Assembly (NCBI GenBank): GCA_021325635.1 | Contig: JAJPGV010000009.1 | Span: forward strand, 1 to 58,713 | Length of the DNA: 58,713 bases | Direction of reading: 5' to 3' | Source: Chloroflexota bacterium | GTDB lineage: Bacteria > Chloroflexota > JAJPGV01 | The notes under the pieces: generated by a model | Told to the model about the DNA's origin: nothing | What the model saw: only the letters and a program-made list of their open reading frames with translations | Databases searched by the model: none | Part shown: positions 1 to 58,713 of the stretch, piece by piece | Layout: the number at the start of each line of letters is the position of its first letter | Numbering within the stretch: position 1 is the first letter of the stretch | Translations under genes and position numbers: made by a program

Positions 1-115
1 CAGATGGTAGCCGGCAATGGCAAGCGCCGGCCGCGACATACCGCTTGGGTGCCGCTCAACATGACCGCAGCAGCGGGCTGCCTTCGGCGTCCGAGGTCGT
101 GCCTCCAGCGCCCCA
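1..115. other. Unassigned sequence at window edge
   Basis: I see no convincing coding frame, hairpin or promoter here. It lies between the window edge and the heptamer repeat. It may be the end of an intergenic region or part of a gene that continues outside the window. Confidence 0.4.
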
Positions 116-248
116 GCGCCTAGCGTCCCGCGCCTTGCGCCCAGCGCCTCGCGCCTTGTGCCTTGCTCCTCGCGCCTTGCGCCTCGCGCCTCGCGCCCAG
201 CGCCCAGCGCCCAGCGCCCAGCGCCTCGCGCCCAGCGCCTCACGCCTC
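116..248. repeat. Heptanucleotide tandem repeat, 19 units
   Basis: Nineteen consecutive 7-bp units run without interruption (19 x 7 = 133 bp). The consensus is GCGCCYN, and the commonest forms are GCGCCCA and GCGCCTC, including four GCGCCCA copies in a row at 193-220. Five units differ from the consensus (GCGCCTA first, GCGTCCC second, GTGCCTT seventh, GCTCCTC eighth, ACGCCTC last), which suggests older edges around a younger, homogeneous core. The last unit reaches into the stop codon of the FGD-like gene (TGA, read on the minus strand at 249-247). No open frame across it looks like a real protein. Confidence 0.93.
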
Positions 249-1257
249 ACGCGTAGCGGCGGCCGTAGCGGGAGCCGTACTTGCGGCGGAGGCGAGGGAG
301 GACTTCGGCGCCATAGGCCTGGATAAAGTGCACCTGGTCGTCGCCTGGGCCGTGGAATACCAGGTTGGTGAAGCCGAGCTCGATGTACTTCTCGATTTCC
401 TGGACGTGGTAATCGGGGTCGGGCGAGGTGATCCAGCGCTTGATGAGCGCATCGTCGGTGATGTGGCGTGCCCGCTCTTCGAGTTCGCGCGGGTCGTAGA
501 CGCCTACCTTTTCCTCCTGGCCCAGCACGCTGGTCGGCCACTGGCGATCGTCCTCGATGGAGAAGGACACCTTCATCTCGATCATCTTGTCCAGCGCTTT
601 GGAGTGGCGGCCGGCTTGCTGGGCGCCGCGCTCGAAGGCCGGCAGGATGGTGTCGCGGTACAGCTCCATAGGCTTGCCGCTGGTCGTGATGAGCCCGTTC
701 CCAACGCGGCCGGCGAGAGTGGCCATCTTTGCCCCTGAGGCCGCCAGGTAGATCGGCACGCCCTCTGGCGGAACGTCGTAGATGGTGGCGCCGCGAGTGT
801 GATAGTACTTACCGTCGAAGGTCACGAACTCCTCCGTCCATAGGCGCTGCATCAGGTCCAGCGCCTCCACCAGCCGCTCGTAGCGCTCTTTGTAGGGTGG
901 CATCTCGATGCCTGTGGCCGGGGTCTCGTTGAGCGCCTCCCCGGTGCCCACCCCGAAAAACACTCGCCGGGGGTACATTACCGCCAGCGTGGCCATGGCC
1001 TGCGCCACGATCGAGGGATGGTAGCGGAGGGTGGGGCAAACGACACTCGTGCCGATGCGCACGTGTTGCGTCCGCTCACCCAGGGCGCCTAGCCAGGACC
1101 AGGCGAATGGGGAGTGTCCGCCCGTGTGCTCCCAGGGGTGAAAGTGGTCGCTGACCAGGACGCTGTCAAAACCGCAGTGCTCCGCGAACACCCCGAAGTC
1201 CAACAGTTGCCGCGGACCAAATTGCTCGGCCGATGCTTTGTAGCCCAACTCCAACAT
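247..1257 (-). CDS. fgd: F420-dependent glucose-6-phosphate dehydrogenase-like oxidoreductase (LLM class)
   Basis: 336 residues, the usual FGD length. The protein opens with LGYKASAEQF and carries SDHFHPW (Asp37, His38, Trp42), GVGTGEALNE, a KYYHTRGATIYDVP segment, KMIEMKVS and a C-terminal LVFHGPGDDQ block. These match, in order, the mycobacterial FGD family, in which the first His and Trp lie at the F420/substrate site. In that family the enzyme oxidises glucose-6-phosphate and reduces coenzyme F420. Substrate specificity is inferred; related family members act on other substrates. The ATG is preceded by TAGGCT (1269-1264) with only 6 nt between, so the mRNA may be leaderless. It is divergent from nfo with 34 bp between starts. 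No F420 biosynthesis gene is in the window. Confidence 0.85.
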   Translation of the reverse strand: MLELGYKASAEQFGPRQLLDFGVFAEHCGFDSVLVSDHFHPWEHTGGHSPFAWSWLGALGERTQHVRIGTSVVCPTLRYHPSIVAQAMATLAVMYPRRVFFGVGTGEALNETPATGIEMPPYKERYERLVEALDLMQRLWTEEFVTFDGKYYHTRGATIYDVPPEGVPIYLAASGAKMATLAGRVGNGLITTSGKPMELYRDTILPAFERGAQQAGRHSKALDKMIEMKVSFSIEDDRQWPTSVLGQEEKVGVYDPRELEERARHITDDALIKRWITSPDPDYHVQEIEKYIELGFTNLVFHGPGDDQVHFIQAYGAEVLPRLRRKYGSRYGRRYA

Positions 1258-1263
1258 GTATCA

Positions 1264-1292
1264 AGCCTACAGGTGTGTACCCTAGACAGAGA
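1264..1292. promoter_or_regulatory. Divergent TANNNT boxes for fgd and nfo
   Basis: On the minus strand TAGGCT (1269-1264) lies 6 nt before the fgd ATG. On the plus strand TACCCT (1278-1283) lies 8 nt before the nfo ATG at 1292. Neither start has a Shine-Dalgarno sequence. With the normal distance from -10 box to transcription start, both messages would begin at or next to their start codon. The -35 regions are not recognisable. Confidence 0.5.
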
Positions 1293-2173
1293 TGAAGGTA
1301 GGCGCCCACGTCTCGACTCGCGGCCACATATGGGAGGCGATCGGCAGGGCCAAGGACATCGACGCGGACTGCATCCAGGTGTTCGTCAGCTTTCCGCAGC
1401 GCTGGCTCGTGCCCACCCTGGCCGAGGAAGACGTGCAGGAGTTTCGCCGGCTGGCCCGCGATCAGCGGGTTGGCCCTGTGTACCTGCACGCGATCTATCT
1501 GATCAACTTCGGCACTGACAACCCGGAGCTGTTCGAGAAGTCGATTCATGCGCTGGCCAGCTACCTGAAGGCCGCCGAACGGCTCGGCGCGGCCGGCGTC
1601 ATCGCGCACATGGGCAGCGCGCTGTCGCGTGCGGTCGCCGAGGCCGAAGAGTCCGTCGCCGTGGGGCTCGAGGCGGCCCTGCGCAAAGCGGACAACGGGA
1701 TCCCGGTGCTGATCGAGAACAACGCCGGCAGCGGCAACTGTCTGGGCAGCCGCTTTGACCAAATCGGCCGCTTCATCGACATGTGCCATGGTGACGAGCG
1801 CCTGCAGGTGTGCATCGATACCGCCCATACTTTCGCTTCCGGGTACGACTATCCGCATACAGCCGAGCGCGAGCAGATGTTCGACGAGATTCGCCGCAGC
1901 ATCGGCCTGAAGCGGGTGCGAGCGGTGCACGTCAATGATTCCAAGGCGCGTTTCGGCTCCGGCGTGGACCGCCATGAGAACCTTGGAGATGGCTTCATCG
2001 GCCTTCAGGGTCTGCAGGACGTCCTGCTGCCGCTGGCCGCCAATGACTGTGATTTCCTCCTGGAGGTCCCGGGCTATGAAGGGGCCGGACCCGATCGGCG
2101 CAGCGTGGAGACCCTGCGCCGGCTCCTTTCGGGCGCGCCGCTGGACGTTGCTCAGCCTGCCCTGTTTGCCTAG
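1292..2173 (+). CDS. nfo: Deoxyribonuclease IV (AP endonuclease)
   Basis: 293 residues, a TIM-barrel AP endonuclease that cuts the phosphodiester bond 5' of abasic sites in base excision repair. The sequence shows the family signature in order: GAHVS at residues 4-8, HAIYLIN, IENNAGSGN, CIDTAHTFASGYD, and HVNDSKARFGSGVDRHENLGDG. These hold the His, Glu and Asp ligands of the three-zinc site. The length is normal (E. coli Nfo 285). The start is the first ATG after a TACCCT box 8 nt upstream, with no Shine-Dalgarno. coaE follows after 36 bp in the same direction, so the two may be co-transcribed. Confidence 0.95.
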   Translation: MKVGAHVSTRGHIWEAIGRAKDIDADCIQVFVSFPQRWLVPTLAEEDVQEFRRLARDQRVGPVYLHAIYLINFGTDNPELFEKSIHALASYLKAAERLGAAGVIAHMGSALSRAVAEAEESVAVGLEAALRKADNGIPVLIENNAGSGNCLGSRFDQIGRFIDMCHGDERLQVCIDTAHTFASGYDYPHTAEREQMFDEIRRSIGLKRVRAVHVNDSKARFGSGVDRHENLGDGFIGLQGLQDVLLPLAANDCDFLLEVPGYEGAGPDRRSVETLRRLLSGAPLDVAQPALFA

Positions 2174-2209
2174 CCTGGCCGGCGGCGCATCCTGGCGAAA
2201 GGGGGTCGT

Positions 2210-2869
2210 GTGTTGAAGCCCGCGCTTCCGCCCGAGGTATTCCCGCGGCGGGCCGACCTCTACGCCATCGGCGTAACGGGCAATATCGCCACCGGCAAGA
2301 GCACGGTAGACGCCATGTTGGCGGCCAAGGGGGCTATCGTCGTGGACGCCGATGCAGTCGTGCGGGATCTTGAGCGAGCCGGACAGCCGGTGCTGCGCCA
2401 GATCGTCGACCGTTTCGGTCCCCACACCCTGGACGCCCGTGGTGAGCTCGACCGGGCCGGTCTGGCGAGGATGGTGTTTGGCAGTCCGGAGGCCCTGCGT
2501 GACCTGGAGCTGATCGTGCATCCCGCGGTACGGGCTGAGGTGAAGCGCAGGATTATCGAAGCGCCGCCGCGAAGCGTTCTCGCGATCGATGCGGTGAAGC
2601 TGATCGAGAGTGGCATGGCAGACGCCTGCGACACCATCTGGGCGGTGACGGCCGGCGAGGATCAGCAGATAAAGCGATTGGCAGAGCAGCGATCGATGTC
2701 CGGGCAGGATGCGCTGCAGCGCCTACGGGCCCAGCCCGACCCCGAGGACAAGGTTCGCCGAGCGGACGTGGTTATCGACAACAGCGCCAGCCTGGAGGCG
2801 CTGCGCCGGCAGGTCGACGACGCCTGGGACCGGACCGCTGGGGCCTGGCTCAGCGGGCTTCGCGCCTAA
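2210..2869 (+). CDS. coaE: Dephospho-CoA kinase
   Basis: 219 residues. It phosphorylates the 3'-OH of the ribose of dephospho-CoA, the last step of coenzyme A synthesis, in the cytosol. The P-loop is GVTGNIATGKSTV near residues 22-34. The downstream VVDADAVVRDLERAG, LDRAGLARMVF and LIVHPAVRAEV segments are typical of CoaE, and the C-terminal half has the expected RLAEQRS and ADVVIDNSAS motifs. The GTG start has AAAGGGGG about 7 nt upstream; a TTG is the next codon. The N-terminus is about 20 residues longer than in most CoaE. The stop overlaps that of the convergent spoVS gene. Confidence 0.95.
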   Translation: MLKPALPPEVFPRRADLYAIGVTGNIATGKSTVDAMLAAKGAIVVDADAVVRDLERAGQPVLRQIVDRFGPHTLDARGELDRAGLARMVFGSPEALRDLELIVHPAVRAEVKRRIIEAPPRSVLAIDAVKLIESGMADACDTIWAVTAGEDQQIKRLAEQRSMSGQDALQRLRAQPDPEDKVRRADVVIDNSASLEALRRQVDDAWDRTAGAWLSGLRA

Positions 2870-3234
2870 GCACGCGGGCGATCGTTCTCGAACGGCTCGC
2901 CGGACTCATCGTCCCAGTGCTGTGCGGCGTGGGTTTGCTCCGGAGGCTCGGCGATGTCGTGCACTTCGTCGTAATCCCACCGCTGCACCACCAGCCGCAG
3001 GCCGGTTCGCTGGCTCTGGTTGATCACCACCTCCATGAAGGTCGGGACGCAGATGACGTCCATGTGCTGGGGAGAGAGGTAGCTGCGGGAGATGGCGATT
3101 GCCTTGATTGCTTGGTTGACCGCGCCGGCGCCGATGGCCTGGAGCTCCGCGCGCCCCTGCTCGCGAATGAGACCGGCCACCGCCCCGGCAACCGCCGTCG
3201 GTTTGGATTGGGCTGCTACTTTGAGGACGTTCAC
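2866..3234 (-). CDS. spoVS: Stage V sporulation protein S family regulator
   Basis: 122 residues. The first 86 are a SpoVS (Alba-like fold) domain: LKVAAQSKPTAVAGAVAGLIRE, AIGAGAVNQAIKAIAISRSYL and a C-terminal VVINQSQRT...LVVQRWD. An acidic, probably disordered tail of about 35 residues follows, longer than in Bacillus SpoVS. In Bacillus the protein affects sporulation and septation, but it is widespread in non-sporulating Chloroflexota and Deinococcota, where its role is unclear. The GTG start lies 64 bp downstream of rny in the same direction. In many genomes rny and spoVS flank ymdB; here ymdB is missing between them. The start has no nearby Shine-Dalgarno: AAGGAG lies about 40 nt upstream, beyond a hairpin. 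Confidence 0.92.
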   Translation of the reverse strand: MNVLKVAAQSKPTAVAGAVAGLIREQGRAELQAIGAGAVNQAIKAIAISRSYLSPQHMDVICVPTFMEVVINQSQRTGLRLVVQRWDYDEVHDIAEPPEQTHAAQHWDDESGEPFENDRPRA

Positions 3235-3249
3235 TGGGATGGATTGCCG

Positions 3250-3268
3250 GCGGGCGCAGCGCGCCCGC
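3250..3268 (-). other. Intercistronic hairpin between rny and spoVS
   Basis: A perfect 8-bp inverted repeat, GCGGGCGC / GCGCCCGC, with a 3-nt loop (3258-3260). No T-run follows, so it is not a typical terminator. It lies between an AAGGAG sequence (3280-3275 on the minus strand) and the spoVS GTG at 3234, and could stabilise rny mRNA or modulate spoVS translation. Confidence 0.6.
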
Positions 3269-3298
3269 GGCTTTCTCCTTACATGCTGTTGTAGAGCG

Positions 3299-4828
3299 TT
3301 ACTTGGCGAACTCCACCGCCCGGGTCTCTCTGAGCACCATCACTTTGATCTGCCCCGGGTAGCTCAGGTTCTCCTGAATCTGCTTAACGATATCGCGGGC
3401 GAGACGTGCCGCCGCGAGGTCGTCAACTTCGTCCGGCTTGACGATGATGCGAATCTCCCGACCTGCCTGGATGGCAAACGAGCGGTCCACTCCAGGGAAG
3501 GAGTTGGCGATGTTCTCGAGCGCTTCCAGCCGCTTGGCGTACGTCTCCAGGTTCTCGCGGCGAGCGCCCGGCCGAGCGGCGGAGATGGCATCCGCGGCGG
3601 ACACGATCAGCGCTTCCACGGTTTCCGGCTCCTCCTCGCCGTGATGGGCCTTGATGGCATGGATCACGTTCTTGGACTCACCCAAGCGCTTGGCAATCTC
3701 GCCGCCGATGATGGCGTGCGGGCCCTCGACTTCATGTGACACGCCCTTGCCGACGTCGTGCAAAAAGCCGGCCCGCCGCGCCACGTTGACGTCCGCCCCG
3801 AGCTCGTGAGCCATGGTCGAGCACAGCGCAGCAATCTCGATTGAGTGCCGCAGGACGTTCTGGCTGTAGCTCGTGCGGAAGTGCAGCCGGCCCATCGCTT
3901 TGATCAGGTCGGGGCTGAGGCCGTGGACCTTCGCTTCGAGGGCGGCCTTCTCGCCTTCCTCGCGCATGACGTTGTCCACTTCCATTCGCGCCTTGGCCAC
4001 CAGCTCCTCGATGCGAGCCGGATGGATACGGCCGTCCACCACCAGCTTGGAAAGCGCCTGCCGTGCGATCTCGCGGCGCACGGGGTCGAAACCGGACAGG
4101 ATGACCGTGTCGGGCGTGTCGTCGATGATCACGTCCACACCGGTGGCCGCTTCCAGCGCCCGGATATTGCGGCCTTCCCGACCGATGATGCGGCCTTTCA
4201 TGTCCTCGCTGGGCAGCGGCACGACCGAGACGGAGCTCTCCGAGACCTGATCGGAGGCGTATTTTTGGATGGCCAGCGCGATGATTTTTCGCGCCTTGGC
4301 CTCGGCCTCTTCCTTGGCCTCGAATTCGATGTCGCGCACGCGCTTGTTCGCTTCGGCTCGAATCTCGGTCTCAATGGCCTGGAGCAGCTGCGTCCTGGCC
4401 TCGTCACGGCCCATCGCCGAGACGCGCTCCAGCTCACGCACCTGCTCCTGGCGTGCCTGCTCCAGCTGATCTTTGACCTGATCCACTTCCTGCTCTTTGG
4501 TGGTCAGGCCTCGCTCGCGGCGCTCCAGCGCCTCGGTTTTGCGGTCGATGTTCTCTTCTTTTTGTGCCAGCCGTCGCTCAGACCGCTGGTATTCGCCGCG
4601 GGCCTCGCGCGCCTCCTGTTCGGCTGCATTGCGGATCTTCAGCGCCTCGTCCTTGGCCTTGAGCAGGATGTCCTTCTCTTCGGCCCTGGCCTCCGCCAGC
4701 ATCGCCTCGATCTTGATGTTGGCTTCCTTGGTGTGGTCGATGTTCTGCCTGCGAGTCAACGCGTAGGCAACACCTGATCCGGTTGCCAAGCAAAGAACGC
4801 CGACGACGATAAGCCAGGCTATCGTCAT
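3299..4828 (-). CDS. rny: Ribonuclease Y
   Basis: 509 residues, close to the family norm of about 520. It is a membrane-anchored endoribonuclease that starts mRNA turnover. Residues 4-24 form one transmembrane helix; about 30-195 is a long charged coiled coil; a KH domain (about 205-270) carries [13 protein letters not shown]; and the HD domain (about 320-420) has [15 protein letters not shown] and GFLHDVGKG with the metal-binding His-Asp pair. The start ATG is preceded by GGAGGG at good spacing. A 326-bp region separates it from the divergent lon gene. spoVS follows on the same strand. Confidence 0.97.
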
Positions 4829-5067
4829 GCCTACCCTCCTCTGGCAGGAGGTATGTCTGTGTTTTAGCTCGTGGGTTGTTTTAAGGGACTGGTACTACAA
4901 GACGAACCGAGGTGAGCGAGGGCTCCGAGAAGCCTCGCCGCTTGTGTCAACGGCCTCAACACATTCCACTGGTAACTCAGACAGACCTTTCTGCCCAAGA
5001 TCAAAATTCGTTTAGCTTGTGTTCATCTGCCGCTGGATAGGCGGCATATATCGTGCCATGATGCGAC

Positions 5068-5081
5068 AGAACGAACGTTCG
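5068..5081. promoter_or_regulatory. LexA/SOS-box-like palindrome
   Basis: The sequence reads A-GAAC-GAAC-GTTC-G and contains the exact GAAC-N4-GTTC core of the Gram-positive-type LexA box. It matches 12 of 14 positions of the Bacillus-type consensus CGAACRNRYGTTYC; the mismatches are the two outermost bases. It also contains the self-complementary decamer CGAACGTTCG (5072-5081). It lies 11 nt upstream of the TATAGA hexamer (5092-5097), where a repressor would block lon transcription. Confidence 0.45.
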
Positions 5082-5134
5082 GCTACCTGACTATAGATTT
5101 CACCTCTTTCATAAGTCAAGGAAGCCAGCACGAC

Positions 5135-5140
5135 TATACT
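5135..5140 (+). promoter_or_regulatory. TATACT -10 box of lon
   Basis: TATACT lies 14 nt before the lon ATG. The predicted transcription start near 5147 would leave an untranslated leader of only about 8 nt without a Shine-Dalgarno sequence. No good -35 hexamer is visible at 16-18 nt spacing. Confidence 0.45.
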
Positions 5141-5154
5141 AGCTGGGTTATCTG

Positions 5155-7791
5155 ATGCCGACAGAGCGCTCTAAGCCTCCCGCGAGCGCGGAAATGGCTC
5201 CGCGCAAGCGTCGCATAAAGCGCAGCCGCCCCGCCGAGGCGCCACCGAAGGAAGTCTTGGCCCCCGTCAGTGAGGGCCTGGCCATGGATCCCCCATTGCG
5301 CCCCAGGCGCCGGCGCTCCCGCCGCCAGGAGGTCATCGGGCCGGTAGCGGTGCTGCCGGTCCGGGACACCGTGCTGTTCCCCCACATGGTCACGCCGCTG
5401 TTCGTCATGCGGGAGAAGTCGGTGAGAGCCATCGAAAACGCCATGGCCCGCGACAGGACCGTGGTCGTCATCGCTCAGCGTGATCCCGAAATCGAAGACG
5501 TTGGCTCGGACGATCTCTACGAGATTGGCACCGAAGCGGTTATCGGTCGCATGCTGAAAATGCCCGATGGGACCACCAGCGTGCTGGTCCAGGGTCAGCG
5601 CCGAGCGCGGGTGCGCGAGTTCAGCCAGTGGGAGCCGCACATCCAGGCGCTGGCCGAGCCCGTGGAGCTCACGGCGGAGAAGACGACCCACGTCGAAGCA
5701 CAGATGAGGGCGGTTCTGGCGCTGTTCGAAAAGTGCGTTCAACTGAGCCGCTCGCTGCCCAACGATGCCTACGTCGCGGCCATGAACATTGACGAACCCG
5801 GCTGGCTGGCCGACCTCATCGCCTCGACGCTCGAGCTGAGCGTGGAGCAGCGCCAGAGCGTGCTGACCGCCGTCGACCCGGCCGAGCGGCTGGAGCGGGT
5901 CAGCATCCTTCTGTCGAAAGAGCTCGACATCCTGGAGCTGGAGAACAAGATCCAGACCCAGGTCCAGCAGGAAGTCGACAAGTCACAGCGTGAGTTCTTC
6001 CTGCGCGAGCAGATCAAGGCGATTCAGACCGAGCTGGGCGAAGCGGATCCGATGAGCCGGGAGATCGCCGAGCTGCGCGACAAGCTGGAAACCGCCGGAT
6101 TGCCACAGCAGGCGAAGGAGAAGGCCAGCAAAGAGCTGGACCGCCTGGCGGCGATGCCGGCGATCTCGCCGGAGACCGGCATGATTCGGGCCTACGTCGA
6201 CTGGCTGGTGGGCCTGCCGTGGGCCGAGCGGACCGAGGATAACCTTGACATAAATCATGCGGAAGAGGTGCTCGACGAGAATCACTACGGCTTGACGAAG
6301 GTCAAGCAGCGGATTCTCGAATACATTGCCGTCCGCCAGCTTGCCGGTACACTGCGCAGCCCCATTCTGTGCTTCGTGGGCCCTCCGGGCGTAGGCAAGA
6401 CGAGCCTCGGCAGGTCGATCGCTCAGGCCCTGGGCCGCAAGTTCGTGCGAGTGTCGTTGGGCGGCATCCGCGATGAGGCGGAGATTCGAGGACATCGGCG
6501 CACCTACGTGGGCGCGCTGCCGGGGCGCATCATCCAAACCATGCGCTCGGCGGGAACGGTGAACCCGCTGTTCATGCTGGATGAGATCGACAAGGTCGGC
6601 ATGGACTTCCGCGGTGATCCGTCTTCGGCGCTGCTGGAAGTGCTGGACCCGGAGCAGAACACGGCATTCTCCGATCACTACCTGGAGGTCGACTACGACC
6701 TCTCGCAGGTGCTGTTCATCACCACCGCCAACATCCTCGACCCGATCGTCCCCGCGCTGCGCGACCGCATGGAGATTATCGAGCTGCCGGGCTACATCGA
6801 AGAGGAGAAGCTGCACATCAGCAGGCAGTTCCTGGTGCCCAAGCAGCTGGAAGAGAACGGTCTGAAGCCGCGGCAGCTGCGGTTCTCCACCGGGGCGCTG
6901 CGCCATTTGATCCGCGAGTACACCCATGAGGCCGGCGTGCGCAACCTCGAGCGCGAGATCGGCAGCATCTGCCGCAAGGTTGCCCGGGACATCGTCGCCG
7001 GAAGCAAGGCTCAGCAGATCGTAGGCGAGACCTCGCTCGAAAAGTATTTGGGCCCGCAGAAGATTCTGTATGGCGCTGCCGAGGAACGAGATGAAGTGGG
7101 GGTGTCCACAGGTGTGGCCTGGACCGAGGCCGGCGGGGATCTCATGCCGATCGAAGTCACGGTCATGGACGGCAAGGGCAACCTGCAGCTTACCGGCCAG
7201 CTGGGCGAGGTCATGAAGGAGTCGGCCCAGGCAGCCTACAGCTACACCCGCTCCCGAGCCGAGGGGTTGGGTATCGGCGCCCCCTTTTGGGACAGCGCCG
7301 ATATCCACATCCACATACCCGCCGGCGCGATTCCCAAGGACGGTCCATCCGCGGGCATCACCATGTGCCTGGCAATGATCTCGGCGCTCACCCAGCGCCC
7401 CGTGTCGCGCCAGGTGTGCATGACAGGGGAGATCACGCTGCGTGGCCGCGTGCTGCCGGTGGGCGGGCTGCGGGAGAAGATCCTGGCCGCGCATCGCCAG
7501 GGCTTGCGCAAGTTCTTGCTGCCCAAGAAGAACCAGAAGGACCTGACCGAGATTCCCAAAGGCGTGCTGCGCCAGATGGAGTTCATCTGGGTGGAGCACA
7601 TGGATCAGGTGGTGGAGGCCGCGTTGCTCCCGGCGCCGCTGCCCCTGCCACGCCGCACGCGGGGCCAATCGGTTAGGGCACAGCGCTCCCCGTCGACGCC
7701 GGCCGCGGCCAGTCCGGCGGGTCGGTCGAGGCCCAGGCTCGGCGGTCGTGGCCGCGGCTCATCCCCGGATCCCGCGCTGCCTGTCTCTTGA
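5155..7791 (+). CDS. lon: ATP-dependent endopeptidase La (Lon protease)
   Basis: 878 residues, against about 780-820 for most bacterial Lon. It degrades misfolded and short-lived regulatory proteins in the cytosol. In order: a basic, Pro-rich N-terminal extension (1-58), the LAN substrate-binding domain (about 60-260), a coiled coil, the AAA+ module with Walker A GPPGVGKTS (Lys415) and Walker B FMLDEIDK, and the protease domain with the PKDGPSAG nucleophile Ser732 and dyad Lys775, 43 residues apart as in E. coli. A Pro/Arg/Gly-rich tail of about 55 residues follows the fold. Its TGA overlaps the TTG start of the aspartate kinase gene. An upstream LexA-like box may tie it to DNA damage (inference). 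Confidence 0.97.
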   Translation: MPTERSKPPASAEMAPRKRRIKRSRPAEAPPKEVLAPVSEGLAMDPPLRPRRRRSRRQEVIGPVAVLPVRDTVLFPHMVTPLFVMREKSVRAIENAMARDRTVVVIAQRDPEIEDVGSDDLYEIGTEAVIGRMLKMPDGTTSVLVQGQRRARVREFSQWEPHIQALAEPVELTAEKTTHVEAQMRAVLALFEKCVQLSRSLPNDAYVAAMNIDEPGWLADLIASTLELSVEQRQSVLTAVDPAERLERVSILLSKELDILELENKIQTQVQQEVDKSQREFFLREQIKAIQTELGEADPMSREIAELRDKLETAGLPQQAKEKASKELDRLAAMPAISPETGMIRAYVDWLVGLPWAERTEDNLDINHAEEVLDENHYGLTKVKQRILEYIAVRQLAGTLRSPILCFVGPPGVGKTSLGRSIAQALGRKFVRVSLGGIRDEAEIRGHRRTYVGALPGRIIQTMRSAGTVNPLFMLDEIDKVGMDFRGDPSSALLEVLDPEQNTAFSDHYLEVDYDLSQVLFITTANILDPIVPALRDRMEIIELPGYIEEEKLHISRQFLVPKQLEENGLKPRQLRFSTGALRHLIREYTHEAGVRNLEREIGSICRKVARDIVAGSKAQQIVGETSLEKYLGPQKILYGAAEERDEVGVSTGVAWTEAGGDLMPIEVTVMDGKGNLQLTGQLGEVMKESAQAAYSYTRSRAEGLGIGAPFWDSADIHIHIPAGAIPKDGPSAGITMCLAMISALTQRPVSRQVCMTGEITLRGRVLPVGGLREKILAAHRQGLRKFLLPKKNQKDLTEIPKGVLRQMEFIWVEHMDQVVEAALLPAPLPLPRRTRGQSVRAQRSPSTPAAASPAGRSRPRLGGRGRGSSPDPALPVS

Positions 7792-8993
7792 GCCTGGTCG
7801 TTCAGAAATACGGCGGCAGCTCGGTCAAAGACGTCGAGCGCATCCAGGCGGTTGCCCGTCGAGTGGCGGCGCGTCGCGACGCCGGCAACGACATGGTCGT
7901 GGTGGTCTCGGCCATGGGTGATACGACCGACGAGCTGATTGACTTGGCCCATCGCATCACTCGGCAGCCGGAGCCGCGAGAGATGGACCTGCTGCTGTCC
8001 ACTGGCGAGCTGATCTCGTCGGCGCTGGTCACGATGGCCCTGCATGAGCTGGGGCAGAAGGCCGTGGCGCTGTCCGGTCCGCAAGCCGGCATCATGACCG
8101 ACACCACCTTCAGCAAGGCCAAGATCTCGGCCATCGACCCGGCCCGCCTGGAGCGCGAGCTGAAAGGCGGCAAGATCGTCATCGTCGCCGGCTTTCAGGG
8201 CCTGACCGAAGAGGAAGACGTGGCCACGTTGGGCCGCGGTGGCTCAGACACGACCGCTGTGGGCCTGGCGGCCCGTTTGCGCGCCGATGCCTGCGAGATC
8301 TACACCGACGTGGACGGGGTGTACACCGCTGACCCCCGTATCGTGCCAGAGGCGCGCAAGCTGGACACGATCTCCTTCGAAGAGATGCTGGAGATGGCTC
8401 AGATGGGCGCCAAGGTGATGCACCCGCGGGCTGTGGAGCTGGGCCAGATTTACAACATGCCCATTACGGTGCGGTCGAGCTACAGCGACCGGGAAGGGAC
8501 GATTATCGGCGTGGAAAACGTCAATAAGGTCACCGGCATCGCCCACGATGCGGACGTCGCCAAGATCACGCTGGTCGGCCTGCCCGATCGTCCGGGCGTT
8601 GCCCACCAGCTGTTCGCCCCGCTGGCCGACGCCGCGATCAACGTCGACACCATCGTCCAGAACGTCAGCCACCACGGCGTGACGGACATCTCGTTCACGG
8701 TGGCCAAGACTGACCTGCAATCGAGCCAGAAGTTCATCGAGTCGGTGGCCCGGGATCTTGGCGCCAGCTCCGTCATCGCCAATCCCGATATGGCCAAGGT
8801 TTCGATTGTTGGAACAGGGATCCAGAACCATCCCGGCTATGCGGCCCGAATGTTTGGGGCGATGAGCGAGGCCGGCATCAACATCGACATGATCAGCACT
8901 TCGGAGATACGGATCACCGTGCTCATCGAGCGCGCCAAGGTGGCCGATGCGGTGCGAGCGCTGCATCGCGCGTTCGAGCTCGATCAGGCTTAG
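7788..8993 (+). CDS. lysC: Aspartate kinase
   Basis: 401 residues. It phosphorylates L-aspartate, the first step to lysine, threonine, methionine and diaminopimelate. The N-terminal kinase domain begins [10 protein letters not shown] and contains [41 protein letters not shown] and [15 protein letters not shown]. The C-terminal third carries two ACT domains (about 260-335 and 340-400) for feedback control by lysine and/or threonine. The start is TTG and overlaps the lon stop (TTGA), so translation is probably coupled to lon. This pairing of a protease with an amino-acid gene is unusual. Which effector inhibits it cannot be told from sequence alone. Confidence 0.95.
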
Positions 8994-9024
8994 ACCCACC
9001 CTTGGCCGTTGCCGAGGCGCGCGC

Positions 9025-9039
9025 TACCCTACGGGGGTA
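9025..9039. promoter_or_regulatory. CsoR operator (C/G-tract palindrome)
   Basis: TACCCTACGGGGGTA matches the known type of CsoR operator, in which a C-tract and a G-tract flank TA pairs. It ends 4 nt before the csoR ATG at 9044. It overlaps both the only Shine-Dalgarno-like sequence (GGGGGTAGG) and a TACCCT box that could serve as the -10 element. Binding of the apo-repressor would therefore block csoR's own transcription. Confidence 0.85.
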
Positions 9040-9043
9040 GGCT

Positions 9044-9292
9044 ATGAGCGACACGGCACGGCAGCGTTTGCGCAAGATCGAGGGCCAGGTGAAGGGCATT
9101 GAGCGCATGCTCGAACAGGGTCGGGGCTGCGATGAGATCCTCACCCAGCTGATGGCGGTGCGGTCCGCGCTGGACAGCGTGGCAAGCCATATCGTGGCCG
9201 ATCACGTGCAAGAGTGCGTGAAGACGATGCCTTCGGACGAGGCTACCGACAGCGTGAACCGCACCGTGCGCTCGCTCCTCAAGCTGTCCTGA
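9044..9292 (+). CDS. csoR: CsoR-family copper-sensing transcriptional repressor
   Basis: 82 residues, an all-helical DUF156 repressor that binds DNA as a tetramer and releases it on binding Cu(I). The three copper ligands of CsoR are present with the right spacing: Cys29, His54 and Cys58 (M. tuberculosis Cys36, His61, Cys65). The second-sphere residues around RLRKIEGQVKGIERML are also typical. Its own operator lies directly upstream, so autoregulation is very likely. No copA, copZ or other copper gene is adjacent, so the main target must be elsewhere. RcnR or FrmR identity is unlikely because the ligand pattern is the CsoR one. Confidence 0.92.
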   Translation: MSDTARQRLRKIEGQVKGIERMLEQGRGCDEILTQLMAVRSALDSVASHIVADHVQECVKTMPSDEATDSVNRTVRSLLKLS

Positions 9293-9354
9293 TCGTCAAG
9301 CCGGTATCTGTTTGCCGGCGGCTCGAAGCCGGTCTGGCGCTGGGGCTTGGACGG

Positions 9355-9360
9355 TATAGT
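9355..9360 (+). promoter_or_regulatory. TATAGT -10 box of the bifunctional nuclease gene
   Basis: TATAGT lies 31 nt before the GTG start. No clear -35 is visible. A CTGGAGG ribosome-binding sequence lies between the box and the start. Confidence 0.4.
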
Positions 9361-9391
9361 TCCCAGTGAGGTTCCTCTGGAGGTCTGAACA

Positions 9392-9913
9392 GTGGTCGAG
9401 ATGGTTGTCGAGAGCGTTCGCGTCAGTCTGACCACTCAGAATCGCGTCGTCATCCTCAAAGACAAGAGCACGGAGCGCTATCTCCTGATCTGGATTGGCC
9501 CTCTCGAAGCGTGGGCCATCGCCAGCGCGGTGGCCGGCGTCCCGCCTGCCAGGCCATGTACCCATGACCTGGTGAAGTCCGTGGTGGACGAGCTGGGAGC
9601 CAAAGTGACCCAGGTCGTGGTCAACGACCTGCGCGAAGAGACCTTTTTCGCCCGCATCATCATGGACAACAACGGCCGCCACATCGAGATCGACTCCCGC
9701 CCCAGCGACGCGATTGCCGTGGCTGTTCGGGTGAAGGCGCCGATCTACGTCGAGGAGAGCGTGCTGAACAGCGCCGGTGTAACTCCCGATACGGAGGAAG
9801 CCCCCACGGCGGAGGCGCCCACCGAAAAGCTCGATCTCGAGAAGCTGAGCGCCTTTCAAGAGCTCATCAACGGGCTCGATACTCTGGACGACCTGGGGAA
9901 GCCCAAGGCCTGA
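9392..9913 (+). CDS. Bifunctional nuclease family protein (DUF151)
   Basis: 173 residues. The DUF151/BFN domain (about 1-130) shows MVVESVRVSLTTQNRVVILKD, YLLIWIGPLEAWAIA, PCTHDLVKSVVDELGA and the core IEIDSRPSDAIAVAVRVKAPIYV. Plant and bacterial homologues have been reported to have RNase and DNase activity, but the cellular role in bacteria is poorly defined. An acidic tail of about 40 residues follows. The GTG start is supported by CTGGAGG about 9 nt upstream. The next gene follows after 21 bp, and mnmG after it, so the three may form an operon. Confidence 0.88.
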   Translation: MVEMVVESVRVSLTTQNRVVILKDKSTERYLLIWIGPLEAWAIASAVAGVPPARPCTHDLVKSVVDELGAKVTQVVVNDLREETFFARIIMDNNGRHIEIDSRPSDAIAVAVRVKAPIYVEESVLNSAGVTPDTEEAPTAEAPTEKLDLEKLSAFQELINGLDTLDDLGKPKA

Positions 9914-9934
9914 GGGGGATCTGGACAGCTGAAC

Positions 9935-10291
9935 ATGTCCGATGGTTCGACGGCGGAAGAGCGCCTGGTCAAGCGGGTAATCGCCCGCTTCCGCTGTTCG
10001 CACTGCAATCGCCAGCACTGTTTCGAGAATGTCAACGTCATGGCCAAGTACGACACGGTGTGGATCATCGGCGTCGACTGCGATGACTGCCATCGGGCCG
10101 GTATGTTCGTCGTGTCGCTGCGCAAGGACAGCTCGCTGGAGCGGGTGACCGACCTCACGGAGCAGGAGCAGGAGCGCTTCCTCGAGGCGACGTCGGTCGG
10201 ACCGGAGGACGTCGACGGCATTCGCACCTTCCTGCGCGACTTCAAGGGGAACTTCAGCGGCATTTTCGGCAGCGACGCTTCGTCCGGCTGA
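9935..10291 (+). CDS. Conserved small zinc-ribbon protein, function unknown
   Basis: 118 residues. The middle section has a zinc-ribbon pattern: Cys21-x2-Cys24 and Cys49-x2-Cys52, with an extra Cys29. The intervening strand region is AKYDTVWIIGVDCDDC. The C-terminal part is acidic and probably helical. I do not recognise a named family. The position between the bifunctional nuclease and mnmG genes, 21 bp after the former and 15 bp before the latter, suggests co-expression with nucleic-acid enzymes. An RNA- or DNA-binding role is only a guess from the ribbon fold. Confidence 0.75.
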   Translation: MSDGSTAEERLVKRVIARFRCSHCNRQHCFENVNVMAKYDTVWIIGVDCDDCHRAGMFVVSLRKDSSLERVTDLTEQEQERFLEATSVGPEDVDGIRTFLRDFKGNFSGIFGSDASSG

Positions 10292-10297
10292 TACCCT
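10292..10297 (+). promoter_or_regulatory. TACCCT box 9 nt before the mnmG start
   Basis: TACCCT is followed by 9 nt and then the GTG start of mnmG, with no Shine-Dalgarno. It is the same hexamer, at nearly the same distance, as before nfo. It overlaps the end of the preceding gene, so mnmG may have its own leaderless transcript. Confidence 0.4.
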
Positions 10298-10306
10298 TCG
10301 TCTCTG

Positions 10307-12187
10307 GTGAATAAGCGCTACGACGTCATCGTGGTGGGCGCAGGCCATGCCGGCTGTGAAGCGGCGCTTGCTGCCGCCCGAATGGGTCGTGCCACGCTGC
10401 TGCTGACGCTGAACCTCGACAGCGTGGCGCTGATGCCCTGCAACCCTTCGATCGGCGGTCCGGCCAAGGGACATTTGGTGCGCGAGATCGACGCGCTGGG
10501 CGGCCAGATGGCGCGGACCACGGATGACACATACATTCAGATCCGCATGCTGAATACGGGCAAAGGCCCGGCCGTGCAGGCGCTGCGCGCGCAGTCCGAC
10601 AAGCGGCAGTACGGCGCGCTGATGCGCCATACGGTGGAAACCCAGTCCCGGCTGGACATCAAGCAGGCAGAGGCACGATCGCTCATCGCCGAGAACGGCA
10701 GGATCGTCGGTGTCGAAACCTCTAGCGGGACGCAATACGAGGCGGCGTGCGTGGTGCTCACCACGGGCACCTTCCTCAACGGCAAGCTCATCCGCGGCGA
10801 GCACAGCGAGCCCGGTGGGCGCAGCGGCGAGCTGCCTTCGCTGCCACTCACGGACAGCCTGCGGGCGCTGGGGCTGCGCCTGGGACGGCTGAAGACGGGA
10901 ACGCCGCCGCGTGTCGACAGTCGCACTATCGACTTCGACGCGGCGGCGATCCAACCTGGCGACACCGACCGTCCGCTGTATTTCAGCTTCGCCAACGCCG
11001 GCCGCTCGGCGATGACCGACCAGCTGCCCTGCCACCTGGTTACCACAACCGCGGAGACGCATCGCCTGATCCGGGAGAACCTGCATCGGGCGCCGATGTT
11101 CAACGGCACGATCGTGGGGGTCGGGCCGCGCTACTGCCCGTCAATCGAAGACAAGATCGTGCGCTTCGCCGACAAGCCGTCGCACCAGCTGTTCCTCGAG
11201 CCCGAGGGCCGGCAGACCCTGGAGGTCTACGTCCAGGGAGCCAATACGAGCCTGCCGGAGGACGTGCAGCTGGCCATGCTCCGCAGTATCCCCGCCTTGC
11301 GGAGCTGCGAGATGATGCGCGTCGGCTACGCGGTCGAGTACGACTACGTGCTGACCAACCAGGTCCGCGTGTCGATGGAAACGAAGTTGATTCGCGGCCT
11401 GTTCCTGGCAGGCCAGATCAACGGCACGACCGGCTACGAGGAAGCGGCCGCTCAGGGTCTGGTGGCCGGCATCAACGCGGCGCGCCTGGCATGGGGCGAG
11501 GATGAAGTGAGCCTGCCGCGCAATTCGTCCTACGTGGGCGTGATGCTGGACGATCTGTGCACCAAGGAGCTGACCGAGCCCTACCGGCTGTTCACTTCGC
11601 GAGCCGAATACCGGCTCCTGCTGCGGCAGGACAATGCCGATCTGCGCCTATCCGCCCTGGGGCATGAGCTTGGCCTGATTTCGGACGAGCGGTTCGAGCG
11701 GGTCGAGGCAAAGCGCAGGGCCGTCTCCACGGCGCTGTCGGGCCTGCGTTCCACGTTCCTCACGCCCACGCCGCGGGTGAATGCTGCGCTCGAGGAGGTC
11801 GGGCAAGCGCCGTTGTCCAAGCAGATGAGCGCGCTGGATCTCTTACGCCGGCCCGAGGCCTCGTACGACCTGGTGATGGCCCTTTCGAGCCAGCCCGAGC
11901 TCCCGGACGAGGTGCGCGAGCAGGTGGACGTGGAGGCGAAGTACGAAGGCTACATTGCCAAGCAGCTGGTCGAGGTGGAGCGTCGAGCCAAGCTCGAGTG
12001 CTATCCCCTGCCGGAGGACATCGACTACGATGCCATCCCGGGACTGCGTACGGAAGCCCGCCAGCGGCTCAAGCAGTTCCGCCCTACCACGCTCGGCCAG
12101 GCCGGCCGGCTCTATGGCGTGAATCCGGCAGATGTGGCGATCCTGATGGTCCGCCTCAGCAAGGGCCAGCCGGCGCCGGTGGCCTAG
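10307..12187 (+). CDS. mnmG: tRNA uridine-5-carboxymethylaminomethyl modification enzyme MnmG
   Basis: 626 residues, the normal length. Together with MnmE it installs carboxymethylaminomethyl on wobble uridine 34 of certain tRNAs, using FAD, NADH and methylene-THF. It starts with the FAD-binding dinucleotide fold VIVVGAGHAGCEAALAAARMG. It then shows the GidA signatures CNPSIGGPAKGHLVREIDALGG, LNTGKGPAVQALRAQ, TGTPPR and YCPSIEDKIVRF, the catalytic-loop GYEEAAAQGLVAGINAA, and the C-terminal GLRTEARQRLKQFRP. mnmE is not in the window. It ends 13 bp from the convergent gyrA stop. Confidence 0.97.
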   Translation: MNKRYDVIVVGAGHAGCEAALAAARMGRATLLLTLNLDSVALMPCNPSIGGPAKGHLVREIDALGGQMARTTDDTYIQIRMLNTGKGPAVQALRAQSDKRQYGALMRHTVETQSRLDIKQAEARSLIAENGRIVGVETSSGTQYEAACVVLTTGTFLNGKLIRGEHSEPGGRSGELPSLPLTDSLRALGLRLGRLKTGTPPRVDSRTIDFDAAAIQPGDTDRPLYFSFANAGRSAMTDQLPCHLVTTTAETHRLIRENLHRAPMFNGTIVGVGPRYCPSIEDKIVRFADKPSHQLFLEPEGRQTLEVYVQGANTSLPEDVQLAMLRSIPALRSCEMMRVGYAVEYDYVLTNQVRVSMETKLIRGLFLAGQINGTTGYEEAAAQGLVAGINAARLAWGEDEVSLPRNSSYVGVMLDDLCTKELTEPYRLFTSRAEYRLLLRQDNADLRLSALGHELGLISDERFERVEAKRRAVSTALSGLRSTFLTPTPRVNAALEEVGQAPLSKQMSALDLLRRPEASYDLVMALSSQPELPDEVREQVDVEAKYEGYIAKQLVEVERRAKLECYPLPEDIDYDAIPGLRTEARQRLKQFRPTTLGQAGRLYGVNPADVAILMVRLSKGQPAPVA

Positions 12188-12200
12188 CCGGCTCCGGCTC

Positions 12201-14669
12201 TTAGCTCTCTTCCTCTTCTTCGCCCTTCTTGCCGTTCTTCTTGTCGTAGCCGGCAGTGGACATGGACACGACCTTGTCGCCCGCGCCCAGCTTCATGACG
12301 GTCACGCCCTCGGTCAGGCGGCTGGCGCGGCGCACCGTTTCGACGGCAGTGCGGATGACGATGCCGTCCTTGGAGATGAGCATCAGCTCGTCATCCGGCT
12401 CCACGATGCGCATGCCGGCCACGTTGCGGCCCTTCTTGCGCAGCTCCATAGTGAAACTGCCCTGCACGCCGCGACCTGTCTGGCGGTATTCCGTCACCGG
12501 GGTCCGCTTGCCGAAGCCGTCCTCAGTCACCGTGAGCAGATCGGTCCCGTCGCGAACCACGTCCATGCCGATGACCTCGTCGCCGGCCTGCAGCTTGATG
12601 CCGCGTACGCCGCCGGAAGCGCGTGAAGCCGAGCGCAGCTCCGTTTCGGAGAACCGCGCGGCGTAGCCTTTCTTGCTGGCCAGGATGACGTCGCCATTGG
12701 CTGGGACGGCCCGCACGAACAGCAGGTCGTCGCCCGGCTCGATGTCGTAGGCGATGAGTCCGGCTCGGCGCACACTGGCGAACTCAGAGATGGCCGTCTT
12801 CTTGATCTCGCCCTTGCGGGTGGCCAGCACCATGAACGCGCCGGCTTCCTGGAAGTCGCGAATGTGGATCAGCCCGGTGACGAGCTCCTTGGGCTCGATG
12901 TTGATCAGGTTGATGACGGGCGTGCCCTTGGCCGTTCGGCTCGAATCGGGGATCTCGTGCGCCTTCAGATGGAACACGCGGCCGCGATCGGTGAAGAACA
13001 GGATGCTGTCGTGCGTGCGGCACACCACCAGCTGGGCCACCGCGTCGGCCTCGCGGGTGATCATGCCGGTGATGCCCTTGCCGCCCCGCCGCTGGACTCG
13101 ATAGGTCGTGCTCGGCACGCGCTTGATGTAGCCGCGGTTGGTGATCGTGACGGCCACCTCTTCGTCGGCGATCAGGTCTTCATCGGTCAGCTCGGCCGAC
13201 TCGTCCATGGTGATGACGGTGCGCCGGTCGTCGCCGTACTTGCGCCTGAGCTCTTTCAGCTCGTCCTTGATGACCTGGTCGATCTTGCGCGGGTTGGCCA
13301 GCAGGTCTTCCAGGTAGGCGATCTGCTTGATGACCTCGGCATATTCATCGGTGATCTTCTGCCGCTCGAGGGCCGCCAGGCGGCGCAGCTGCATGTCGAG
13401 TACGGCCTTGGCTTGCAGCTCGGACATCTTGAAGCGCTCCATGAGCGCGTTCTGCGCGGCCTCGCTGTTGGATGATTCGCGAATCGTCTTGATGACGGCG
13501 TCAAGGTTGTCGAGCGCGATCTTGAAGCCTTCGAGGATGTGAGCCCGAGCGCGGGCCTTGTCGAGGTCGAACTGCGTGCGCCGCCGCACCACGCTTTGGC
13601 GGTGGGCGATGTACTCGCGCAGGAAGGCTTTCAGGTTGAGGATGCGCGGCTCGTTGTCGACCAGGGCCAGCATGTTCATGCCGAAGGTGCTCTGCATGGC
13701 CGAGTGCTTGTAGAGCTGGTTGAGGACCGACCGCGGGTTAGCGTCCCGCTTGAGCTCGAAGACAATGCGCATGCCTTCGCGGTCGGACTCGTCGCGAAGA
13801 TCGGAGATGCCCTCGATCTTCTTGTCGCGGACCAGATCGGCGATGCGCTCGATCATCTGCGCCTTGTTGACCTGGTAGGGCAGCTCGGTGACGATGATCT
13901 GGAAACGCTCGGCCTTGACCTCTTCGATATGGGCCTTGGCGCGGATGACCACGCGGCCGTGGCCGGTGGTGTAGCCCAGGCGCACGCCTTCGATGCCGAT
14001 GATGGTGCCGCCGGTGGGGAAGTCCGGACCCTTGATGAACTCGAACAGCTTGTCCAGCTCGGCGTCCGGATTGTCGATCAGGAAGGTGACGGCGTCGACC
14101 ACCTCGCCCAGGTTGTGCGGGGGGATATTCGTGGCCATGCCCACGGCGATGCCCGAGGAGCCGTTGAGGAGGAGCTGCGGCAGCAGCGCCGGGAGGACCG
14201 TCGGCTCCTTCTTTTCGCCATCGAAGTTGTCGATGAAGTCGACCGTGTCCTTCTCGAGGTCGTCGAGCAGCATGTTGGCGATCGGCTGCAGCCGGCACTC
14301 GGTGTAACGCATAGCCGCCGGTGGGTCGCCGTCGACCGAGCCGAAGTTGCCCTGGCCGTCAATCAGCGGGTAGCGCATGACCCACGGCTGGGCCAAGCGC
14401 ACGAGCGTGTCGTACACCGCCACGTCGCCGTGCGGATGGTAGAACTTGATCACCTCGCCAACCGGGCTGGCGCATTTGCGGTATTTCGTGCCCGCGGTCA
14501 TGCCAATCTCGTTCATGGCGTAGAGGATGCGGCGGTGCACCGGCTTGAGTCCGTCCCGGACGTCGGGCAGGGCCCGCGCCACGATGACGCTCATGGCGTA
14601 GTCGAGGTAAGCGGAGCGCATCTCGGCTGCGATGCGCACGTCTCGATACTTGGTTAGATCTTCTGCCAC
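12201..14669 (-). CDS. gyrA: DNA gyrase subunit A
   Basis: 822 residues. It is the DNA-cleaving and rejoining subunit of the enzyme that introduces negative supercoils. The N-terminal breakage-reunion domain contains the catalytic Tyr122 in AMRYTE. The C-terminal beta-pinwheel has the GyrA box QRRGGKG, which marks gyrase rather than topoisomerase IV. The protein ends in an acidic tail of Lys and Glu. In the quinolone region the residue matching E. coli Ser83 is Val83, while Asp87 is kept. The start is GTG; a TATAAT box ends 9 nt upstream, so the mRNA is probably leaderless. gyrB is not in the window. Confidence 0.97.
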
Positions 14670-14678
14670 GACATTATG

Positions 14679-14684
14679 ATTATA
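14679..14684 (-). promoter_or_regulatory. TATAAT -10 box of gyrA, leaderless
   Basis: A perfect TATAAT on the minus strand ends 9 nt before the gyrA GTG (14669). There is no Shine-Dalgarno and no other in-frame start upstream. The expected transcription start lies at about 14672, within 3 nt of the start codon. The -35 region is weak. Confidence 0.65.
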
Positions 14685-14711
14685 TCGTCCAAATAACTGC
14701 TAGGTTGCTGT

Positions 14712-15953
14712 TTATTTGGCTGGCAAAGGGAAGCTGAGCAGCGCGCCATCGTTGGGCTGGACGTCCGGGACGTACACGATCTTGTTGGTCTCGTCGTACG
14801 CCAGCGTGTGGCTGCCAGGCGAGGTCGGCACGTTCGTGATGAACTTCACCGGGGCAGCGCCGCCGAAGACACCGACACTCGCCCCGCGGAAGAAGCTGTC
14901 CACGGCGAACAGAAAGCGGTCGGCCTTGGGGTCGTAGACCACCATGTCGCCCGCGCCGGTGTTGTCGAACGTCCCGGCCAGCTTGCCGGATTTGAGATCG
15001 AACACTGCGGTGTGCTGCTTGGTCCTGTTGGTGCAGCCGAGCAGGACCTGGCTGGTCGCCGGGTTGACCGCCTCCCCGGCCGGCTGGCAATCGTCGCCGA
15101 TGTCGAACGTCTTCAGGAGCGCGTCCTTTGCCGGATCGAACTGAAAGATGGCGTTCTGGCCCTGGTCGTCCATGTACACCATGCCGTCGGCCGGGTTGTA
15201 GATGGGCTGCTCCACCTTCTTGCCGACGTTGTCAAAGCGCTTGGTGACCTTATTCGTCGTGACGTCGATGGCCACCACGAACCCTTCGTCGATGTTGGAG
15301 ATGTAGACCTTCTTGTCCTTGGGGTCGTACGCCAGCTCGTCAGCTCGGAGCTTGCCGCCGGTGTCGACGGTGGCAATGACAGTGTTCACCGTTGGCGACT
15401 TGGGGTCGATGTCGATGATGGCCAGCTTACTGCCGGTCTGGCCCGCAAACAGGCGGTTGATGTCCTTGGCTACCGTGATGCCATGCGACTCCGCCGGCGT
15501 CTTGATCGTCGTCAGGTATTTGGCGCTGGGAGTGGAAACGTCGAAAACGTCGATGCCGCCGGCGGTGCGATCGGTCGCGTACAGGACGTGCGCGGCCTGG
15601 TCGACGTCGAGCGTATCGGCGGATAGCGTCTTTCCGGCGATCGGCGGGATCGCTACCTTGGTGAGCGCGACGGTGGTAGTGTCCGCCGGGATCGGTGGCA
15701 GCGTGGTGGGCGCGGGTTTGGGCGAAGCGGCAGGCTTGGCGGAAGCCGAAGCTGCCGCCGAGGGCGAAGCTGCCGTCGAGGCCGCGGGCTTGGCTGATGC
15801 GCTCTCGCTACCGGCAGGCTTCGCTGCCGGGCTGGAAGCTGGGGCCTGGCTTGGTGCTGGTGAGCTCGCCGCCGGCGCAGCCGAGCCTCCGCAGCTCACC
15901 AGCGCGAAGCCCAGGATGATGCTGGCCTGAAGGCCAAGCAAGCGTGCAGTCAC
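14712..15953 (-). CDS. YncE-like beta-propeller lipoprotein
   Basis: 413 residues from a GTG start with GGGAGGAG 6 nt upstream; longer upstream frames lack this support. A lipoprotein signal ends in ALVSC (Cys21). A Pro/Ala/Ser-rich linker runs to about residue 95. The rest is a beta-propeller of YVTN/YncE-type blades, with repeats such as LDVDQAAHVLYATDRTAGG, AYDPKDKKVYISNIDEG and YNPADGMVYMDDQGQNA. It should sit on the outer face of the membrane. Homologues bind DNA, metals or proteins, or act in quinohemoprotein-related pathways, so the ligand cannot be named. A matching sigma-70-type promoter lies upstream. It is divergent from the alcohol dehydrogenase gene. Confidence 0.88.
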   Translation of the reverse strand: MTARLLGLQASIILGFALVSCGGSAAPAASSPAPSQAPASSPAAKPAGSESASAKPAASTAASPSAAASASAKPAASPKPAPTTLPPIPADTTTVALTKVAIPPIAGKTLSADTLDVDQAAHVLYATDRTAGGIDVFDVSTPSAKYLTTIKTPAESHGITVAKDINRLFAGQTGSKLAIIDIDPKSPTVNTVIATVDTGGKLRADELAYDPKDKKVYISNIDEGFVVAIDVTTNKVTKRFDNVGKKVEQPIYNPADGMVYMDDQGQNAIFQFDPAKDALLKTFDIGDDCQPAGEAVNPATSQVLLGCTNRTKQHTAVFDLKSGKLAGTFDNTGAGDMVVYDPKADRFLFAVDSFFRGASVGVFGGAAPVKFITNVPTSPGSHTLAYDETNKIVYVPDVQPNDGALLSFPLPAK

Positions 15954-16020
15954 GTTTCGCTCCTCCCTCGAAATCGTCTCCGTCCCGCGTCGTTGGCCTG
16001 TTTGGGACGGCTGGCAACCA

Positions 16021-16049
16021 ACGATACGTGCACCGGTGTCGGCTGTCAA
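16021..16049 (-). promoter_or_regulatory. Sigma-70-type promoter of the propeller lipoprotein gene
   Basis: On the minus strand there is a consensus -35 TTGACA (16049-16044), a 17-bp spacer and a -10 TATCGT (16026-16021). The transcript would have a leader of about 60 nt that carries the GGGAGGAG ribosome-binding site. Confidence 0.7.
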
Positions 16050-16148
16050 AGAGACCTGGGTTGCTGCCGGCTTGTGTATGATCCCGCGTAGGCTAGGCAC
16101 GCTGGCCGGCCGGGGGCATGGGGAGCCCAAGACATTTAAGGAGTAGGC

Positions 16149-17273
16149 ATGGCTGAGTCGGTGCGTGCCGCTGTCAAAGTTGGTCCAGCTCGGACGGAGA
16201 TCCGGGAGTTCGTTCTGCCGGAGATTCCGGAAGACGGCGGCTGGCTGCACGTCGAGGCTGCTGGCATCTGCGGCAGCGACGTCAGCTCTTATCCTCAGCC
16301 GTTGCGCGGTCTGCCCGAGATCATGGGCCACGAGAACGTCGGCCAGGTGGTCAAGCTCGGCCGCGTGGCGGCTCAGCGCTGGGGTATCCAGGAAGGAGAC
16401 CGGATTGCCCTGGAGGAGTATCTTCCCTGCGGCCACTGCGAGTTCTGCTTCCGTGGCGACTACCGGCTGTGCTTCGGCACCGATCATCACCACACGGCCA
16501 ACGCCTCGCGCTACGGCCACACGCCCATAGACGTTGCGCCCACGCTATGGGGTGGCTTCAGCCAATACCTCTATCTGCCGCCTAACTGCAAATTTCACAG
16601 AGTCCCGAGCCACGTCTCGTCGGCGGAGGCCGCGTTGGCTCTGCCGCTGGGCAACGGCTGGGAGTGGGCGCACGTTGAGGGCGGCGTGGGCCCCGGCAAG
16701 ACCATCCTCATCCAGGGGCCAGGGCAGCAGGGCCAGGGCTGCGTCATTGCCTCCAAGGTGGCGGGCGCCGATTGCATCATCGTGGCCGGTCTGACGAGGG
16801 ATGCCCGACGGCTCGAAGTCGCCCGCCTTCTGGGCGCCGACCACGTCATCGACGTGGAGCGGGAGGATTTGCGCGAGCGCATCGCGCAGATCACCGCCGG
16901 ACGTGGCGTGGACGTCGTCGTCGATACGGCCGCGGGCAACGCCAGCACCGTCCTTCCGGCGCTCGACGTGCTGAGCCGCAAGCGCGGCACACTGGTCATT
17001 CCCGCCGGATCCATGAATACCACCATCGACGGCTTTCCCATTGGCCTGATCAAGCTCAAGTTCCTGGCGGTGAAAGCCGCGCGAGGCCATTCCTACTGGT
17101 CGGTCGCGCGGGCGCTGCACGTGATTGCGTCCGGACGGTTCCCGCTGCACGAGCTCAGCGCTCACCAGTTCGGGTTGGACCAGGTGGACTGGGCCATCAA
17201 ATCATCCGGCGGGCAGGGTGAGCCTGGCGCCATCCACGTGACCGTGGACCCCTGGAAAGCGACGGCAGCCTGA
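16149..17273 (+). CDS. Zinc-dependent medium-chain alcohol dehydrogenase
   Basis: 374 residues. It is an MDR-superfamily dehydrogenase, probably NAD(P)-dependent oxidation of an alcohol or polyol. The catalytic zinc ligands are seen in AGICGSDVSSY (Cys) and GHENVG (His-Glu). The structural-zinc loop CGHCEFCFRGDYRLC has all four Cys. The nucleotide-binding region is ILIQGPGQQGQGCVIASKVAGA, with GPGQQG in place of the usual GxGxxG variant. An insert with HHHTANASRYGH lies near the active site. AAGGAG lies 7 nt before the ATG. The substrate cannot be told. The MFS exporter gene begins 46 bp later. Confidence 0.9.
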   Translation: MAESVRAAVKVGPARTEIREFVLPEIPEDGGWLHVEAAGICGSDVSSYPQPLRGLPEIMGHENVGQVVKLGRVAAQRWGIQEGDRIALEEYLPCGHCEFCFRGDYRLCFGTDHHHTANASRYGHTPIDVAPTLWGGFSQYLYLPPNCKFHRVPSHVSSAEAALALPLGNGWEWAHVEGGVGPGKTILIQGPGQQGQGCVIASKVAGADCIIVAGLTRDARRLEVARLLGADHVIDVEREDLRERIAQITAGRGVDVVVDTAAGNASTVLPALDVLSRKRGTLVIPAGSMNTTIDGFPIGLIKLKFLAVKAARGHSYWSVARALHVIASGRFPLHELSAHQFGLDQVDWAIKSSGGQGEPGAIHVTVDPWKATAA

Positions 17274-17319
17274 ACCGAACGGCCGGGACGATCCTTGCTG
17301 TGAGCGTGGCATTCAGGGA

Positions 17320-18627
17320 TTGAAGGTCCGCCGGCTGTTCCCCGATCTGGGGCCGCTGCACTTCCATAGAGATTTCCGCCTCATCTGGTTGGGGCAGCTC
17401 GTGAACAATCTCGGAAGCGAGATCACGCGGGTGGCCCTACCCTATCAGCTCTACGTGCTGACCCACTCCGTGGTGGCCCTGGGGGCGCTGGCCACGGTGC
17501 AGTTGGCAGCGCTGGTCATCTTCGCCCTGCTTGGCGGGGCCATCGCCGACGCCAGCGACCGCCGGCGCCTGCTGTTTCGGACGCAGGCGGGGTTGTGCGC
17601 GGTGAGCGTGTGCCTGGCCGGGCTCTCGTTCAGCGGGATCGTCGCCCCCTGGCACATCTTCGTGCTGGCGTTGATCTCGGGCATCTTCTCGGCGGTCGAT
17701 CGTCCGGCCAGGCAGTCGATGCTGCCGCGCCTGGTCGACCGCCCGCGTCTGACCGCGGCGATAGCCCTCAACTCGATGGGCCAGCAAACGGCCCGGATCT
17801 TGGGACCCGGCCTGGGTGGAGTGATGATCGCCTCCGTGGGCTTGCCGGCGGCCTATGCGCTCGACGCGCTGACCTTCGGCGCGGCGATCGCCGCGCTCGT
17901 TGCCATCGCCGACATTCCGCCCATCGATATGACTTCACGTCCAAACTGGGGAGCCATGGTCGAGGGCATCCGTTTCCTGGCCCGAACGCCGATCCTGCTG
18001 TCGGCGTTCGCCATCGACCTGGACGCCATGGTCTTCGGCTTTCCCGCGGGCCTCTTCCCGGTCCTGGCGCTCGACGTCTTTCACGTCGGCCCCACCGGCC
18101 TCGGCATGCTCACGGCCGCGCGTTCCGTCGGCGCCGTCTTGGGGGTGTCCACCTCCGGCTGGGTGCGCGGCATTCGCTTTCAGGGGCGAGTGGTGATCGG
18201 GGCCGTGATGGTATGGGGCGTGGCTATCGCGCTGTTTGGGTTGACCAGCTATTTCCCGCTGGCGCTGCTGTTCCTGGTGCTCGCCGGGGCAGCCGACAAC
18301 ATCAGCGCCATCCTGCGTTCGACGATCATGCAGCTCTCGGCGCCGGATGGGCTGCGCGGGCGCGTATCGGCGCTGAGCCTGATGGTTACGAACGGTGGGC
18401 CCCGCCTGGGTGACATGGAGGGGACCGGGGTGGCCGCGCTGACCAGCGCCCAGGTGTCGGTAGTCAGCGGCGGCCTGCTGTGCATTCTGGGCCTGGGGGT
18501 AGTGCTGTGGCGACTGCCGCAGCTCATCTCCTACGATGCCTGGAAGGCGGTGGCTGAGCCTGGGCCCGATTCGTTGCCAGGACCGCCGTCCGGTGAGGCC
18601 GCGATGGCCCTCTCGCCCCCTGGTTGA
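17320..18627 (+). CDS. MFS transporter, EntS/MFS_3-type exporter
   Basis: 435 residues with about twelve hydrophobic helices. The MFS signature loop between helices 2 and 3 is GGAIADASDRRRLLFRTQ. The N-terminus FRLIWLGQLVNNLGSEITRVALPYQLY and the PARQSMLPRLV and LGPGLGGVMIA segments are typical of the enterobactin-exporter-like MFS_3 branch, which pumps out siderophores or drugs. The start is TTG with CAGGGA nearby. It follows the alcohol dehydrogenase and precedes an iron-type ABC binding protein. That makes siderophore or metal handling possible, but the substrate is not shown. Confidence 0.85.
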   Translation: MKVRRLFPDLGPLHFHRDFRLIWLGQLVNNLGSEITRVALPYQLYVLTHSVVALGALATVQLAALVIFALLGGAIADASDRRRLLFRTQAGLCAVSVCLAGLSFSGIVAPWHIFVLALISGIFSAVDRPARQSMLPRLVDRPRLTAAIALNSMGQQTARILGPGLGGVMIASVGLPAAYALDALTFGAAIAALVAIADIPPIDMTSRPNWGAMVEGIRFLARTPILLSAFAIDLDAMVFGFPAGLFPVLALDVFHVGPTGLGMLTAARSVGAVLGVSTSGWVRGIRFQGRVVIGAVMVWGVAIALFGLTSYFPLALLFLVLAGAADNISAILRSTIMQLSAPDGLRGRVSALSLMVTNGGPRLGDMEGTGVAALTSAQVSVVSGGLLCILGLGVVLWRLPQLISYDAWKAVAEPGPDSLPGPPSGEAAMALSPPG

Positions 18628-18642
18628 CAAACGGACGACAAG

Positions 18643-18670
18643 TTGACTTTTCCAGGTTCGCCGGTAGGAT
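18643..18670 (+). promoter_or_regulatory. Sigma-70-type promoter of the ABC binding-protein gene
   Basis: A -35 TTGACT (18643-18648) is separated by 16 bp from a -10 TAGGAT (18665-18670). It lies in the 75-bp gap between the MFS gene and the binding-protein ATG (18703). Confidence 0.65.
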
Positions 18671-18702
18671 AGAGCGCATCCATTAAACCTGGAGACCATT
18701 AC

Positions 18703-19911
18703 ATGCACCTCCTCGCCAAGGTCCAACAGCGTCGTTTGGCCGGGCCTGTGCTGGCCGGCCTGTTCCTCCTGTCCGCTTGCGGTGGCTCCGCGGCTCCCGC
18801 CAGCACCGCGGCTCCCGCCAGCGGCGGGTCGGCGTCCGCGGCCGCGAGCGCCGATTCTCCCAAGGCCCAGCTCGACAAGCTCATCGCCCAGGCCAAACAG
18901 GAGGGTGAGCTCGACACGGCCACGACAACCGAGCAGTCGCCTCGCGTACCTCAGCTCAAAGAGGCGTTCAACAAGATGTTTGGGCTGAACCTCAACATCA
19001 ACGTTGCTCTGGGTGACCAGACAGGCAAGCTGGCCAAGATGATGACCACGCTGGACGCCGGCGGCCGGCCCGAGTTCGATACGCTGACGGGCTCGGAGAA
19101 CGACCTCATCCAGCTCTACGACAAGGGCTACCTGACCAAGATCGAAAACTGGGACGGCCTGCTCAAAGAGGTCAACAGCTGGGTGCGCAACGGCACGGTG
19201 AAGCCGGAGGACGTGAGCTCGGTGCCCTTCAGCGGCTACACCTTCACCTGGAGCACACGGTCCAAGGCGCTCATGTACAACACCAAGCTCATCTCGGCCG
19301 ACCAGATGCCGCAGAAGGTTACGGACATGGCCGATCCGCGGTTCAAAGGCAAGTACACGGTTCCACCCTGGACCGATGCCTGGGAGCTGGGTATCCAGCT
19401 TTACACGGACAAGCAGGCCTGGATCCAGACCATCGACCAGATTGGGAAGGACGCCATCGGCGTCGTGGACTTCAGCCCCGCGCTGAGCCGTCTGCTGCTG
19501 GGCGAATTCCCGTTCGCGCCGATGAACACCTATTACTACTGGGACGTCAAGGCCAAGGATCCGAGCGCCCCGGTCGGCTTGAGCTGGTTCAAGGACTACA
19601 CGCCGTTCAGCAAGGTCATGTACATCGTCCCCAAGGGATCCAAGCACCCGGCCGCGGCGGCGTTGTGGACCCTGTTCATGACCACTCCCGAGGCCGAGGC
19701 GGCGTGGCAGCCCGCCGCGCACGAGGAGAACATCATCTTCGGCCAGAGCGACCAGGACAAGCTGGCGCGGCAATCATTGGCCGAGAGCGGCAGCAAGGTC
19801 GCGCAGTGGTACGCCAACGCCGACACGATCGAGCAGCTGAAGTGGTGGAGCACGCCGGATGGCATTGCCTATCGAGGTCAGATCAAGGCGGCGATCACTC
19901 AGCGCAAGTAA
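18703..19911 (+). CDS. ABC transporter substrate-binding lipoprotein (Fe3+/thiamine-type family)
   Basis: 402 residues. The signal peptide ends in the lipobox LLSAC (Cys26), followed by an Ala/Ser/Pro linker to about residue 60. The mature part is a type-II periplasmic-binding fold of the iron/thiamine/spermidine group: LDKLIAQAKQEGELD, GRPEFDTLTGSENDLIQLYDKGYL, a FKGKYTVPPW motif and KGSKHPAAAALWTLFMTTPEAEAAW. The substrate is not determined. The gene has its own promoter and is followed, after a strong hairpin, by the fused permease gene. No ATPase gene is found nearby. Confidence 0.88.
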   Translation: MHLLAKVQQRRLAGPVLAGLFLLSACGGSAAPASTAAPASGGSASAAASADSPKAQLDKLIAQAKQEGELDTATTTEQSPRVPQLKEAFNKMFGLNLNINVALGDQTGKLAKMMTTLDAGGRPEFDTLTGSENDLIQLYDKGYLTKIENWDGLLKEVNSWVRNGTVKPEDVSSVPFSGYTFTWSTRSKALMYNTKLISADQMPQKVTDMADPRFKGKYTVPPWTDAWELGIQLYTDKQAWIQTIDQIGKDAIGVVDFSPALSRLLLGEFPFAPMNTYYYWDVKAKDPSAPVGLSWFKDYTPFSKVMYIVPKGSKHPAAAALWTLFMTTPEAEAAWQPAAHEENIIFGQSDQDKLARQSLAESGSKVAQWYANADTIEQLKWWSTPDGIAYRGQIKAAITQRK

Positions 19912-19952
19912 CTGTCCTCGAAATCCAACGGATTCGCGATTGTCGATGAATT

Positions 19953-19984
19953 CGGCGCTCGCTTCCCACAAGAGGCGAGCGCCG
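19953..19984 (+). other. Intercistronic stem-loop between binding protein and permease
   Basis: A perfect 10-bp inverted repeat, CGGCGCTCGC / GCGAGCGCCG, with a 12-nt loop (19963-19974). No T-run follows, so readthrough is expected. Such stems after binding-protein genes protect the upstream message and give more binding protein than permease. Confidence 0.75.
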
Positions 19985-20093
19985 TTGAGGATGTTCTGAA
20001 CTGAGCCTGCAAGCCTATGGCCGTCTTCGGACGGCGCCGTCAAAGGGTCTGGCCCGCCGGCAGCAACGCGAAGCGCAGGGCGTTGGCCCGTAC

Positions 20094-21827
20094 ATGGTGC
20101 CGGCTGCCGTAGCCTGGGTCGTGGTAGGAGCCATCTGTCTCCTGCTGCTGGTGATCCTCTATATGACCTTCGTGCCGCGTCTCCCCACGGAGCCCGGCTT
20201 CACCCTGCAGCACTGGCAGGGGGTGGTGCGGCCGTTCGTCATCGAGCGTGTGCTGCCCAACACCGCCATCGTCGGCGTGGGCACGGTGATCGTGACGCTG
20301 TTCTTCGCCGCTCCGCTGGCCTGGCTGTTGAATCGCACCAACCTGCCGGCAAGACATCTGTTCCTCACGCTCATGGCCCTGGTCGTGCTCATTCCCGGCT
20401 TCATCCAGGCAATGGGTTGGCTGGTGCTGGTCAACGAGCGAATCGGCCTGGTGAACAAGATCATTGGCGCGCTGATCAACCAGGAGACGGTGCACCTGAA
20501 TCTGAGCAACGCGTTCGGCATGGCCTGGGTGCTCGGCCTGGCAGCCACGCCGACCATGCTGTTCCTGCTGTCCGGCCCCATGCGCATGCTGGACCCGTCG
20601 CTCGAAGAGGCTGCGTCCACGTCGGGCGCCAATCGCTGGCAGTCCTTCAGGCGCGTCACGATGCCGCTCATGCGCCCCGCCCTCCTGGGCGGAGCCATCT
20701 ATGTGTTCATGGGCGCGGTATCGTGGTTCGAGATCCCGGCCATGCTGGGGGCTACCGGCGGGCAAACCCCGGTGCTGGCCACCGAGCTGTTCTATTCGGT
20801 CCAGCCGAACTCGGGCCAGGCGAGCACCATCAGTTATGGCGCGGCCGGCGTGTACGGCGTCATGATTGCCATTCCCAGCCTGGTGGCCCTGTACTTCTAC
20901 TATCGGGTGTTGGCCCAGGGCCAGCGCTACGCCGTCGTCGGGGGCAAGGGGTTTCAGCCGCGCGAAGTGGACCTGGGCAAGGCCAAGCCTCTCGCGCTGG
21001 GCTTCGTCGGCCTCTACCTCACGCTGGCGGTAGTGCTACCGGTCATCGTGCTGGTGTGGCTGTCGCTATTCCCCTACGTGCAGGTGCCATCGGCTGAGGC
21101 CCTCTCCAAGGCCAGCCTGCGCAACTACGACGTGCAGTTCTGGCTGGCCACCATTGGTGGGTTCGATGCCGTGCGCAACACGGTGATCCTGCTGATCCTG
21201 GCCCCGATGCTCGTCCTCTTCTTCGCCGTCAACATGTCGTTGATCGTCGTGCGATCCAAGCTTCGCGTCCGCCGGCTGATGGACAACGTGGCCATGCTGC
21301 CGCATGCCATTCCCGGCCTGGCCTTTGCCTTCGCGCTGTTCATCGTCGCCCTGATGGCCGATCGCTGGCTCCCGTGGCTGCCGCTTGCCGGCAGTCTGGC
21401 GTTGATCATCATCGCCAACACGCTCAATCACCTGCCCTACTCCACGCGCGTGACCAACGCAGCCCTGCTGCAGGTGTCGCAGGAGCTGGAGGAGCAGGCG
21501 CGTGTGGCGGGGGCCGGGCCGATCGAAGCGCTGCGCCGCGTGGTCGTGCCGCTGGTCCGGCCATCCCTGGTCTTTGCCGGCCTGTGGACGGCCCTGCTCA
21601 CCTTCCGCGAAGTGACCATGGCCCTGTTCCTCGCCGGTCCGCGCAACCCGGTGCTGTCGGTGGCCGTGTGGCGCAGCTGGCAGCAGGGCTCCCTGGGACC
21701 CGCCGCGGCCGCCGCGGTAGTGATGCTGGTGCTCATCGCGTTCCTGCTGCTGCTGGCGCTTCTGGCAACGAAGGGCCGCCTGCTTCAGCAGCGCCATGGT
21801 GGCGCCGCGGCCGCGTCCAGCCGCTGA
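20094..21827 (+). CDS. Fused ABC permease (FbpB/CysW type, two membrane domains)
   Basis: 577 residues with about twelve membrane helices in two halves. Each half has an EAA loop that docks the ATPase: LEEAASTSGANRWQSFRRVTMPLMRPA (about 170-200) and LEEQARVAGAGPIEALRRVVVPLVRPS (about 465-490). This duplicated architecture is typical of ferric-iron permeases. The ATG used here has no good Shine-Dalgarno. The frame stays open upstream to 19989, and a CTG at 20001 has GAGG 10 nt before it, which would add 31 mostly basic residues; the start is therefore uncertain. No ATPase gene follows; a TAXI-like gene lies convergent instead. Confidence 0.88.
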   Translation: MVPAAVAWVVVGAICLLLLVILYMTFVPRLPTEPGFTLQHWQGVVRPFVIERVLPNTAIVGVGTVIVTLFFAAPLAWLLNRTNLPARHLFLTLMALVVLIPGFIQAMGWLVLVNERIGLVNKIIGALINQETVHLNLSNAFGMAWVLGLAATPTMLFLLSGPMRMLDPSLEEAASTSGANRWQSFRRVTMPLMRPALLGGAIYVFMGAVSWFEIPAMLGATGGQTPVLATELFYSVQPNSGQASTISYGAAGVYGVMIAIPSLVALYFYYRVLAQGQRYAVVGGKGFQPREVDLGKAKPLALGFVGLYLTLAVVLPVIVLVWLSLFPYVQVPSAEALSKASLRNYDVQFWLATIGGFDAVRNTVILLILAPMLVLFFAVNMSLIVVRSKLRVRRLMDNVAMLPHAIPGLAFAFALFIVALMADRWLPWLPLAGSLALIIIANTLNHLPYSTRVTNAALLQVSQELEEQARVAGAGPIEALRRVVVPLVRPSLVFAGLWTALLTFREVTMALFLAGPRNPVLSVAVWRSWQQGSLGPAAAAAVVMLVLIAFLLLLALLATKGRLLQQRHGGAAAASSR

Positions 21828-21876
21828 TAGCCTTTGGGCGTCGGGCGAGATCGAGCGCGGTCTCGGTTGGGACCCG

Positions 21877-22851
21877 CTATGCCCGCGCTTCTCTCAGCAC
21901 GCCTGCCTCACGGTAGCGCTTCTCGGCGCCCGTGTGAAGCGGGACGGTCACTTCGTTGGCCACGACCTCCGGTCGCATCGGGTATTCGAGCGAGCAATCC
22001 TCGGCCGGCAGGCGGTTGTCGGCGGTGTATTGCCGCTCCAGCTGGTGGGCATTGTTGAGAAACGCATCTGCCATGAGGTAGCCCACCTCCTCAGGCAGGT
22101 CGCGATGAGCCACCACGATCCAGTGCGCCCAGCTCAAGCCAATCGCGGGCCCCTCCTGGCCTGCTACCGAGCCAGGAGGAACCTCCAGCCAGCGATAGCC
22201 GTGCTCGGCCTGCAGCTGCTCGACAGCGGACGGCCGCATCGACAAGAGCCGGATAGGCCGCACTTTCGAAAGTGGCCGGAATGACTGTGGGACCGATTCA
22301 TTGATCATGGCGTCCGCTTCGCCGGCGGCCATCATCTTCCAGGCTGCCTGGGCTGAATCGACCTCGATCCAGCATCCGCCCCAGCCTTCCAGGGAGGCCT
22401 TGGTAATGCCGTGAAGGGCCAGGACCTGGCGGCTGGCATGGCCGGTGAGCGCCTGCTCTCGGGGTAGCAGCAGGCGCAGCGGCGCCTTATGTTCATGCAC
22501 CTCGTCCAGCTGGCTCTCGAGGCCCAGCTCGCTCAGCACCGCCACGACCAGCGCGTCGCGATGAGGCACCACGCCGATAGCCCGCAGGGCCGGCCTGGGC
22601 CGTTCGAACGGACCCTGGCCCTCCAAGCACATGCGGGCTGAGGCCGCCGGCGTGAAGACACCCATGTGTGCCAGCCCGTCGCCCACGGCCCGAAGATCTC
22701 GGTATGCCTCCCCGACCTTGATGTTGATGGTCGTGTCCGGAAGGTGCTGCCACAGGTAGCCGGCGAGCCAGTGCGCAATGCGCCCGTAATGGTGGTTTGT
22801 GCCGCCGGCCTGGAAGTCGAAGCTCGTCATTTCGGGGCAACGATAGCTCAT
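21877..22851 (-). CDS. TAXI-family solute-binding-like protein without signal peptide
   Basis: 324 residues. The fold markers are those of TAXI proteins of tripartite (TRAP) transporters: AGGTNHHYGRIAHWLAGYL near the start, INIKVGEAYRDLRAVGDGLAHMGV, a WKMMAAGEADAMINE block and the C-terminal VPLHTGAEKRYREAGVL. It lacks the N-terminal signal or lipobox that a TAXI receptor needs, and no TRAP membrane subunit is adjacent. It may be a cytosolic binding or sensory protein, or a drifting copy. Two starts are possible, 22851 and the internal ATG at residue 8. The gene is convergent with the permease and divergent from the histidine kinase. Confidence 0.75.
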   Translation of the reverse strand: MSYRCPEMTSFDFQAGGTNHHYGRIAHWLAGYLWQHLPDTTINIKVGEAYRDLRAVGDGLAHMGVFTPAASARMCLEGQGPFERPRPALRAIGVVPHRDALVVAVLSELGLESQLDEVHEHKAPLRLLLPREQALTGHASRQVLALHGITKASLEGWGGCWIEVDSAQAAWKMMAAGEADAMINESVPQSFRPLSKVRPIRLLSMRPSAVEQLQAEHGYRWLEVPPGSVAGQEGPAIGLSWAHWIVVAHRDLPEEVGYLMADAFLNNAHQLERQYTADNRLPAEDCSLEYPMRPEVVANEVTVPLHTGAEKRYREAGVLREARA

Positions 22852-22942
22852 GTGGGCGTGGTGAGGCCACCGCTTCGCTTGCGAGGCCGGGTTGAGACGC
22901 TGGTTTGTTACAGGCCATTTAGGCGCCGTTCATGGCCGGTAG

Positions 22943-25900
22943 ATGAGTAAGAACGGAAGCTGTTGGCAGGATGTTCGCTCCCCATCGGATCAGCCTGTTC
23001 CGCGTTGGTTCGAGGCTCCGCTGATGAGGCGGTCATGGCGGCTCGGGCTGCGCGCTCCCAGGGCGACGGCGCTGAGCCGATTCGTCGGCTCGTTCTGCAG
23101 CTCCCTGGGCGCGCTCATGCTCGTCACGCCCCAGGGATTTTCCAGACCGGAATACGATTCCTTGCAGCCCCACCTCTTGGTGTGGGGCTGGATGTTCCTC
23201 CTGTGCGGGCTGGTTCTGCTTGGCACGATTTTCTTCAATTCCAGACCCGCTTTGAGGATCGCCCTTCACCTCTGGCCCGCGGCGACCCTGCTGTGGCTTG
23301 GTGTTGGCTTTGGGGCGACCGGTGGCTGGACGGGGGCCGCCTTCTACTCCGCCTTGAGTGGCGGCGCCATCGTGGCTTCGTTCCTGCAGTCGCTCGAGCA
23401 GGCCGACCGGCGCGGCCGGGACATGCTGGACCTGGTGGTTGGCTTGCCACTGCTCGCCGTCGGCTCGATGATGCTTGCCGCGCCGGCTCATTTCAGTGCG
23501 GCCCTTTCCCCCGGCGCTCATCAGCTGCTGCCGCTGCTCGCTGCGCCTCCACTTGTTGGCGGTGGACTTCTCGCAGGCTGCTGGCTGGCAGGCCGATCGC
23601 TTGGTCGCTGGCGTCGTTGGCTGCTCCTGGCCGCACGTATGGTCGCCGCTGGGAGTCTGTTGGTATACGCCTACTTCGATGCTTTCGCGCAGCGAGATTG
23701 GGCTGCCGTGGTGCTCTACTGGGGGTTAGCGGTGGGCTTGGTCGTGCTCTCGTACCGCGGACTGAAGTCGTCGCCGCCAACCAAGAGCTCGCTGCGCAAT
23801 CGACTGGCGTTCGCACTGTGCGCGGCGGCAGTGTTGCCGGCGGTGGCCGTTGTGTCCTGGTACGGGCAGCGTGAGGAAGCGGCTGCAAGGATGCGCACGC
23901 TCGCCCTGCAGCAGACGATTGCCGCGGACGTGGCCAATGCCGTCTCCGAGCACGTGGGAGAGCTCTACGACGAGGCCTTCTCCGTGGCGCGCATCCCGGG
24001 TTTGCTGAATCTTTCTTCCGCGGAAGAGGCGGAGCTCTTTCGCGGTTCCGAGCGATCGCCGTATGTGCTCGCGTACGCGACCTTCAACGCGTCCGGCCAG
24101 CCTCTCGCTCGGAGCGATTCAAACCGGCCGTCCCCCATTGCCGGGTCTGTGATCTTCGACGAAGTCGTCGCGACCCGCGTTGCAGTCTCGGACTTTGGCT
24201 GGTCGGAGCCGCTCGGCCGTCGTGTGCTGCGGGTGGCGGCGCCGGTGACGTCGCCCTCCGATGGCCTTGCCGGGATCGTGCTGCTCGAATCCGAGCAGTA
24301 TGCCAGGGACATCACCAGGCTCGACGTTGGAAGCGGCGGTCGGGCATACATCGTTGACCCCACAGGCGCGCCGGTTGCCGTCTCAGCTATGAGCGGCGCC
24401 CCCGCGCTTGGGGGCTCCGTAGATGCTTCGCTGATCGCGGCCGCATCGCAGGTTGATGCACCATCCGGGTCCCTCAGCTATAAGTCGAATGGGCTTCAGT
24501 GGCTGGCCGGCTACGCCGAAGTGCCGGCTACCGGCTGGCGGATTGTTGCCGAGCGGCGTGAAAGTTACGCCCTGGCTGACGTTCGAGCCGGCCGCGAGCT
24601 GGCATTCGTCGCGCTGCTCGTCGTCGCGGCTCTGGCGACGGTCGCCGGCGTCATCGTGGCCGGTGTTCTGTCACGTCCCCTGCTGGCGTTGACCCGGGCG
24701 GTCGACGAGCTGAGCCAGGGAGCAGGAAAGGCGCCGCTGCCGCGTACCCAGGTGGATGAGGTCGCCACATTGACCAGACGCTTTGCGGCGCTGCGCGATC
24801 GCCTGGCGGCTCGAACGGCTGAACGAGAGCGTGTCCAAGCGGCCTTGCTGGAGAGTGAGGCGCGCGCCAGGGCGATTATCGATACCGGCCTGGGCGCCGT
24901 GTTCACTATGACGCCCCAGGGTGTTGTTACCGACTGGAACCACATGGCCGAGGAGCTCTTCGGCTGGCCACGGTCGGAGGCTGTTGGACGTCCGATAGCC
25001 GAGCTCATCTTCGCGCTGCCGGGCAATGCCAGCTGCCCGTGGTTGGAGTGCCCCGTCAGCGCGGCCGCCGTCGACGGGACGAGGCTTCATCGCACCGAGA
25101 TCACGGCTCGGCATCGCGATGGGTACGAGGTTCCGATCGAGCTGGGGGTGGCCACGATTGGGTCCGCAGAGACCCGGTTCCTGAGTGCATTCGCTTATGA
25201 CCTCACCGAGCGAAAGCGCGCGGCTGAGACGGCGGCGCGGCTGGCGGCTATTGTCGAGTCCAGCGACGATGCGATCATCGGCGAGACGCTGCACGGCGTG
25301 GTCACCAGCTGGAATCGCGGCGCCGAGCTGCTGTATGGCTACTCGGCTGAGGAGATGGTTGGGCAATCGATCGCTCGCATCGTTCCGGCGGAGCGGCTTG
25401 ACGAAATTGCCGGGGTGCTGCGTCGCCTGAGGAAGGGGCACCCTGTTCGGCGGTCGGATTCGATTCGCGTGCGCAAGGATGGGACATACGTCGACGTCTC
25501 GGTGGTCGCATCTCCCGTATACGACGAGCTGGGAAACGTCCGGGGCGCGGCGGTCCTGGCCCACGACATCACCGAAAGTAAACGGGCGAAAGAAGAGATC
25601 TCCCAGCTTGCGGCCCGCTTTCGTTCGATCTTGCAGTCGACAGGCGAGGGCATTTACGGCATTGACTTGACAGGGCGGTGCACGTACATCAACGACGCGG
25701 CCGCCAGGGCCCTGGGCTACGCGGTCGACGAAGCGCTGGGTCAAAACATGCACCAGCTCGTGCACCACAGCCATCCGGACGGCTCGCCCTATTCCCTCGA
25801 TGATTGTCCTATCTTCCGAGCGTTCCAGGTGGGCGAGCCCTGCACAGTCGAGGACGAAGCCATGTGGCGCCGGGACGGCACCTCATTCCCGGTGGAGTAT

Positions 25901-27778
25901 TCGTCCCATCCAATCGTCGAACATGGCGTGATTGTTGGGGCCGTGGTCAGCTTCTCCGACATCACCCACCGCAAGCAGGTCGAGCGGGCGATTAGAGAAA
26001 GCGAAGCAAGCTTCAGGCTGCTCTTCCAGGACAACCCGCATCCGATGTGGGTGTACGACGCGCAGACGCTCGACGTCCTGGAGGTGAATGCCGCGGCCAT
26101 GGATCGTTACGGCTTTTCGCGCGAAGAGTTCATGGCCATGCGTGTCGTCGATTTCATCGCCGGTGAAGATCACCGGCGCTTCATGGACGTTGCCATCGGC
26201 CTGAACCGTCCTCCGCTGCTGCTGTCTGGTGGTTGGCGGCACGTTCGGAAGGACGGCCAGGTGATGGAGGTGGAGGTTGCTTCGCATACGATCGACTTCG
26301 CCGCCCGGAGAGCGGTCGTGGCAGTGGCTTTTGACGTCACCGACCAGCGGCGCGCGGAACGACAGCTGGTGGCGCTCAATGAGGAGCTGGAAACACGGGT
26401 GCAGGCGCGTACGGCCGACCTCGCACGAACGCTCGACCAGCTGCGCGCCGTCAGCGAGGTTAGCCGCGCCATCACTTCGAGCCTCGACGTCGACGAAGTG
26501 CTGAGCCAGATCGTAGCGCGCGCCGTGCAGCTCTCGGGTGGTGACAGCGGAGTGATTCGCGAGTTCGATCCCGTGACTCAGGCTGCGCCCTATTTGGCGT
26601 CCTACGGTCTGGATCCCGCCGCCAGGAAGGGCATGATCGCGCTCAATCGTCACGTGATTGTGCTGGAAGAGGACAGCCTGCTGAGCAGGGCGGCCCGAAG
26701 CCGGCTACCCGCGCAAATGGCCGACGTCGACGCCGAGATCGAGCGTCATCCTGGTGAGGAGACGATTCTGAAGCGGATACGCTCGTTTGGCATCAAGGCA
26801 AGCCTGGTGGTTCCCCTGGTGCGCGATGCCGAGCTGGTTGGCATGTTGATAGTCCAGCGAAAAACGACCGGGGAGTTCCCTCCCGATACCATCGACCTGC
26901 TCCGCACGTTCGCCGAGCAATCGGCGATCGCGCTCCAGAACGCTCGGATGTTCCGGCAGCTCGAGCAGAAGAGCCGAGACCTTGAGGCGGCAGGCCAGCA
27001 GAAGAGTGATTTCCTGGCGACCATGAGCCATGAGCTGCGTACTCCGCTGAACTCCATCATCGGCTTCTCGGAGGTATTGATAGGTCGCGGCCCCAACGAT
27101 CTGTCCGAGGATCGGCGCCAGGCCTTCCTCGAATACATCCATGCCAGCGGCGAGCACCTGCTGGGGTTGATCAATGACATCCTCGACCTGGCCAAGGTAG
27201 AAGCCGGCCGGATGGAGCTTCGACTCGAGCGCCTGTCGCTGAGCGATCTCCTGTCCGGCTGCGCAGCCATTGTCGGACCCGCCGCGGCCAGGAAGCAGAT
27301 AACCGTCGCAACCAGCTGCAGCCCTGAGGACGTCACCATCATTGCCGACCCGGCGCGGCTCAAGCAGATTCTCTACAACCTGCTGTCCAACGCCGTTAAA
27401 TTCACGGGCGAGCAAGGACATGTCCACGTATCCGCTACCGTGGCCAACGGGCAGGCTGAGATTGCCGTACGCGACGACGGAATCGGTATCAATCCTGAGG
27501 ACTACGAGGCCGTGTTCCAGGAATTCCGACAGCTCGATTCGGGGCTGGCTCGGCAGACGGAGGGAACCGGTCTCGGTCTAGCCCTCGTACGCAAGCTGGT
27601 CATGCTGCACGGCGGAGCCGTCACGCTGGCGAGCGTGCCCGGCGAGGGGAGCTGCTTCACCGTCGTCATCCCGGTGGAAGGTCCGGCGGCCTCGCGGCCG
27701 TTCGTGGCGCCGGCTCCGGCTGATGTTTCGGTTTCGACGATGACCAAACCTGCTCTGCCGGCCGGCAGCCGGGGCTGA
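22943..27778 (+). CDS. Membrane-bound multi-PAS/GAF hybrid-sensor histidine kinase
   Basis: 1611 residues. Approximate domains in order: about seven membrane helices (50-275), another helix (286-306), a dCache-like extracytoplasmic region (310-545), a helix (552-575), HAMP (575-630), four PAS domains (641-755, 766-880, 892-1015, 1024-1140), GAF (1177-1335), HisKA with phosphoacceptor His1363 in TMSHELRTPLNSIIGFSE, and HATPase_c (1460-1575) with N-box LLSNAVKFT, DDGIGI and GTGLGLALV. No receiver domain is attached. The signal is unknown; PAS and GAF domains allow haem, flavin or small-ligand sensing. The HD-GYP regulator gene starts 11 nt after the stop, so the two form a two-component pair. 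The first helices are an unusual addition to a Cache kinase. Confidence 0.93.
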   Translation: MSKNGSCWQDVRSPSDQPVPRWFEAPLMRRSWRLGLRAPRATALSRFVGSFCSSLGALMLVTPQGFSRPEYDSLQPHLLVWGWMFLLCGLVLLGTIFFNSRPALRIALHLWPAATLLWLGVGFGATGGWTGAAFYSALSGGAIVASFLQSLEQADRRGRDMLDLVVGLPLLAVGSMMLAAPAHFSAALSPGAHQLLPLLAAPPLVGGGLLAGCWLAGRSLGRWRRWLLLAARMVAAGSLLVYAYFDAFAQRDWAAVVLYWGLAVGLVVLSYRGLKSSPPTKSSLRNRLAFALCAAAVLPAVAVVSWYGQREEAAARMRTLALQQTIAADVANAVSEHVGELYDEAFSVARIPGLLNLSSAEEAELFRGSERSPYVLAYATFNASGQPLARSDSNRPSPIAGSVIFDEVVATRVAVSDFGWSEPLGRRVLRVAAPVTSPSDGLAGIVLLESEQYARDITRLDVGSGGRAYIVDPTGAPVAVSAMSGAPALGGSVDASLIAAASQVDAPSGSLSYKSNGLQWLAGYAEVPATGWRIVAERRESYALADVRAGRELAFVALLVVAALATVAGVIVAGVLSRPLLALTRAVDELSQGAGKAPLPRTQVDEVATLTRRFAALRDRLAARTAERERVQAALLESEARARAIIDTGLGAVFTMTPQGVVTDWNHMAEELFGWPRSEAVGRPIAELIFALPGNASCPWLECPVSAAAVDGTRLHRTEITARHRDGYEVPIELGVATIGSAETRFLSAFAYDLTERKRAAETAARLAAIVESSDDAIIGETLHGVVTSWNRGAELLYGYSAEEMVGQSIARIVPAERLDEIAGVLRRLRKGHPVRRSDSIRVRKDGTYVDVSVVASPVYDELGNVRGAAVLAHDITESKRAKEEISQLAARFRSILQSTGEGIYGIDLTGRCTYINDAAARALGYAVDEALGQNMHQLVHHSHPDGSPYSLDDCPIFRAFQVGEPCTVEDEAMWRRDGTSFPVEYSSHPIVEHGVIVGAVVSFSDITHRKQVERAIRESEASFRLLFQDNPHPMWVYDAQTLDVLEVNAAAMDRYGFSREEFMAMRVVDFIAGEDHRRFMDVAIGLNRPPLLLSGGWRHVRKDGQVMEVEVASHTIDFAARRAVVAVAFDVTDQRRAERQLVALNEELETRVQARTADLARTLDQLRAVSEVSRAITSSLDVDEVLSQIVARAVQLSGGDSGVIREFDPVTQAAPYLASYGLDPAARKGMIALNRHVIVLEEDSLLSRAARSRLPAQMADVDAEIERHPGEETILKRIRSFGIKASLVVPLVRDAELVGMLIVQRKTTGEFPPDTIDLLRTFAEQSAIALQNARMFRQLEQKSRDLEAAGQQKSDFLATMSHELRTPLNSIIGFSEVLIGRGPNDLSEDRRQAFLEYIHASGEHLLGLINDILDLAKVEAGRMELRLERLSLSDLLSGCAAIVGPAAARKQITVATSCSPEDVTIIADPARLKQILYNLLSNAVKFTGEQGHVHVSATVANGQAEIAVRDDGIGINPEDYEAVFQEFRQLDSGLARQTEGTGLGLALVRKLVMLHGGAVTLASVPGEGSCFTVVIPVEGPAASRPFVAPAPADVSVSTMTKPALPAGSRG

Positions 27779-27789
27779 GAACGACGGCA

Positions 27790-28815
27790 GTGGACGACGA
27801 AGTCTTCAACCGCCCCGCGGACGTGCTGGTAGTCGACGACAACCTGCCCAATCGCGAGCTGATGCGGATGCATCTTACTTCGGCGGGCTATGAGGTTCGC
27901 GACGCTCCTGATGGCCCCACAGCGCTGGCTCTGATTCAGGAGCGTCCTCCCGATCTGGTGCTGCTCGACATCATGATGCCTGGCATGTCGGGCTATGAGG
28001 TATGCCACCGGCTTCGGGAGCTGCCCCATGGCCGCCTGCTGCCGGTGCTCATGGTCACGTCCCTGTCCGGGACCGACGATAAGGCCGCGGCCGCGGACGC
28101 CGGCGCCGATGACTTCATCAGCAAGCCGGTGCTGGCACTGGAGCTGCTCGTGCGGGTGCGCTCGCTGCTGCGCATCAAGCGGCTGACCGATCAGCTGGAC
28201 GGAGCTGAGACCTGCGTCGTGGCGCTGGCCAAAGCCCTTGAAGCGCGGGACCCCTATACGGAGGGGCACTCGCAGCGGGTGAGCCTGATAGCGGCCAAGC
28301 TGTCTGAGTCTGTGGGCATGTCCGCGCCGGATCAGGAGGCCCTGACCCTGGCCGGGCTCCTGCACGACGTCGGCAAGATTGGCATCAACGATTCAACGCT
28401 GTGGCGCCCCGGCCCGCTCGATGAGCGGCAGTGGCGGTTGATGAGACAGCATCCCATCATCGGCGTGGAGATCTGCAAGCCGCTGCATTCCCTGCAGCGG
28501 CAGCTGCTGGCGATTCGCCATCACCACGAGCGCTGGGATGGCCGAGGCTACCCGGACGGATTGAGCGGTGAAGACATCCCTCTGGGCGCCCGAGTGATCG
28601 CCGTCGCCGATACGTGGGACGCGCTGACCTCCGATCGGCCCTACCGCGCTCGATTGCCTTGCGATCGCGCTCTGGAAGTGCTGCGCCGGGGGAGCGGCAC
28701 ACAGTGGGATGCCCGCATGGTCGAATGCTTCCTGGCCGGCTACCCGCACATCATTCGCGAAGCAGTCACGCTTTCCGAGATGACGCGTCCCGTCCCCGTC
28801 CAGGCTGCCGGCTGA
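27790..28815 (+). CDS. Response regulator with HD-GYP c-di-GMP phosphodiesterase domain
   Basis: 341 residues from a GTG start. The receiver domain (10-130) has VLVVDD, phosphoacceptor Asp60 in LVLLDIMMPGMSGYE, and the conserved Lys in FISKPV. The output domain (about 145-330) shows HSQRVSLIA, LLHDVGKIGIND, HPIIGVEI, and HHERWDGRGYPDGLSG, with the full GYP motif and its metal-binding His/Asp set. It should hydrolyse cyclic di-GMP when phosphorylated by the kinase encoded 11 nt upstream. No GGDEF cyclase gene is in the window. Confidence 0.95.
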   Translation: MDDEVFNRPADVLVVDDNLPNRELMRMHLTSAGYEVRDAPDGPTALALIQERPPDLVLLDIMMPGMSGYEVCHRLRELPHGRLLPVLMVTSLSGTDDKAAAADAGADDFISKPVLALELLVRVRSLLRIKRLTDQLDGAETCVVALAKALEARDPYTEGHSQRVSLIAAKLSESVGMSAPDQEALTLAGLLHDVGKIGINDSTLWRPGPLDERQWRLMRQHPIIGVEICKPLHSLQRQLLAIRHHHERWDGRGYPDGLSGEDIPLGARVIAVADTWDALTSDRPYRARLPCDRALEVLRRGSGTQWDARMVECFLAGYPHIIREAVTLSEMTRPVPVQAAG

Positions 28816-28901
28816 TGCTCCTGTCCGCTCTCAGGCGGACGAAGATGTGTCGGGATGGTATGAATAGTGTCCGCACCCGCTCACGTCAAAGGAGGTTCGA
28901 C

Positions 28902-29825
28902 ATGGCTGACATCGTGCTCGGCATCGCCACTTCACATACACCGCAAATAAGCGTTCCCTGGCAGGAATGGCCCAATATGAGCCAGAACGAGCAGGTGAGC
29001 AGCTATGTCCCTCCCGACCTGGAGGAGCAGCTGAAGCCCAAGACCCACGAACGCCGGCATGCCGCCGTGCAGGCGGCGATCAAGACCCTCGGGCGGGTGC
29101 TGCGGGAGACGGAGGACCTGGACGCCATCGTGATGTACGGCGATGACCAGCACGAGCAGTTCAATGATGAGAACATGCCTGCGCTGGCCATCTATCACGG
29201 CGACGACTTCTCCTTGAAGCGGCAGCGGAGCCTGCGCGGCAGATGGCTCGAGCTCGAGGAAGCGAACTGGGAGAAGACCCACGAGGAGTATCCCAACGCC
29301 TCGGGACTGGCCAAGTATCTGGTTAGCTCATTGACCGACCAGGAGTTCGAGATCACCCGCTGCAACGCGCTGCGTGAGGGAATCGGCATCGGCCATGCCT
29401 TCAGCTTCCTGTATCGCCGGCTGTGGCCGGAGTGCAATGTGCCCATCGTGCCGATCATGATGAACACCTACTATCCGCCCAATCAGCCCACGCCGCGGCG
29501 CGCCTTCCGGCTGGGACAAGCGGTGCGCAACGCCCTGCAGCAATGGGATGGCGGCAAGCGCGTGGCTGTGATTGCCTCGGGCGGTCTCAGCCACATCGTC
29601 ATTGAAGAGAAGGTCGACGAACAGGTGCTCGACGGCTTGCGGCGCCAGGATCCCGAGCTGCTGTGGACGCTGCCGCGGGAGAAGCTGCGCGGCGGGACGT
29701 CGGAGATCCTCAACTGGGTAGCGCTGGCCGGCACGCTGTGGCCGAAAGAGATGACCCTGGTGGATTACATCCCCGGCTACCGTTCTCGCCCAACCACCGG
29801 CTGCGCCATGGGCTTCGCCTACTAG
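28902..29825 (+). CDS. LigB-type (class III) extradiol dioxygenase family protein
   Basis: 307 residues from an ATG preceded by GGAGG at 6-7 nt; longer frames upstream lack this signal. Features of the LigB subunit fold are the N-terminal GIATSHTP (iron-ligand His), MYGDDQHEQF (His and acidic residues) and VIASGGLSH (catalytic base His). The C-terminal GYRSRPTTGCAMGFAY is typical of protocatechuate 4,5-dioxygenase beta-type proteins. These open aromatic diols between a hydroxylated and an adjacent carbon using Fe(II). No LigA-like subunit is adjacent. The bicupin gene follows after 240 bp. The substrate is not known. Confidence 0.85.
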   Translation: MADIVLGIATSHTPQISVPWQEWPNMSQNEQVSSYVPPDLEEQLKPKTHERRHAAVQAAIKTLGRVLRETEDLDAIVMYGDDQHEQFNDENMPALAIYHGDDFSLKRQRSLRGRWLELEEANWEKTHEEYPNASGLAKYLVSSLTDQEFEITRCNALREGIGIGHAFSFLYRRLWPECNVPIVPIMMNTYYPPNQPTPRRAFRLGQAVRNALQQWDGGKRVAVIASGGLSHIVIEEKVDEQVLDGLRRQDPELLWTLPREKLRGGTSEILNWVALAGTLWPKEMTLVDYIPGYRSRPTTGCAMGFAY

Positions 29826-30065
29826 CGCTAGCCAGCGCTGCTCAGCCGGCCGGTGACGGCACCCAGGGACGCGGCGAGGATCGGGTCGTCGACGATCGTT
29901 GCCCGCTTCCTGCCCGCGCGCCGCGAGGCCCCGCCCTGGACCGCTGGTGCGGAAGGGTTTGCGTGATCGAACGTTGGGAGCGTTCGGCGGTCCGAACACC
30001 CGGGATGGGACGATGAAAAGGGGCCGGTGCCCCGCGCTTAAGTGAATACGACCAGGAGTAACGGT

Positions 30066-31262
30066 ATGGCGGAAAAGCTCGAGTTTCGGGAGCCCAGCGG
30101 AGATGAGGCAGCTGGCTATCGCGTGTACAAGCGGGCAAAGAGCCCGTACGAGCGCTTCATGGAAGAGGAGGGGATACCCATCTTTCGCGGCATCGGCGTG
30201 CGCGACACGCGCGACATGCAGCTCGGGCCGTGGAAGCGCATGGGCGGTCGCGGATCGTTCCTGTTCCTGGACGGTCTGGAGGCCACGAAAGGCATGTACG
30301 TGGTGGAAGTGCCGTCGCGCGGCGAGCTGAATCCCGAGAAGCACATGTACGACGAGTTTTTCCTGGTCATCGAAGGTCGCGGCACCGCTGAGGTGTGGCG
30401 CACGGGACAGAACAAGCCCCACGTCTTCGAATGGCAGGCCGGATCGCTGTTCTACATGCCGATCAACTGCTGGCATCGGCTGGTCAACGCGAGCTCCAGT
30501 CCGGCCATCTTGCTGGCGGCGAACAACGCTCCGCCGGTGTTCAACATGTACCAGAGCTACCGCTACGTGTTCGAATGCGACTACGACTTCGTCGAGCGCT
30601 TCGACGGCACGGATGACTTCTTCAAGCCGAAGACCGACCTGGAGGCGGAGGCCGTGCGCGGGCGCGCGGCGATACGCAGCAACGTGTTCACCGACATCGT
30701 CAACTGCGAGCTGCCGCTCGACAACCAGCGGGCTCCCGGCTATCGCCGTATCCAGCCGTACTTCTCCGGGTTCCTGCCCAACGCCACCAGCGGGGGCTTC
30801 GTCGCTCAGTACCCGAGCGGCAGGTACTCGAAGGCCCATTACCACGAGTCGGGCGCGGTCCTGGTGTGTCTGCGCGGCGCGGGCTACACCTTCAACTGGC
30901 CCAAGGACGTGGGGATGCAGCCCTGGGCCAGCGGCAACGCGCACCTGGTCAATCAGACGGAGTACGTGCCCGGTGGGCTGGTGGCGGCGGCCCCCGGCGG
31001 CGGCAATTGGTTCCATCAGCACTTCAGCTCGGGCAGCGAGCCGCTGCGAATCATCAACTACTGGGGTGGCCCGGCGGGGCGCTGGGGCGGCACGTCCGAC
31101 GAAGGCAAGGACGAGATCAAGTCCGGCAACATCTTCGGTATTGCCGAGGGCGGCCGAAGCATCCTGTACAAGGACGAGGACCCGTTTGTTCGGCAGTACT
31201 ACGCCGAGCGCCTGCGACAGGTTGGCGTGGAGATGCAGATGCCGGATTCGCTGTACGAGTAG
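30066..31262 (+). CDS. Bicupin protein, probable metal-dependent oxygenase
   Basis: 398 residues from an ATG with AGGAG 6-7 nt upstream. It has two cupin domains. The first (about 80-180) contains EKHMYDEFFLVIEGRGTAEVW and the PINCWHRLVN second motif, giving a His/Glu/His metal set. The second (about 255-350) contains SKAHYHESGAVLVCLRGAGYTF and GNWFHQHFS. It resembles gentisate-dioxygenase-type bicupins in layout but lacks close identity that I can recognise. Its position after a LigB-type gene suggests a shared aromatic catabolic route, which is an inference. An isomerase function is an alternative. Confidence 0.75.
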   Translation: MAEKLEFREPSGDEAAGYRVYKRAKSPYERFMEEEGIPIFRGIGVRDTRDMQLGPWKRMGGRGSFLFLDGLEATKGMYVVEVPSRGELNPEKHMYDEFFLVIEGRGTAEVWRTGQNKPHVFEWQAGSLFYMPINCWHRLVNASSSPAILLAANNAPPVFNMYQSYRYVFECDYDFVERFDGTDDFFKPKTDLEAEAVRGRAAIRSNVFTDIVNCELPLDNQRAPGYRRIQPYFSGFLPNATSGGFVAQYPSGRYSKAHYHESGAVLVCLRGAGYTFNWPKDVGMQPWASGNAHLVNQTEYVPGGLVAAAPGGGNWFHQHFSSGSEPLRIINYWGGPAGRWGGTSDEGKDEIKSGNIFGIAEGGRSILYKDEDPFVRQYYAERLRQVGVEMQMPDSLYE

Positions 31263-31360
31263 CCCCCGCCAAGCGAAGGGTGGGGTTCGCCGGACGGCAT
31301 GGCGCGATGCCACACCGGTTGCATGCTGGACTGTATGCGGTGATGGGATGATCGATCCCG

Positions 31361-32860
31361 TTGGCTGAGCGTGTGCGCCATGTCATCGTGGTTGGGTCCG
31401 GGCTGGCTGGCCTGAGCGCCGCGGTGTCCGCTGCCGGCTGTGGGGCGAAGGTGACGCTGTTGACTGCCGGCGAAGCTCCTTCCGGTTCAAGCGTGCTGGC
31501 TCAGGGCGGGGTGGCCGCGGCTGCAGCGGCGGACGATTCGCCGGAGCTGCACAAAGCCGACACCCTGCTCGTGGGCGGGGGGCTGTGCGACCTGCAGGCG
31601 GTGACGACTCTGGTGCAAGCCGGCCAGCGGACGGTCGAGCGCCTATTGTCGGACGGAGCTCCGTTCGAGATGAGTGGCGGCCGGCCGGTGTTGGCGCTGG
31701 AAGCCGGCCACAGCCGCCGCCGGGTGCTTCACGCCGGCGCGGGTGAGTCCGGCCGCGTGCTGACCTCATGGCTGTTCGACCGGCTGCCCATGCACGAAAG
31801 CGTCGACGTGGCCGGCCATGTCCCTATCGATGGCATCCTCGTCGAGGAGGGCAGGGCTCGCGGCGTTAGGAGTCGGGGACGCGAGGTGCGGGCCGACGCG
31901 GTGGTTCTGGCCACCGGCGGATACGCCGCCTTGTGGGCTCGCACCACCAACGACGCCAGCAATCAGGGTACGGGCTTGGCCATCGCCTGGCGGGCCGGGG
32001 CCAGCCTGGCCGACCTGGAGATGGTGCAGTTCCACCCCACGGCTCTGGACCTGCCCGGGCAGCGAGCGTTCCTGCTGTCCGAGGCGTTGCGCGGCGAGGG
32101 CGCCCAGGTGGTGGATCGCGAAGGCAACGTCATTGCCGACCCGCTGCTGCCGCGAGACGTCCTGGCGCGGGAGATCCATCGCTTTCGGCAGCGCGAAGGC
32201 CATGTCTACCTGTCGCTGCGACACCTCGATCCAACCTTCGTAGACGCCCGTTTTGCCTCGCTCGCCGCGCCATTGAGGGCATGGGGCCTGGAGCTGGCTC
32301 GCGATCTCATCCCCGTGGCCCCCGCTGCCCACTACTGCATGGGTGGCATCCGCACGGACAGGGATGGCCGTACGACCCTGCCGGGACTTTATGCCGCCGG
32401 CGAGGTGGCCTGCACCGGCGTACATGGTGCGAACCGTCTCGCTTCGAACTCACTGTTGGAGTGCCTGGTTTTCGGCGAGCGGGCGGGCGGCGCAGCGGCC
32501 CTGGACGGGCAGGCCGCGGCTGCATCGTGGACGCTGGCTCCCCTGCCGGAAGCAGCGGACCTGCCGGCAGCCGCCGCCCCCATGACCGCGGCCGCCGCCG
32601 CCGTGCCCGATCTGCTGGACCGGTACGTGGGTGTCGAACGAAGCGGGCGCGCCCTGCTCGAGCTCATGCACGCGCTCGGTGGCGCTGAGATGGCGGAGAA
32701 CCCTTTGCCATCGCTCATCGCGCAGGCGGCCCTGTGCCGCCGCGAAAGCCGGGGCGCGCACTATCGAAATGATGCGTCCGACGCGCGTCCTCTGTGGCAG
32801 GGCCGCATCCATTGGCGTTACGGCGCCGCTCCTGCTTTCGAGCCTGTGCTCGACAGCTGA
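31361..32860 (+). CDS. nadB: L-aspartate oxidase
   Basis: 499 residues. It is a flavoprotein that oxidises L-aspartate to iminoaspartate, the first step of bacterial NAD synthesis. It begins with the FAD-binding VVGSGLAGLSAAVSAAGCG and continues with APSGSSVLAQGGVAAA, RRRVLHAGAGESGR, MVQFHPTALDLPG, the HYCMGGIRTDRDGRT motif and ACTGVHGANRLASNSLLECLVFG. The succinate-dehydrogenase-like C-terminal domain ends GAHYRNDASDARP. The start is TTG with GATGGGA upstream. It is about 40 residues shorter at the C-terminus than E. coli NadB. nadA and nadC are not adjacent. Confidence 0.95.
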   Translation: MAERVRHVIVVGSGLAGLSAAVSAAGCGAKVTLLTAGEAPSGSSVLAQGGVAAAAAADDSPELHKADTLLVGGGLCDLQAVTTLVQAGQRTVERLLSDGAPFEMSGGRPVLALEAGHSRRRVLHAGAGESGRVLTSWLFDRLPMHESVDVAGHVPIDGILVEEGRARGVRSRGREVRADAVVLATGGYAALWARTTNDASNQGTGLAIAWRAGASLADLEMVQFHPTALDLPGQRAFLLSEALRGEGAQVVDREGNVIADPLLPRDVLAREIHRFRQREGHVYLSLRHLDPTFVDARFASLAAPLRAWGLELARDLIPVAPAAHYCMGGIRTDRDGRTTLPGLYAAGEVACTGVHGANRLASNSLLECLVFGERAGGAAALDGQAAAASWTLAPLPEAADLPAAAAPMTAAAAAVPDLLDRYVGVERSGRALLELMHALGGAEMAENPLPSLIAQAALCRRESRGAHYRNDASDARPLWQGRIHWRYGAAPAFEPVLDS

Positions 32861-32881
32861 AGCGGCGCCGGGGCCGAGGTG

Positions 32882-33421
32882 CTACGCGGACTTGGCGGCT
32901 TGCAGCCGTTTCCGGATGTACTTCAGGATGTCGACGTGCTTCTTGGTGTCCGCGGTCATCGAATTGACCAGCAGCTCCAGCAGCCCCGATTGCAGGCCCT
33001 TGACCTTGCGCCGGAGATCCTCCAGCTGCTTCAAGCTCTCGCGCTCCACTTCGAGGAAGGCATTGGTCTGCTGCAGCAGCTGCGGCGATCGTTTGCCTGC
33101 TCCCACCGGAGGCAGCGGCTCTTCGCCCTGCAGCCAGAGCAGCGACTGTTCGACCTCGTGCCTCATCATGTCCACGAGGCGGTGGTGCCGGTGCTCGTCT
33201 TCGAGGATCAGGCCCATCAGGAAGGCCACGCCGCGATCGGTCGTCTCGTTGGCGGCTTTCTCATACTCCCGCAGCAGCTCGCGCTCGCCCTGCTCGTGGG
33301 ATTGCAGCTCGTCCAGCAGCTGCTCGATGACAGACTTCTGCTCTCGCGGCAGCTCCTGAATATCCAGCGGCCGGTCCAGCATGAGATCGAAAACGTCGTT
33401 CTTGTCTGTGAATACCGCCAT
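32882..33421 (-). CDS. Ferritin-like four-helix-bundle protein
   Basis: 179 residues, strongly helical. Acidic and His residues recur as in ferritin-like or hemerythrin-like bundles: EQGERELLREYEK in helix one, LILEDEHRHHRLVDMM in helix two, EVERESLKQLE in helix three and DTKKHVDILKYI in helix four. These could bind a di-iron centre, but the exact ligand set is not proven. AAAGGAG precedes the ATG. A four-unit 11-bp repeat array lies 42-82 nt upstream (33503-33463 on the minus strand), shared in type with the DoxX and PaaA-like genes. A role in iron or oxidative-stress protection is inferred. Confidence 0.7.
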   Translation of the reverse strand: MAVFTDKNDVFDLMLDRPLDIQELPREQKSVIEQLLDELQSHEQGERELLREYEKAANETTDRGVAFLMGLILEDEHRHHRLVDMMRHEVEQSLLWLQGEEPLPPVGAGKRSPQLLQQTNAFLEVERESLKQLEDLRRKVKGLQSGLLELLVNSMTADTKKHVDILKYIRKRLQAAKSA

Positions 33422-33462
33422 GTCAGTCTCCTTTCCTCTGGGTCAGATGATGCGTGCCCGGC

Positions 33463-33503
33463 CCTAAACATGGCCTAAACGCGATGTGAACGCCAGCCTA
33501 AAC
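33463..33503 (-). promoter_or_regulatory. 11-bp phased direct-repeat array upstream of the ferritin-like gene
   Basis: Read on the plus strand there are four units CTAAAC, CTAAAC, GTGAAC and CTAAAC, whose final C falls at 33469, 33480, 33491 and 33503 (steps of 11, 11 and 12 bp). On the gene's own strand these read GTTTAG/GTTCAC. The 11-bp period is that of PHO boxes and other sites for OmpR/PhoB-family regulators, which bind one helix face head-to-tail. Confidence 0.6.
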
Positions 33504-33521
33504 GCAGCGGCTGCCCGCGGT

Positions 33522-33565
33522 CAACAGGAAGGGGACCTCCCGAATGGGAGATCCCTTTCCTGTTG
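33522..33565 (-). terminator. Strong hairpin, 20-bp arms with GAAT loop
   Basis: Arms 33522-33541 and 33546-33565 pair over 20 positions, with two G-T wobbles, around the loop 33542-33545. It lies downstream of the DoxX-family gene on the minus strand, right after a perfect palindrome. No T-run follows, as is common for terminators in GC-rich genomes, so function is inferred. Confidence 0.6.
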
Positions 33566-33570
33566 CAGGC

Positions 33571-33600
33571 TACGGCCAGGCCGTCGACGGCCTGGCCGTA
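33571..33600 (-). terminator. Perfect 30-bp palindrome after the DoxX-family gene
   Basis: The sequence is fully self-complementary over 30 bp, centred on TCGA at 33584-33587, and begins 18 nt after the DoxX stop codon. It could fold into a hairpin that ends or protects the mRNA, or could act as a protein-binding site. A second hairpin follows 5 bp later. Confidence 0.6.
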
Positions 33601-33618
33601 AGGCTCCGGATCTTCGAG

Positions 33619-34215
33619 CTAATGCTGATGGGCCATCTTCAAGGTGTGCTTGGTAGCCCGTTCCTTGAACAGCTTCCCAGGCTGGCCAGGCACGCCTACC
33701 AGCGGGAGGACGAAGCGGTCCAGCCCGATCATGCCTGCCGACCGCCAGGCCAGGACCAGCCAGGTAGCCAGGACGAACAGCAGCGGGTTGGTGCTGACCG
33801 TGCCCGCCAGCAGGTAGTTGGCGTTCATGAGGCCGCCGAAGAACGCGGCGAAGCCGGTGAACAGCCCCACGATGAGCCCGAGCCCTACCAGCATCTCACC
33901 CATGGTGATGGCCCAGCTCCAGGCCGTTGTGTGTGGCAGGACGACGTTCTGCAGGAAGAACGCGTACCAGCCGGTGACGTCGGGATGCGCGCCCGCCGCT
34001 TTGGGCATGGCCCGGTTCACAAAGCCGGCCATCGACGTTCCGGCCGTCGCTCCTACCCAGTCCGCGCTCTGCAGCTTCGAAAGCCCGGCCTCAAACCACT
34101 GCCAGCCGACGTAGATGCGAACGAACAGCCAGACGATCGAGGCTTGCGGACTGTTGAAGATGAGCTGTGCGATCCGTGGTTCCTGAAAGCCTTGTGGCGT
34201 CAATTCCCTTGCCAT
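33619..34215 (-). CDS. DoxX-family membrane protein
   Basis: 198 residues from an ATG with AAGGAG 9 nt upstream; the longer frame upstream has no such support. Four membrane helices are seen, with ASIVWLFVRIYVGWQWFEAGLSKL, the loop GWYAFFLQNVVLP, WSWAITMGEMLVGLGLIVGLFTGFAAFFGGLMNANYLLAGT split over two helices, and LLFVLATWLVLAWR. This is the DoxX/thiosulfate:quinone oxidoreductase small-subunit type. In mycobacteria a DoxX protein takes part in a membrane oxidoreductase complex against oxidative stress; the role here is inferred. An 11-bp repeat array lies 76-115 nt upstream. Confidence 0.82.
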   Translation of the reverse strand: MARELTPQGFQEPRIAQLIFNSPQASIVWLFVRIYVGWQWFEAGLSKLQSADWVGATAGTSMAGFVNRAMPKAAGAHPDVTGWYAFFLQNVVLPHTTAWSWAITMGEMLVGLGLIVGLFTGFAAFFGGLMNANYLLAGTVSTNPLLFVLATWLVLAWRSAGMIGLDRFVLPLVGVPGQPGKLFKERATKHTLKMAHQH

Positions 34216-34290
34216 GATTCCTTTCTCCTTACCCTTCCCCTCACGTGGGTCGAGGTTTTTCTTGTCCTTTAGCAGAGTAGGTTGGAGGGG

Positions 34291-34329
34291 GTAAACGCAG
34301 CGTGAACGGGGGGCGAATACCGTGCGAAC
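34291..34329 (-). promoter_or_regulatory. 11-bp phased direct-repeat array upstream of doxX
   Basis: On the plus strand four units GTAAAC, GTGAAC, GCGAAT and GCGAAC end at 34296, 34307, 34318 and 34329, exactly 11 bp apart. On the gene's own strand they read GTTCGC, ATTCGC, GTTCAC and GTTTAC. The array ends just before the stop codon of the PNPOx-fold gene at 34332. Confidence 0.65.
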
Positions 34330-34331
34330 GC

Positions 34332-34772
34332 TCAGGCCTCCCCGTCGCAGCGTCCCGTGACTTCGTCCAGCACCAGCCGAAAGACCGTTTCTCCCGCGCC
34401 GATCATTCCGCCCCGGCCGACGTTCTGGCGCGTTCGCAGAGGCCCCCGCATGAGGCGTGACCCAAAGCTCTCGAGCACGTGGCGCCGCTGATCGGGATCC
34501 CGGATCTCGTCGAAGTGTCCCCAGGCCACTGCGCTCTTCCATTGCGACTCGCCGGTGACCTCGTCGACTTCGTAACAGATGCCCCGAGCCTGGCGGGCGG
34601 CGAGCCGCAGCTTGGCTCCGGGCGCGGAGTGCAGATAGATAGCCCCGTCGCGGTAGATGTGAGCAACGGGCACCACGTAGGCTCGCCGGCGCTCGTCGTC
34701 GTACAGACCCAACCGTCCCACGGTCTGCGTGCCCAGCAGGTCATCGATCTCGGCCCTGGTCAGCTCTCGCAT
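34332..34772 (-). CDS. Pyridoxamine 5'-phosphate oxidase-fold flavin/deazaflavin protein
   Basis: 146 residues from the second of two adjacent ATGs; AAGGAGGAG lies about 7 nt before it, while the first ATG (34778) is too close to the Shine-Dalgarno. The split-barrel fold is seen in LLGTQTVGRLGLYDDERRRAYVVPVAH, AIYLHSAPGAKLRLA, GICYEVDEV and SAVAWGHFDEI. Such proteins bind FMN or F420 and reduce quinones or detoxify. Because an F420-dependent FGD homologue is encoded at the start of the window, an F420 partner is possible but unproven. It lies downstream of the PaaA-like gene, behind a strong terminator. Confidence 0.8.
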   Translation of the reverse strand: MRELTRAEIDDLLGTQTVGRLGLYDDERRRAYVVPVAHIYRDGAIYLHSAPGAKLRLAARQARGICYEVDEVTGESQWKSAVAWGHFDEIRDPDQRRHVLESFGSRLMRGPLRTRQNVGRGGMIGAGETVFRLVLDEVTGRCDGEA

Positions 34773-34790
34773 GGCCATCTCCTCCTTCTG

Positions 34791-34837
34791 AAAGAAAGGG
34801 CGCCCGGCTCCTTCGAGGCACAAGAAGCCAGGCGCCC
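34791..34837 (-). terminator. Rho-independent terminator after the PaaA-like gene
   Basis: On the minus strand two 16-nt arms (34837-34822 and 34813-34798) pair with a few wobbles around an 8-nt loop and are followed by TTTCTTT (34797-34791). It lies 17 nt after the PaaA-like stop and directly before the Shine-Dalgarno of the PNPOx-fold gene, so it may act as an attenuator for that gene. Confidence 0.8.
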
Positions 34838-34853
34838 GGCGGGTTGACTAGCT

Positions 34854-35570
34854 CTAGAAGTAGTGCCGGTTCTCGGTCGGATCCGGCACCTGGAGGCCCA
34901 TTTCCTCGATAAGCGGCACCACCTCGGCGAAGTACTCCTGGCGCGCCTGCTCGTTGGTGCGCCGCTTGATGCCCCACTGGATGTACCGTTCCGACCGCCT
35001 GGATTCGGACTTGCCGAACATGTCGAGTGCTTTGGGGAACCAGTAGTCGACCGCCTTCTGCACGCGCCGGCGCTCGTCGTCCGTCCCGGCTGCGAACGCC
35101 GCTGTCACCTCGCGACCATGCTCGATGTGTCCCAGCTCCTCCTGCAGGATGCCAGGACAGATGTCGTCCAGCGGCTGGTACGTTCCGCCGGCGTACTCCT
35201 CCATCTGGTACTTGCCGATGCGGTCGATGAGGAAGCCGAAGACGCCGTAGTCCTCCCAAGTCGAGATCTGGCCGCGGAACGCCTCGACGTAGCGCTCCAT
35301 GTTGGAGCGCTTGAGCAGGTAGCTGAGATCGAGGTCGATGCCCGCCGCGACGCCCACGACCTTGCGGTAGTGGTCGATCTCCTCGTTGGCCGTGCGGGCC
35401 ACGATCAGGCGCTCGATGGGCGTGGGCGCTTGCTCCAGGCAGTCCTTGACGTACAGGTGTGGGCCGCCGATCTCGCAGTCGGCCTGAATGGCCAGCAGGT
35501 GTCGGAGGAGCTCCTGGTACTCGTGATCCATCTTGGGAAGGTCCGCCTTGGTGATTCTGTCTGTGAACAC
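34854..35570 (-). CDS. PaaA/PaaC-like ferritin-fold di-iron protein
   Basis: 238 residues. The sequence resembles the phenylacetyl-CoA epoxidase A/C subunits: DLPKMDHEYQELLRHLLAIQADCEIGG, RTANEEIDHYRKV (ExxH), and PGILQEELGHIEHGREV (ExxH). These give the Glu/Glu-x2-His pairs of a carboxylate-bridged di-iron site. No other paa gene is nearby, so a classical phenylacetate pathway is unlikely. The gene may be a stand-alone di-iron oxygenase or peroxide scavenger. The start is GTG with a weak GAGG. An 11-bp repeat array lies 53-91 nt upstream. Confidence 0.75.
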   Translation of the reverse strand: MFTDRITKADLPKMDHEYQELLRHLLAIQADCEIGGPHLYVKDCLEQAPTPIERLIVARTANEEIDHYRKVVGVAAGIDLDLSYLLKRSNMERYVEAFRGQISTWEDYGVFGFLIDRIGKYQMEEYAGGTYQPLDDICPGILQEELGHIEHGREVTAAFAAGTDDERRRVQKAVDYWFPKALDMFGKSESRRSERYIQWGIKRRTNEQARQEYFAEVVPLIEEMGLQVPDPTENRHYF

Positions 35571-35622
35571 GCTTTTCTTGCCTCGCTCGTACGTTGGTTG
35601 CCCTCATGGTGCGGGGAGCGGC

Positions 35623-35661
35623 GCAAAAAGTCCGTAAACGGCACGACAACAGGCCGTAATG
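35623..35661 (-). promoter_or_regulatory. 11-bp phased repeat array upstream of the PaaA-like gene
   Basis: On the plus strand GCAAAA (35623), GTAAAC (35634), GACAAC (35645) and GTAATG (35656) start 11 bp apart. The match is looser than in the arrays at 33463 and 34291, but the phasing is exact. It also lies upstream of the divergent hydrolase gene. Confidence 0.45.
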
Positions 35662-35708
35662 TGCAATGCTGGCGCTCGAACGGAAACGCCCATTTCAGGA
35701 GGCAGGCA

Positions 35709-36941
35709 TTGGCAGCGAGGGGAACGGTGACACCGGACCTGGAGCGGCGGCGCACGAACCAGCGTTACGTCCTCGACTATCTCATCATGCAAACGGGGCG
35801 GTCGATGCTGTTCGACCATGGCGAGCGGCAGTACCCGCCGACGGTCAAGCTGTACCGGCAGATCCCCAAGGAGCTGGAGCGTGAAGCGCGACAGAAGGAG
35901 TCCATCGCCGCCGCTGCCGAAGCCGCCGGCCACGACGAGACCGCGCTGGAGCTGTACTACGGCGCCGCCCAGGCCTATGCCCACGCCCAGCACGTCATCC
36001 ACCTGGACGACAACCGCACCAAGCTGCGCCTGAATCAGCGCTTGCAGGCGTGCTTCGATAAGGTCATCGAGCACGCCGGCTATCCCATCGAGAAGGTCGA
36101 GGTGGAGTGGGAGGGCGCCAGCATCTCGTGCCTGATGCACCTGCTGCCGGACCGGCGGCGCGCGCCCATCGTGCTGTTCATTCCTGGCATGGATATGGTC
36201 AAGGAGCTTTATCCCAACCCGCTGGCCAACATCTTCCACCGGCGCGGATTGCACGTGCTCACCATGGACGGTCCGGGGCAGGGCGCCAGCAACCTGCGTA
36301 AGATTCGCGTAACCCAGGATAACTACGAGCGGGCCGCGTCGGCCGTCATCTCCTATCTGCTGGGGAGGCCGGAGATTGACGGCGATCGTCTGGGGGTCAT
36401 GGGCGTGAGCATGGGCAGCTACTGGGGGTCACGCACGGCCGCTTACGATCACCGGGTGAAGGCGCTCGCCACCGTCGCGGCCTGCTATGGCTCGAAAAAG
36501 CCCATCTTCGAGCTCGCCTCGCCTCGCTTCAAGGACATCTTCATGTACATGGCGGGCATCCACGACGAGGCTGAATTCGACCGCATGGCCGAGCAGATGA
36601 CCTGCCTGGGCAGCGGATCGAGCATCACCTGTCCGCACCTCATGGTCGTGGGCGAGTTCGACCAGCTCAACTACATCGAGGATTCCGTGGCTCTCTTCCG
36701 AGAGCTGGGCGGGCCGCGGGAGATGTGGCTCATGGAGGACGAGTCGCACACCATGATGAGCATGAAGGGCCTGGGCGGCGTGGACGCCCGCGCGCACATG
36801 GTCGACTGGCTGGGCGACGTCCTGTTGGATCGCTCCCCGGCCGGTCTCGACCGCTTCGTGCGCATAGGCAAGCAGTCGCAGTCGGGTCCCTTCGGGCCGG
36901 CCTCAGACCCGCCCGAGCCTGAAGACGTGGCGCTGTACTAG
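35709..36941 (+). CDS. Alpha/beta hydrolase with N-terminal cap domain
   Basis: 410 residues from a TTG with AGGAGG 6 nt upstream; a GTG at 35727 is an alternative. Residues 1-130 are a helical cap region (ERRRTNQRYVLDYLIMQTGR...). The hydrolase core begins VEVEWEGASISCLMHLLP, with oxyanion region FIPGMDM, DGPGQGAS, nucleophile GVSMGSYWG, acid-bearing VVGEFDQLNY and the catalytic His in MEDESHTMM. It resembles the FrsA/2,6-dihydropseudooxynicotine-hydrolase type that cleaves C-C bonds or esters. Neighbouring LigB, di-iron and Rieske genes fit aromatic breakdown, but the substrate is unknown. The stop overlaps that of the convergent HAD gene (CTAG). Confidence 0.82.
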   Translation: MAARGTVTPDLERRRTNQRYVLDYLIMQTGRSMLFDHGERQYPPTVKLYRQIPKELEREARQKESIAAAAEAAGHDETALELYYGAAQAYAHAQHVIHLDDNRTKLRLNQRLQACFDKVIEHAGYPIEKVEVEWEGASISCLMHLLPDRRRAPIVLFIPGMDMVKELYPNPLANIFHRRGLHVLTMDGPGQGASNLRKIRVTQDNYERAASAVISYLLGRPEIDGDRLGVMGVSMGSYWGSRTAAYDHRVKALATVAACYGSKKPIFELASPRFKDIFMYMAGIHDEAEFDRMAEQMTCLGSGSSITCPHLMVVGEFDQLNYIEDSVALFRELGGPREMWLMEDESHTMMSMKGLGGVDARAHMVDWLGDVLLDRSPAGLDRFVRIGKQSQSGPFGPASDPPEPEDVALY

Positions 36942-37660
36942 GTCGCCAGATCCTCCATCTGGCCCGCGAGCTCCTCGAGGTCGTTAACGCTGAAGTCGAA
37001 CTCGCCCGGCGCTGGCTGCTCCGGAGTGGTCCCGGGACCGTATTCCAGGGGACGGGCGACGAAGGCCGTGCGCAGGCCATGGCCGCGAGCCGAGCGCAGG
37101 TCGTAGACGTGCGAGGCCACCATCATCACCTCCTCCGGCGCCAGCTGCAGGAGGCGCAGGGCACCCTGATACACCCTTGGGTCGGGCTTGTAGGCGCCAA
37201 ACAGCTCGGCGCTGAACACCGCGTCCCAGGGCAGGCCGGCGTGCTTGGCGCCGCCGATGAGCTGCCGCACGCTGCCGTTGGACAGCGTGCAGATGGTGTA
37301 ACGAGCCTTGAGCCGTGCGAGCCCCGGACGCGAGTCAGGCCACGGATCGAACCGCTCCCACACCGCGGCCAGCCAGGCCCGCTGGGCTTCTTGCAACCCA
37401 TGATCGGGATGCTCGGCCAGCACCTGCTCCAGCATGGTGCGCTGCAGCGCGTCGGCGCTTGCCCACGGCAGCTCGTCCCGCATCACTCGCTGCAGCGTCG
37501 GATGGTAGAGGCTATGCCAGCGGTCGGCCAGGGTGGCCCAATCCAGCGCAGCACGAAGCGACTGGCCGTCGCGGATCATGCCTGATCGCCAGTCCACTAC
37601 CGTGCCGAAGACGTCGAATGTCAGAGCCTTGATTCGTGACGCCACAGCTGTATTGTGCAC
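36938..37660 (-). CDS. Haloacid dehalogenase type II family hydrolase
   Basis: 240 residues from a GTG; other possible starts are TTG 37690 and GTG 37645, none with a strong ribosome-binding site. HAD motifs are present: motif I LTFDVFGTVVDWR with the nucleophilic Asp, motif II CTLSNGS, motif III FGAYKPDPRVY (Lys), and motif IV MMVASHVYDLRSARGHGLRTAFVARP. The wording of motifs II-IV is characteristic of L-2-haloacid dehalogenases, which replace halogen by hydroxide on 2-haloalkanoates. Other small-molecule phosphatases share this fold, so the substrate is a prediction. Confidence 0.85.
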   Translation of the reverse strand: MHNTAVASRIKALTFDVFGTVVDWRSGMIRDGQSLRAALDWATLADRWHSLYHPTLQRVMRDELPWASADALQRTMLEQVLAEHPDHGLQEAQRAWLAAVWERFDPWPDSRPGLARLKARYTICTLSNGSVRQLIGGAKHAGLPWDAVFSAELFGAYKPDPRVYQGALRLLQLAPEEVMMVASHVYDLRSARGHGLRTAFVARPLEYGPGTTPEQPAPGEFDFSVNDLEELAGQMEDLAT

Positions 37661-37848
37661 GCCGGGCCATCCACCGCTCAGTAGGAGCAACGGGCTAGAG
37701 CGATAGCCTCAGCGTGGCCGCGACCCTATAGTCGTCGGGACTGGCGAGTTCCTGAGGGAGCGAGTGCAATGAGCTCCCCTTCGCCGCGTGTGTCAGGCCC
37801 AATGGTGCGCCCGACGCGCGAATCGATATCTGACCTGCGAGGTGCGTA

Positions 37849-38259
37849 TTGCGACGCGTTCTCGCGGCCTTGGGCGTTGCTGCCTGTCTGTCGGCTTGTC
37901 CTCTGTCAGCCGGCGCGTCCGAGGCCGCCTCCATCAATCGTTTCTACCAGGGGCAATGCACCTGGTTCGCCGCCGAAGTCCGTCCCGACATCGGGTCGAT
38001 GGTCCGCGGCAATGCCAATCAGTGGCTCGTGGCCGCGCAGCGGGCCGGCTTGGAGACCGGAGACGCGCCCAGGCCGGGCGCTATCGTCGTCTACCAGGCC
38101 GGCGTGCAGGGGGCGTCCTGGGCGGGGCATGTGGCTCACGTGCTGGCCGTGGACCAAGACGCCCAGCACTTCCTGGTGGACGAGATGAACTTCCCGCGCG
38201 CGGGCGTAGTGACCCAGCGCATGTCGCACACCGGGCCGGGCGTTACGTTTATCTATTAG
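37849..38259 (+). CDS. Secreted CHAP-domain protein
   Basis: 136 residues from a TTG with GAGGTG 5-6 nt upstream. Residues 1-26 form a signal peptide (ALGVAACLSACPLSAGASEA). The CHAP amidase fold follows: catalytic Cys in GQCTWFAAEV (about residue 37), a DAPRPGAIVVYQAG stretch, catalytic His in WAGHVAHVLAV and the third polar residue in VDEMNFP. CHAP proteins cut peptidoglycan peptides at amide bonds. There is no separate cell-wall-binding domain, so it is a minimal enzyme. It converges on the next gene with 3 bp between stops. Confidence 0.85.
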   Translation: MRRVLAALGVAACLSACPLSAGASEAASINRFYQGQCTWFAAEVRPDIGSMVRGNANQWLVAAQRAGLETGDAPRPGAIVVYQAGVQGASWAGHVAHVLAVDQDAQHFLVDEMNFPRAGVVTQRMSHTGPGVTFIY

Positions 38260-38262
38260 AAG

Positions 38263-38700
38263 CTACGACGGCCTGTAGGGGTGGAAGAAGTTGGCCACCC
38301 GGAGATACTCCGCCTCGTCCGCTTCGATCATCAGCTTGTGCATCAGGACCACGTCGGCCTCGGGCACCCAGGTGATGGGCGCGATGCACAGGCTGCCGGC
38401 GTGCCGGCCCCGCTCGTATACCTGCACCTGACCACGCCGCCGTGGGACGTGATAGGTGCGTCCCGGGACGAGACGGCTTGGCACCTCCATGAAGCCGATT
38501 CCCAGCAGTTGGTCCACCTGCTGTGCTGTAAGCAGCTCTCGCAGCAGGTGCTGGGCGCGCTGCTCGGCGTGCCGGCGATCTTCGGCTGAGCCCCGTCCAT
38601 GGCGGGTGAGGCACCAGAAGACGGCGACGCACAGGACCCAGACGAAGCCGGCAACGACAGCCAGCGAAAGCAGGCCAGACTGCAGGCCGAAGCCCGGCAT
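38263..38700 (-). CDS. Single-pass membrane protein coupled to a Gly-Gly-ending protein
   Basis: 145 residues. Residues 8-31 form one membrane helix (LLSLAVVAGFVWVLCVAVFWCL). A basic helix follows (RHGRGSAEDRRHAEQRAQHLLRELL), then a compact domain with VPSRLVPGRTYHVPRRRGQVQVYERGR and VVLMHKLMIEADEAEYLRVANFF. I do not know this family. The ATG overlaps the stop of the preceding gene (TGATG), so translation is coupled and the two products probably work together. The soluble part should face the cytosol by the positive-inside rule. Confidence 0.75.
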   Translation of the reverse strand: MPGFGLQSGLLSLAVVAGFVWVLCVAVFWCLTRHGRGSAEDRRHAEQRAQHLLRELLTAQQVDQLLGIGFMEVPSRLVPGRTYHVPRRRGQVQVYERGRHAGSLCIAPITWVPEADVVLMHKLMIEADEAEYLRVANFFHPYRPS

Positions 38701-38945
38701 CAGCCCCCGGCCATGCGGGGGATGATCACGATCTCGTCGGCCGTGCGATCGAACGTATCGATCCGCTCGGCCGGCTGGCCGGGGGCGAGCTTGAAAGCGC
38801 TGGCACCCTTGGCCCGCTCCTGCGTGAAGATCCGTTCGGCTTCAGCGATCGCGGCCAGGGCTTCCTCGTCGCCGGCTTCGACTTCGGGCCGTCCCCACGT
38901 TACTCGCCGGTCTCCGCGTGAAGAGAGCACGTACAGTGTTGCCAC
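38700..38945 (-). CDS. Small protein with MoaD/ThiS/ubiquitin-like C-terminal Gly-Gly
   Basis: 81 residues from a GTG with AAAGGAG 6 nt upstream. The N-terminus ATLYVLSSRGDRRVTW looks like a beta hairpin, residues 26-46 form a helix, and the protein ends DEIVIIPRMAGG. That ending is very like the last strand and tail of MoaD, ThiS and archaeal SAMP proteins (for example IIPPVSGG), where the terminal Gly is activated by an E1-like enzyme. No ThiF/MoeB-like E1 or JAB protease is adjacent. The relation may be convergent. The gene is translationally coupled to a membrane protein. Confidence 0.65.
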   Translation of the reverse strand: MATLYVLSSRGDRRVTWGRPEVEAGDEEALAAIAEAERIFTQERAKGASAFKLAPGQPAERIDTFDRTADEIVIIPRMAGG

Positions 38946-39073
38946 ATCGATCTCCTTTCGGCTTCTCGGAGCCCAGGACTCGCAACGGCCGTGCCATGCC
39001 GGACCACCTGGCGCAATGGCATAGCTCTTGCTTCACCGCGGACATAGATCGAACAAGCGGGAGGCAATGGCAA

Positions 39074-39391
39074 ATGAGACGTCTCACGTGGATGATGATC
39101 GGAGCGGTGCTCGGGGCGGTCGCCTACCACTACTGGCGCGAGAGTGGAGGCAGCTTGCCGGAGCCTCTGCGCGAGAGCAGCCAGCGTTTCGCCGAGCAGG
39201 GTCAGAAGTTCGTCGAGCAGGGGCGCCAGCTGGCTGAAGACAGCCGCGAGCTGGCTTCTCAGGCGGTGGAGTCGGTGCGCAGCGGCGGCAAGGAGGCCGC
39301 GCAGAAGCTCAAGGATCGAATGCAGACCGACGACCTGACCGATGCCGCTCGCAAGGTGGCGGAAGAGGCTCGCGGACCGGCCGAGGTCTAA
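39074..39391 (+). CDS. YtxH-like membrane-anchored helical protein
   Basis: 105 residues from an ATG with GGGAGG about 9 nt upstream. Residues 4-19 form a short membrane helix (LTWMMIGAVLGAVAYHY). The rest is an amphipathic, Ala/Glu/Gln/Lys-rich helix with repeating patterns such as EQGQKFVEQGRQLAEDSRELASQAVESV. This is the layout of YtxH/gas-vesicle-like and LEA-like stress proteins, which are often induced by desiccation or general stress. Function is inferred from composition only. Confidence 0.7.
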   Translation: MRRLTWMMIGAVLGAVAYHYWRESGGSLPEPLRESSQRFAEQGQKFVEQGRQLAEDSRELASQAVESVRSGGKEAAQKLKDRMQTDDLTDAARKVAEEARGPAEV

Positions 39392-39452
39392 GCGCTCGAC
39401 CCGAACAGGGCCAATTCGGGCCGTCCAGGTGAGAACGGCAAGCCCATCAACG

Positions 39453-41330
39453 TCAAGCTCCGGAACTGCTGAAGAGGGCGGCCGAGTGCCGCGGCAGCAC
39501 CGCCGCGCCGCCAGTGATCTCCGCCGCGGACCCGGAGCCGCCGAAGCGAGTCTCCTCGCTGCTGAGCAGCAGCCGCCAGGCGCAATGAGCGTCCGAACCT
39601 AGGGCAGACAGGCTCACCTTGGCGGCCTCGCCAAAATTCACCAGCAGCAGGCGGGTGCCGTCTCCGCGCAGCACGACTGCCAGCGTTTCATCAGTCAGCG
39701 CCCTGGCGGTCAGTCCTTCCGGGGCAGGCTCGTCAATGGTGCTATTCCATGAGCGCAGGGCCAGCAGCTCCTGGTAGAGCTGCCGCACCTGGCTGCCCGG
39801 CTCACGGCGGCGTTGCTGCGGGTCGAGCTTCGATCGATCGAACGTCGATTGGGCCTGTGGGTCCGGCACCTGTTCGGCTGGCCCAAACGCGGGATCTGAA
39901 GCAAACTCGGCGCGCCGGCCGGCGGTGACCAGCTGGCCTAGATCGGGCTCGTGATCGGTGAAATACAGAAACGGCGCCGACGAGGCGAGCTCTTGGCCCA
40001 TGAACAGCAGCACCGAATAGGGCAGCGCCAGCAGCAGCACCGACACGGCGCGATAGCTGGCGAGGTCCACCAACTGGTTCAGCCGCTCGCCAAGCGCTCG
40101 GTTGCCGACCTGATCGTGGTTCTGCAGGCAGTACAGGAATCGCCAGGCCGGCCACCTCCTGGCTGCCGTCCCACGTGGCTCCCCCGTTAGGCTCGACGTC
40201 TGGCCCTCATACAGGAATCCCTGGCCGATGGTCCGGGCAATCTCCTCAGCTGTGCCCTGGTAGTCGGCGAAGTAGCCGTGTCGATCGGCTGTGAGGTGGG
40301 TGTGGACAGCGTGATGGAAGTCGTCGGCCCACACCAGATCGAACTCGAACCCGCCCTCGGCCGCCGGCTTGAAGTAACGCGCGTCATTCTCGCTCGTCTC
40401 GGCGATAAGCACCACCGGGCGATCCGGCGGCAGGGATTGGCGCACCGCGTACGAAAGCTCCTGCAGCAGGTGCCGCGGCGAGCGATCGTGAATGGCGAAC
40501 GTGGCGTCGAGCCGAAGGCCGTCGACGTGAAAGTCGTGCACCCAGGACAGGGCATTGTCGATCGCCAGCTTTCGCACCCAGGCGCTGCCCTGTCCGTCAT
40601 AGTTCACGGCGTCGCCCCACGGAGTCTGGTAGTGGTCGGTGAAGTACTGCCGCGAGAAGGCGCGAAGGTAGTTGCCCTCCGGCCCGAAATGGTTGTAGAC
40701 GACGTCGAGGATGACGCCGAGCCCGCGCTGGTGCGCGGCGTCGATCAGCCGCTGCAGCCCCGCCGGTCCGCCATAGCTCCAGCTAGGCGCGAACAGATCC
40801 ACGCCATCGTAGCCCCAGTTGCGGCCGCCGGAGCATTGCGCCACGGGCATGAGCTCGACAGCGGTCACCCCAAGGTCTCGCAGGTCGTCGAGCTGGGCCA
40901 CCAATCCGTCGAACGTGCCCTCGGGCGTGACCGTGCCCACGTGCGCCTCGTAGACAACCAGCCTCTCGCGGTCGATTCCGTGCCAGCCCGCGTCGTGCCA
41001 CTCGAAGGCGGAAGTGTCGATCACCATGGAAGGACCGTGCACTCCGTTGGGCTGGAAGCGCGAGTAGGGGTCGGGATAGGCTTCAGCGCCGTTCGGGGCG
41101 AATTTGTACAGGGCCCCCGCTCCCACGCCGGGAACGATCAGATGCCATGTGCCGTCGCTGAGGGAGCTCATGGCCAGCCGGCGGTCGCATCCATCATTCA
41201 GCCTCAGCTGCAGCTCCATGCCGGCCGCCTCAGGCGCCCACACTCGAAAGGCCGTCCCACCCGGAACGAGGTTCGCCCCCATATCCAGGTGCCAGCTCGT
41301 CATGTCCTCGTCACCAGGTGGATGTCCCAT
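39453..41330 (-). CDS. treZ: Malto-oligosyltrehalose trehalohydrolase
   Basis: 625 residues from the ATG at 41330; ATG 41303 and TTG 41357 are alternatives, and no start has a good Shine-Dalgarno. It releases trehalose from maltooligosyltrehalose. An N-terminal E-set domain (FRVWAPEAAGMELQLRL) precedes the GH13 barrel with VYEAHVGTVTPEGTFDGL, VELMPVAQCSGGRNWGYDGVDLFAP, ILDVVYNHFGPEGNYL, nucleophile Asp in GLRLDATFAI, acid Glu in LIAETSEND and the third Asp in LQNHDQVGNRA. The partner synthase TreY is not in the window. TreS is encoded 3.7 kb away. Confidence 0.93.
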   Translation of the reverse strand: MGHPPGDEDMTSWHLDMGANLVPGGTAFRVWAPEAAGMELQLRLNDGCDRRLAMSSLSDGTWHLIVPGVGAGALYKFAPNGAEAYPDPYSRFQPNGVHGPSMVIDTSAFEWHDAGWHGIDRERLVVYEAHVGTVTPEGTFDGLVAQLDDLRDLGVTAVELMPVAQCSGGRNWGYDGVDLFAPSWSYGGPAGLQRLIDAAHQRGLGVILDVVYNHFGPEGNYLRAFSRQYFTDHYQTPWGDAVNYDGQGSAWVRKLAIDNALSWVHDFHVDGLRLDATFAIHDRSPRHLLQELSYAVRQSLPPDRPVVLIAETSENDARYFKPAAEGGFEFDLVWADDFHHAVHTHLTADRHGYFADYQGTAEEIARTIGQGFLYEGQTSSLTGEPRGTAARRWPAWRFLYCLQNHDQVGNRALGERLNQLVDLASYRAVSVLLLALPYSVLLFMGQELASSAPFLYFTDHEPDLGQLVTAGRRAEFASDPAFGPAEQVPDPQAQSTFDRSKLDPQQRRREPGSQVRQLYQELLALRSWNSTIDEPAPEGLTARALTDETLAVVLRGDGTRLLLVNFGEAAKVSLSALGSDAHCAWRLLLSSEETRFGGSGSAAEITGGAAVLPRHSAALFSSSGA

Positions 41331-41442
41331 AGCCGACGAAGCGTGCGAGCAACGCAAGTCTCGTTCCCGGCCGTCGCTGTTCGGGCTGGCACGTGGGTTG
41401 CGACCATGCAGGCGACGTTATTCATCGGGCAGCGAGGAGCGT

Positions 41443-42066
41443 ATGGACATTCAATTGCAGGCCCACGTCATGTCAGCCGATGGTACCGAGCTTGGGCACA
41501 TCGACAAGGTGATCTTCGATCCGCGCACGGGCGAAACAACGGCGATCGTCATCCACCAGGGCGGTATCTTCGGACGCGACGTTGCCGTGGAGGTTGGCCA
41601 CATCCGGGTGGCTACTCCGGCCCACGTCGAGGTCGATCTCAATCGCGAGCAGGTGGAGGGCTCGCCAGATTTCGTGGAGCGGGACTACATGGGACCGCCG
41701 GCCACCTGGGTGCCGCCCTATGGTTGGGCGCCCGAGTCGGTCCTGTGGCCCCTGGGGGCCGGCGACTTCGCCTACCCGGTGGTCACCGGCGTTCCTCCTG
41801 ATGAGGAGCGGACCGAGGACGAAGAGGCGGTGGTGGTACGAGGCTCCGACGTGCTGGCCTCCGGCGGAGAGAAGGTGGGCACCGTGCGGAACGTCGTCGT
41901 GGACACCGAGACGCACCGGCCTTCGCGGGTCATCATGCGCCGAGGCTTGGTGTTCGCCGAAGAGGTGGAGCTTCCTGGAAGCTGGGTCGCGAGCGTTGAG
42001 GATCACGCCCTGCTGCTGAACGTGGACAAGGCCACGGTGGAGCGGCAGCCTAAACTGGATGACTGA
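41443..42066 (+). CDS. Double PRC-barrel domain protein
   Basis: 207 residues from an ATG with GAGGAG 6 nt upstream. It carries two PRC-barrel domains. The first (1-75) has LQAHVMSADGTELGHIDKVIFDPRTGETTAIVIHQGG and the second (130-205) has VVRGSDVLASGGEKVGTVRNVVVDTETHRPSRVIMRRG. A Pro/Trp-rich linker with WVPPYGWAPESVLWP joins them. PRC barrels occur in the photosynthetic H subunit, in RimM and in general-stress proteins. The exact role is unknown. It is convergent with the CAP-domain gene, 3 bp apart. Confidence 0.85.
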   Translation: MDIQLQAHVMSADGTELGHIDKVIFDPRTGETTAIVIHQGGIFGRDVAVEVGHIRVATPAHVEVDLNREQVEGSPDFVERDYMGPPATWVPPYGWAPESVLWPLGAGDFAYPVVTGVPPDEERTEDEEAVVVRGSDVLASGGEKVGTVRNVVVDTETHRPSRVIMRRGLVFAEEVELPGSWVASVEDHALLLNVDKATVERQPKLDD

Positions 42067-42069
42067 CGG

Positions 42070-42831
42070 CTACGAGGGCGTCTGCAGGAAGATCTGGGCG
42101 TAGTAGTACCGGCCGGCCGTATCCGGCCCCACCACGCCGATCCCCGCCTGGTTGAAGGCCGGGTTGAGGATGTTGGCGCGGTGCGGAGGACTGTTCATCA
42201 GTCCGGAATCGGCCATCTCGACGGTACGTGAGCTGTCGTAGTTGTTCTCCGCCAGGTTCTCGCCAGCGCTGGCGTAGGCAATGCGGCTGCTGTCGAGCAG
42301 CAGCTGGAATACGAGGTTGCCTGCCGAGTCGTAATGGCTGAGACCGCCGGTGTTGAGCTGGTCTTGGGCGCGGCCCTCGGCCAGCCCCACGAGCCGCTGG
42401 TTGAGGGCCACAGGCGCCAGTCCGCTGTTCTGACGATCGGTGTTCAACCGGCCGAAGAAGCGTGACTCCATGTCGGTGAGGGGCGAGCCGGATTCCCACG
42501 AGAAGCGCTCGGTGTTGAGCCGCGTCTGGATTCCGCTGGGACCGTTCACCCAGGTTCGATAGCCGTCGGTGAAGGCAGTCCAGTTGTCCTGCTTGCGCCA
42601 GGCCATCAATCCGTTCGTGGTCTGCTGCTGGGCGTCGCCGTTAACGGTGTAGCTCTGATCTTGGACGCAGTCGCCGACGACCTGCGGCTGCAGATCGTGG
42701 AGGGTCTTGAAGCCCGCGACGAACTGGCAGCCGGGTGCCGCCGCGAAGACGGTCAGTGTGGCTACCGGCCAGGTCAGCAGTGCGAGAAGCAAACCGGCGA
42801 TCGGTATCGATTTGCAGCTTCGTCCTATCAC
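42070..42831 (-). CDS. Secreted CAP/SCP-domain protein (YkwD-like)
   Basis: 253 residues from a GTG. An N-terminal signal or anchor (IPIAGLLLALLTWPVATLTVFAAA) is followed by a variable region of about 100 residues (VGDCVQDQSYTVNGDAQQQTTNG...WVNGPSG). The CAP domain (about 125-250) contains MESRFFGRLNTDRQNSGLAPV, HYDSAG, ASAGENLAENNYDSS, MNSPPHRANILNPAFNQAGIGVV and YYYAQIF. The conserved His and Glu of the CAP cavity are visible. Bacterial CAP proteins are extracellular, with unclear substrates. A WRKQDNWTAFTDGYRTWVNG-type segment in the middle resembles a bacterial surface-domain repeat. Confidence 0.82.
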   Translation of the reverse strand: MIGRSCKSIPIAGLLLALLTWPVATLTVFAAAPGCQFVAGFKTLHDLQPQVVGDCVQDQSYTVNGDAQQQTTNGLMAWRKQDNWTAFTDGYRTWVNGPSGIQTRLNTERFSWESGSPLTDMESRFFGRLNTDRQNSGLAPVALNQRLVGLAEGRAQDQLNTGGLSHYDSAGNLVFQLLLDSSRIAYASAGENLAENNYDSSRTVEMADSGLMNSPPHRANILNPAFNQAGIGVVGPDTAGRYYYAQIFLQTPS

Positions 42832-43015
42832 AACCTGAGCTAACGCCCCAGAAGATAGCGGCGGGAATAAAGTGGGACTTTTTAACTACCTCAGTAGGTG
42901 GATCGCGCATCGGAGCATCGCGCCTTGCCTGTCCCTTGGGCCATGCGCCCCCCGTCGCGTCAAGTGCGGCACGCGAGTTGCTTTTCGAACGCCGGTTGGT
43001 AGCAGGAGGCAACGA

Positions 43016-44362
43016 GTGGTAGGCGCAAAGACGACCGAGTCTAAAAGGCCGCCGCGGGCGCATGCGCGTGTGAAGCCCGGCGCTCGGGCGCGGGGACCTT
43101 TCACGATTGTGCGTAGCTGTTGGACGGCGTTGGGACCTGGGCTGATCACCGGAGCTTCAGACGACGATCCCAGCGGCATCGGAACGTATTCCGTAGCCGG
43201 CGCCGCCTACGGGTACGGAATGCTGTGGCTGGCGCTGGTGACCTATCCCATGATGGCCGTGGTCCAGGCAACCTGCGCCCGCATTGGCATGGCGACCGGC
43301 CGAGGCTTGGGCTCAGTCATCAAGTCGTACTACCCGAGCTGGGTGATCTACCCAACGTGTCTGCTGCTGTTGGTTGCCAACACCATCAACATTGGGGCCG
43401 ACCTGGGCGCCATGGCGGCTAGCGTGAATTTGTTCACCGGCTGGCCGCGTGCGGTGGTGGTCGTTCCACTTGCCTGCGCGGTTGTTGGGCTCTTGGTGTT
43501 CGCTCGGTATCAGGCCATCGTGGCCGTGTTCAAGTGGCTCACGTTGTCGCTCTTCGCGTACGTCGTCACTGGCCTGATCGTCCGTCCCGATTGGGCCGAC
43601 GTACTCCGCCACACGTTCGTTCCCGAGTTCCGCTGGGATGCGAGCTTCATCTCGACCGTGGTGGCAATCCTTGGCACCACGATCAGCCCATACCTCTTCT
43701 TCTGGCAGACCTCGCAGGAGGTTGAAGAGGAAGTGGCGCGGGGTCGAGCGTCGGTACGGCAGCGCCGTGGCGCGACGCCAGTGGAAGTTCGCCGCCGCTA
43801 TCTCGACGTTGGCGTAGGCATGGGAGTGTCGAACCTGGTGATGTACTTCATCATCCTGACCGCGGGCGCCACGTTGTTTGCCCACGGTCAGCGCGATATC
43901 GCCGACGCGGCCACCGCGGCCCAAGCGCTGGCCCCCTTGGCGGGCCCGGCCGCGGGCGCGCTGTTCGGGCTGGCCCTGCTGTTCACCGGGCTACTGGCTA
44001 TACCCGTGCTGGCTGGCTCCGCCGCGTACTTGCTGAGCGAGGTATTCGGCTGGAAAATGGGGCTCAACCGGCCGGTCCGTCGAGTGGCCCAGTTCTACGC
44101 TGTGATGGCCGGCGCCACGTTCGCGGGGCTCGCCTTTAATCTGCTGCCGGTCGATCCCATTCGTGCGCTGGTCCTCAGCGCTGCTCTCAACGGTGTCATC
44201 GCGCCGGTGCTGCTGGCGCTCATCGTGCCGATTGCGGCGAGCTCCCGTGTCATGGGGCGTCTGGTCAGTAGCTGGCCGAGCAAGGTCTTGGGCTGGTTCA
44301 CCACGGGCGTGATGGCAGCGGCAGCTGTGACCCTGTTCCTGACTCTCAAAGCAGCGTCGTGA
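43016..44362 (+). CDS. Nramp-related divalent-metal transporter with altered metal-site motifs
   Basis: 448 residues from a GTG with AGGAGG 6 nt upstream. About eleven helices are seen. Helix 1 has GPGLITGASDDDPSGIGTY, where classical Nramp has DPGN: Asp51 is kept but the Asn position is Gly54. Helix 6 has LGTTISPYLFFWQ instead of the MPHN motif, so the metal-coordinating Met is Ser224 and the conserved His is Tyr226. Loss of the Met and Asn ligands is the pattern reported for Nramp-related magnesium transporters (NRMT). So Mg2+ or another hard ion is more likely than Mn2+ or Fe2+. A cytosolic basic loop RGRASVRQRRGATP is also present. Confidence 0.85.
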   Translation: MVGAKTTESKRPPRAHARVKPGARARGPFTIVRSCWTALGPGLITGASDDDPSGIGTYSVAGAAYGYGMLWLALVTYPMMAVVQATCARIGMATGRGLGSVIKSYYPSWVIYPTCLLLLVANTINIGADLGAMAASVNLFTGWPRAVVVVPLACAVVGLLVFARYQAIVAVFKWLTLSLFAYVVTGLIVRPDWADVLRHTFVPEFRWDASFISTVVAILGTTISPYLFFWQTSQEVEEEVARGRASVRQRRGATPVEVRRRYLDVGVGMGVSNLVMYFIILTAGATLFAHGQRDIADAATAAQALAPLAGPAAGALFGLALLFTGLLAIPVLAGSAAYLLSEVFGWKMGLNRPVRRVAQFYAVMAGATFAGLAFNLLPVDPIRALVLSAALNGVIAPVLLALIVPIAASSRVMGRLVSSWPSKVLGWFTTGVMAAAAVTLFLTLKAAS

Positions 44363-44437
44363 GCTGGGCCGCCGGGATCTTCACGGCATCCTTCTTGCGC
44401 CTCCCGGAGTAAGAGCTTGACCCAAGGAGGTTCGGAA

Positions 44438-44608
44438 ATGCCTGGCAAGAAACACGTCGCCGGCGTTGGTGACAAGGAGCAGCGACAGTACGAGCACATC
44501 AAGGAAAGCGCTGAGCAATCGGGTCGTTATGGTGGCCGCGCCAAAGAGGTAGCCGCCAGGACGGTGATGAAGCACCACAAGAGCGAAGGTCACAAGAAGG
44601 GCAGATAG
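44438..44608 (+). CDS. Small basic 'plasmid stabilization'-type stress protein
   Basis: 56 residues from an ATG with AAGGAGG 8 nt upstream. It is highly charged and includes KEQRQYEHIKESAEQSGRYGGRAKEVAARTVMKHHKSEG. This is the pattern of a widespread family of short proteins often labelled plasmid-stabilization proteins, although they are chromosomal and their function is not known. It lies between the Nramp-like gene and another small membrane-protein gene, within the stress block. Confidence 0.7.
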   Translation: MPGKKHVAGVGDKEQRQYEHIKESAEQSGRYGGRAKEVAARTVMKHHKSEGHKKGR

Positions 44609-44678
44609 GTCTGGTGGGTGGCACAGGGAATGCGTTCTACCTGCGTCAAGGCGCCTATTTGAAAGGAGATTCACTCAC

Positions 44679-44954
44679 ATGAGTCAAGTCAACGTTAGCC
44701 CTCCCAGCGGGCCGGTGTATCGGGATGATGCTGGGGCCGGGGCCGCCGCGGGCATGAGTATGGCCATGGTGCTCCTCGTAGTCGCGGCCATCGTGCTGAT
44801 TGCCGTGCTGGCATGGGGGGCTCTGGCAGGAAACTGGTTCAGAGGCCCGACAACCACGACACCGGGTGGCGGCGTCACCACCAGCGCGCCCGCCGGGACG
44901 AACAGGGCTCCGGCGCCGGCGGTTTCGGCTCCGGGGCCGGTCCAAAGTCCCTAA
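44679..44954 (+). CDS. Small single-pass membrane protein with Pro/Thr/Ala tail
   Basis: 91 residues from an ATG with AAAGGAG about 10 nt upstream. Residues 27-50 form one membrane helix (SMAMVLLVVAAIVLIAVLAWGALAG), followed by a low-complexity Thr/Pro/Gly/Ala tail typical of exported, flexible linkers. There is no recognisable domain. A strong terminator follows 48 nt later. Confidence 0.65.
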   Translation: MSQVNVSPPSGPVYRDDAGAGAAAGMSMAMVLLVVAAIVLIAVLAWGALAGNWFRGPTTTTPGGGVTTSAPAGTNRAPAPAVSAPGPVQSP

Positions 44955-45001
44955 CGGGATAGCAGAGGCGGGCTCTCCCTCCGAGCTCTCCTCTCGCGAT
45001 G

Positions 45002-45039
45002 AATCAGGGGTTGGCCAACTTGGTCAACCCCTGATTTTG
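45002..45039 (+). terminator. Rho-independent terminator after the small membrane-protein gene
   Basis: A perfect 12-bp stem (AATCAGGGGTTG / CAACCCCTGATT, 45002-45013 and 45025-45036) with an 11-nt loop that has inner pairing is followed by a T-run (TTTTT ending at 45039). It ends the upstream genes and lies 31 bp before treS. Confidence 0.9.
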
Positions 45040-45069
45040 TACCTTGTAATACAGTCCAGCGGCAGATAG

Positions 45070-46689
45070 GTGGCGATGAACGAGCCCGGTTGGTATCAGG
45101 ACGCGATCGTGTACGAAGTTCACGTGCGCTCTTTCTGTGACAGCAACGCGGACGGTATCGGTGATTTCCGCGGCCTCACGAGCAGGCTGGACTATCTGCA
45201 AGAGCTCGGGATCAGCTGCTTGTGGCTGCTGCCCTTCCTTCCCTCACCGCTGAAGGCCGATGGCTACGACACGTCTGACTTTTGCGAGGTTCATGCGGAC
45301 TACGGGACCCTGGACGACTTCGACGAATTCCTTCGCCAGGCTCATCGCCGGGACATTCGCGTGATCGTCGAGCTCGTGCTGAACCATACGTCGGACGAGC
45401 ATCCCTGGTTTCGTGAGGCCCGTGTCTCTCCCTACGCGGCCTGTCGCGACTACTACGTGTGGAGCGATAGCGACCAGAAATACAGGGAGGCACGCATCAT
45501 CTTTCCCGAGACCGAACGGTCGATCTGGGCCTGGGATCCTACCAGCAAGGCCTACTACCTCCATCGTTTTGCCAGTCAGGAGCCGGATCTGAACTACGAC
45601 CATCCGGACGTACGGCAGGAGCTGGTGCGAATACTCTCGTTTTGGCTGGATAGGGGCGTGGATGGGCTGCGGCTCGACGCGGTGCCGTTCCTTTTCGAGC
45701 GCGAAGGGACCAGCTGCGAAGACCTTCCGGAGACTCACGGCCTCATGAGAGATGTCCGGCGCTATGTGGATCAGCGCTATCCGGGGAGAGCCCTCCTGGC
45801 GGAGGCCAATCAGCGGCCGGCCGACATGCGCGCCTACTTTGGCGCCGGTGATGAGTTCCACATGGTTTCGTACCTAGGCCTGCTCACGCGGCTGTTCACG
45901 GCATTCGAGCGTCAAGACCGGGAGCCGATTATCCACATGCTGCGCACCGGCCCTGCCGTTCCCCGCGGTTGTCAGTGGGCTATCTCGCTGCACGACGAGC
46001 TGGTTCTCGAGGCGCTGGCGCTGCCCGCTCAAGGAGATGCCCTCGTTCCGGACTTGCCCTTGCTGCTGGATCAAGGCATGAGTCGCCGTCTGGCGCCGCT
46101 GCTGAATAATGGCCGCCGCGAGATAGAGCTGATGAACGTGATCCTCATGACGCTGCCGGGAACACCGGTGATCTACTACGGTGACGAGCTGGGTATGGGT
46201 GACAACACCTACCTGGGACGGCGCCGGGCGCTCCGCACGCCCATGCAGTGGTCCAGCGATCGCAACGCCGGCTTCTCGGCCGCCGATGCGGAGCGGCTGT
46301 ACTGTCCGCTGGTCTCCAACCCCGTCTATGGGTACCAATCCGTCAACGTCGAGGCTCAGCATAGGGTGCCCAGCTCGCTGCTCAACTGGATGAGGCAGCT
46401 CCTGGCCACTCGCAAGCGCTACCGCGCGTTATCGCGGGGCGGCATAAGGTTGCTCCATCCGGCGAATCAGGCGGTGCTCCCCTTCATTCGGGAGTACGAA
46501 GGCGAGCGCATGCTGGTCGTCTGCAACCTGGCGCCGCGCGCACAGTACCTCGAGCTCGATCTGCGCGAGTACGATGGCTGCACGCCGGTGGAGGCCTTTG
46601 GCGGCACGTCTTTCCCCCGCATTGGGACGCTGCCCTATCTGCTTACCCTGGGCCCTTATGGCTATTACTGGTTCCTGATTGCGCCCTAA
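45070..46689 (+). CDS. treS: Trehalose synthase-like GH13 enzyme (TreS)
   Basis: 539 residues. TreS interconverts maltose and trehalose. The GH13 core shows WYQDAIVYEVHVRSFCDSNADGIGDF, DGYDTSDFCEVHADYG, VIVELVLNHTSDEHPWF, nucleophile Asp in GLRLDAVPFLFEREGT, acid Glu in LLAEANQRP, and MTLPGTPVIYYGDELGMGDN. The region around the third catalytic Asp departs from the family: it reads WAISLHDELVLE (His308, Asp309) rather than the usual FLRNHDELTLE, two residues shorter. The preceding HMVSYLGLLTRLF replaces the usual HFPVMPRLF. Activity may therefore have shifted. The start is GTG; an ATG lies two codons later. Confidence 0.85.
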   Translation: MAMNEPGWYQDAIVYEVHVRSFCDSNADGIGDFRGLTSRLDYLQELGISCLWLLPFLPSPLKADGYDTSDFCEVHADYGTLDDFDEFLRQAHRRDIRVIVELVLNHTSDEHPWFREARVSPYAACRDYYVWSDSDQKYREARIIFPETERSIWAWDPTSKAYYLHRFASQEPDLNYDHPDVRQELVRILSFWLDRGVDGLRLDAVPFLFEREGTSCEDLPETHGLMRDVRRYVDQRYPGRALLAEANQRPADMRAYFGAGDEFHMVSYLGLLTRLFTAFERQDREPIIHMLRTGPAVPRGCQWAISLHDELVLEALALPAQGDALVPDLPLLLDQGMSRRLAPLLNNGRREIELMNVILMTLPGTPVIYYGDELGMGDNTYLGRRRALRTPMQWSSDRNAGFSAADAERLYCPLVSNPVYGYQSVNVEAQHRVPSSLLNWMRQLLATRKRYRALSRGGIRLLHPANQAVLPFIREYEGERMLVVCNLAPRAQYLELDLREYDGCTPVEAFGGTSFPRIGTLPYLLTLGPYGYYWFLIAP

Positions 46690-46696
46690 GGGTGAC

Positions 46697-46882
46697 TCAC
46701 GCCGCGGTGCGGGCGTCGCGGCTGTCGATCGCTTCGAGGATCGATTGCGTCGTCGTCCCTACCGTTTTCCCCGAACGGGTTCGCGCCAATTGGGTCAGCT
46801 GCTCCACGTGCGCGGCACACAATGAGATGCCTTTGATGAAGGTTGCTGGGTGGCGCTGGCATTCAGGGCACAGTGGCGACAT
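46697..46882 (-). CDS. Small zinc-ribbon-like protein
   Basis: 61 residues from the ATG at 46882 with GAGGGA upstream; a longer frame to 46921 is less likely. It begins MSPLCPECQRHPATF, and CAAHVEQLTQLARTRSG follows, so CxxC plus C-x2-H could bind one zinc. The remainder is a short helix. Function is unknown. Confidence 0.6.
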   Translation of the reverse strand: MSPLCPECQRHPATFIKGISLCAAHVEQLTQLARTRSGKTVGTTTQSILEAIDSRDARTAA

Positions 46883-46967
46883 TTGGAGTCCCTCTCTTTG
46901 GAAAGTCCACGACCGTGGCACCGGTGTCTACCGCAAGAAGCGTGCTAGAAGCGGATGGTTGCGATCG

Positions 46968-48428
46968 CTACGGAGCGATGACCACCGGAGTGCCGACGTC
47001 CGCCCAAGCAAACAGCTGCTGAGCCACGCCGAACGGGGCGTTGATGCAGCCATGCGTTCCCGTGGTGGCATCACCCGGCCGGCCGGCAGTGGCGTTGGAG
47101 CCGGGTCCGAACCAGGATCGCCACGGCGCATCATGAATGAAGTAGCCGCTGTTCTCGAACAGCAGAGCGTAGGTCGTGGGGGAATCGGGGTACCAGTACG
47201 GGCTGCCCTTGGGCCAGGGTGACTTAAAGGTCCAATGCAGCCGCTTCTCGAGGACGCTGAAGGTCCCCGTCGGCGTGGGCAGATCGGGACCGCCGGTCGT
47301 GACCAGGCTGCTGAGAACGGCATTGTCGCCTTCATAGGCCACCAGTCGCTGCTGGCTCAGCGAAACCACAATCCGCTTGTTGGTCAGTGTGAGCACCTGC
47401 GAAGCAGTGGAGGTAACCGACCGGCCCGTTTTGTCGCTCGCTTCCACTCGGAACTGATACGTGCCGGGCGCGGCCGCCTGGCCGTTGTCGGTCTTGCCGT
47501 CCCATTGCACAACCGCCTGGGTCTTGCCCGAGATGTCGAAGGTGCGGATGGGCGCCGCTGCGTGTTCCGGCAGGATGGAGAGCTTGGCATTGGCCGCCTT
47601 GCTGAGCGTCACCCCTACTTGACGGGGGCCGAGGGCCGGATTGAAGGACGAGGTCTGCAGGCCAGTGATTGCTGCTGTCAGCGGAACGCTGTCGAGGTGC
47701 AGTGGAACGGCCGCGGCAGGCCCGACGTTGCCGGCGTTGTCCAGCGCCCGGATCAGGAAGTACCAGTCGCCGTCGGCCGGGATCATCACCGTGGCGTGCG
47801 TCGAGGCGCTGTCGAGACGCTGGGGCAGCGCGCCGACGGGGCTGTGATCGAGGGTAAACGCATAACCGGCGATACCCGCGGGATCGTCGGGTGGGGACCA
47901 GCTGAGGTCCGTCTGGGCCTTGTCCGTCCAGCCGTCGTGCGGTGGGGCATTCACCACCGGTGCAGCCGGGGGCGTGGGCTGATAGCCGATTGTTCCGGGA
48001 AACGTGAACCATGGGCCGGCGGGCCCGCCGGCCCGGCTGAGCCGAAGCTGCCAGCGGTACCTGACGCCAGGCTCCATCTCTGGAGACTGGAGGCTGGCGC
48101 TGCCCGGCAACCCCTCGACGTTCGGTACGCCGGCCAGCAGGTGGTCCGCCGGGACGAACTCGCCTTCCAATTGAAGCTGGCGGCCGTCTGTCCCTGGTGA
48201 ATCGAACGTCGCTTTCAGGTCGATCCGGGAGGCGTTCGTCCAGGAGTCAGGCCCCAGTGTTTGCCCGCAGCAGGCACTGGCGGCCGCGATCCCCTGAATG
48301 GCTGGTAGGGGAGGCGCTGTTTGGAACGGCAGGCCTTGAGTGAGGATCTGCGGCTGGGCGCAAGCGCTCAGCAGGAGTACACACAGGACGGATGCCAGCC
48401 GTAGGAAAAACGACTCCCGCACGTTCAT
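46968..48428 (-). CDS. L,D-transpeptidase lipoprotein with Ig/FnIII-like domains
   Basis: 486 residues from the second codon ATG (GTG 48431 precedes it), with AAGGG close by. A lipobox LLLSAC (Cys24) anchors it to the outer face of the membrane. Two Ig/fibronectin-like domains (about 50-250) carry AAPVVNAPPHDGWTDKAQTDLSW and FLIRALDNAGNVGPA. A FlgD-like Ig domain (about 255-345) has QWDGKTDNGQAAAPGTYQFRVEASDKTGR. The YkuD catalytic domain (about 350-486) has IHDAP and GTHGCINAP with the nucleophilic Cys. It should make 3-3 cross-links or attach proteins to peptidoglycan. Confidence 0.9.
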   Translation of the reverse strand: MNVRESFFLRLASVLCVLLLSACAQPQILTQGLPFQTAPPLPAIQGIAAASACCGQTLGPDSWTNASRIDLKATFDSPGTDGRQLQLEGEFVPADHLLAGVPNVEGLPGSASLQSPEMEPGVRYRWQLRLSRAGGPAGPWFTFPGTIGYQPTPPAAPVVNAPPHDGWTDKAQTDLSWSPPDDPAGIAGYAFTLDHSPVGALPQRLDSASTHATVMIPADGDWYFLIRALDNAGNVGPAAAVPLHLDSVPLTAAITGLQTSSFNPALGPRQVGVTLSKAANAKLSILPEHAAAPIRTFDISGKTQAVVQWDGKTDNGQAAAPGTYQFRVEASDKTGRSVTSTASQVLTLTNKRIVVSLSQQRLVAYEGDNAVLSSLVTTGGPDLPTPTGTFSVLEKRLHWTFKSPWPKGSPYWYPDSPTTYALLFENSGYFIHDAPWRSWFGPGSNATAGRPGDATTGTHGCINAPFGVAQQLFAWADVGTPVVIAP

Positions 48429-48514
48429 CACCCTTAAGTCTGCAACGGCTTACTTAGCAGCGTGCGTGCCACTCAGGCATGCTCAGCACGGCGCTGCGTG
48501 CCTGGACTGGCGGC

Positions 48515-49024
48515 TTAGCTGGCCGGCGGAGCAGAGGTCTGCCACTGCCACAGCAGGTTGTTGAAGGCAGTCTGGCTGGCCCTGGTGAAGACGGCGTCCT
48601 GGGACGGTGAGATGAACGCGGCGGGCAGTATTAGGGAGTGGAGCCCTGCCACACCATGCAGCTCGACGTCTCCGCTGGCTGATTTCAGGATCACGGAAGC
48701 GGCGTCGACGGAGCCGCTCAGCGTGGTGCTGCTGGTGGCAACACCGCCGTTCACCGTCCTCACCGCCTGAATCATGAATCCGCTGAGCAGCGAACCGGTC
48801 TGGATGAGGCTGAGAAAGCTCATGCTGCCCTGCGCCCGACCGTCGAACAGCCAGGTGCCATCGACCTGGGCAGGGCCATCGACAGGCTGAACCAGGCCAG
48901 GCGGGATCGCCGCCGCCATGGCGGGAGCGGAGCCCGCGCTGCTGACAAGCAGGAAAGAGGACACCACGAGCGCCAGGCGGGCGGCCGCGAGGTATCGGCG
49001 AGCAATGCCGCGCCGAGCTCTCAT
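48515..49024 (-). CDS. Secreted protein of unknown function
   Basis: 169 residues from an ATG. A long basic signal peptide (RARRGIARRYLAAARLALVVSSFLLVSSAGSAPAMA) is followed by an all-beta region rich in Ser, Gly and Val: VDGTWLFDGRAQGSMSFLSLIQTGSLLSGFMIQA and GDVELHGVAGLHSLILPAAF. The layout resembles a small lipid- or ligand-binding barrel, but I do not recognise a family. It is divergent from the cupredoxin-like gene. Confidence 0.6.
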   Translation of the reverse strand: MRARRGIARRYLAAARLALVVSSFLLVSSAGSAPAMAAAIPPGLVQPVDGPAQVDGTWLFDGRAQGSMSFLSLIQTGSLLSGFMIQAVRTVNGGVATSSTTLSGSVDAASVILKSASGDVELHGVAGLHSLILPAAFISPSQDAVFTRASQTAFNNLLWQWQTSAPPAS

Positions 49025-49127
49025 GTGCAGCCGCTTCGCGCACAACACATGCCACGCCAGGTCGGCACGCCTCTTGCTTGCAGCTGCACAAACGACCTAT
49101 GGGATTGGCAGTGAGGAGGGTGACCTT

Positions 49128-49901
49128 ATGAAGAGATGTACCTGGTTCGATCGGCTCGTGCTGCCGAGGCCTCGAGTGGAGAACGCGGCGAGGGCTCTCA
49201 TCTCCGCCGGGCTGCTCGCCGCGGCGGCGTCTGGGCCCGTCCTTGCCGATAGCCCGCAAAGCGTCACTGTGCGGATTGGCGATACGACGTTCTCGGACTG
49301 GACGGTGACGGTGCAGCCGGGCGGCGTGGTGACATGGGTCAATGAAGGGACGTCGGTGCACACGGCCACGACGCCCGGGCCGAATACCATGACCTCGTTT
49401 GACACGGGCGGGCTCGCTTCAGGGCAGAGTCAGTCCCTCCGGTTCGATCTGCCGGGGGTCTACATCTACAGCTCGGCGCCCGATTGCCTCAACGGCAACA
49501 GCAACAAGAGCTTCAACTGCGCGGCCACGTATGCCGTGGTCGTGCCCGGTGTGCCGCCCGCGGGATCGGTCGTCGCTGCCGCGAATCTGGTGCCCGGTAA
49601 CTTCACGATGGCCGTCGATGACACTTCCGGCTTTCAGCCGAATACGATCACGATTCAGGCGGGCCAGAGCGTGACGTTCGTGAACCGTGGGCTGAATACC
49701 CACAGCGCGGTTAGTGACGCGAGCGCCGCCGCGCTCTTTGATTCGGGTGGAATCGGCGCCGGCCAATCGCAGACCGTCACCTTCGTGGTGCCCGGAAACT
49801 ATCCCTTTCACTCGTCCACGGAGCCAATTTGGGGCCACGACGCTTTTGGCCAAACGGTGGTGACGGGCTATGTCTGGAACGGACTGATCACCGTCAAGTA
49901 G
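49128..49901 (+). CDS. Secreted protein with two cupredoxin-like domains
   Basis: 257 residues from an ATG with GAGGAGG upstream. A signal peptide ends near residue 41 (LLAAAASGPVLADS). Two tandem cupredoxin-like domains follow. The first (45-140) has VTWVNEGTSVHTAT, FDTGGLASGQSQSLRFDLPGVYIYSS and a Cys-containing loop. The second (150-257) has VTFVNRGLNTHSAV, FDSGGIGAGQSQTVTFVVPGNYPFHSS and a His. The first His of a type-1 copper site is kept in both, but the Cys-x-His-x-Met loop is not intact in the second. Copper binding is therefore uncertain; a structural role is possible. Confidence 0.78.
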   Translation: MKRCTWFDRLVLPRPRVENAARALISAGLLAAAASGPVLADSPQSVTVRIGDTTFSDWTVTVQPGGVVTWVNEGTSVHTATTPGPNTMTSFDTGGLASGQSQSLRFDLPGVYIYSSAPDCLNGNSNKSFNCAATYAVVVPGVPPAGSVVAAANLVPGNFTMAVDDTSGFQPNTITIQAGQSVTFVNRGLNTHSAVSDASAAALFDSGGIGAGQSQTVTFVVPGNYPFHSSTEPIWGHDAFGQTVVTGYVWNGLITVK

Positions 49902-49944
49902 CCGCTCCGCCGCAGGCCGCGCACGAGACGGAGCCAGGCGCCGC

Positions 49945-50160
49945 TTAGGCCGCCGACTCCTGGAAATAGCGCCGAACAATCGCGACCAGCTGAATGCCGC
50001 CCTGCCCGCGACCCTTTTCGTGCAGGCCCACGGTTTCCCAACCTCGTTCCGCCCATGTGCGCAGGAGGGCGGCTCTGGCAGAGCCCGATACGTGCCCCAC
50101 GGGGATCTCCCGATACTCAACGTGGTTGGTCAGGATTTCCTGGGTGTTGGTCATCATCAT
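49945..50160 (-). CDS. Conserved small protein, function unknown
   Basis: 71 residues from ATG 50160 with AAGGAGGTG 6 nt upstream; three ATGs lie in a row. It contains YREIPVGHVSGSARAALLRTWAERGWETVGL and a C-terminal GGIQLVAIVRRYF. The pattern resembles a small alpha/beta fold. I do not recognise it. It is divergent from the moxR gene, 117 bp between starts. Confidence 0.6.
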   Translation of the reverse strand: MMMTNTQEILTNHVEYREIPVGHVSGSARAALLRTWAERGWETVGLHEKGRGQGGIQLVAIVRRYFQESAA

Positions 50161-50263
50161 CACGCACCTCCTTCTTGTCTTCAGCCACACCTTACGCCCG
50201 CTTGCCGCACATGTCTGTGCCAGATGCGTTGCAAATCCGCACACGGCGAAGCGAATGGGCGCG

Positions 50264-50269
50264 TACCAT
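50264..50269 (+). promoter_or_regulatory. TACCAT box 8 nt before the moxR start
   Basis: TACCAT is followed by 8 nt and the ATG at 50278, with no Shine-Dalgarno. It follows the same rule as the boxes before nfo, mnmG and gyrA. Confidence 0.35.
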
Positions 50270-50277
50270 TTGGGACT

Positions 50278-51231
50278 ATGAGCCGGCAGGGCGCTGATAC
50301 ACAGGCGGGCCTCGAAGCGCTGCTGGACAGCGTCGACAGCGTCATCGTGGGCAAGCGACAGGTTGCCCGTCTGCTGCTGGTGGCCCTGTTGTGTGAGGGG
50401 CACGTCCTTATCGAAGACGTGCCCGGCGTTGGCAAGACGCTCATGGCCAAGACGCTGGCAGCCTCGCTCGATTGCTCCTTTCGGCGGCTGCAGTTCACTC
50501 CCGATCTTCTGCCCTCGGACGTCACCGGCTCGCACGTGTTCAATCAACAGAACGCCCAATTCGAGTTCCGCCCGGGCCCGGTCTTCGCGAACATCCTGCT
50601 GGCCGACGAGATCAACCGCGCCACGCCTCGCACCCAGTCCGCCCTGCTGGAGGCGATGGAGGAGCGTCAGGTCAGCGCGGACGGCGTGACCTTCGCCCTG
50701 CCCCGGCCTTTCTTGGTGGCGGCTACGCAGAACCCCGTGGAGCTGGAGGGCACCTTCCCGCTGCCGGAAGCGCAGCTCGACCGCTTTCTGTTGAAGATCC
50801 ACGTCGGTTACCCTGGGGAGGCGGAGGAGGCGCTGATCCTCGAGCGCTTTGCTGCTTCGGATCCCCTACCAGCTGTTCGGCCAGTGCTCTCCGGAGCCGA
50901 CTTGGCCGTGTGGCGCCTCCGCAGGGGTGAGGTGCTCGTTGCCGACGACGTACGCGCTTACCTCCTCCGGCTGGTGCGCTCCACGCGAGATCATCCGGAC
51001 CTGTCGCTCGGAGCCAGCCCCCGTGCGGCGCTGGCGCTTTACCGGGCTAGCCAGGGCTGGGCGCTGCTCGAGGGCCGCGATTTCGTGATCCCGGACGACG
51101 TGAAGCTGCTGGCGCCCGCTGTGCTTTCGCACCGGTTGAGCCTCAGCGCGGCCGCCCGGCTGCGAGGCTCTTCGGCGGACGCTGTGGTGCGAGGGCTGTG
51201 CGATTCGATCCCGGTACCCGTTGAGGGCTGA
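50278..51231 (+). CDS. MoxR-family AAA+ ATPase
   Basis: 317 residues. It is a chaperone-like ATPase that helps assemble or activate a partner containing a von Willebrand or DUF58 domain. Walker A is EDVPGVGKTLMAK, Walker B is LLADEINRATPRTQSALLEAMEE, and sensor 1 is LVAATQNPVELEGTFPLPEAQLDRF. The C-terminal lid has ALYRASQGWALLEGRDFVIPDDV and HRLSL. The two downstream genes (DUF58, DUF4129) complete the usual MoxR membrane module. Confidence 0.93.
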   Translation: MSRQGADTQAGLEALLDSVDSVIVGKRQVARLLLVALLCEGHVLIEDVPGVGKTLMAKTLAASLDCSFRRLQFTPDLLPSDVTGSHVFNQQNAQFEFRPGPVFANILLADEINRATPRTQSALLEAMEERQVSADGVTFALPRPFLVAATQNPVELEGTFPLPEAQLDRFLLKIHVGYPGEAEEALILERFAASDPLPAVRPVLSGADLAVWRLRRGEVLVADDVRAYLLRLVRSTRDHPDLSLGASPRAALALYRASQGWALLEGRDFVIPDDVKLLAPAVLSHRLSLSAAARLRGSSADAVVRGLCDSIPVPVEG

Positions 51232-51275
51232 GCCGGCCGCCAGGTGATGCCAAGCCCCGGGCTGCAGGCCATTCG

Positions 51276-52496
51276 ATGATCAATCGCTATTGGCTGCTCA
51301 TCCTCGCCCTCGCCGTTGCCCTGGGCGTGTGGCTGGGACAGCCGCTGCTGACGCTAGGCGGATTGTTCGGTCTCCTGCTGGCGGGCTCAGAGCTGCTGTG
51401 GACACGCCACTGCCTTACCGGCGTGGAGTACGAGCGCAGCCTCAGCCGCTCGCATGCCGCTTGGGGCGAGGATCTGACGCTCACGGTACGCATCGCCAAC
51501 CGTAAGCTGCTTCCGCTGACCTGGCTGCTGACCCAGGACATGGTCCCCGTAGCGCTGCCCTTCGAGCGCCGCCACGTAGTCGATGGTGCGGAGGGATCGC
51601 GCTGGGCCTATGTGCGGAACCTGCTGCCGATGTTGCCCTACGAACAGGTCGTGCGCCGTTACACGATCCCCTGCCGCCACCGTGGGCGGTTCGAGTTCGG
51701 CCCGGCCAAGGTGGAGTCCGGGGATCTGCTTGGCTATTCCACTCGCACGCTGAACGCCTCGGCGATCGATTCTCTAATCGTCTATCCCAAGCTGTTCGAG
51801 CTCGACCTTCCGGCTCCCGCGTCGCGGCGCATAGCCGGGCCGCAGGCGCTCAAGCGCACGCTGCTGCCCGATCCCAGCCGGACGATCGGCTTGCGTGGGT
51901 ACCAGCCCGGCGACCCCCTGCGACACGTGGACTGGCGTTCCAGCGCGCGAAGCCGCGAGCTCCAGGTGCGCATCTTCGAGCCCACTACGGACCTGGCGCT
52001 GGCCATCTTCCTGAACTTCCGGGTGCGGCCCGCCTGGGGCGACTTCGATGACCCGCAGCTCGAGTTTGCAATAAGCCTGGCTGCTTCCCTGGCCCGTTGG
52101 GCGCTCAACCGAAAATACCCCACCGGCATGTTTGGCAACGGCGCGCACGAGGATACCGGCGCCGTCCGTGTGCCCATGAGCGGCGATCCCGACCAGGCTC
52201 GCCGCATTCTGGAAGCGCTCGCCCTGGCGTCTCCCTTTGGCCGCAAGACGATCGCCCAGGTCATGCTCGATGAAGCGGCGCAGCTGCCCTTCGAAGCCAG
52301 CGTCGTCCTGATCACGGCCAGCTTCGATCGGCTGCTGCTCACGGCCATGGAGGAGGTCCAGCGGCGCCGGCCGCTGACGGTCTGGTACGTCAAAATGCCG
52401 TCCTCGCCGGCGGTGCATCTACCCGGTTTCAATACGCTGACCGTGGATTACGACGAACAGTGGATGGAGCGTGAGCAGCTACAGCTGGCCGCGTGA
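51276..52496 (+). CDS. DUF58 (VWA-like) protein
   Basis: 406 residues. Two membrane helices at the N-terminus (WLLILALAVALGVWL, LGGLFGLLLAGSELLW) are followed by a beta-rich segment and the DUF58 core with the marker GLRGYQPGDPLRHVDWRSSARSRELQVRIFEP (about 205-240). DUF58 proteins are the typical partner of MoxR ATPases. The stop overlaps the start of the next gene by 26 nt, which indicates translational coupling. Confidence 0.92.
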   Translation: MINRYWLLILALAVALGVWLGQPLLTLGGLFGLLLAGSELLWTRHCLTGVEYERSLSRSHAAWGEDLTLTVRIANRKLLPLTWLLTQDMVPVALPFERRHVVDGAEGSRWAYVRNLLPMLPYEQVVRRYTIPCRHRGRFEFGPAKVESGDLLGYSTRTLNASAIDSLIVYPKLFELDLPAPASRRIAGPQALKRTLLPDPSRTIGLRGYQPGDPLRHVDWRSSARSRELQVRIFEPTTDLALAIFLNFRVRPAWGDFDDPQLEFAISLAASLARWALNRKYPTGMFGNGAHEDTGAVRVPMSGDPDQARRILEALALASPFGRKTIAQVMLDEAAQLPFEASVVLITASFDRLLLTAMEEVQRRRPLTVWYVKMPSSPAVHLPGFNTLTVDYDEQWMEREQLQLAA

Positions 52497-53874
52497 TGGG
52501 CTGATCCCGGCCGCCAGTGCCCTGCTGGAATCGCTTTGGGCTGCTCCCTGGATCGGCTTCTACATGGCCACCAGCACCGATCAGGGGGACTTCCGCTATC
52601 CCTTCCCGTGGGTCCTGGCGCTGCTGCTCGTGCCCACCGTCATCGGGCGCTGGCTCGATCGCTCGTTCTGGGGACCGCGTCTTCTGCGGCAGTACGGCCT
52701 CACCGTCCTCGTGCTTGGCCTGTTCGTCCCCTTCGTAGTGCAGTATCACGACGTCGCGTCGTCGTGGCTGGTGGCCGCCATCCTGCTTGGCAGGGGCATC
52801 TGGCTGGCGGTGGGGGACGTCACGTCCGAGTCAGCTGCCGGCTGGTTTCTGGCGGGCCTCGGCGCATTTCTCGCGCTGCTCGCTCTCCAGCTTCAGGGTA
52901 CGCCGGCCGGCTTCGAGGGGGACGTGGCAGGACTTGGACCGGCGCTGGCGCTGTACCTCTTCGCCGGGCTGGCGTGGGTGGCGTTGGTACGACAAGACGA
53001 GATGGAAGAGCTGGCCTTCCGCCGCTCTTCGCACAGTCTGAACGTGCCGTGGGTGCTGCTGCTGGGCGCGATCAGCGCTGTCATGGTATCCGTCACCGCC
53101 GCGGCCAGCTCAGCCGGTCAGCCTTTGATCGCGGCCCTCGAGCTGCTGCTGGCTGCCGTGCTGCGTCTCATCTGGCAGATCGCTACTCAAATCGCGATAT
53201 GGATCCTGCCGGCTATCGTCTGGCTGCTTAGCAAGATCCCGCTGCCGCCGGTTCGGGCACTGGCACGGAGCTCGCAGAGCCGTCGCCCTCTGCTCGATCG
53301 CGGTGGTGACCTGCCGCTGCTGCAATGGCTGCAGGATCATCTGCCACTCCAGTACGTGTTAGCCCTGGCCGGCGGCGTGGTCGTCGTCCTGCTGGCCTGG
53401 TGGCTGACCTACCGCTTCCGGGGAATGCTGGCCGAAGGGCCGGCCGACGAGGAGCGGACCTCGCTGTGGTCGTGGCGGCTGTTCTGGCAGCAGCTCCGAG
53501 CCGCTGTCGCGGGTATGAGGCTGTCCCTTCCTTCGCCCGGATCGGTGCACCCTGCGCGCGGGTCTGCTGTCGATGCTCGGCCAGCCCTCCATTCCGTCCG
53601 CCAGCTCTACGCGGCCGTCCTGGCCTGGTGCGCGCAGCATGAGCGTCCGCGTCACCTCGCTCAGACACCGTTCGAGTTTGCCCACACGCTGCGGGAGGAG
53701 ACGGCACCCGATCTGGCCGACGACCTTACCGCGGCCTACGTTCGTGTGCGCTACGGCCAATCAGAGCCGCCGGATGCGCCTGCCCTCATCGCCCGCTGGG
53801 AACGCTGGCAGGCCGCTGCCCTTCAGCTGAAGGATGCGTCCGATACGGAGGACAGGCGCAGTGCGGAGCAGTGA
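52471..53874 (+). CDS. Membrane protein with C-terminal DUF4129 domain
   Basis: 467 residues from a GTG. About seven or eight membrane helices lie in two groups: 45-245 and one at about 290-310 (VLALAGGVVVVLLAWWLTYRF). The C-terminal DUF4129 domain (385-460) has VRQLYAAVLAWCAQHERPRHLAQTPFEFAHTL and LTAAYVRVRYGQ. In related operons a transglutaminase domain sits upstream of DUF4129; here it is absent, so this is a trimmed version. Confidence 0.82.
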   Translation: MSSYSWPRDGLIPAASALLESLWAAPWIGFYMATSTDQGDFRYPFPWVLALLLVPTVIGRWLDRSFWGPRLLRQYGLTVLVLGLFVPFVVQYHDVASSWLVAAILLGRGIWLAVGDVTSESAAGWFLAGLGAFLALLALQLQGTPAGFEGDVAGLGPALALYLFAGLAWVALVRQDEMEELAFRRSSHSLNVPWVLLLGAISAVMVSVTAAASSAGQPLIAALELLLAAVLRLIWQIATQIAIWILPAIVWLLSKIPLPPVRALARSSQSRRPLLDRGGDLPLLQWLQDHLPLQYVLALAGGVVVVLLAWWLTYRFRGMLAEGPADEERTSLWSWRLFWQQLRAAVAGMRLSLPSPGSVHPARGSAVDARPALHSVRQLYAAVLAWCAQHERPRHLAQTPFEFAHTLREETAPDLADDLTAAYVRVRYGQSEPPDAPALIARWERWQAAALQLKDASDTEDRRSAEQ

Positions 53875-53977
53875 CGTGAGGGAGCACTAAGCCGCACTGC
53901 ACAGGCTGTCATCGTCAGGATGACGGAGCGGTTGCTCGCGAATGCTCGTTGGCGATGGCTGCGGGGACCTGACGCGG

Positions 53978-55102
53978 CTATCGCGTCGCTGCACGCTCGA
54001 AGCGATGGGGGGAATAGGGACTGAGGTCGAGGTCGAGCGGCTGGCCGAGGACGAGCTGAGCCATCAGTTTGCCGGTCAGGGGGCCAAGCAGTACGCCGTT
54101 GCGGTAGTGGCCTCCGGCGACGAAGAAGCCCTCGGCGTCGCCGGCGGGACCGATCAGCGGCAGGCGATCCGGGGTGGCTGGGCGCAGGCCGGCCCAGGCG
54201 GCGGCCAGCGGCAAGCAGGCCAGCTCCGGAAGGAGCATGCTGCCGGACTGCACGAGCCCGGCGATGGCGCCCAGCGTTGGCCGCGCATCGAACGTGGGCT
54301 CCTCGGTGGCACCGATGAGGATCCGGCCGCCGGCCCGGGGCACCACATAGCCCGCCGGCCCCCAGATGATGTGTGCGGGCCTCCAGCCTTCGCTCGAAAA
54401 GCCGGAGACGATCTGGCCTTTTACGGGACTCACCGGCGGCCGTTCGCCGGGAACGTCGACGAAGGCCGACCAGGCGCCGGCAGCCAGCACCACGGCGCCC
54501 GCTATCACCAGCCCAGCCGGCGTCTGCACGCCGCGTACGCGGCCATGGTCATGCACGACCGCCGTCGCCGTGGCGCCCTCGCGCACGTCCGCGCCGTAGC
54601 GCCTGGCGAGCGCTGCCGCGGCCCGCACCAGGCGGCGGCTGTGCACCTGCGCCTCGTCCGGCAGCCAAAGCGCACCGGCCGCGGAGGGTGACAGGCTCGG
54701 CTCCAGCGCTCTTGCTTCCCGCGGCTCCAGCCAGTCGACCGCCAAGCCCTGCTCACGCTGCCAGCGCGCACGATCGCGCAGCTCATCGCGCTCCGGCTCG
54801 CTGAGCGCCACGCGCAGCACTCCGGTCCGGCGATATTCAACGTCGATGCCAGTCTCGCCGTGCAGCAGATCCGCGACCTGGCCGTACCCTGAGCGGGCGG
54901 CGAGAAGGAGACGCAGCCAGTCGCTCGGCTCGTGCGCTTCACTCTGGGGCGCCAGCATCCCGGCGGCCGCCCACGTTGCCCCGGCGCCGATGCGCTCACG
55001 TTCCAGTAGGACGACCTTAGCGCCGCTTCGAGCCAACTCCGCCGCGGTGGCGCAGCCGACGATGCCGCCGCCGATGACGGCGCAGTCGTACGAGGAGGTC
55101 AT
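53978..55102 (-). CDS. thiO: Glycine oxidase ThiO
   Basis: 374 residues. It is an FAD enzyme that oxidises glycine to iminoglycine (dehydroglycine), which thiazole synthase ThiG uses. The N-terminal FAD motif is CAVIGGGIVGCATAAELARSGAKVVLLERERIG, followed by GATWAAAGMLAPQSEA and, near the C-terminus, WAGLRPATPDRLPLIGP and GHYRNGVLLGP. The ATG overlaps the stop of the thiS-thiG gene (ATGA), so translation is coupled. The presence of ThiO fits aerobic thiazole synthesis. Confidence 0.93.
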   Translation of the reverse strand: MTSSYDCAVIGGGIVGCATAAELARSGAKVVLLERERIGAGATWAAAGMLAPQSEAHEPSDWLRLLLAARSGYGQVADLLHGETGIDVEYRRTGVLRVALSEPERDELRDRARWQREQGLAVDWLEPREARALEPSLSPSAAGALWLPDEAQVHSRRLVRAAAALARRYGADVREGATATAVVHDHGRVRGVQTPAGLVIAGAVVLAAGAWSAFVDVPGERPPVSPVKGQIVSGFSSEGWRPAHIIWGPAGYVVPRAGGRILIGATEEPTFDARPTLGAIAGLVQSGSMLLPELACLPLAAAWAGLRPATPDRLPLIGPAGDAEGFFVAGGHYRNGVLLGPLTGKLMAQLVLGQPLDLDLSPYSPHRFERAATR

Positions 55103-56094
55103 TCGACCAGGACCGGCACGCCAGTTTGCGGGCTGGACGCCGCGGCCAGGGCGCGCATCTCCATGCGGCCGGCGAGATACCCCTGCCGGCCGGCTTCGAC
55201 GGCCAATCGCATGGCCGCCGCCATTCTGGCCGGCTGCTGGGCCTTGGCAATGGCGGTGTTGATCAGGCAGGCGTCCGCTCCCAGCTCCATCGCCTGCGCG
55301 GCGTCCGAGGGCGTGCCAATGCCGGCGTCGACCACGACCGGCGCTTTCACGCGGTCGACGATCCAGCTGATGCTGGCGCGGTCCTGAAAGCCCCGGCCGG
55401 AGCCAATCAACGAGGCCAGCGGCATGACTGCCGCGGCGCCGGCATCCTCCAGCCGCAGCGCGGTGATGAGATCCGGGCTGGTGTAGGCCAGTACCACGAA
55501 GCCCTCGTCCACCAGCGTCCTGGTCGCTTCCACCGTGCCGCCCACGTCCGGCCACAGCGTGGCCATGTCGCCGATGACCTCGAGCTTGATCCAGTTGGTG
55601 CCGGTGGCTTCGCGAGCCAGCCGGGCCATGGTGACAGCCTGTTTGGCAGTCGTCGCGCCGGCGGTGTTGGGCAGCAGTTGATAGCGTTTCAAGTCGAGGT
55701 GCGGCAGGATGTCCAGCCCATTGCCGGACCCATCCAGGTCCATGTAGCGGATGGCCACGGTGACCATCTCGGTGCCCGAGCTCTCGAGCGCCGCCTTCAT
55801 TGCCTCGGACGACTCGTATTTGCCGGTTCCCAGGAAGAGGCGCGAGTTGAAGGCCCGCCCGGCGATCAGCAGTGGCTGGTCGTCTGTCTCGGAGCCGCCC
55901 GCCACGGCGCGGACCACGTCTACCTGGTCGCCTTCGCGCAACGCTACCGCCGTCCAGCGGGCGCGCGGCACCACCTCGCCGTTCACGGCCACCGCCACTC
56001 GGTCGTCGGGGATGCCGCGAACGTCGAGAAACGTTCGAACATCGGGAGCGGCCAGCTCCAGATCACACGGTTGTTGGTTGACGATCAGGCGCAT
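55099..56094 (-). CDS. thiSG: ThiS-ThiG fusion (sulfur carrier and thiazole synthase)
   Basis: 331 residues from an ATG with AGGAGG 6 nt upstream. Residues 1-67 are a ThiS beta-grasp domain that ends VVRAVAGG (Gly66-Gly67). ThiG follows from about residue 75 with LLIAGRAFNSRLFLGTGKY, LPNTAGATTAKQAVTMARLA, the Schiff-base Lys in NWIKLEVIGD, and VMPLASLIGSGRGFQDR. In separate proteins the ThiS C-terminal Gly becomes a thiocarboxylate; here the Gly-Gly is internal (followed by SETDDQ), so either the linker is cut or the chemistry differs. The gene overlaps thiE by 32 nt and thiO by 4 nt. Confidence 0.95.
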   Translation of the reverse strand: MRLIVNQQPCDLELAAPDVRTFLDVRGIPDDRVAVAVNGEVVPRARWTAVALREGDQVDVVRAVAGGSETDDQPLLIAGRAFNSRLFLGTGKYESSEAMKAALESSGTEMVTVAIRYMDLDGSGNGLDILPHLDLKRYQLLPNTAGATTAKQAVTMARLAREATGTNWIKLEVIGDMATLWPDVGGTVEATRTLVDEGFVVLAYTSPDLITALRLEDAGAAAVMPLASLIGSGRGFQDRASISWIVDRVKAPVVVDAGIGTPSDAAQAMELGADACLINTAIAKAQQPARMAAAMRLAVEAGRQGYLAGRMEMRALAAASSPQTGVPVLVE

Positions 56095-56752
56095 GCGATT
56101 CCTCCTGGGGAAATGGGTGCTTTGGGCGGAACGGCGAGGCCTCCAGGGCCTCGCGCAGCTCGGCGGCGGCCATCGCTGGCTTGGGAGCGGACAGGATGGC
56201 GGAAATGAGGGCGATGCCGGCACAGCCGGTGGCTAGGACCTCGTGCAGGTTGGCCCGTCCGATGCCGCCGATGGCCAGGACCGGCACCTCGACCGCCTCG
56301 ACGATGGATGCCAGCTCGCGGACGCCCCTCGGCTCCAAGCCGGGCTTGGACAACGTTGGGAACACGTGGCCGAAGGTCAGGTAATCGGCCCCCGCGGCGG
56401 CTGCCGCGATCGCTTCCTCCAGTCCGTGCACCGATCTCCCCACCAGCAGCCTCGGGCGAGCGATGGCCCGTGCGGCTTCGACGGGAAGGCTTTGTCCCGC
56501 TAGGTGAACGCCGTCGGCCGAGGTGGCTAAGGCAACGTCGAGCCGGTCGTTAATCGACAGCCGGACGCCCGCTTGTGCCGTAATCCGGCGGAGCTCTCTG
56601 GCCTGGCCGTAGGCGCTCAGCGCGGAGCTCGCTTTGTCGCGCAGCTGCACCCAGTGGACGCCTCCCTGGCATGCCAGGTCAACCGCGTTAGCCAGCTCGG
56701 CGAACGTGCGTCGCGGCTCCGTGATCAGGTGGATCTGGAACTTGGTGGACAC
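56063..56752 (-). CDS. thiE: Thiamine-phosphate synthase
   Basis: 229 residues from a GTG. It joins the thiazole and pyrimidine phosphates to thiamine phosphate. The barrel shows HLITEPRRTF, VHWVQLRDKASS, LSINDRLDVALATSADGVHLAGQSLP, LLVGRSVHG, DYLTFGHVFPTLSKPG and VLAIGGIGRANLHEVLATGCAGIALISAI. The start codon is only 4 nt after the P1 stem of the TPP riboswitch. The last 32 nt overlap thiSG. Confidence 0.95.
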   Translation of the reverse strand: MSTKFQIHLITEPRRTFAELANAVDLACQGGVHWVQLRDKASSALSAYGQARELRRITAQAGVRLSINDRLDVALATSADGVHLAGQSLPVEAARAIARPRLLVGRSVHGLEEAIAAAAAGADYLTFGHVFPTLSKPGLEPRGVRELASIVEAVEVPVLAIGGIGRANLHEVLATGCAGIALISAILSAPKPAMAAAELREALEASPFRPKHPFPQEESHAPDRQPTTV

Positions 56753-56756
56753 TCCG

Positions 56757-56850
56757 GAACGCTTCCCTCCGCTGGCATTACCCAGATCAGGTCCTGGGGT
56801 ACGAGGACTCAGTCCGCCCCGTTCTCAGCCCGAAGGCACCCCCAGCGCTC
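56757..56850 (-). ncRNA. TPP riboswitch (THI box)
   Basis: Read on the minus strand, the element contains the conserved GGGGGTGCC, GGCTGAGA, and ACCTGATCTGGGTAATGCC followed by GCGGAGGGAAG. These are the P3/P2 and P4/P5 core of the TPP aptamer. P1 pairs GAGCGCT (56850-56844) with AGCGTTC (56763-56757) over 7 bp, one wobble included. It controls thiE-thiSG-thiO. The aptamer's own GGAGGG is the best available Shine-Dalgarno for the thiE GTG at 56752, so control is probably translational. Confidence 0.95.
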
Positions 56851-56863
56851 TGCTGCGACCCTC

Positions 56864-56869
56864 AGTCTA
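56864..56869 (-). promoter_or_regulatory. TAGACT -10 box of the thi operon
   Basis: TAGACT on the minus strand lies about 14 nt upstream of the first base of the aptamer P1 stem (56850), so transcription would begin about 7 nt before the aptamer. The -35 region inside the end of the kinase gene is weak. Confidence 0.4.
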
Positions 56870-56886
56870 GCAAAGGGCGGCATGGA

Positions 56887-57879
56887 TCAGCCGTGATGCG
56901 CCAGCTGAGCCAGCACGCCGAGCGCGGCCAGCACGGCGAACGTCAGCAGCACGATGACCAGCGTGCGCCGTAAGCTCGGCATGGGCCCGACCGGCGGGGG
57001 AAGCGTGAGCCAGTCGTCGCTGGGTGCCCAGGCGAACGCGGCGGGGTCCAGATCGTGGTATCGCGAGAGATCCTCCAGGAGCTCGGTCATGGACTGATAG
57101 CGCTCTTTTGGGTCGCGCCGGATGGCCTTGGCCACGATACCGTCCAGCGCAGGAGAGACGTCCTCCCGGAGTGTGCGCGCGCGACGCGCTTCCGCCTCCA
57201 CGTGCAGCCGCATGATGTCGATGGCGTTGTCGCCAGAGTACGCCCTGGCGCCCGTCAGCATCTCGAAGAGCATGGCGCCCAGAGCGTAGACGTCGGTGCG
57301 GGCGTCGCCGCGCTCGCCGCGGATCTGCTCGGGCGCCATGTAGTCGGGTGTTCCGACGGCTTCCGATAGGGGACCCCAGGTGACGCGCCTGGCTCCCTGC
57401 AGCAGCGCAATGCCGAAGTCGAGCAGCTTGGTCTTGCCGTTGGCCGTGATGAGCAGGTTCTCTGGTTTCAGGTCGCGATGGATGATGCCCGCCGCGTGAC
57501 ACGCTGCCAAGGCGCTGCCGATCTGCTGGGCGAGCTCCACCGCCCGTTCTTCGGGCAGGGGCGCCTCGCGGTCGACAAAGCGGCGAAATGATTCGCCCTC
57601 GACGTATTCCAGCGCGCTGTATGGGGCTGCCCCGTTGATCTGGCCGCTGCCGAGGAAACGCTGGATGCCGGGGTGGTTGAGCTTGGCCCCAATGGCCAGC
57701 TCCCGTTGATAACGGCTGTAGGTGGCCATGTCGCCCAGCATGCTGGCAAATGGCACCTTCAGCACCACCAGATCGCCACTGTCGCAATCCCGCGCCCGAA
57801 AGCTCTCGCTCATGCCGCCTTCGGCCAGTAGATCGACGACCTCGTACTTGCCCACCCTTTGGCCGGGCTCGAGCCTCAC
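56887..57879 (-). CDS. Membrane-anchored Ser/Thr protein kinase
   Basis: 330 residues from a GTG. The Hanks-type kinase domain (11-270) has LLAEGGMSESFRA, Lys41 in LVVLKV, catalytic HRDLKPEN (Asp136), DFG (Asp154), GTPDYMAPEQIRG and RTDVYALGAMLFEMLTG. A proline-rich linker (WLTLPPPVGPMP) and one membrane helix (RTLVIVLLTFAVLAALGVLAQLA, about 304-326) follow. There is no PASTA or other extracellular sensor domain after the helix. The neighbour upstream on the same strand is a Rieske oxygenase gene, 36 nt away. Confidence 0.95.
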   Translation of the reverse strand: MRLEPGQRVGKYEVVDLLAEGGMSESFRARDCDSGDLVVLKVPFASMLGDMATYSRYQRELAIGAKLNHPGIQRFLGSGQINGAAPYSALEYVEGESFRRFVDREAPLPEERAVELAQQIGSALAACHAAGIIHRDLKPENLLITANGKTKLLDFGIALLQGARRVTWGPLSEAVGTPDYMAPEQIRGERGDARTDVYALGAMLFEMLTGARAYSGDNAIDIMRLHVEAEARRARTLREDVSPALDGIVAKAIRRDPKERYQSMTELLEDLSRYHDLDPAAFAWAPSDDWLTLPPPVGPMPSLRRTLVIVLLTFAVLAALGVLAQLAHHG

Positions 57880-57915
57880 CCCTTCTCTCTTCTCGCCCGG
57901 TGCCGAGTGGGCTGG

Positions 57916-58713
57916 TTAGACAGCTGAGACCGACTCGTGGGCCGTGTAGAGGCCTGCCGGGTGAAGCGGACCGCGCACCCCTTGAGCCTCTCCAAAGAGG
58001 TTGGTGTCGATCGTCGGCTGGGTCGGATCGCGGACGATGCCCATGGGATCGCCTTCGCCCTTCTGCACCAGCTCGATGTTCTCGCGCAGCAGCTTGCGCA
58101 GCAGCGCGACGCCGCGGTCGGAGTAGCTCAGGTGCTCCGCCGTGCGGTCGGCTATTGGCCCCTGCGTCTCCCACGCCATGTGGTCCTGCGCGAGCACGGA
58201 GCGCATGTTGTATTTGGCGACCGGGTGGACTTCGTCCGGCAGGTCTTTGTAGGGCTCCAGGTATTCCACCTCCGGGTCGCCACGCTGCTCAACCTCACTG
58301 CCATCCTCGGTCGGGTGGAACTGAACGTGGATGTGCATGGTGTGCGTGTCGTCAATGGGGACCCGGATCTGGGTAGCGTTGCTCTGCCGCAGGATGTTGG
58401 GGAAGATGAGCGGATGCTCGTCGACCTTGCCGTTGATGTAGGTCCGCCGCTTGACGATGCCATACGACTCCACCCGGAACTCGTAGTCGGCTACGTCATC
58501 GGTGTATCCCCGAGTGGTGTTGGGTGGACTGGCCACACCCCGTCCGATGAACTCCTGGTGCAGGATCTGCAGGTGCGCCGGGTCCACTGAGTTCTCCATC
58601 GCCTGAAACCAGTTGCAGTCCAGCCGCGGATGAATCACGATCTTGCGCTCTCCGTCGGTGCGCACCCACACGTCGTAGCGCGGGATCTCCGGCGCCGGCT
58701 GCGGCCCCAGGTA
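57916..58713 (-). CDS. Rieske-type aromatic ring-hydroxylating oxygenase, C-terminal part (cut by window edge)
   Basis: The frame is open to the window end, giving 265 residues without the start. It covers the catalytic domain. The mononuclear-iron motif NWFQAMENSVDPAHLQILHQEF supplies the bridging Asp and the two His. Before it, the edge reads YLGPQPAPEIPRYD, a stretch typically found between the Rieske and catalytic domains of phthalate-dioxygenase-type enzymes; the Rieske [2Fe-2S] domain itself must lie beyond the window. A reductase partner is not visible. The gene precedes the Ser/Thr kinase by 36 nt. Confidence 0.88.
   Translation of the reverse strand, partial: YLGPQPAPEIPRYDVWVRTDGERKIVIHPRLDCNWFQAMENSVDPAHLQILHQEFIGRGVASPPNTTRGYTDDVADYEFRVESYGIVKRRTYINGKVDEHPLIFPNILRQSNATQIRVPIDDTHTMHIHVQFHPTEDGSEVEQRGDPEVEYLEPYKDLPDEVHPVAKYNMRSVLAQDHMAWETQGPIADRTAEHLSYSDRGVALLRKLLRENIELVQKGEGDPMGIVRDPTQPTIDTNLFGEAQGVRGPLHPAGLYTAHESVSAV

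Follow-up and report, generated by a model that had tools for sequence, protein, structure and literature searches.

A two-gene module of Chloroflexota, Bradyrhizobium plasmids and phages pairs a Gly-Gly-ending protein of predicted beta-grasp fold with a cysteine-bearing partner

We describe, by computational analysis, two overlapping genes of a Chloroflexota bacterium: one encodes a small protein with a conserved terminal Gly-Gly and a predicted ubiquitin-type beta-grasp fold, the other an obligate partner with an invariant cysteine and a soluble domain of predicted cytosolic location. The pair may constitute a system for protein tagging or sulfur transfer that has not been described before. 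Our preferred reading, which we hold tentatively and with almost as much confidence as doubt, is that an E1 would activate the small protein in trans and that the activated C-terminus would then move to the partner's cysteine, as a thioester or in sulfur transfer.

Results

The window, that is, the whole stretch of 58,713 nucleotides analysed (contig JAJPGV010000009.1), contains both open reading frames on the minus strand, as well as their TGATG overlap, just as a first-pass annotation made from the letters alone had reported. The features relevant here are:

38700..38945, minus strand: Gly-Gly-ending small protein, 81 aa (open reading frame with GTG start, homologues, AlphaFold model, PDB matches)
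38952..38958, minus strand: AAAGGAG, resembling a ribosome-binding site, 5′ of the small-protein GTG start (sequence)
38700..38711, minus strand: last residues AGG of the small protein and stop codon; in the model the tail is not part of the last strand (sequence, DSSP string, pLDDT drop at residue 81)
38698..38702, minus strand: TGATG, stop of the small-protein gene and ATG of the partner gene (sequence)
38263..38700, minus strand: partner protein, 145 aa, with an N-terminal membrane helix (residues 7-35) and a soluble domain (AlphaFold, co-occurrence)
38386..38388, minus strand: codon of the partner's invariant Cys105, at the end of strand 4 (113 of 113 partners; coordinate computed from the start at 38700)

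The small protein has the C-terminal sequence DEIVIIPRMAGG (ORF 38945-38700), and the overlap of its stop codon with the partner's start suggests that the two genes are translationally coupled. Next to the pair lies a convergent CHAP-domain gene with a TTG start (window 37849-38259), which ends four bases from the partner stop.

Among 61 genomes searched within the phylum, nine have homologues of the small protein, and the source genome has a second copy. In a set of 400 Chloroflexota genomes, 73 have it, most often in two or three copies, and the matches extend to the last residue. Relatives also occur on Bradyrhizobium plasmids, in IMG/VR contigs and in the phage records LR756511 and KX853510; query A1 against viral_contigs and query A2 as a pattern source returned no match. 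The terminal Gly-Gly of this family is more than chance. It is found in 98 of 101 distinct complete members. Among the 1,267 ORFs called in the loci retrieved, GG is the ending of 37, just seven of which lie outside the family; the background consists of about 1,230 non-family ORFs called in the same loci. Two very divergent copies, found upstream of partner genes via the partners, end in GG as well, and the doublet is kept across phyla even where identity has fallen to about 30%, behind residues that themselves vary. Homologues that extend past the Gly-Gly or lack it, which the first-pass annotation had considered damaging to its proposal, amount to three minor exceptions among the 101: tails in GGVS and GGA (two genomes, one family) and in PG (one phage lineage). 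The former two (L111:6533-6901 and L115:6848-7123) run one or two residues beyond the Gly-Gly, which recalls ubiquitin precursors that need trimming. The PG-ending phage protein (L041:5695-6231, L143:4782-5234) has an apparent second, degenerate repeat of the domain at its N-terminus.

Does the small protein belong to a known family? Neither it nor the partner has a Pfam, NCBIfam or PADLOC family above cut-off, and their matches in PHROGs are weak. Membership in ThiS/MoaD (PF02597, TIGR01682) was rejected on scores below the curated HMM cut-offs (moaD model: 14.2 bits against 66.15), and a ThiS Pfam match was obtained for a single family member (E 0.0027) and not for the window protein, in agreement with the original assignment as neither MoaD nor ThiS. 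A profile comparison did align the last 15 residues, and these alone, with the MoaD/ThiS/CysO tail (P 7e-4).

The fold prediction that the first-pass annotation called for points to a beta-grasp, and not to a different fold, which would have spoken against the proposal. An AlphaFold2 model built with 13 sequences reached a pLDDT of 91.9 and has the elements E2-6, E13-17, H27-45, E49-53, E60-62 and E71-75 (DSSP), in the order beta-beta-alpha-beta-(beta)-beta. Residues past 75 lie outside any strand in the model, leaving the Gly-Gly end exposed. Read by eye, the 50 top-ranking PDB hits are of beta-grasp type: PB1, RBD/RA, UBL of USPs, MoaD (5mpo), bacterial multi-ubiquitin (8u38/9d5b), BubA (9ea8), RnfH, DIX and FERM F1. 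Individually these hits are weak, with a best E of 0.056 and a TM of about 0.4, so that assignment to the ubiquitin-type beta-grasp class is well supported by the model and assignment to a specific relative is not.

The second gene is an obligate partner of the first. Of the 400 Chloroflexota genomes, 73 have both genes and not one has either gene alone. In 93 of 101 loci the partner gene lies downstream on the same strand, and in at least two more it is nearby in another arrangement. The source genome has two small proteins and two partners, paired one to one; some genomes contain additional partner copies without a detectable small protein. Across the family the distances among small proteins and among partners co-vary (Mantel r 0.94; permutations reached at most 0.16), to which shared descent contributes, and paralogous pairs were in phase in 23 of 24 tests. 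Partners from Chloroflexota and Bradyrhizobium are homologous at 32% identity. Neighbourhood clustering of about 89 loci revealed no conserved neighbour other than the partner and, specifically, no gene for cofactor, sulfur, tRNA-modification, thiamine, molybdopterin or cysteine functions, which extends to the family the initial remark that molybdopterin and thiamine genes are not adjacent.

What kind of protein is the partner? In its AlphaFold model (pLDDT 88.9) the soluble domain runs helix-helix-four-strand-helix-helix, the four-strand stretch ending at Cys105. This cysteine is invariant in 113 of 113 distinct partners, and Tyr83 and Glu129 are kept in 112 of the 113; no histidine is invariant among them. 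The description of the partner as a single-pass membrane protein holds for the window protein and for about 68 of the 113 (about 60%), and fails for the 45 that have no helix. Membrane tethering was therefore rejected as the defining feature, which is instead the invariant cysteine of the soluble domain, and "membrane-tethered" is a trait of one large lineage. In 69 of 70 TM-bearing partners more positive residues follow the helix than precede it, from which the soluble domain is predicted to lie in the cytosol. The N-terminal parts vary between a membrane helix, phage domains and no helix. Two partners with long N-terminal regions (L167:1850-2932, L168:1866-2930) contain CxC motifs recalling SWIM zinc fingers, a suspicion to which Pfam lent no support. 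Some partner matches contained in-frame stops; in the case checked (G228) the profile match overruns the true stop, so no recoding is needed there.

The order of elements and a GSLCI...W.P motif drew attention to a likeness between the partner and E2 enzymes. Both have the predicted order helix, four strands, a cysteine at their end and two helices, and the cysteine is thus where an E2 would have it, its catalytic role being putative. The partner differs from E2/UBC enzymes, however, in having no HPN motif or invariant histidine (113 distinct sequences), in lacking sequence-profile or Foldseek similarity and in being often membrane-anchored. Homology to E2s was unsupported: hhalign against three eukaryotic E2s gave a probability of 0.2%, and Pfam, Foldseek-PDB and PDB-sequence searches were empty. 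Foldseek found no PDB match for the partner model; against a viral library it retrieved two proteins apparently from Rctr197k and an uncharacterised protein of Agrobacterium phage Atu_ph07. The latter phage, flagged by structure, has no sequence match to partner or small protein, and we rejected it.

In bacterial loci, neighbourhood clustering yielded no E1, E2 or JAB as a conserved neighbour. The first-pass annotation's statement that no E1 or JAB is nearby consequently stands for these loci, but both enzymes are encoded elsewhere in the source genome, and two phage records carry their own. The search for a ThiF/MoeB-like E1 gene that it had suggested turned up one ThiF-family E1 (MoeB-like), along with one Prok-JAB, on another contig of the source genome (contig 7). 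They adjoin a MoaD(CysO)-CysM fusion and form with it a sulfur-carrier cluster. In this cluster (L074, 118-1338 and 1369-2244) a MoaD/CysO-like domain is fused to a CysM-type PLP enzyme beside the E1; the Gly-Gly of the fusion is internal (PAMAGG-AVTT), the JAB gene lies about 1.4 kb from the E1, and the JAB might cut the fusion and free the tail. Of the module-bearing genomes examined, 45 of 47 contain an E1. So do 20 of 24 Chloroflexota genomes that lack the module, a background of about 83% that renders E1 co-occurrence across the phylum uninformative. In two genomes with the module (G240, 94% complete, and G024, 81%) only weak Rossmann matches to ThiF were seen.

The phages tell more. Both long phage records with the module, LR756511 and KX853510, encode a ThiF E1 and, near it, a JAB-like protein, about 60 kb from the module. 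None of eight control phage records has an E1 (seven exceed 480 kb; two have the same length and may be duplicates). Of 50,697 phage records searched, the E1 of the module phages has matches in only 11, with LR756511 and KX853510 ranking top. Since these two share the module genes, both E1s may go back to one event. KX853510 belongs to the PG-ending phage lineage, yet has an E1. No E1 was seen on shorter viral contigs with the module, but these are fragments. In LR756511 the E1/JAB cluster (L175: 6617-8542 and 9867-10760) resembles CBASS-type E1/JAB, with an unannotated 214-aa gene in between, and a 297-aa protein near it contains SAGICLAGTDRNFDLQSLVGVI and appears E2-like by eye. Phage partners have an extra N-terminal domain. 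Four phages have a zinc-ribbon-like gene 5′ of the small-protein gene, either adjoining it or a few kb away at most (L041:266-667, L042:5473-5838, L135:6246-6854, L143:3369-3698).

Discussion

How does the module relate to known systems? Like ThiS, MoaD and CysO (PF02597), the small protein is a small, predicted beta-grasp protein whose last strand is similar and whose Gly-Gly terminus is free; unlike them, it has neither HMM membership nor cofactor genes, its N-terminal half is different, and it comes with an obligate cysteine-bearing partner. Prokaryotic ubiquitin-like systems have mostly been discovered by following E1, E2 and JAB genes. In bacteria the module is invisible to this approach because only the ubiquitin-like protein and an unrecognised cysteine protein are linked. 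The module shares with BilABCD/Bub, CBASS Cap2/Cap3 and types 6a-6e of Iyer et al. 2006 (PMC1779556, PMC11354881) a Gly-ended beta-grasp protein, accompanied in the source genome by E1 and JAB genes on another contig, and a conserved-cysteine protein, but differs from these operons in that bacterial module loci have no linked E1, E2 or JAB, the partner is not a recognisable E2, and just two genes are conserved. Among the prokaryotic ubiquitin-like operons described by Iyer et al. 2006, the predicted conjugation types all include E1 and JAB (PMC1779556). The same paper presents the tail assembly protein I of phage lambda as ubiquitin-like (PMC1779556). This protein resembles the phage small protein in being phage-encoded and ubiquitin-like, in ending with a glycine and in being accompanied by a phage JAB; in contrast, the module's protein is separate, ends in GG, is paired with a cysteine protein and does not sit in a tail-assembly cassette. 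We found no description of the pair in the open-access literature, including the consulted part of PMC1779556.

What, then, might the module do? On the reading we prefer, a ThiF/MoeB-type E1 supplied in trans would adenylate the exposed Gly-Gly end of the small protein. The E1 would come from the phage itself in the two phage records, and in the source genome from the housekeeping sulfur-carrier cluster. The activated C-terminus would then pass to the partner's cysteine as a thioester, making the partner an E2-like carrier; alternatively, the partner would take sulfur from, or give sulfur to, the activated small protein. From the cysteine, either the C-terminus or the sulfur would reach a target, and in the main Chloroflexota lineage, whose partner is anchored, this chemistry would take place at the inner membrane face. 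E1 activation, the chemistry at Cys105 and the nature of the target are what we infer here.

If the module were a plain sulfur-carrier pair, the Gly-Gly would be converted to a thiocarboxylate, and the partner would be a user of that sulfur or a donor of cysteine persulfide, with no conjugation taking place. The small protein's tail is indeed most like that of MoaD/ThiS/CysO, and the sole E1 of the source genome is MoeB-like and sits beside the MoaD(CysO)-CysM fusion and the JAB. We nevertheless regard this as doubtful, since genes for cofactor, sulfur or tRNA-modification functions are not conserved next to the module, the small protein scores below the curated ThiS and moaD cut-offs, and the long phage records pair the module with a JAB-like gene. 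A shade more doubtful still is the boldest version of our preferred reading, in which the partner would carry the thioester on a new fold unrelated to UBC and so be a second invention of the E2 step, working with a new family of Gly-Gly ubiquitin-like proteins in bacteria and phages, and at the membrane in Chloroflexota.

Could the tail act without being activated? The Gly-Gly might plug non-covalently into the partner, giving a structural or sensory complex that is anchored by a membrane helix or a phage domain depending on lineage. Such a complex would suit a pair that is obligate yet has no dedicated E1 in bacteria, and a partner whose N-terminal parts vary. However, tails that are activated or processed are typically recognised by just this pattern, a terminal GG kept exactly behind variable residues, and both long phage records with the module have E1 and JAB-like genes; we thus judge this unlikely. 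Lower again we place a partner that acts as a peptidase or de-conjugase and frees the small protein from targets via its cysteine. An invariant Cys and a near-invariant Glu in the constant companion of a Gly-Gly ubiquitin-like protein would fit, as would the one family in which one or two residues past the GG would call for trimming, but the partners have no invariant histidine for a Cys-His pair and no peptidase-family match, and almost every small protein already has GG at its end, with nothing left to process, which makes this role improbable. Finally, a toxin-antitoxin or other selfish two-gene element, as two small overlapping genes that also occur on plasmids and phages might suggest, is very improbable given two or three divergent pairs in most genomes that have them, a near-constant two copies across one family, and no Pfam, NCBIfam or PADLOC match to toxin or antitoxin families.

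The module is widespread, usually multicopy, and present on plasmids of symbiotic bacteria and in phages, yet none of the family libraries searched contains it. If activation of the tail proves true, it would represent a new ubiquitin-like family together with a new kind of partner enzyme. If the tail is not activated, the module would show that an exactly conserved Gly-Gly end can serve another purpose.
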